A program made the translations under genes and the position numbers. Below are positions 1 through 12,473 of a stretch of 12,473 bases of DNA, piece by piece. How positions within the stretch are numbered: position 1 is the stretch's first letter; the number at the start of each line of letters is the position of its first letter. This stretch comes from Nitrospinae bacterium RIFCSPLOWO2_12_FULL_45_22 (lineage in GTDB: Bacteria > 2-12-FULL-45-22): contig MHDQ01000007.1 of NCBI GenBank assembly GCA_001803565.1, positions 1 to 12,473 on the forward strand, in the 5' to 3' direction. Under the pieces are notes generated by a model. It ran no database searches. It was not told the origin of the DNA and saw only the letters and a program-made list of their open reading frames with translations.

Positions 1-2
1 AT

Positions 3-116
3 GATGCTTTTGCAAAACATCCGGAGCGGTTCAAGGGGAAGATGCCAAAACCGGTGGCCTTGCCCGAGGCGGCCTGGATCAATAAACCGGCGCCAGAAAA
101 TAGTGATCAATTGTGA
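3..116 (+). CDS. IS3-family transposase (OrfB/integrase-core type), C-terminal fragment
   Basis: Reading frame 3 is open from the window edge to TGA at 114-116 and encodes 37 residues. They include HPERFKGK, PKPVALPEAAW and INKP. A pattern of HPERF, then PKP, ALPEA and WINxP, is the typical extreme C-terminus of IS3-like OrfB transposases, just after the rve catalytic domain. The DDE catalytic residues would lie upstream of the window. The frame ends in its natural family tail and shows no frameshift, so this end of the transposase looks intact. Whether the whole element is functional cannot be judged. Confidence 0.75.
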   Translation, partial: DAFAKHPERFKGKMPKPVALPEAAWINKPAPENSDQL

Positions 117-136
117 CACTAAATTCTTAATGGAGG

Positions 137-155
137 TGTCTCATTTCCATTGACA
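137..155 (+). repeat. Putative right terminal repeat of the IS with outward TTGACA
   Basis: TGTCTCATTTCCATTGACA lies 20 bases after the transposase stop. Its last six bases, TTGACA (150-155), are a perfect -35 hexamer pointing out of the element. At 17-base spacing the downstream hexamer is ATATCG, a poor -10. IS ends with outward -35 boxes are well known for forming hybrid promoters with neighbouring DNA. Here one could weakly drive the DUF4160/DUF2442 genes. The assignment as a terminal repeat is inference from position and form. Confidence 0.45.
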
Positions 156-166
156 AGTTCCGCCAA

Positions 167-358
167 ATGAGAATATCGTCGTTCCCAAAACGGATTATTA
201 TTGATATTCGTACTTGTGAGATATCAGAAGGCAAGTTGCCTTCGAAGCAAACCAAGCTCGTTTTGGCCTGGGCTGAAATTCACAAAGAAGAGCTGTTGGC
301 AGATTGGGAATTAGCCTCAAACGGTGAACTTCCTTTTCCAATCGAACCTTTAAAATAA
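167..358 (+). CDS. DUF4160-family protein, N-terminally truncated
   Basis: The 63-residue ORF contains IDIRTCEISEGKLP, LVLAWAEIHKEELL and ADWELA. This matches the C-terminal two thirds of DUF4160 proteins (about 80-90 residues), usually a D-I-x-T-x-E-x-x-x-G-x-L-P segment followed by WAxxHxEELxxxWE. The usual N-terminus, with its HNPPHFHA-like histidine motif, is absent. The DNA where it should be is the IS end. Just upstream, a different frame reads A-K-stop-E-Y-R, resembling the family's AKYGEYR stretch, which hints at a damaged junction. The gene is 18 bases upstream of the DUF2442 gene, its common partner; such small pairs are often annotated as toxin-antitoxin-like, without settled biochemistry. 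The ATG at 167 has no good ribosome site. Family call is strong; functionality is doubtful. Confidence 0.7.
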   Translation: MRISSFPKRIIIDIRTCEISEGKLPSKQTKLVLAWAEIHKEELLADWELASNGELPFPIEPLK

Positions 359-376
359 AGAAGTAGGAGGAAAACC

Positions 377-655
377 ATGTATTTATCAGTAAAGAGTGTA
401 AAACCATTAGATGGATATAAGCTGCTAATTAGATTTGAAAATGGTGAGGAAAAAATTTTTGCTGTTTCTCCATATCTAAGTATTGGTAAGTTTGCGGAAT
501 TAAAAAATTTGTCTTTGTTTAACTCTATAGTAGTCAGGTTTGATACCATAGAATGGGCAAATCACTTAGACATAGATCCAGAGTTTTTATATGAAAAAAG
601 CGTAAAGATAGAAGATGAACACCTAACGTATAAAGCGTTAAATTCGAGTGAGTGA
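377..655 (+). CDS. DUF2442-family protein
   Basis: This 92-residue protein begins MYLSVKSVKPLDGYKLLIRF. It has the DUF2442 pattern: an N-terminal V-x-x-x-x-P-L-x-x-Y-x-L-x-I-x-F-x-N-G-E segment, then a P-Y-L core, then W-x-x-x-x-D-I-D-P-E-F-L-Y at about residues 61-74. Length is normal for the family and the frame is intact. AGGAGG at 365-370, six bases before the ATG, is a strong ribosome site and fixes the start. It is co-directional with, and 18 bases after, the DUF4160 remnant. DUF4160-DUF2442 pairs are common in environmental bacteria and travel with mobile DNA, which fits the adjoining IS. The molecular activity is not known to me. If the pair works as a two-component module, this copy has probably lost a functional partner. 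Confidence 0.85.
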   Translation: MYLSVKSVKPLDGYKLLIRFENGEEKIFAVSPYLSIGKFAELKNLSLFNSIVVRFDTIEWANHLDIDPEFLYEKSVKIEDEHLTYKALNSSE

Positions 656-683
656 GCGAAGCTTACGAACCTCGATTTCAACG
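636..683 (+). repeat. Bulged hairpin overlapping the end of the DUF2442 gene
   Basis: CGTTAAATTCGAG (636-648) pairs with CTCGATTTCAACG (671-683), with one extrahelical T and one A-C mismatch, enclosing a 22-base loop region that can itself partly pair. The outer bases are GTT and AAC. Integron-like 7-mers flank it (ACCTAAC at 621-627 and GTTGAAC at 687-693), but those two are not well complementary to each other. It could be a transcript-end structure, though no U-run follows, or a degenerate recombination site. The pairing is seen directly; any role is inference. Confidence 0.35.
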
Positions 684-742
684 GGGGTTGAACTAAGCCG
701 TGCAACAACACAGGGGCGAGGGAATTAAAATCTATTTGCGCA

Positions 743-1054
743 TTGAATCAAGAAAAAAATAATCACGAGGCACCGGTACAATTAAATTACATCCATAAGC
801 CTCTGGATACAACTGCTTTCTATCCTAACCAGCTCGTCCCGGTAGAGATTAAGCTCAAGGGCCTCGGAGGTGTCTTTGATTTAAATGTCCAGAGTAGGGC
901 AATAACCTCAGAGCAAGACATAGAAAAGGACATTCACGATATACTAAAAGCCATAGAGTCGTTGCCTTTTATAACAAGGGCTGATATGTCAGATATCAGG
1001 TTGATGATGGATAAACTCCTCGAATTCTGGGAAGGAAGGTGGTATTATGATTAA
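743..1054 (+). CDS. Hypothetical protein, TTG start
   Basis: I do not recognise this 103-residue protein. It is acidic overall. Its first half has short beta-like stretches (PVEIKLKGLGGVFDLNVQS) and its second half is helical, with alternating charged and hydrophobic residues around IEKDIHDILKAIE, ending in FWEGRWYYD. It has no signal peptide, membrane segment or cysteine. The frame is open from a stop at 689-691, and no ATG occurs before residue 1, so TTG at 743 is the best start. The only purine-rich site (GAGGGAA, 718-724) is about 19 bases away, too far to be convincing. The gene stands alone between the DUF pair and the TPR gene. It may be a real small gene or the tail of a broken one. 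Confidence 0.45.
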   Translation: MNQEKNNHEAPVQLNYIHKPLDTTAFYPNQLVPVEIKLKGLGGVFDLNVQSRAITSEQDIEKDIHDILKAIESLPFITRADMSDIRLMMDKLLEFWEGRWYYD

Positions 1055-1102
1055 CCTGAAGTTACACGGAAGGTAAAGTAAGGTAACTGAGCAAGTTGTA
1101 TC

Positions 1103-1129
1103 CCTGTCTGTGGCAACACGGCAGACAGG
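1103..1129 (+). other. Hairpin with a GCAA tetraloop in the leader of the TPR gene
   Basis: CCTGTCTG (1103-1110) and CAGACAGG (1122-1129) form a perfect 8-base-pair stem. Inside it, TG-GCAA-CA can add two pairs capped by GCAA, a GNRA-type loop, leaving a CGG bulge. No T-run follows, so it is not a standard intrinsic terminator. It sits 116 bases before the TPR gene start, in the 190-base gap 1055-1244. It may be an end structure for the upstream ORF or part of a 5' leader. Confidence 0.35.
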
Positions 1130-1244
1130 TATTATCGGATCTATGTATGGAGCCGGGAATAGGTTGACCTTAGGAGAAGGGAGACTGTTTTCTAGAGATA
1201 CCGACTAAAAAGGAGATGGGTTTGATTCGCTCTGGAGGGAGAGT

Positions 1245-3560
1245 ATGGTAATAAAAAAATTGGCTCGAGGTATCCTGACTTTAATGCTTATGTTTCAGGC
1301 CAGCGATGGCTTCTCTGGGACTAGAGCCCCGGCTTCGCCCACTGATCCCGTTATCGAAAGTTATCAACCCTTTGCTGGTGAGCAGCCCGGGGTTAAATAT
1401 TTCCCTGACGAAGTAGAAAGGCGGATAGGGGAGGCCTTGATAGAAGGTTATTTGGGCAACGGAGACGCTATCCTGAGCCACTATAGTTTTCTTTTGGATA
1501 AAGACAAGACTTTAAAAAAGGCTAAGCAGCCCATTACTGGTTTGGCCGATAATGTGTTGGATTTAGCCAATAGCCAGATCAGGCCGCGGGATCAGTATCT
1601 GAAAGCCCAGGAAGAGGCCTTAGGAGCCTCACCGGAGCCTGAACTGGAAAAGTTGATAAGATATCGGATTAAAGATGATGAGTTTAATAAGGCCCAGTCT
1701 ATTGGGAAAGGGGATAAGATTGATAAGAGCGCAAAGGTAATAAACAATTTTCTACGGCCCATGAACCTGGCTAGTTGGGGGATGGGCTTTTTTGTACCCG
1801 CTGCTATTGATACGGCTGTTAACACCGCCTTTTATCTTAACGATCTCAGTGAGATCAGTTTACGGGAAAAGATGGCCCTGGCCGAGTACCGGATATTTTT
1901 GGAAAAATACCCGGATAGCAAACTACGGGCTGAGGCAAGAAACAAGCTGGTGGAATTGAGCGAGAAGAGTAAGGATTATCAATACAAACGAGCCATAGCT
2001 CTTGGTGAGAAGGAGTTGAAAGATGGCTCTTATAATAGGGCCCTTTTTTATTTTACCCAGGCTATAAATATTAAGCCAGACTCAAAAGAGGCAGCCGCAA
2101 AACTGGCAGATGTTAACCAGCAAACAAAAGAAAACCAGGAAGAGTTAGCCCTCTCGCTAGAAGTCAAACCGGGCTCTATCCCTAAAGATGGCGCTTACCA
2201 GGAGTTATTGGAGGCCCTCTTCCTGGAACAGCCTCAGGCCTTACTGGCCCGGACCAATAGCATCTTGCGCCAAAATCCCTCTATGCCTTCAAAAGATCAG
2301 ATTAAGTATCTCCAGGCTAAGCTCCAGGAAGGTTTAGGAGAATATGGTGGAGCCAGAAAGACCCTGGAAGAAGTAGAAGATAGATACCCGAATCGGGTTT
2401 CGGGCGAGCGGGCCCGGCTGGCCCTGTCCTCCCCCCCCTATAATCTTAAAAAAGAGATAAATAAGGCCCAGAGAAAGCATAGACAAAAGTCCTTAAAATA
2501 TGCCCTTTTTGGTGAGCGCTTTGCCGAGGATAACCTCACACTAGGGGCCTCAGACCTGGTCTTAGAAGGGACAGAGGCATTAACCACCTTAGGTATATTT
2601 AACCTGGCTGCGGTGGGCTTTCGTATGGGTAATCTCGCCTTCTCTAATCCTATCTCTAACCAGGATATTATTGAGAGAGGAGAGGCCCTATTGGCTCAAT
2701 ACCCTTCTAATGCTTCCCCACCTAAACAGGTACATAAAATATTGGCAGAGGCTTATGAAGAAGAAGGTAATTTTACTAAGGCACTGGAGCATTATGCCCT
2801 GGCGGGTGAGATGACAAAGAAAGAAAGAGCCGAATACCGAGAGAAGATTGCAAAAAGGGTTTTTGCGCGGGCCCAGGAAGAAAAAGACCCTGCCAGCAAA
2901 CGGTCTTATCTAATTTCGTTGATGCGGGATTATCCAGAGACAAAAATAGCCTCCAATGCCTCCCAGGATCTGGCTAAACTCATCAAAGAAGAAGGGATAC
3001 TGAATATCCCTAAGGCCCAGTTAAAAGATAACCCCACCTTTTTTGGTGCTAATGGGATAAGTATTAAAACAGAATTGTTGGATGGTAATATAGCCAATAA
3101 GGAGTTAGGGGATAAGGGTATAACCTTTTTAGCTGAGGATAGAATAAGGCTGTCTTTTATCAGCCCCGATGGTGAAGAGGAAAAGGCTTATACGGTGGAT
3201 AAGAAGGTTTATCAGCGGCTAGAGATGCTGCTACAACAGGCCCAATACCAGGAGGCATTAACCAAAGAAGGTGATCGCAAGAAAGAAAAAGGTAAACAAT
3301 GGGCATATGGTGTTGGTGGTGATCTGTCGGTAAAAGCCTTGAATCTAGAGGGGAGGCTGGATATGCCCCAAAATACCGCGCTATTTTTGGGCGGCACCTC
3401 CCGTAACCCCTATGCTGGCTTGCAGTTCCCTTTACCTTTAGTGGACCACCTCCTCCCCCTGGATTTTGCTATCAATATCAAACCGAGTGGTGTAACATTA
3501 GACCCGGCTATAAGGGCTCCTGGCCTGGATAAAGAAGATCGTTACCTTTATCAGGAATAG
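1245..3560 (+). CDS. Exported TPR-repeat protein, 771 residues
   Basis: The N-terminus has lysines (MVIKKLARG), a hydrophobic run (ILTLMLMF) and small residues near 22-25, consistent with a Sec signal peptide and export to the periplasm or envelope. Residues 205-295 hold tetratricopeptide-like helices, for example AEYRIFLEKYPDSKLRAEA and YNRALFYFTQAINIKPDS. Further TPR-like pairs lie near 353-390, 490-525 and 540-580. Residues 170-200 and 440-465 are hydrophobic but too interrupted to be clear membrane spans. The last 90 residues (WAYGVGGDLSVKALNLEGRL onwards) lack TPR character and look beta-rich, possibly an envelope-associated end domain. GGAGGGA at 1234-1240 precedes the ATG. TPR proteins of this kind act as scaffolds in export or envelope assembly, but no partner gene is adjacent, so the role is unknown. 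Confidence 0.8.
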   Translation: MVIKKLARGILTLMLMFQASDGFSGTRAPASPTDPVIESYQPFAGEQPGVKYFPDEVERRIGEALIEGYLGNGDAILSHYSFLLDKDKTLKKAKQPITGLADNVLDLANSQIRPRDQYLKAQEEALGASPEPELEKLIRYRIKDDEFNKAQSIGKGDKIDKSAKVINNFLRPMNLASWGMGFFVPAAIDTAVNTAFYLNDLSEISLREKMALAEYRIFLEKYPDSKLRAEARNKLVELSEKSKDYQYKRAIALGEKELKDGSYNRALFYFTQAINIKPDSKEAAAKLADVNQQTKENQEELALSLEVKPGSIPKDGAYQELLEALFLEQPQALLARTNSILRQNPSMPSKDQIKYLQAKLQEGLGEYGGARKTLEEVEDRYPNRVSGERARLALSSPPYNLKKEINKAQRKHRQKSLKYALFGERFAEDNLTLGASDLVLEGTEALTTLGIFNLAAVGFRMGNLAFSNPISNQDIIERGEALLAQYPSNASPPKQVHKILAEAYEEEGNFTKALEHYALAGEMTKKERAEYREKIAKRVFARAQEEKDPASKRSYLISLMRDYPETKIASNASQDLAKLIKEEGILNIPKAQLKDNPTFFGANGISIKTELLDGNIANKELGDKGITFLAEDRIRLSFISPDGEEEKAYTVDKKVYQRLEMLLQQAQYQEALTKEGDRKKEKGKQWAYGVGGDLSVKALNLEGRLDMPQNTALFLGGTSRNPYAGLQFPLPLVDHLLPLDFAINIKPSGVTLDPAIRAPGLDKEDRYLYQE

Positions 3561-3743
3561 AGGGGAATGAGAGAGTTTTGACTTTTCGTTAGAAAGTCTG
3601 TATCTCTTTCTTGGAGCTAAAGGAGAAAGAGGTAGATAGAAATGGCGGTTATAGAGAAACTTATTGCTTTAATTGTGGGTGCACCCCATATAAAAGGCAT
3701 CTACCCCTTTATCATATTCCATTTTCATTTTAACCGCTTTAAA
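3561..3743. other. Convergent gap with several inverted repeats
   Basis: This gap separates the convergent TPR and aminotransferase genes. It contains CTCTTTCTT...AGGAGAAAGAG (about 3604-3631), a perfect 10-base palindrome GGGTGCACCC (3677-3686), and a possible minus-strand hairpin AAAGG-CCTTT followed by TATAT (about 3691-3711), which may terminate aminotransferase transcription. A wider inverted pair, GCGGTTA (3645-3651) and TAACCGC (3731-3737), brackets most of it. None has a long T-run, so a terminator call is tentative. Confidence 0.3.
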
Positions 3744-4958
3744 TCAGGAGCCGGGTTTGAGCTTAGCTAGAGCGGATTCCATCCTATCCATAGCTGCCGT
3801 AATATTTTCTAGGGAGGTAGCAAAAGATAACCGGACAAACTCATCAGCGCCAAAGGCTATCCCTGGTACTACCGCAACCTTGGCCTCTTCTAATAGATAC
3901 CCTGTCATAGTGGTAGAGTTGTTGATCAACTGGGGTGTTGTCCCCGGGGTATAATATCCATAATAGCGGGAGAGATTAGGGAAGACATAGAAGGCCCCTT
4001 GGGGATTGTAACAGGATATCCCTTCCATAGCATTGAGCCGTTTCACAACATAATCCCGTCTCTTCTGGAACTCGACTACCATCCTGGCTAGTTCGCTCTG
4101 CGGGCCATTAAGGGCTTCTATGGTGGCTTTTTGGGCAATAGAAGTGGGGTTAGAAGTAGCCTGTCCCTGAATAGTTGACATAGCGCTGATGATATCGGCT
4201 GGGCCGGCAGCATAGCCTATACGCCAGCCGGTCATAGAATAGGCCTTAGAGACACCATTCACCACAATGGTTTGCTTCTTGATCTCATTACCTAGCGCGG
4301 CAATACTGGTGTGGCAGAAACCATCATAAGCTATCTTTTCATATATTTCATCAGAGACTATATAGATCCCTTTTTCTAGGGCAATATCTGCCAGGGCCGC
4401 CAGCTCTTCCTTGCTATAAGCCGATCCCGTGGGGTTAGAAGGGCTATTGAGGATAAGGGCTTTAGTTTTAAGCGTGATACTCTTTTTAAAAAGTTCTGGG
4501 GTTAACTTGAAGCCATCTTCTTCCCTGGTCATAACCGTCACCGGGGTAGCATCTGCCAACTCTACCTGTTCGGGATAAGATACCCAGTAGGGGGCCGGGA
4601 TGATGACCTCGTCGCCCCGATCAAAGAGTACCTGGGAGAGGTTATATAAAGAATGCTTGGCCCCGCAAGAGACCAATATTTCCTTCTTTTCGTAGGAGAG
4701 GTTATTATCCCCTTTCAATTTGCCAATAATAGCCTCTTTTAGCTCATCTATACCACCTACTGGTGTATATTTGGTAAACCCGGCTTTTAGGGCCTCTATA
4801 GCAGCCAGTTTAATATTTTCCGGGGTATCAAAATCGGGCTCACCGGCGCTCAAGCTAATAACATTTATCCCGCTGGCCTTCAAGGCAGCCGCCTTGGCTG
4901 TAATCTCTAAGGTGGCCGATGGTTTAATCCTCGCTATCCTTTGCGCTAGTCGTGTCAA
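3744..4958 (-). CDS. aspC: Class I PLP-dependent aspartate-type aminotransferase
   Basis: The 404-residue protein matches fold-type I, subgroup I-gamma aspartate aminotransferases (the Thermus/Rhizobium type). It has SLSAGEPDFDTPENI at 35-49, YTPVGGI at 64-70, NSPSNPTG at 171-178 with N175, SDEIYE at 202-207 with D203, and the PLP-lysine segment SKAYSMTGWRIGY with K237-K238 region and R246. VRLSFATS near 375-382 supplies the arginine (R376) that binds the substrate carboxylate. It transfers the amino group between aspartate and 2-oxoglutarate; some relatives also act on prephenate, which sequence alone does not decide. The start is TTG, chosen because GGGAGGGG lies about six bases upstream and no ATG is near. 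It follows coaD by 59 bases on the same strand, a likely operon. The frame is intact. Confidence 0.92.
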   Translation of the reverse strand: MTRLAQRIARIKPSATLEITAKAAALKASGINVISLSAGEPDFDTPENIKLAAIEALKAGFTKYTPVGGIDELKEAIIGKLKGDNNLSYEKKEILVSCGAKHSLYNLSQVLFDRGDEVIIPAPYWVSYPEQVELADATPVTVMTREEDGFKLTPELFKKSITLKTKALILNSPSNPTGSAYSKEELAALADIALEKGIYIVSDEIYEKIAYDGFCHTSIAALGNEIKKQTIVVNGVSKAYSMTGWRIGYAAGPADIISAMSTIQGQATSNPTSIAQKATIEALNGPQSELARMVVEFQKRRDYVVKRLNAMEGISCYNPQGAFYVFPNLSRYYGYYTPGTTPQLINNSTTMTGYLLEEAKVAVVPGIAFGADEFVRLSFATSLENITAAMDRMESALAKLKPGS

Positions 4959-5017
4959 GTACTACCCCTCCCTTCTTATCTTTGGCTAAAATTATTCTTC
5001 AATGTTTATTCCACACC

Positions 5018-5536
5018 CTATCGAATTACCTTAACTCCTACCTGCTGCGGTTTAGGTTTGCTAAATTTATTCTTTAATGCCTCTTCTACGACCGGTGGAA
5101 CCAAACCTTTCACTCTCCCGCCAAAAGATGCAACCTCTTTTATCAGGCGGGAGCTAATAAAGGAATACTGTTCGCTAGGCATCATAAATACTGTCTCAAT
5201 AGAATTATCCATATTGCGGTTCATTAAGGCCATCTGGTATTCATATTCAAAATCAGATACTGCCCTGAGACCCCTGATTATGACCTTTACCTTGTTTTCC
5301 CGGGCATATTGGATTAATAAATTATCAAAGAAATCAATTTTTATATTCCCCAAATCCTTGGTTACTTCGTAGATCAAGCTCTTCCTTTCTTCTAAAGAAA
5401 AAAGGGGCTGTTTCTCCGGATTATTGGATACTGCCACAATAAGATTATCAAAGATTTCCAGCCCGCGTTTGATAAGGTCAATATGGCCATTGGTTATAGG
5501 ATCAAACGTACCTGGATAAAGCGCTGTATGTGCCAT
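5018..5536 (-). CDS. coaD: Phosphopantetheine adenylyltransferase (CoaD)
   Basis: CoaD transfers AMP from ATP to 4'-phosphopantetheine, giving dephospho-CoA, the penultimate step of cytoplasmic CoA synthesis. The nucleotidyltransferase motif is visible as GTFDPITNGH at 9-18, with the T-x-G-H signature (15-18). RGLRAVSDFEYE begins at residue 88, and the second catalytic motif ISSRLIKE lies at 127-134. At 172 residues it is slightly longer than the usual 159-165, the excess being a lysine- and proline-rich tail (SKPKPQQVGVKVIR). A purine-rich GGGGGAGAGGG sits just before the ATG. It heads a probable operon with the aminotransferase. A CoA-synthesis gene near acyl-CoA-type enzymes is probably coincidental, since coaD is housekeeping. 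Confidence 0.96.
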   Translation of the reverse strand: MAHTALYPGTFDPITNGHIDLIKRGLEIFDNLIVAVSNNPEKQPLFSLEERKSLIYEVTKDLGNIKIDFFDNLLIQYARENKVKVIIRGLRAVSDFEYEYQMALMNRNMDNSIETVFMMPSEQYSFISSRLIKEVASFGGRVKGLVPPVVEEALKNKFSKPKPQQVGVKVIR

Positions 5537-5621
5537 TCCCTCTCCCCCTTATCTGAAAATATCCCCACAACTATCACCGCCTGATCTATACTATTGAATG
5601 TTTCTTTTTAAAAACAGCTTT

Positions 5622-5650
5622 TAGATAGCATAAAAACATAATAAAATCAA
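5622..5650 (-). promoter_or_regulatory. Possible promoter for coaD and the aminotransferase
   Basis: On the minus strand TTGATT (5645-5650), a 17-base spacer and TATCTA (5622-5627) preceded by TGC (extended -10 form) lie about 85 bases upstream of coaD. The -35 matches four of six consensus bases; the -10 is poor except for the TG extension. The region is AT-rich, so chance matches are likely. Confidence 0.28.
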
Positions 5651-5659
5651 CACAAAAAC

Positions 5660-5889
5660 TTGTAACCCTTCACCCCTCTAATCTTTATCCGCCACAAAGA
5701 CACAAGGGCGCCAAGGAAACGTAAAACGCAAAGCTAAAAGTGCAAAGCTGGCGAAAAGAATACGGGATACAGGATACCAGGAAGAGAGAGTAACTCCAAC
5801 CCCGGTATTCTAAATTCTGTATCCTTGATTTTAGACTTTGCCTTTTAAGCTTTGAGCTTCTTAGCGCCTTGGTGGCTGAACGGTTACAA
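5660..5889. repeat. 230-base imperfect palindrome with 13-base terminal inverted repeats (element A)
   Basis: TTGTAACCCTTCA (5660-5672) matches the reverse complement of TGAACGGTTACAA (5877-5889) at 12 of 13 positions. Inside, further blocks pair in order: GCCAC...CAAGG with CCTTGGTGGC, GCAAAGCTAAAAG with CTTTTAAGCTTTGAG, and GGATACAGGATACC with GGTATTCTAAATTCTGTATCC in shortened form. The whole fills most of the 381-base gap 5537-5917 between the divergent coaD and B12-binding genes, encodes nothing, and would fold into a long bulged hairpin as RNA. It resembles a MITE or REP-like non-coding repeat. The rest of the gap holds the putative coaD promoter. Confidence 0.7.
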
Positions 5890-5917
5890 AACTTTTTCTT
5901 GCTGAAGAGAGTAAGAT

Positions 5918-6355
5918 ATGGTATATAATCACCACTTTGTTGCTCAGGATGACAAAATTTCTCCAGAGGTGGCGATGAAAAAGATTCGAATACTCCTAAC
6001 CAAGATCGGTTTGGATGGCCATGATAGAGGGGTAAAGGTAGTGGCGGCCGCCTTGCGCGAGGCGGGGATGGAAGTAATTTATACCGGGCCCTGGCAAACC
6101 ATAGATAATGTGGTAGAGACGGCCTTGCAAGAGGATGTGGATGTTATTGGTATAAGCAGTTTGGCTTATGACCATCTATTGGTGCCTAAATTAATGGAAT
6201 GCCTCAAACAGAAAAGGTCAGACGGCCCTAAAGTAATAGTTGGTGGTGTCATTCCCGATCAGGATATGTCTCTCTTAAAAAACAGTGGGGTGGCGGCTGT
6301 ATTCCCGGCTGGTACAGCCCTGGAGCAAATCGTTCACTTCGTAAAATCTCAGTAA
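5918..6355 (+). CDS. Cobalamin-binding domain protein (methylmalonyl-CoA mutase C-terminal type)
   Basis: The protein is a single B12-binding domain. GLDGHDRG (31-38) contains the D-x-H-x-x-G motif, whose histidine (H35) coordinates cobalt in base-off, His-on cobalamin. VIGISSLAYDHL matches the S-x-L segment, and IVGGVIPDQD with a later FPAGT matches the G-G and G-x-G-T contacts to the nucleotide tail. Stand-alone domains of this kind are the small subunit of split acyl-CoA mutases (methylmalonyl-, ethylmalonyl- or 2-hydroxyisobutyryl-CoA type) and rearrange acyl-CoA carbon skeletons with a large catalytic subunit. No large subunit or MeaB chaperone is adjacent. The true start is probably the ATG at 5975 (MKKIRILL), which has GAGGTGG just upstream and where homologues begin; the ATG at 5918 adds 19 unrelated residues but also has a GAAGAGAG site. 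Confidence 0.88.
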   Translation: MVYNHHFVAQDDKISPEVAMKKIRILLTKIGLDGHDRGVKVVAAALREAGMEVIYTGPWQTIDNVVETALQEDVDVIGISSLAYDHLLVPKLMECLKQKRSDGPKVIVGGVIPDQDMSLLKNSGVAAVFPAGTALEQIVHFVKSQ

Positions 6356-6450
6356 TCCTTCCCCAATCAGCATGACAGTTCAGGCAACTAGGGCCTTCCA
6401 AAGATTTGCCACGAATGCCTACCGGAAGTGTAAAGCGTAGGATGTAACGC

Positions 6451-7560
6451 TTAAAGCTTGAAGCTTTCTAAGAAGGCCTGAACCCGCGTCTTCATCTGCC
6501 CCAGGCTGGCCATGCTATATTCTCGCTCTAGCTTCAATATAGGTAGGCCCAGTGGCTCCAGCCCTTTCTTGATCACCGGGTAGGCGCTGCCATGTAAATC
6601 ACAAAACTTAATGGTCTCATATATTACTCCCTCTACCTTAAAAAGCTCAATTAATTGGGTCAGGTGTTCTATCCGGTATTGGGCAGGGTGCATACGGGGG
6701 CAAGGGGTGCGAGTCAAGTAGCGCTTAGCTAACCCTTCTATAGGTTCGAGGCTCGTATCTACCAGGTCCCAAAAATAGCGGCTCCCGTTACACAAGTCAT
6801 CAGTGACTACTACTGCGCCTAACTCTTCAATGAGGTGTAAGTACTCAGGATCATCCAGCTCACTACCCAGCACTAAGAGCCGCACGCTATCTTGCGTCAG
6901 GCGAGGAGGATTAGCCTCTAGCTCATCCAGGTATTCCTGTAATATCAGGTTAAATTCATCCTTGGGCATAACCATCCCGGCTAGTACAATCTCCAGGGTT
7001 TCTGCACCAGTTATTAGGGGTGGATGAGAACGTCTCAACTGGTAGAGCCGCCTCAGAAGCTGTCGGCTCTGATTATATACATTAATAGCCTCCCTTATAG
7101 CCTCGGGAGGTATCTCCTGACCCAAGTATTCCTCCAGCCTCTCCTTGAGCCGCTTTATCTCCATCTGGAAAAATGCCAGGGTAGATGGTGTGGCTTTGCA
7201 TGGGAGGCTGAGGATATGGGTAAAGGGAGTGGCCATATAATTTTCCCAGACATCATATAAGCGGCGGATATGGTCGCAACTATTACAGGCTAACAAGCCA
7301 TCAAGCTGGCTATATCCATCTCGGAAGCCTTGCTCGAAGCAACTACGTACAAATGAGCAGATATTGCTATATAGGTGAGCATCGGCTGCCGGGGTCTCGC
7401 CCGGTTTCCCGAAGACCTTTACCGGTAATATCCCTGCGGCATAGACCAATTCCTCTGGAGCATAGGTGCAGATGTAACCAAAGGTCTTTAGCCCTTTGCT
7501 ACGTCGCTCCTGGATTGACTCCATTCGTCTCTCAAATATTTGGTTAAAATTCTCCCTCAT
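6451..7560 (-). CDS. 2-hydroxyacyl-CoA dehydratase / benzoyl-CoA reductase family protein (HGD-D), smaller subunit
   Basis: This family binds a [4Fe-4S] cluster with three cysteines and removes water from 2-hydroxyacyl-CoA, or reduces aromatic CoA esters, by an ATP-activated one-electron step. The 369-residue protein has APEELVYAAGILPV (34-47), SNICSFVRSC (65-74), NSCDHIRRLYD (93-103), DDLCNGSRYFW (254-264), KFCDLHGSAYP (318-328) and a closing REYSMASLGQMKTRVQAF (346-363). C68 or C74, C95 and C320 sit where cluster ligands fall in the family (inference by position). AGGAG lies eight bases before the ATG. The gene lies 201 bases after its larger paralogue on the same strand, so they may form the two halves of a heterodimer, as in HadBC, HgdAB or BcrBC. 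Substrate cannot be told from sequence; a double-cubane (DCCP-like) reductase role is also possible. Confidence 0.88.
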   Translation of the reverse strand: MRENFNQIFERRMESIQERRSKGLKTFGYICTYAPEELVYAAGILPVKVFGKPGETPAADAHLYSNICSFVRSCFEQGFRDGYSQLDGLLACNSCDHIRRLYDVWENYMATPFTHILSLPCKATPSTLAFFQMEIKRLKERLEEYLGQEIPPEAIREAINVYNQSRQLLRRLYQLRRSHPPLITGAETLEIVLAGMVMPKDEFNLILQEYLDELEANPPRLTQDSVRLLVLGSELDDPEYLHLIEELGAVVVTDDLCNGSRYFWDLVDTSLEPIEGLAKRYLTRTPCPRMHPAQYRIEHLTQLIELFKVEGVIYETIKFCDLHGSAYPVIKKGLEPLGLPILKLEREYSMASLGQMKTRVQAFLESFKL

Positions 7561-7598
7561 AATTTATTCTCCTACTGTCTTGATCCTGAATTATACAC

Positions 7599-7714
7599 CG
7601 CAAAAACGCAAAGAGGATAATGGGTTATTGGGTCATTAGGTGACTCTGTTATTGCGCCATTATTTAATAACCTAATAACCTATTGAGGTTCTTTGCGTCC
7701 TTTGTGTTTCTGCA
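7599..7714. repeat. Imperfect palindrome between the two dehydratase genes (element B)
   Basis: GCAAAAACGCAAAG (7600-7613) is roughly inverted in CTTTGCGTCCTTTGTGTTTCTGC (shortened here; 7691-7713). Inside, GGTTATT (7623-7629) pairs exactly with AATAACC (7674-7680), and ATTAGG (7635-7640) with CCTAAT (7671-7676). TAATAACC is also repeated in tandem at 7665-7680. The element fills most of the gap 7561-7761. It has no long ORF and may hairpin within the polycistronic RNA. Confidence 0.55.
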
Positions 7715-7761
7715 GTTATGAATAACGATTGACAAAACTTAAGCCGGCATAATTCGGTTCA

Positions 7762-9006
7762 TTAGTTAGTAATTACCGTGGCGAAATATTCGTTTATCTT
7801 CTCCTTCATTTCGTTACCAGAGGTTATACGGGCATCGCAAATGTCTCCTCCTATTAACAGTGGAGCGATCCCAAGCTCCTTTTTCAAGGCATCCACTACA
7901 ATACGGTTAATACCACACATCTGCTTGCAGCCGAAATGGCAGAAATAGATAGCCCCATCAATCTGGCAGTCTTGCCACAGTTTAACCAGCCGGTTGAGAG
8001 ACTGGTTAAAGGACCCATAGATAAGATCGATCCCGCCAAAGCTCAGCATGCGTCTGGCCACATTTTCAAAAGGATCATTGGTAGATTTATATACCCCATC
8101 CCAGGGTTTGAGCCCTAAACCATCAGCTACTATTACGGCACCATGTTTCTTCTCTAGCCAATCGAGCAAATTCATCTCAGAGAAAGGAAACCCACCCATC
8201 CAGGCTAAGCGATGCCGCTCTTCGACCAGGGGCCCTTGACCCTTAGTTGCCCGCTCCTGGCCTTCCTCGTAGAGGGCCTTCAAGGCTTTCAGCGTATTAG
8301 GCTGTCCTTCGCAGCAGATACGCAGGGCCATCGTAGATGAGGCCTCACGGCTCCTTAATGGTGAAGGGGTTATTTTTCGCAAATCTTGAATCTTTTCTAC
8401 CAGCTCTTGCGATTGCCTGGATATAGCAAGGCTTTGTTCCAGGGTACTTAGGTCTAATTTTTGTCCGGTATGCTCTTCCAGGAACCTTACCAGCCCTTCA
8501 ACCTCCGCCTTCAAGTAGGCTACCGCTTCTTCTCCTACGCTGTAGGGATAATCAAAAAAATAGGTCGGGCAGCCAAAGAGGTCACTAATTACTTCAAACA
8601 TCATCACATTAGAGTCACAAGGGGTAGCTACCCCTACAATAATGTCGGGGGGCGGTAGTATCCCGGCCTTGACCATGCCTACCACTGCCCGGTTAGGCGA
8701 GCACCCCTCGGTAGAAAAGCCCACCCCAGCCCCTAAATCCAGATACTCGTAACCGGTCTTCTGGGCTAAGACTTGAATAGCATATTGATCCGGGCCAAAG
8801 TGGACAATATCCATTGCCCGGAAGATCTCTAACGGGGCAATAGGGCTTATCCAGGCCAGGGGTTTCCCACGTTCTTTGGCATGCAGAACCTCGCTTAGAT
8901 AATCCGTCATGGTTTCTATATAATATTCCTCGCTTAAGTTAGTGGGGTGGGTACGGCGAAAGGCTAACCTCTTCTCAAACCAAGCTACCATCTGCTCTAA
9001 TCTCAT
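7762..9006 (-). CDS. 2-hydroxyacyl-CoA dehydratase / benzoyl-CoA reductase family protein (HGD-D), larger subunit
   Basis: The 414-residue protein belongs to the same Fe-S family as the gene at 6451-7560. Recognisable segments are ISPIAPLEIFRAMDIV (54-69), TEGCSPNRAVVGMVKAG (99-115), ATPCDSNVMMFEVIS (127-141), a central helical insert around 160-260, YFCHFGCKQMCGINR (354-368) and the hallmark LIGGDICDARIT (384-395). Cysteines 102, 130 and 356 or 360 are likely cluster ligands by position; C364 and C390 are extra. A longer reading from 9084 adds 26 atypical residues, but AGGAGGA seven bases before the ATG at 9004-9006 settles the shorter start. It is transcribed ahead of the smaller paralogue. 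No HgdC-like ASKHA activator ATPase is nearby. Alternatives to a dehydratase are a benzoyl-CoA reductase subunit or a double-cubane-cluster protein. Confidence 0.88.
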   Translation of the reverse strand: MRLEQMVAWFEKRLAFRRTHPTNLSEEYYIETMTDYLSEVLHAKERGKPLAWISPIAPLEIFRAMDIVHFGPDQYAIQVLAQKTGYEYLDLGAGVGFSTEGCSPNRAVVGMVKAGILPPPDIIVGVATPCDSNVMMFEVISDLFGCPTYFFDYPYSVGEEAVAYLKAEVEGLVRFLEEHTGQKLDLSTLEQSLAISRQSQELVEKIQDLRKITPSPLRSREASSTMALRICCEGQPNTLKALKALYEEGQERATKGQGPLVEERHRLAWMGGFPFSEMNLLDWLEKKHGAVIVADGLGLKPWDGVYKSTNDPFENVARRMLSFGGIDLIYGSFNQSLNRLVKLWQDCQIDGAIYFCHFGCKQMCGINRIVVDALKKELGIAPLLIGGDICDARITSGNEMKEKINEYFATVITN

Positions 9007-9036
9007 AGCTGTTCCTCCTGGTACGGGAAAAATGTC

Positions 9037-9045
9037 AGTATAGCA
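9037..9045 (-). promoter_or_regulatory. Extended -10 promoter for the dehydratase-family genes
   Basis: On the minus strand TGC-TATACT (TATACT at 9037-9042) forms an extended -10 box about 30 bases before the ATG at 9006, giving a short leader of roughly 24 bases. No good -35 box stands at the right distance, as is usual for TGn-type promoters. Confidence 0.4.
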
Positions 9046-9151
9046 TACTTTGCTCAGAGAGATTTGAAACTGGCAAAGGGACAAATAAAAAGCAAAATTT
9101 AACTAAAAATAACGTGATAAAACCGATCTGTCAATTATCCTTTTCCTATCT

Positions 9152-9165
9152 TCCTCTGAAGAGGA
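9152..9165. promoter_or_regulatory. Inverted repeat in the divergent intergenic region
   Basis: TCCTCT (9152-9157) and AGAGGA (9160-9165) form a near-contiguous inverted repeat between the divergent genes at 9006 and 9294. It could be an operator serving either side, but its arms are short and nothing in the window encodes a regulator for it. Confidence 0.2.
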
Positions 9166-9229
9166 TGCCAATTAGCTATAGTAAATAGTAAAAAGTAGCA
9201 GTTGGACAGCCAGTAAAATTATGCTAGGC

Positions 9230-9235
9230 TATAAT
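9230..9235 (+). promoter_or_regulatory. Candidate -10 box for the 265-residue protein gene
   Basis: A perfect TATAAT lies 59 bases before the ATG at 9294. The nearest -35-like hexamer, TTGGAC (9202-9207), is 22 bases away, longer than the usual 16-18, so the promoter is incomplete as read. Confidence 0.3.
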
Positions 9236-9293
9236 GCAGGTTTAAGTAGTTTTTCATAGATATGTTAGGAATATATAAAGAGGAGACTTAGAG

Positions 9294-10091
9294 ATGGCAG
9301 ATATACTACGAAGATTATTGAACAGACTTTCAAACTATATTATAGAGTATAAAGTCCTCTCTGGTGATGAACTTATGGGCAAAATATCAGAAGAGATAGG
9401 CATCCTGGATGAGCAAGAACAAAGAGAGCTGCAAGATTTATTAGAGAGTGATGCTAAGCATAAGATATTTCATGGGATAATAGGAGAAGAAACCGGCCTT
9501 TCTGTCTTCTGTCCAGACCTGCATGTCAAGATCAACTATCTGGGGGAGATATTCTTCTGTCCTCCAACTCATAAGTATATGCAGGCAGAACTCCATAAAG
9601 GGTTTCTACGCATTGCCGAGCAGAGAGGCCAAAGCCTATTGGGCGAGGTGGAGGAGGTTCTTTCTCATTTCTTGAGGCAATTAGAGTACCGCATTTCTCC
9701 TCAAGAGGGGCAGTTAGCTGGTTCGTACAAAGAATTAATCGCCCATAAGGATCAATACCGCTTGAGACTTTATCTATTCTTTTCTATAGTCACGGCTCAA
9801 GAGTTCCTGGATAATATTCCCAAGAAAGACGAGGAGCAGGTTATCATAGTCCCTTCAGAAAGGACACCCGCACCATTTATAAAATTCCTTAGGGAGTCAG
9901 AGGATAAGGCCAGGGATAAAGGTCTTTCTGTTTGGGTAGTAGATATAGAAAATAGAGCTATTAATCCCTTTCTAGGGGTTCCTGTGGACAGAGAAATATG
10001 GGCCCATTTTACTGACCCAGAAGCCTCCCTTAGGGCCATTCAAATGTGGCGCAGTTCTGGGCCATTTAGCCCTTCAGATGGGGATTTCTAA
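9294..10091 (+). CDS. Unrecognised 265-residue protein
   Basis: I do not recognise this family. The first 65 residues are helical and charged (NRLSNYIIEYKVL, EQEQRELQDLLESD). Residues 72-94 carry the only two cysteines in a paired setting, FCPDLHVKINYLG then FFCPPTHKYM (C73 and C89, each followed by proline, with histidines 77 and 93), which could bind metal or an Fe-S cluster or simply cap a beta hairpin. A hydrophobic helix lies at about 156-173. The C-terminal part alternates strand and helix (EQVIIVPSER, GLSVWVVDIENRAINPFLG), suggesting a Rossmann-like or nuclease-like fold, unproven. AGGAG at 9281-9285, eight bases before ATG, supports the start. There is no signal peptide. Its last 18 bases overlap the end of the convergent CooC-like gene. 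Confidence 0.75.
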   Translation: MADILRRLLNRLSNYIIEYKVLSGDELMGKISEEIGILDEQEQRELQDLLESDAKHKIFHGIIGEETGLSVFCPDLHVKINYLGEIFFCPPTHKYMQAELHKGFLRIAEQRGQSLLGEVEEVLSHFLRQLEYRISPQEGQLAGSYKELIAHKDQYRLRLYLFFSIVTAQEFLDNIPKKDEEQVIIVPSERTPAPFIKFLRESEDKARDKGLSVWVVDIENRAINPFLGVPVDREIWAHFTDPEASLRAIQMWRSSGPFSPSDGDF

Positions 10092-10865
10092 TTTAGTAAG
10101 TATTTTCTGGGTGGCCCGAATTGCTGGCGAATCTTCTGGGAGCCCTATTAATGGCTTGCCTGCCCGATCGTACTGAGTGATATTGTTATCTTCGGGGATA
10201 ATGCCCAGCAGTTCTATCCCGATTTCCTGGGCCTTTTGCTGGAATTCCTCTTCTATATTACCAGTAGCCCTATTGAGTACTAAGCAGATACGCTTGAAAT
10301 GTATCTCTAACTTCTCCGCCAGACCCTTAATCAACCTGGCAGTTTCCAATCCCCGGTGAGTAGGGTCGGTAACAATTACCATAATATCCACACTCCGCGT
10401 CGTCCTTCGGCTCAGGTGCTCTAAGCCGGCCTCACAATCAATGATAGTCAAATCAAAGTTATTAGAAATTGTCTCTATAGCGTGTCGGAGAATATCATTT
10501 ACCAGGCAATAGCATCCTGGTCCTTCGGGTCTTCCTATAGCTAATAGAGATATTGTAGGGGCCTTAACTAACATATCCTTTATCTGATAATCTATTATCA
10601 TATCCGGGGGTATGTCATAACTTGGGGCACTACTTGGACCCTGGACCAATTCTTCCCTGAGATCCCCAATAGTCTTCCTCGCCCTTAAACCTAACGCTGG
10701 TGGGAGGCTGGTAGCAGGATCAGCATCTATAGCCAATATATGTCGGCTGTTTTTGCTCAGTAATTTAATCATCATAGCGGAAAAGACGGTCTTGCCGGTT
10801 CCTCCCTTACCAGAAACAGCTATAATTGTTCCTTTTTCACTTTTATTCCCTTTATCAAAGGCCAT
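10074..10865 (-). CDS. cooC: CooC-like maturation ATPase (MinD/NifH/SIMIBI class)
   Basis: CooC proteins are dimeric ATPases that help insert nickel into carbon monoxide dehydrogenase; relatives serve other Fe-S or corrinoid enzymes. The 263-residue sequence shows the deviant Walker A SGKGGTGKT (18-26, signature K20 and catalytic K25), switch I IDADPATSLPPALG (46-59), the paired cysteines of EGPGCYCLVN at C118-x-C120 that bridge the dimer and bind metal in CooC, switch II IIDCEAGLEHLSRRT (141-155) with D143, and the base-recognition N198 region of LVLNRA. Length is normal for CooC. GGGGAGG lies just upstream of the ATG. No CO dehydrogenase gene is in view; the neighbours are dehydratase-family Fe-S proteins transcribed on the same strand beyond the convergent 265-residue gene. 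A role in activating those instead is speculation. Confidence 0.88.
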   Translation of the reverse strand: MAFDKGNKSEKGTIIAVSGKGGTGKTVFSAMMIKLLSKNSRHILAIDADPATSLPPALGLRARKTIGDLREELVQGPSSAPSYDIPPDMIIDYQIKDMLVKAPTISLLAIGRPEGPGCYCLVNDILRHAIETISNNFDLTIIDCEAGLEHLSRRTTRSVDIMVIVTDPTHRGLETARLIKGLAEKLEIHFKRICLVLNRATGNIEEEFQQKAQEIGIELLGIIPEDNNITQYDRAGKPLIGLPEDSPAIRATQKILTKLEIPI

Positions 10866-10897
10866 AATAACCTCCCCATTTTATAGTTTATAATCCA

Positions 10898-10926
10898 AAT
10901 ATTAACCCTATCCGATAACTTGTCAA
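10898..10926 (-). promoter_or_regulatory. Promoter for the CooC-like gene, -35 supplied by a repeat end
   Basis: On the minus strand a perfect TTGACA (10921-10926), a 17-base spacer and AATATT (10898-10903, four of six) stand about 33 bases ahead of the ATG at 10865. The -35 lies inside the terminal inverted repeat of element C, so insertion of that element may have built or replaced the promoter. Confidence 0.45.
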
Positions 10927-11069
10927 CAAAAAAGCCCAAAAAGCTGTCGTGGTCACATTTATGAAAGCTGTGACCACCAAAGCACGAAAGAGACCCCAGG
11001 ACACGAAAAATGACCACCACACCTTGTGTCTTTTTGTGGTTAAACTGTTACCTGGTTTTTGAGTTGACA
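10920..11069. repeat. Palindromic element with TTGACA facing outward at both ends (element C)
   Basis: TTGTCAAC (10920-10927) and GTTGACA (11063-11069) are inverted copies at the ends of about 150 bases. Adjacent bases continue the pairing loosely (CAAAAAAGCC against GGTTTTTG). Inside is a perfect 9-base stem GTGGTCACA (10949-10957) with TGTGACCAC (10969-10977), and AAAGCTG occurs twice (10940-10946 and 10964-10970). The right half read on the minus strand contains CCACAAAAAGACACAAGG, close to the core of element A. No ORF of note. It lies in the 487-base gap between the CooC-like gene and the decayed kinase. Confidence 0.6.
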
Positions 11070-11096
11070 TAGGCATTAGTTTGGTATAAAAAATAC

Positions 11097-11242
11097 GTAA
11101 GCGTTCAGCTACCAGCCGTCAGCTTTCAGTAAAAACAAGGAGATACTAAAACCAGCCTTCCGCTCCTAAGACCGGGACTTGTTCATAACCCGTTGCTTTG
11201 TTTGTTTTGCTGACCACTGATAGCTGACGGCTGAACGCTTAC
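11097..11242. repeat. 146-base MITE-like element with perfect 13-base inverted ends (element D)
   Basis: GTAAGCGTTCAGC (11097-11109) is repeated exactly in inverse as GCTGAACGCTTAC (11230-11242). The homology continues inward with a five-base offset: GCCGTCAGCTTTCAG on the left corresponds to the inverse of CTGATAGCTGACGGC on the right, and both then run into an AAAACAA-type stretch. The left arm is itself made of near-repeats of TCAGCTxxCAGC. The centre (about 11140-11205) is unique and non-coding. Flanking bases (ATAC before, AAAA after) show no clear target duplication. Confidence 0.7.
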
Positions 11243-11352
11243 AAAAATACAATTGACCGAATAAGACCAATTTCTACCAGAAAAGATCTCCGAGACGGTA
11301 AAAGCCGGGGATAGCTCCCATAGTTAATATGCAATTTAGTAGAGGGGAGTCT
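11243..11352. other. Leader of the decayed kinase gene, nothing definite
   Basis: Between element D and the old start codon at 11353 I see only a short GACGGTAAAAGCCGGGG stretch and a weak GGG-CCC pairing at about 11310-11320. The first slightly recalls part of a cyclic-di-GMP riboswitch, but the conserved paired helices are missing, so no riboswitch is claimed. AGAGGGGAG (11341-11349) is a good ribosome site for the ATG at 11353. Confidence 0.3.
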
Positions 11353-12117
11353 ATGGGTGTAGAGTCTAATCTTTCCCCTGGTCCTTTATTTAGATTCTTT
11401 TCCTAGGCCTGTGGGCTTATCGTGGTGGGGATAGGAATGATTGCCCTGGCCGGATTAACAACCTTTATTGGTTTGGCTTTCTCTTTAGGTTACCTCTATG
11501 GTGCGCCATTACTTTATGGTGGGACAACAATACCGATGGCGCTCAATACCGCAATTGCATTTTTTGTTCTGGGCCTGGGACTTGTTATCAACAACGTGAG
11601 TCATGACATAGCGGAACGGAAGCAAGCCGCAGAAGCGCTGAGAAAGGCGCATGATGAGTTAGAAATACGAGTTGCAGAGCGGACCGTGGAACTGTCTAAA
11701 GCTAATGAAGCATTGCGGGCCGAAATCATTGAACGCGGGCGTGCAGAAGAGTCGCTGCGCCTGCAAAGCACTGCCCTTGAATCCGCTGCCAACGCCATTG
11801 TAATCACCAATCGTGAAGGGACTATCCTCTGGGTCAATCCGGCCTTTACCTCCCTGACCGGCTATACGGCTGAGGAGGCCATTGGCCAGAATCCGAGGGT
11901 TCTCAAGTCAGGCAAACACGATGCTTCATTCTACAAGAATCTCTGGGATACCGTCCTCTCCGGGCAGGTCTGGCGCAGCGAGATTATTAACCTCCGTAAG
12001 GACGGCAGGCTTTATACAGAGGAGATGACCATTACTCCAGTCCGGGACGAGCGAGGGGAGATATCACATTTTATTGCCATCAAGCAGAACATCACCCCTC
12101 CGGGCCTTCTCATCTAA
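11353..12117 (+). pseudogene. PAS sensor-kinase remnant: amber at codon 18, kinase domain missing
   Basis: ATG at 11353, with AGAGGGGAG four bases upstream, opens a frame that hits TAG at 11404-11406 and then continues in the same frame to TAA at 12115-12117. Downstream it encodes two hydrophobic segments (IALAGLTTFIGLAFSLGYLYG; shortened motif LLYGGTTIPMALNTA with AFFVLGLGL), typical of membrane sensor kinases, then a coiled coil rich in ERKQAAEALRKA-type heptads, then one PAS domain (ALESAANAIVITNREG through HFIAIKQNIT). The jump from the membrane part straight to NNVSHDIAERKQ suggests an internal deletion. After KQNIT, where ERK and a histidine kinase domain normally follow, only PPGLLI and a stop occur. 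Reinitiation at GTG 11422 could yield 231 residues. The PAS part is visibly richer in GC than neighbouring genes, a sign of transfer. Confidence 0.75.
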
Positions 12118-12166
12118 ATAAACAACATGTTATCTTGGTCCGCCCCAAGGGTCAGATCCATTGACC

Positions 12167-12472
12167 TTACTTTTGTATGGCATCCAATGGACTTACAATC
12201 TTGGAAATATCCTTTTCCATCACATGGGTGTATATTTCCGTCGTCTTGACATCAGCATGCCCCATGAGTTCCTGAAGAACCCGGATATTAACCCCATTTT
12301 CAAGCATATGAGTTGCAAATGAATGGCGAAACGTATGACAACTGACGCGTTTAGTAATCTCAGCACGGTCAACCGCTACCTTGACGGCTTTCTGTAGACC
12401 GGACTCCAGGGTGTGATGCCGTCTCTTCACTCCTGAACGGGGGTCGATACTCAAATTTTTGGCAGGAAAGAC
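12167..12472 (-). CDS. intI: Integron integrase IntI, C-terminal part (runs off the window)
   Basis: IntI is a tyrosine recombinase that moves gene cassettes by recombining attC and attI. The frame enters from the window edge as [19 protein letters not shown]. The DPRSG-x-x-RRHH segment is the end of the IntI-specific insertion that distinguishes integron integrases from XerC/D. Then follow [16 protein letters not shown] (the H-x-x-R box with catalytic H and R), [16 protein letters not shown] (catalytic H and the nucleophilic tyrosine) and the usual IntI ending SPLD. The frame is intact to TAA. The N-terminal half, the promoter and attI would lie beyond the right edge. It converges with the decayed kinase, 49 bases apart. 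TTG at 12452-12454 is internal and not a real start. Confidence 0.88.
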
Positions 12473-12473
12473 A

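Follow-up and report, generated by a model that had tools for sequence, protein, structure and literature searches.

The 12,473-nucleotide window, which is the entire contig C7 of a 3.67-Mb assembly (321 contigs, 85% complete), probably holds two separate modules: a heterodimer of HGD-D proteins that is activated in trans, and a convergent gene pair encoding a CooC-like ATPase and a DUF6834 protein. In other genomes CooC-type ATPases are encoded beside HGD-D proteins, in an operon of Bacillota and two further lineages that, as far as we could find, is apparently undescribed. What is shown directly concerns the protein families, the distribution of the genes and their order, the trees, and the cluster ligands as read from alignments. 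A sequence-only reading of the same DNA had reported an HGD-D pair near a CooC-like ATPase with no ASKHA activator in the window; all of these genes were confirmed (Table 1), and its interpretation overall is partly supported. Among the genomes searched, G001 is the only order mate of the window genome, and the remainder share just the domain with it.

Table 1. Features of the window and related loci in its own and other genomes
Feature	Position or locus	Strand	Evidence
HGD-D beta (BzdN/DCCP-like, double-cubane type), 369 aa	6451..7560	-	PF06050 E 4.3e-100; 6/6 [8Fe-9S] cysteines
HGD-D alpha (HadB/BzdO-like), 440 aa as listed	7762..9084	-	PF06050 E 6.8e-60; 3 [4Fe-4S] Cys ligands
DUF6834 / AF_2093-like protein, 265 aa	9294..10091	+	PF20755 E 2.6e-14; 2PH7 profile match E 6.3e-57
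CooC-like ATPase, 263 aa	10074..10865	-	PDB 3kje match E 2e-20; Walker A; CxC
Stand-alone B12-binding subunit, methylmalonyl-CoA mutase type	5918-6355	+	
Open frame of >1400 residues with two ASKHA domains	L071 1-4269 (C225)	-	
TGA-bearing HGD-D alpha paralogues	L029 near 6918 (C53); L030 near 4010 (C148); L042 near 5490 (C231)		
Recurrent set: CooC, HGD-D beta, HGD-D alpha, ASKHA, truncated ACS-beta	L266 7320-12502; L267, L268, L275-L278, L181/L291, L124		

The two HGD-D genes are separated by 201 bp on the minus strand, and the starts of paralogues suggest that alpha probably begins at the ATG at 9006. The DUF6834 gene, placed on the plus strand between the HGD-D pair and the CooC gene, is divergent from alpha and convergent with CooC, with an 18-bp overlap of the 3′ ends; the pair is thus not contiguous with CooC on one strand. 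Weak promoter-like sites are found 5′ of both minus-strand units. The B12-binding subunit gene converges on beta from the other side.

Both subunits score far over the PF06050 cut-off, with an HGD-D domain in each. In an alignment that took in BzdN, DCCP, HadB, HadC, MbdN, and MbdO, beta has all six cysteines of the [8Fe-9S] double cubane, as seen against BzdN and DCCP, and alpha conserves all three cysteines that bind the catalytic [4Fe-4S] cluster (cluster types assigned after PMC11971306). With six cysteines in beta and three in alpha, the pair matches class I benzoyl-CoA reductase in its cluster layout. Like BzdNO, the catalytic dimer of that enzyme (PDB 8s02; PMC11971306), it is a heterodimer of two HGD-D subunits with this distribution of cysteines, but no bzdPQ activator is encoded alongside. 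Among solved chains, the nearest match of beta is BzdN (E 1.4e-59), and that of alpha is HadB (E 3.5e-23).

By the available tests, however, the window pair is not a benzoyl-CoA reductase, because the equivalog scores fall far under the cut-offs for bzdN (200.6 against 453.8 bits) and bzdO (33.9 against 448.6 bits), and His131 and Glu65 of BzdO align with Asn and Asp in alpha. The 2-hydroxyisocaproyl-CoA dehydratase HadBC (PDB 3o3m), which provides the nearest solved chain to alpha, differs in that some of the double-cubane cysteines are missing from HadC, and the window pair scores under the HadB and HadC cut-offs. DCCP (PDB 6eno) shares the six cysteines with beta, and its family NF040772 is the best NCBIfam match of beta, but DCCP is a homodimer, whereas beta is encoded with a different alpha subunit. 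Beta also scores under the NF040772 cut-off (241 versus 350 bits). The double-cubane part of the earlier suggestion is supported for beta by its six cysteines. The neighbors of sister HGD-D pairs include genes for 3-hydroxyacyl-CoA dehydrogenase, short-chain dehydrogenase, and enoyl-CoA hydratase, with which a CoA-thioester substrate is compatible; the precise thioester is not named by them.

A profile search found no ASKHA gene in the 12,473 nt of the window. Elsewhere in the genome, PF01869 ASKHA matches occur on seven contigs, so that an ASKHA activator, as expected for the BCR/HAD family, is present in the organism. The genome carries 67 PF06050 matches spread over 41 contigs, four of which also have a PF01869 match, and three contigs (C249, C51, and C225) encode ASKHA without HGD-D. 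Some linked activators may be cut off because the contigs are short. Most HGD-D pairs of the genome show no local activator, which makes activation in trans the simplest reading and means that it must be common; the missing ASKHA gene in the window is no puzzle. The sequence-only reading had suggested a possible separate activation arrangement without ASKHA, and had named an HgdC homologue elsewhere in the genome among the findings that would speak against it; such ASKHA genes do occur, and the ASKHA-free reading is not supported. ASKHA is also encoded in at least seven loci where CooC and HGD-D occur together, which argues against such a route.

Three further observations concern this gene complement. 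The lineage is rich in HGD-D, the order mate G001 having 29 matches in 1.5 Mb. A single open frame on C225, a contig with no HGD-D match, encodes two ASKHA domains. In addition, three HGD-D alpha paralogues of the same genome have an in-frame TGA exactly at the codon for the first Cys that binds the catalytic cluster, which suggests that selenocysteine may occupy this position.

The ATPase has the deviant Walker A motif (GKGGTGK) and the CxC motif (as GCYC) of the CooC family. In Carboxydothermus CooC, the CxC is a binding site for Zn or Ni where the two subunits of the dimer meet, and no [4Fe-4S] site is described for it (PMC6006190). Walker A, CxC, and overall family are common to the window protein and to CooC/AcsF, the Ni-insertion ATPase of CO dehydrogenase (CODH) and acetyl-CoA synthase (ACS), but the window copy has no adjoining CODH and falls in a distinct branch, some members of which are HGD-D-linked. 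Neither CODH nor ACS is encoded with CooC in the window. CODH is encoded at two loci of the genome, as CooS on C312 and as an archaeal-type CdhA on C157, and a separate CooC accompanies each of them; the window CooC is therefore a third copy, 46% identical to the one beside CODH/ACS on C157. CO dehydrogenases are thus present, as the sequence-only reading had considered, but since each locus has its own CooC they do not simply account for the window copy. In this bacterium, the C157 locus, partly read by eye, groups archaeal-type CODH/ACS genes with CooC and with genes resembling those of formylmethanofuran dehydrogenase.

The C-terminal part of the 265-residue protein matches PF20755. The protein alone matches residues 141-240 of 2PH7, and a profile of it with six relatives matches residues 5-243 (E 6.3e-57). 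By these matches it is the product of a real gene and a full-length relative of Archaeoglobus AF_2093 (2PH7, DUF6834). A search of genome contigs with the protein sequence gave no match, and across 386 genomes PF20755 matched in its own genome and in 0 of the 385 others sampled around the window. Relatives emerged only in a set of 25 genomes picked mainly for carrying a related CooC, five of which encode DUF6834 (two Archaeoglobaceae, Methanothrix, Methanophagales, and the Myxococcota metagenome-assembled genome [MAG] G387). In G387, the C-terminal end of the DUF6834 gene converges on a CooC gene whose product is 65% identical to that of the window, and the overlap is again 18 bp. The convergent pair is a conserved unit in two phyla. 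The contig of G387 stops at the DUF6834 gene, and an HGD-D pair may lie beyond it. In one Archaeoglobaceae genome, a relative adjoins C1-pathway genes and not CooC.

The CP...CPP cysteines of the 265-residue protein, to which the sequence-only reading had drawn attention, are present in the window but are not conserved among relatives: Ser takes the place of the first Cys in a Methanophagales relative, and both cysteines are absent from the Methanothrix relatives, so a conserved metal site was rejected. The predicted structure of the protein alone has a mean pLDDT of 40 and was set aside.

To view the neighborhoods of CooC in other genomes, we took the best CooC matches from 376 genomes, 80 named loci, and 384 genomes belonging to the same order as one Clostridiales MAG. 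G033 has the order HGD-D beta-alpha-alpha-CooC, all on one strand. At locus L181 of the Clostridiales MAG, ASKHA, an HGD-D pair, and CooC are followed by a metal-sensing repressor, and in G310 the order is HGD-D, molybdopterin enzyme, HGD-D, ASKHA, CdhC-like protein, and CooC. Nine more Bacillota loci contain both CooC and HGD-D, most of them as CooC-HGD-D-HGD-D with ASKHA and a small CdhC-like protein; in L271, CooC and the HGD-D pair lie on opposite strands about 2.4 kb apart. The recurrent set (Table 1) is thus found mainly in Bacillota and also in G310, although some loci show fewer than all five genes. The loci with ASKHA, at least seven in number, are L181, G310, L266-L268, L276, and L277, and its frequent presence argues that CooC adds to ASKHA and does not replace it. 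Alignment of these small CdhC-like proteins with acetyl-CoA synthase beta extends as far as the first cluster-motif cysteines, after which the proteins end; CxxCx5C is kept in all of them and the later CGC in none. DUF6834 was rejected as a stand-in for this small partner, as it gave no HMM match. These locus counts are not frequencies, because similarity to CooC decided what entered the sample.

Phylogenetic analysis of 82 CooC rows placed the CooC of the window and that of G387 in one 21-row clade together with every HGD-D-linked copy (SH-aLRT 89), and a smaller tree recovered the same branch as a 10-row clade with support of 98/95. Adjacency to HGD-D required 4 changes on the CooC tree when the window was excluded and 5 when it was included, and none of 500 label shuffles gave fewer than 9; L271 was scored as adjacent, and the number of changes was the same when it was omitted. 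The open-access literature on HGD-D with CooC, on COG1775/COG3640/COG1924, and on DUF6834 yielded no description of the link, and a 2026 study of CODH context leaves dehydratases unmentioned.

The association between CooC and HGD-D proposed from the window recurs in other genomes, but the HGD-D proteins of the window itself fall outside the clade of the CooC-linked ones. In the subunit trees, the CooC-linked HGD-D proteins form one clade (beta, 18 rows, SH-aLRT 99; alpha, 17 rows, SH-aLRT 100). The window alpha and beta belong to another clade, together with paralogues from their own genome and G001 (the beta set also includes one G033 protein). No CooC was found near the sister HGD-D pairs on the fetched stretches, and in the neighborhoods seen, other genomes do not keep the order of the four window genes. 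About 4% of the assembly is no more than 1 kb away from an HGD-D cluster, and with three CooC genes in the genome, one chance neighbor is unsurprising. Because the pair lies outside the CooC-linked clade in both trees and forms no operon with CooC, the adjacency is probably coincidental. Gene order elsewhere thus supports CooC and HGD-D as partners, while for the window genome we lean to the opposite answer.

Several points count against two separate modules. The window CooC lies in the branch that holds every HGD-D-linked CooC of the sample; both CODH loci have a CooC of their own, which leaves the third copy without an evident CODH client; an HGD-D pair may lie beyond the end of the G387 contig; and the assembly is fragmented and incomplete. 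It is possible, if rather unlikely, that CooC is a dedicated accessory ATPase that serves the window pair in metal loading or cluster assembly, with ASKHA encoded elsewhere providing the electrons. Members of the same CooC branch adjoin HGD-D in G033, the Clostridiales MAG, G310, and the nine Bacillota loci, and the few changes on the CooC tree agree with this, but the clade of the window pair, the absence of an operon, and the lack in the window of the ACS-like partner typical of many CooC/HGD-D loci all argue against it. A tentative proposal along these lines, which we think improbable, places the window CooC early in an HGD-D-dedicated branch and has it act with the neighboring pair; in Bacillota and elsewhere, this branch would be part of the undescribed set, in which CooC may load a metal site and ASKHA/HGD-D may drive the reduction of that site at very low potential. 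That CooC replaces ASKHA as the electron-injecting activator of the pair is very improbable: it is the sole ATPase next to the pair, but the genome has ASKHA genes, at least seven CooC/HGD-D loci carry ASKHA too, and the CxC is a known Zn/Ni dimer-interface site and not a described [4Fe-4S] site (PMC6006190).

For the favored arrangement of two separate modules, we infer trans activation, the substrate class, and the client of CooC as follows. The alpha/beta heterodimer, judging from its conserved ligands, would hold an [8Fe-9S] double cubane in beta and a three-Cys [4Fe-4S] cluster in alpha. Electrons would most likely be driven into it by an ASKHA ATPase whose gene lies on another contig or elsewhere outside the window, and the predicted activity of the heterodimer would most likely be the reduction or dehydration of a CoA thioester. 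The CxC at the dimer interface of CooC would most likely bind a metal (nickel), which CooC would load into a client, probably one of the CO dehydrogenases of the genome or its acetyl-CoA synthase.

Collectively, the window adds one more double-cubane heterodimer to a genome with an unusually large HGD-D set, and the wider result is a recurrent link of CooC-type ATPases with HGD-D enzymes, which the Bacillota operons make testable. A functional link would mean that certain members of the benzoyl-CoA-reductase family need a metal-loading ATPase, or that they act as ATP-driven reductants for a nickel-type site. Either outcome would join two separately treated branches of difficult anaerobic chemistry.
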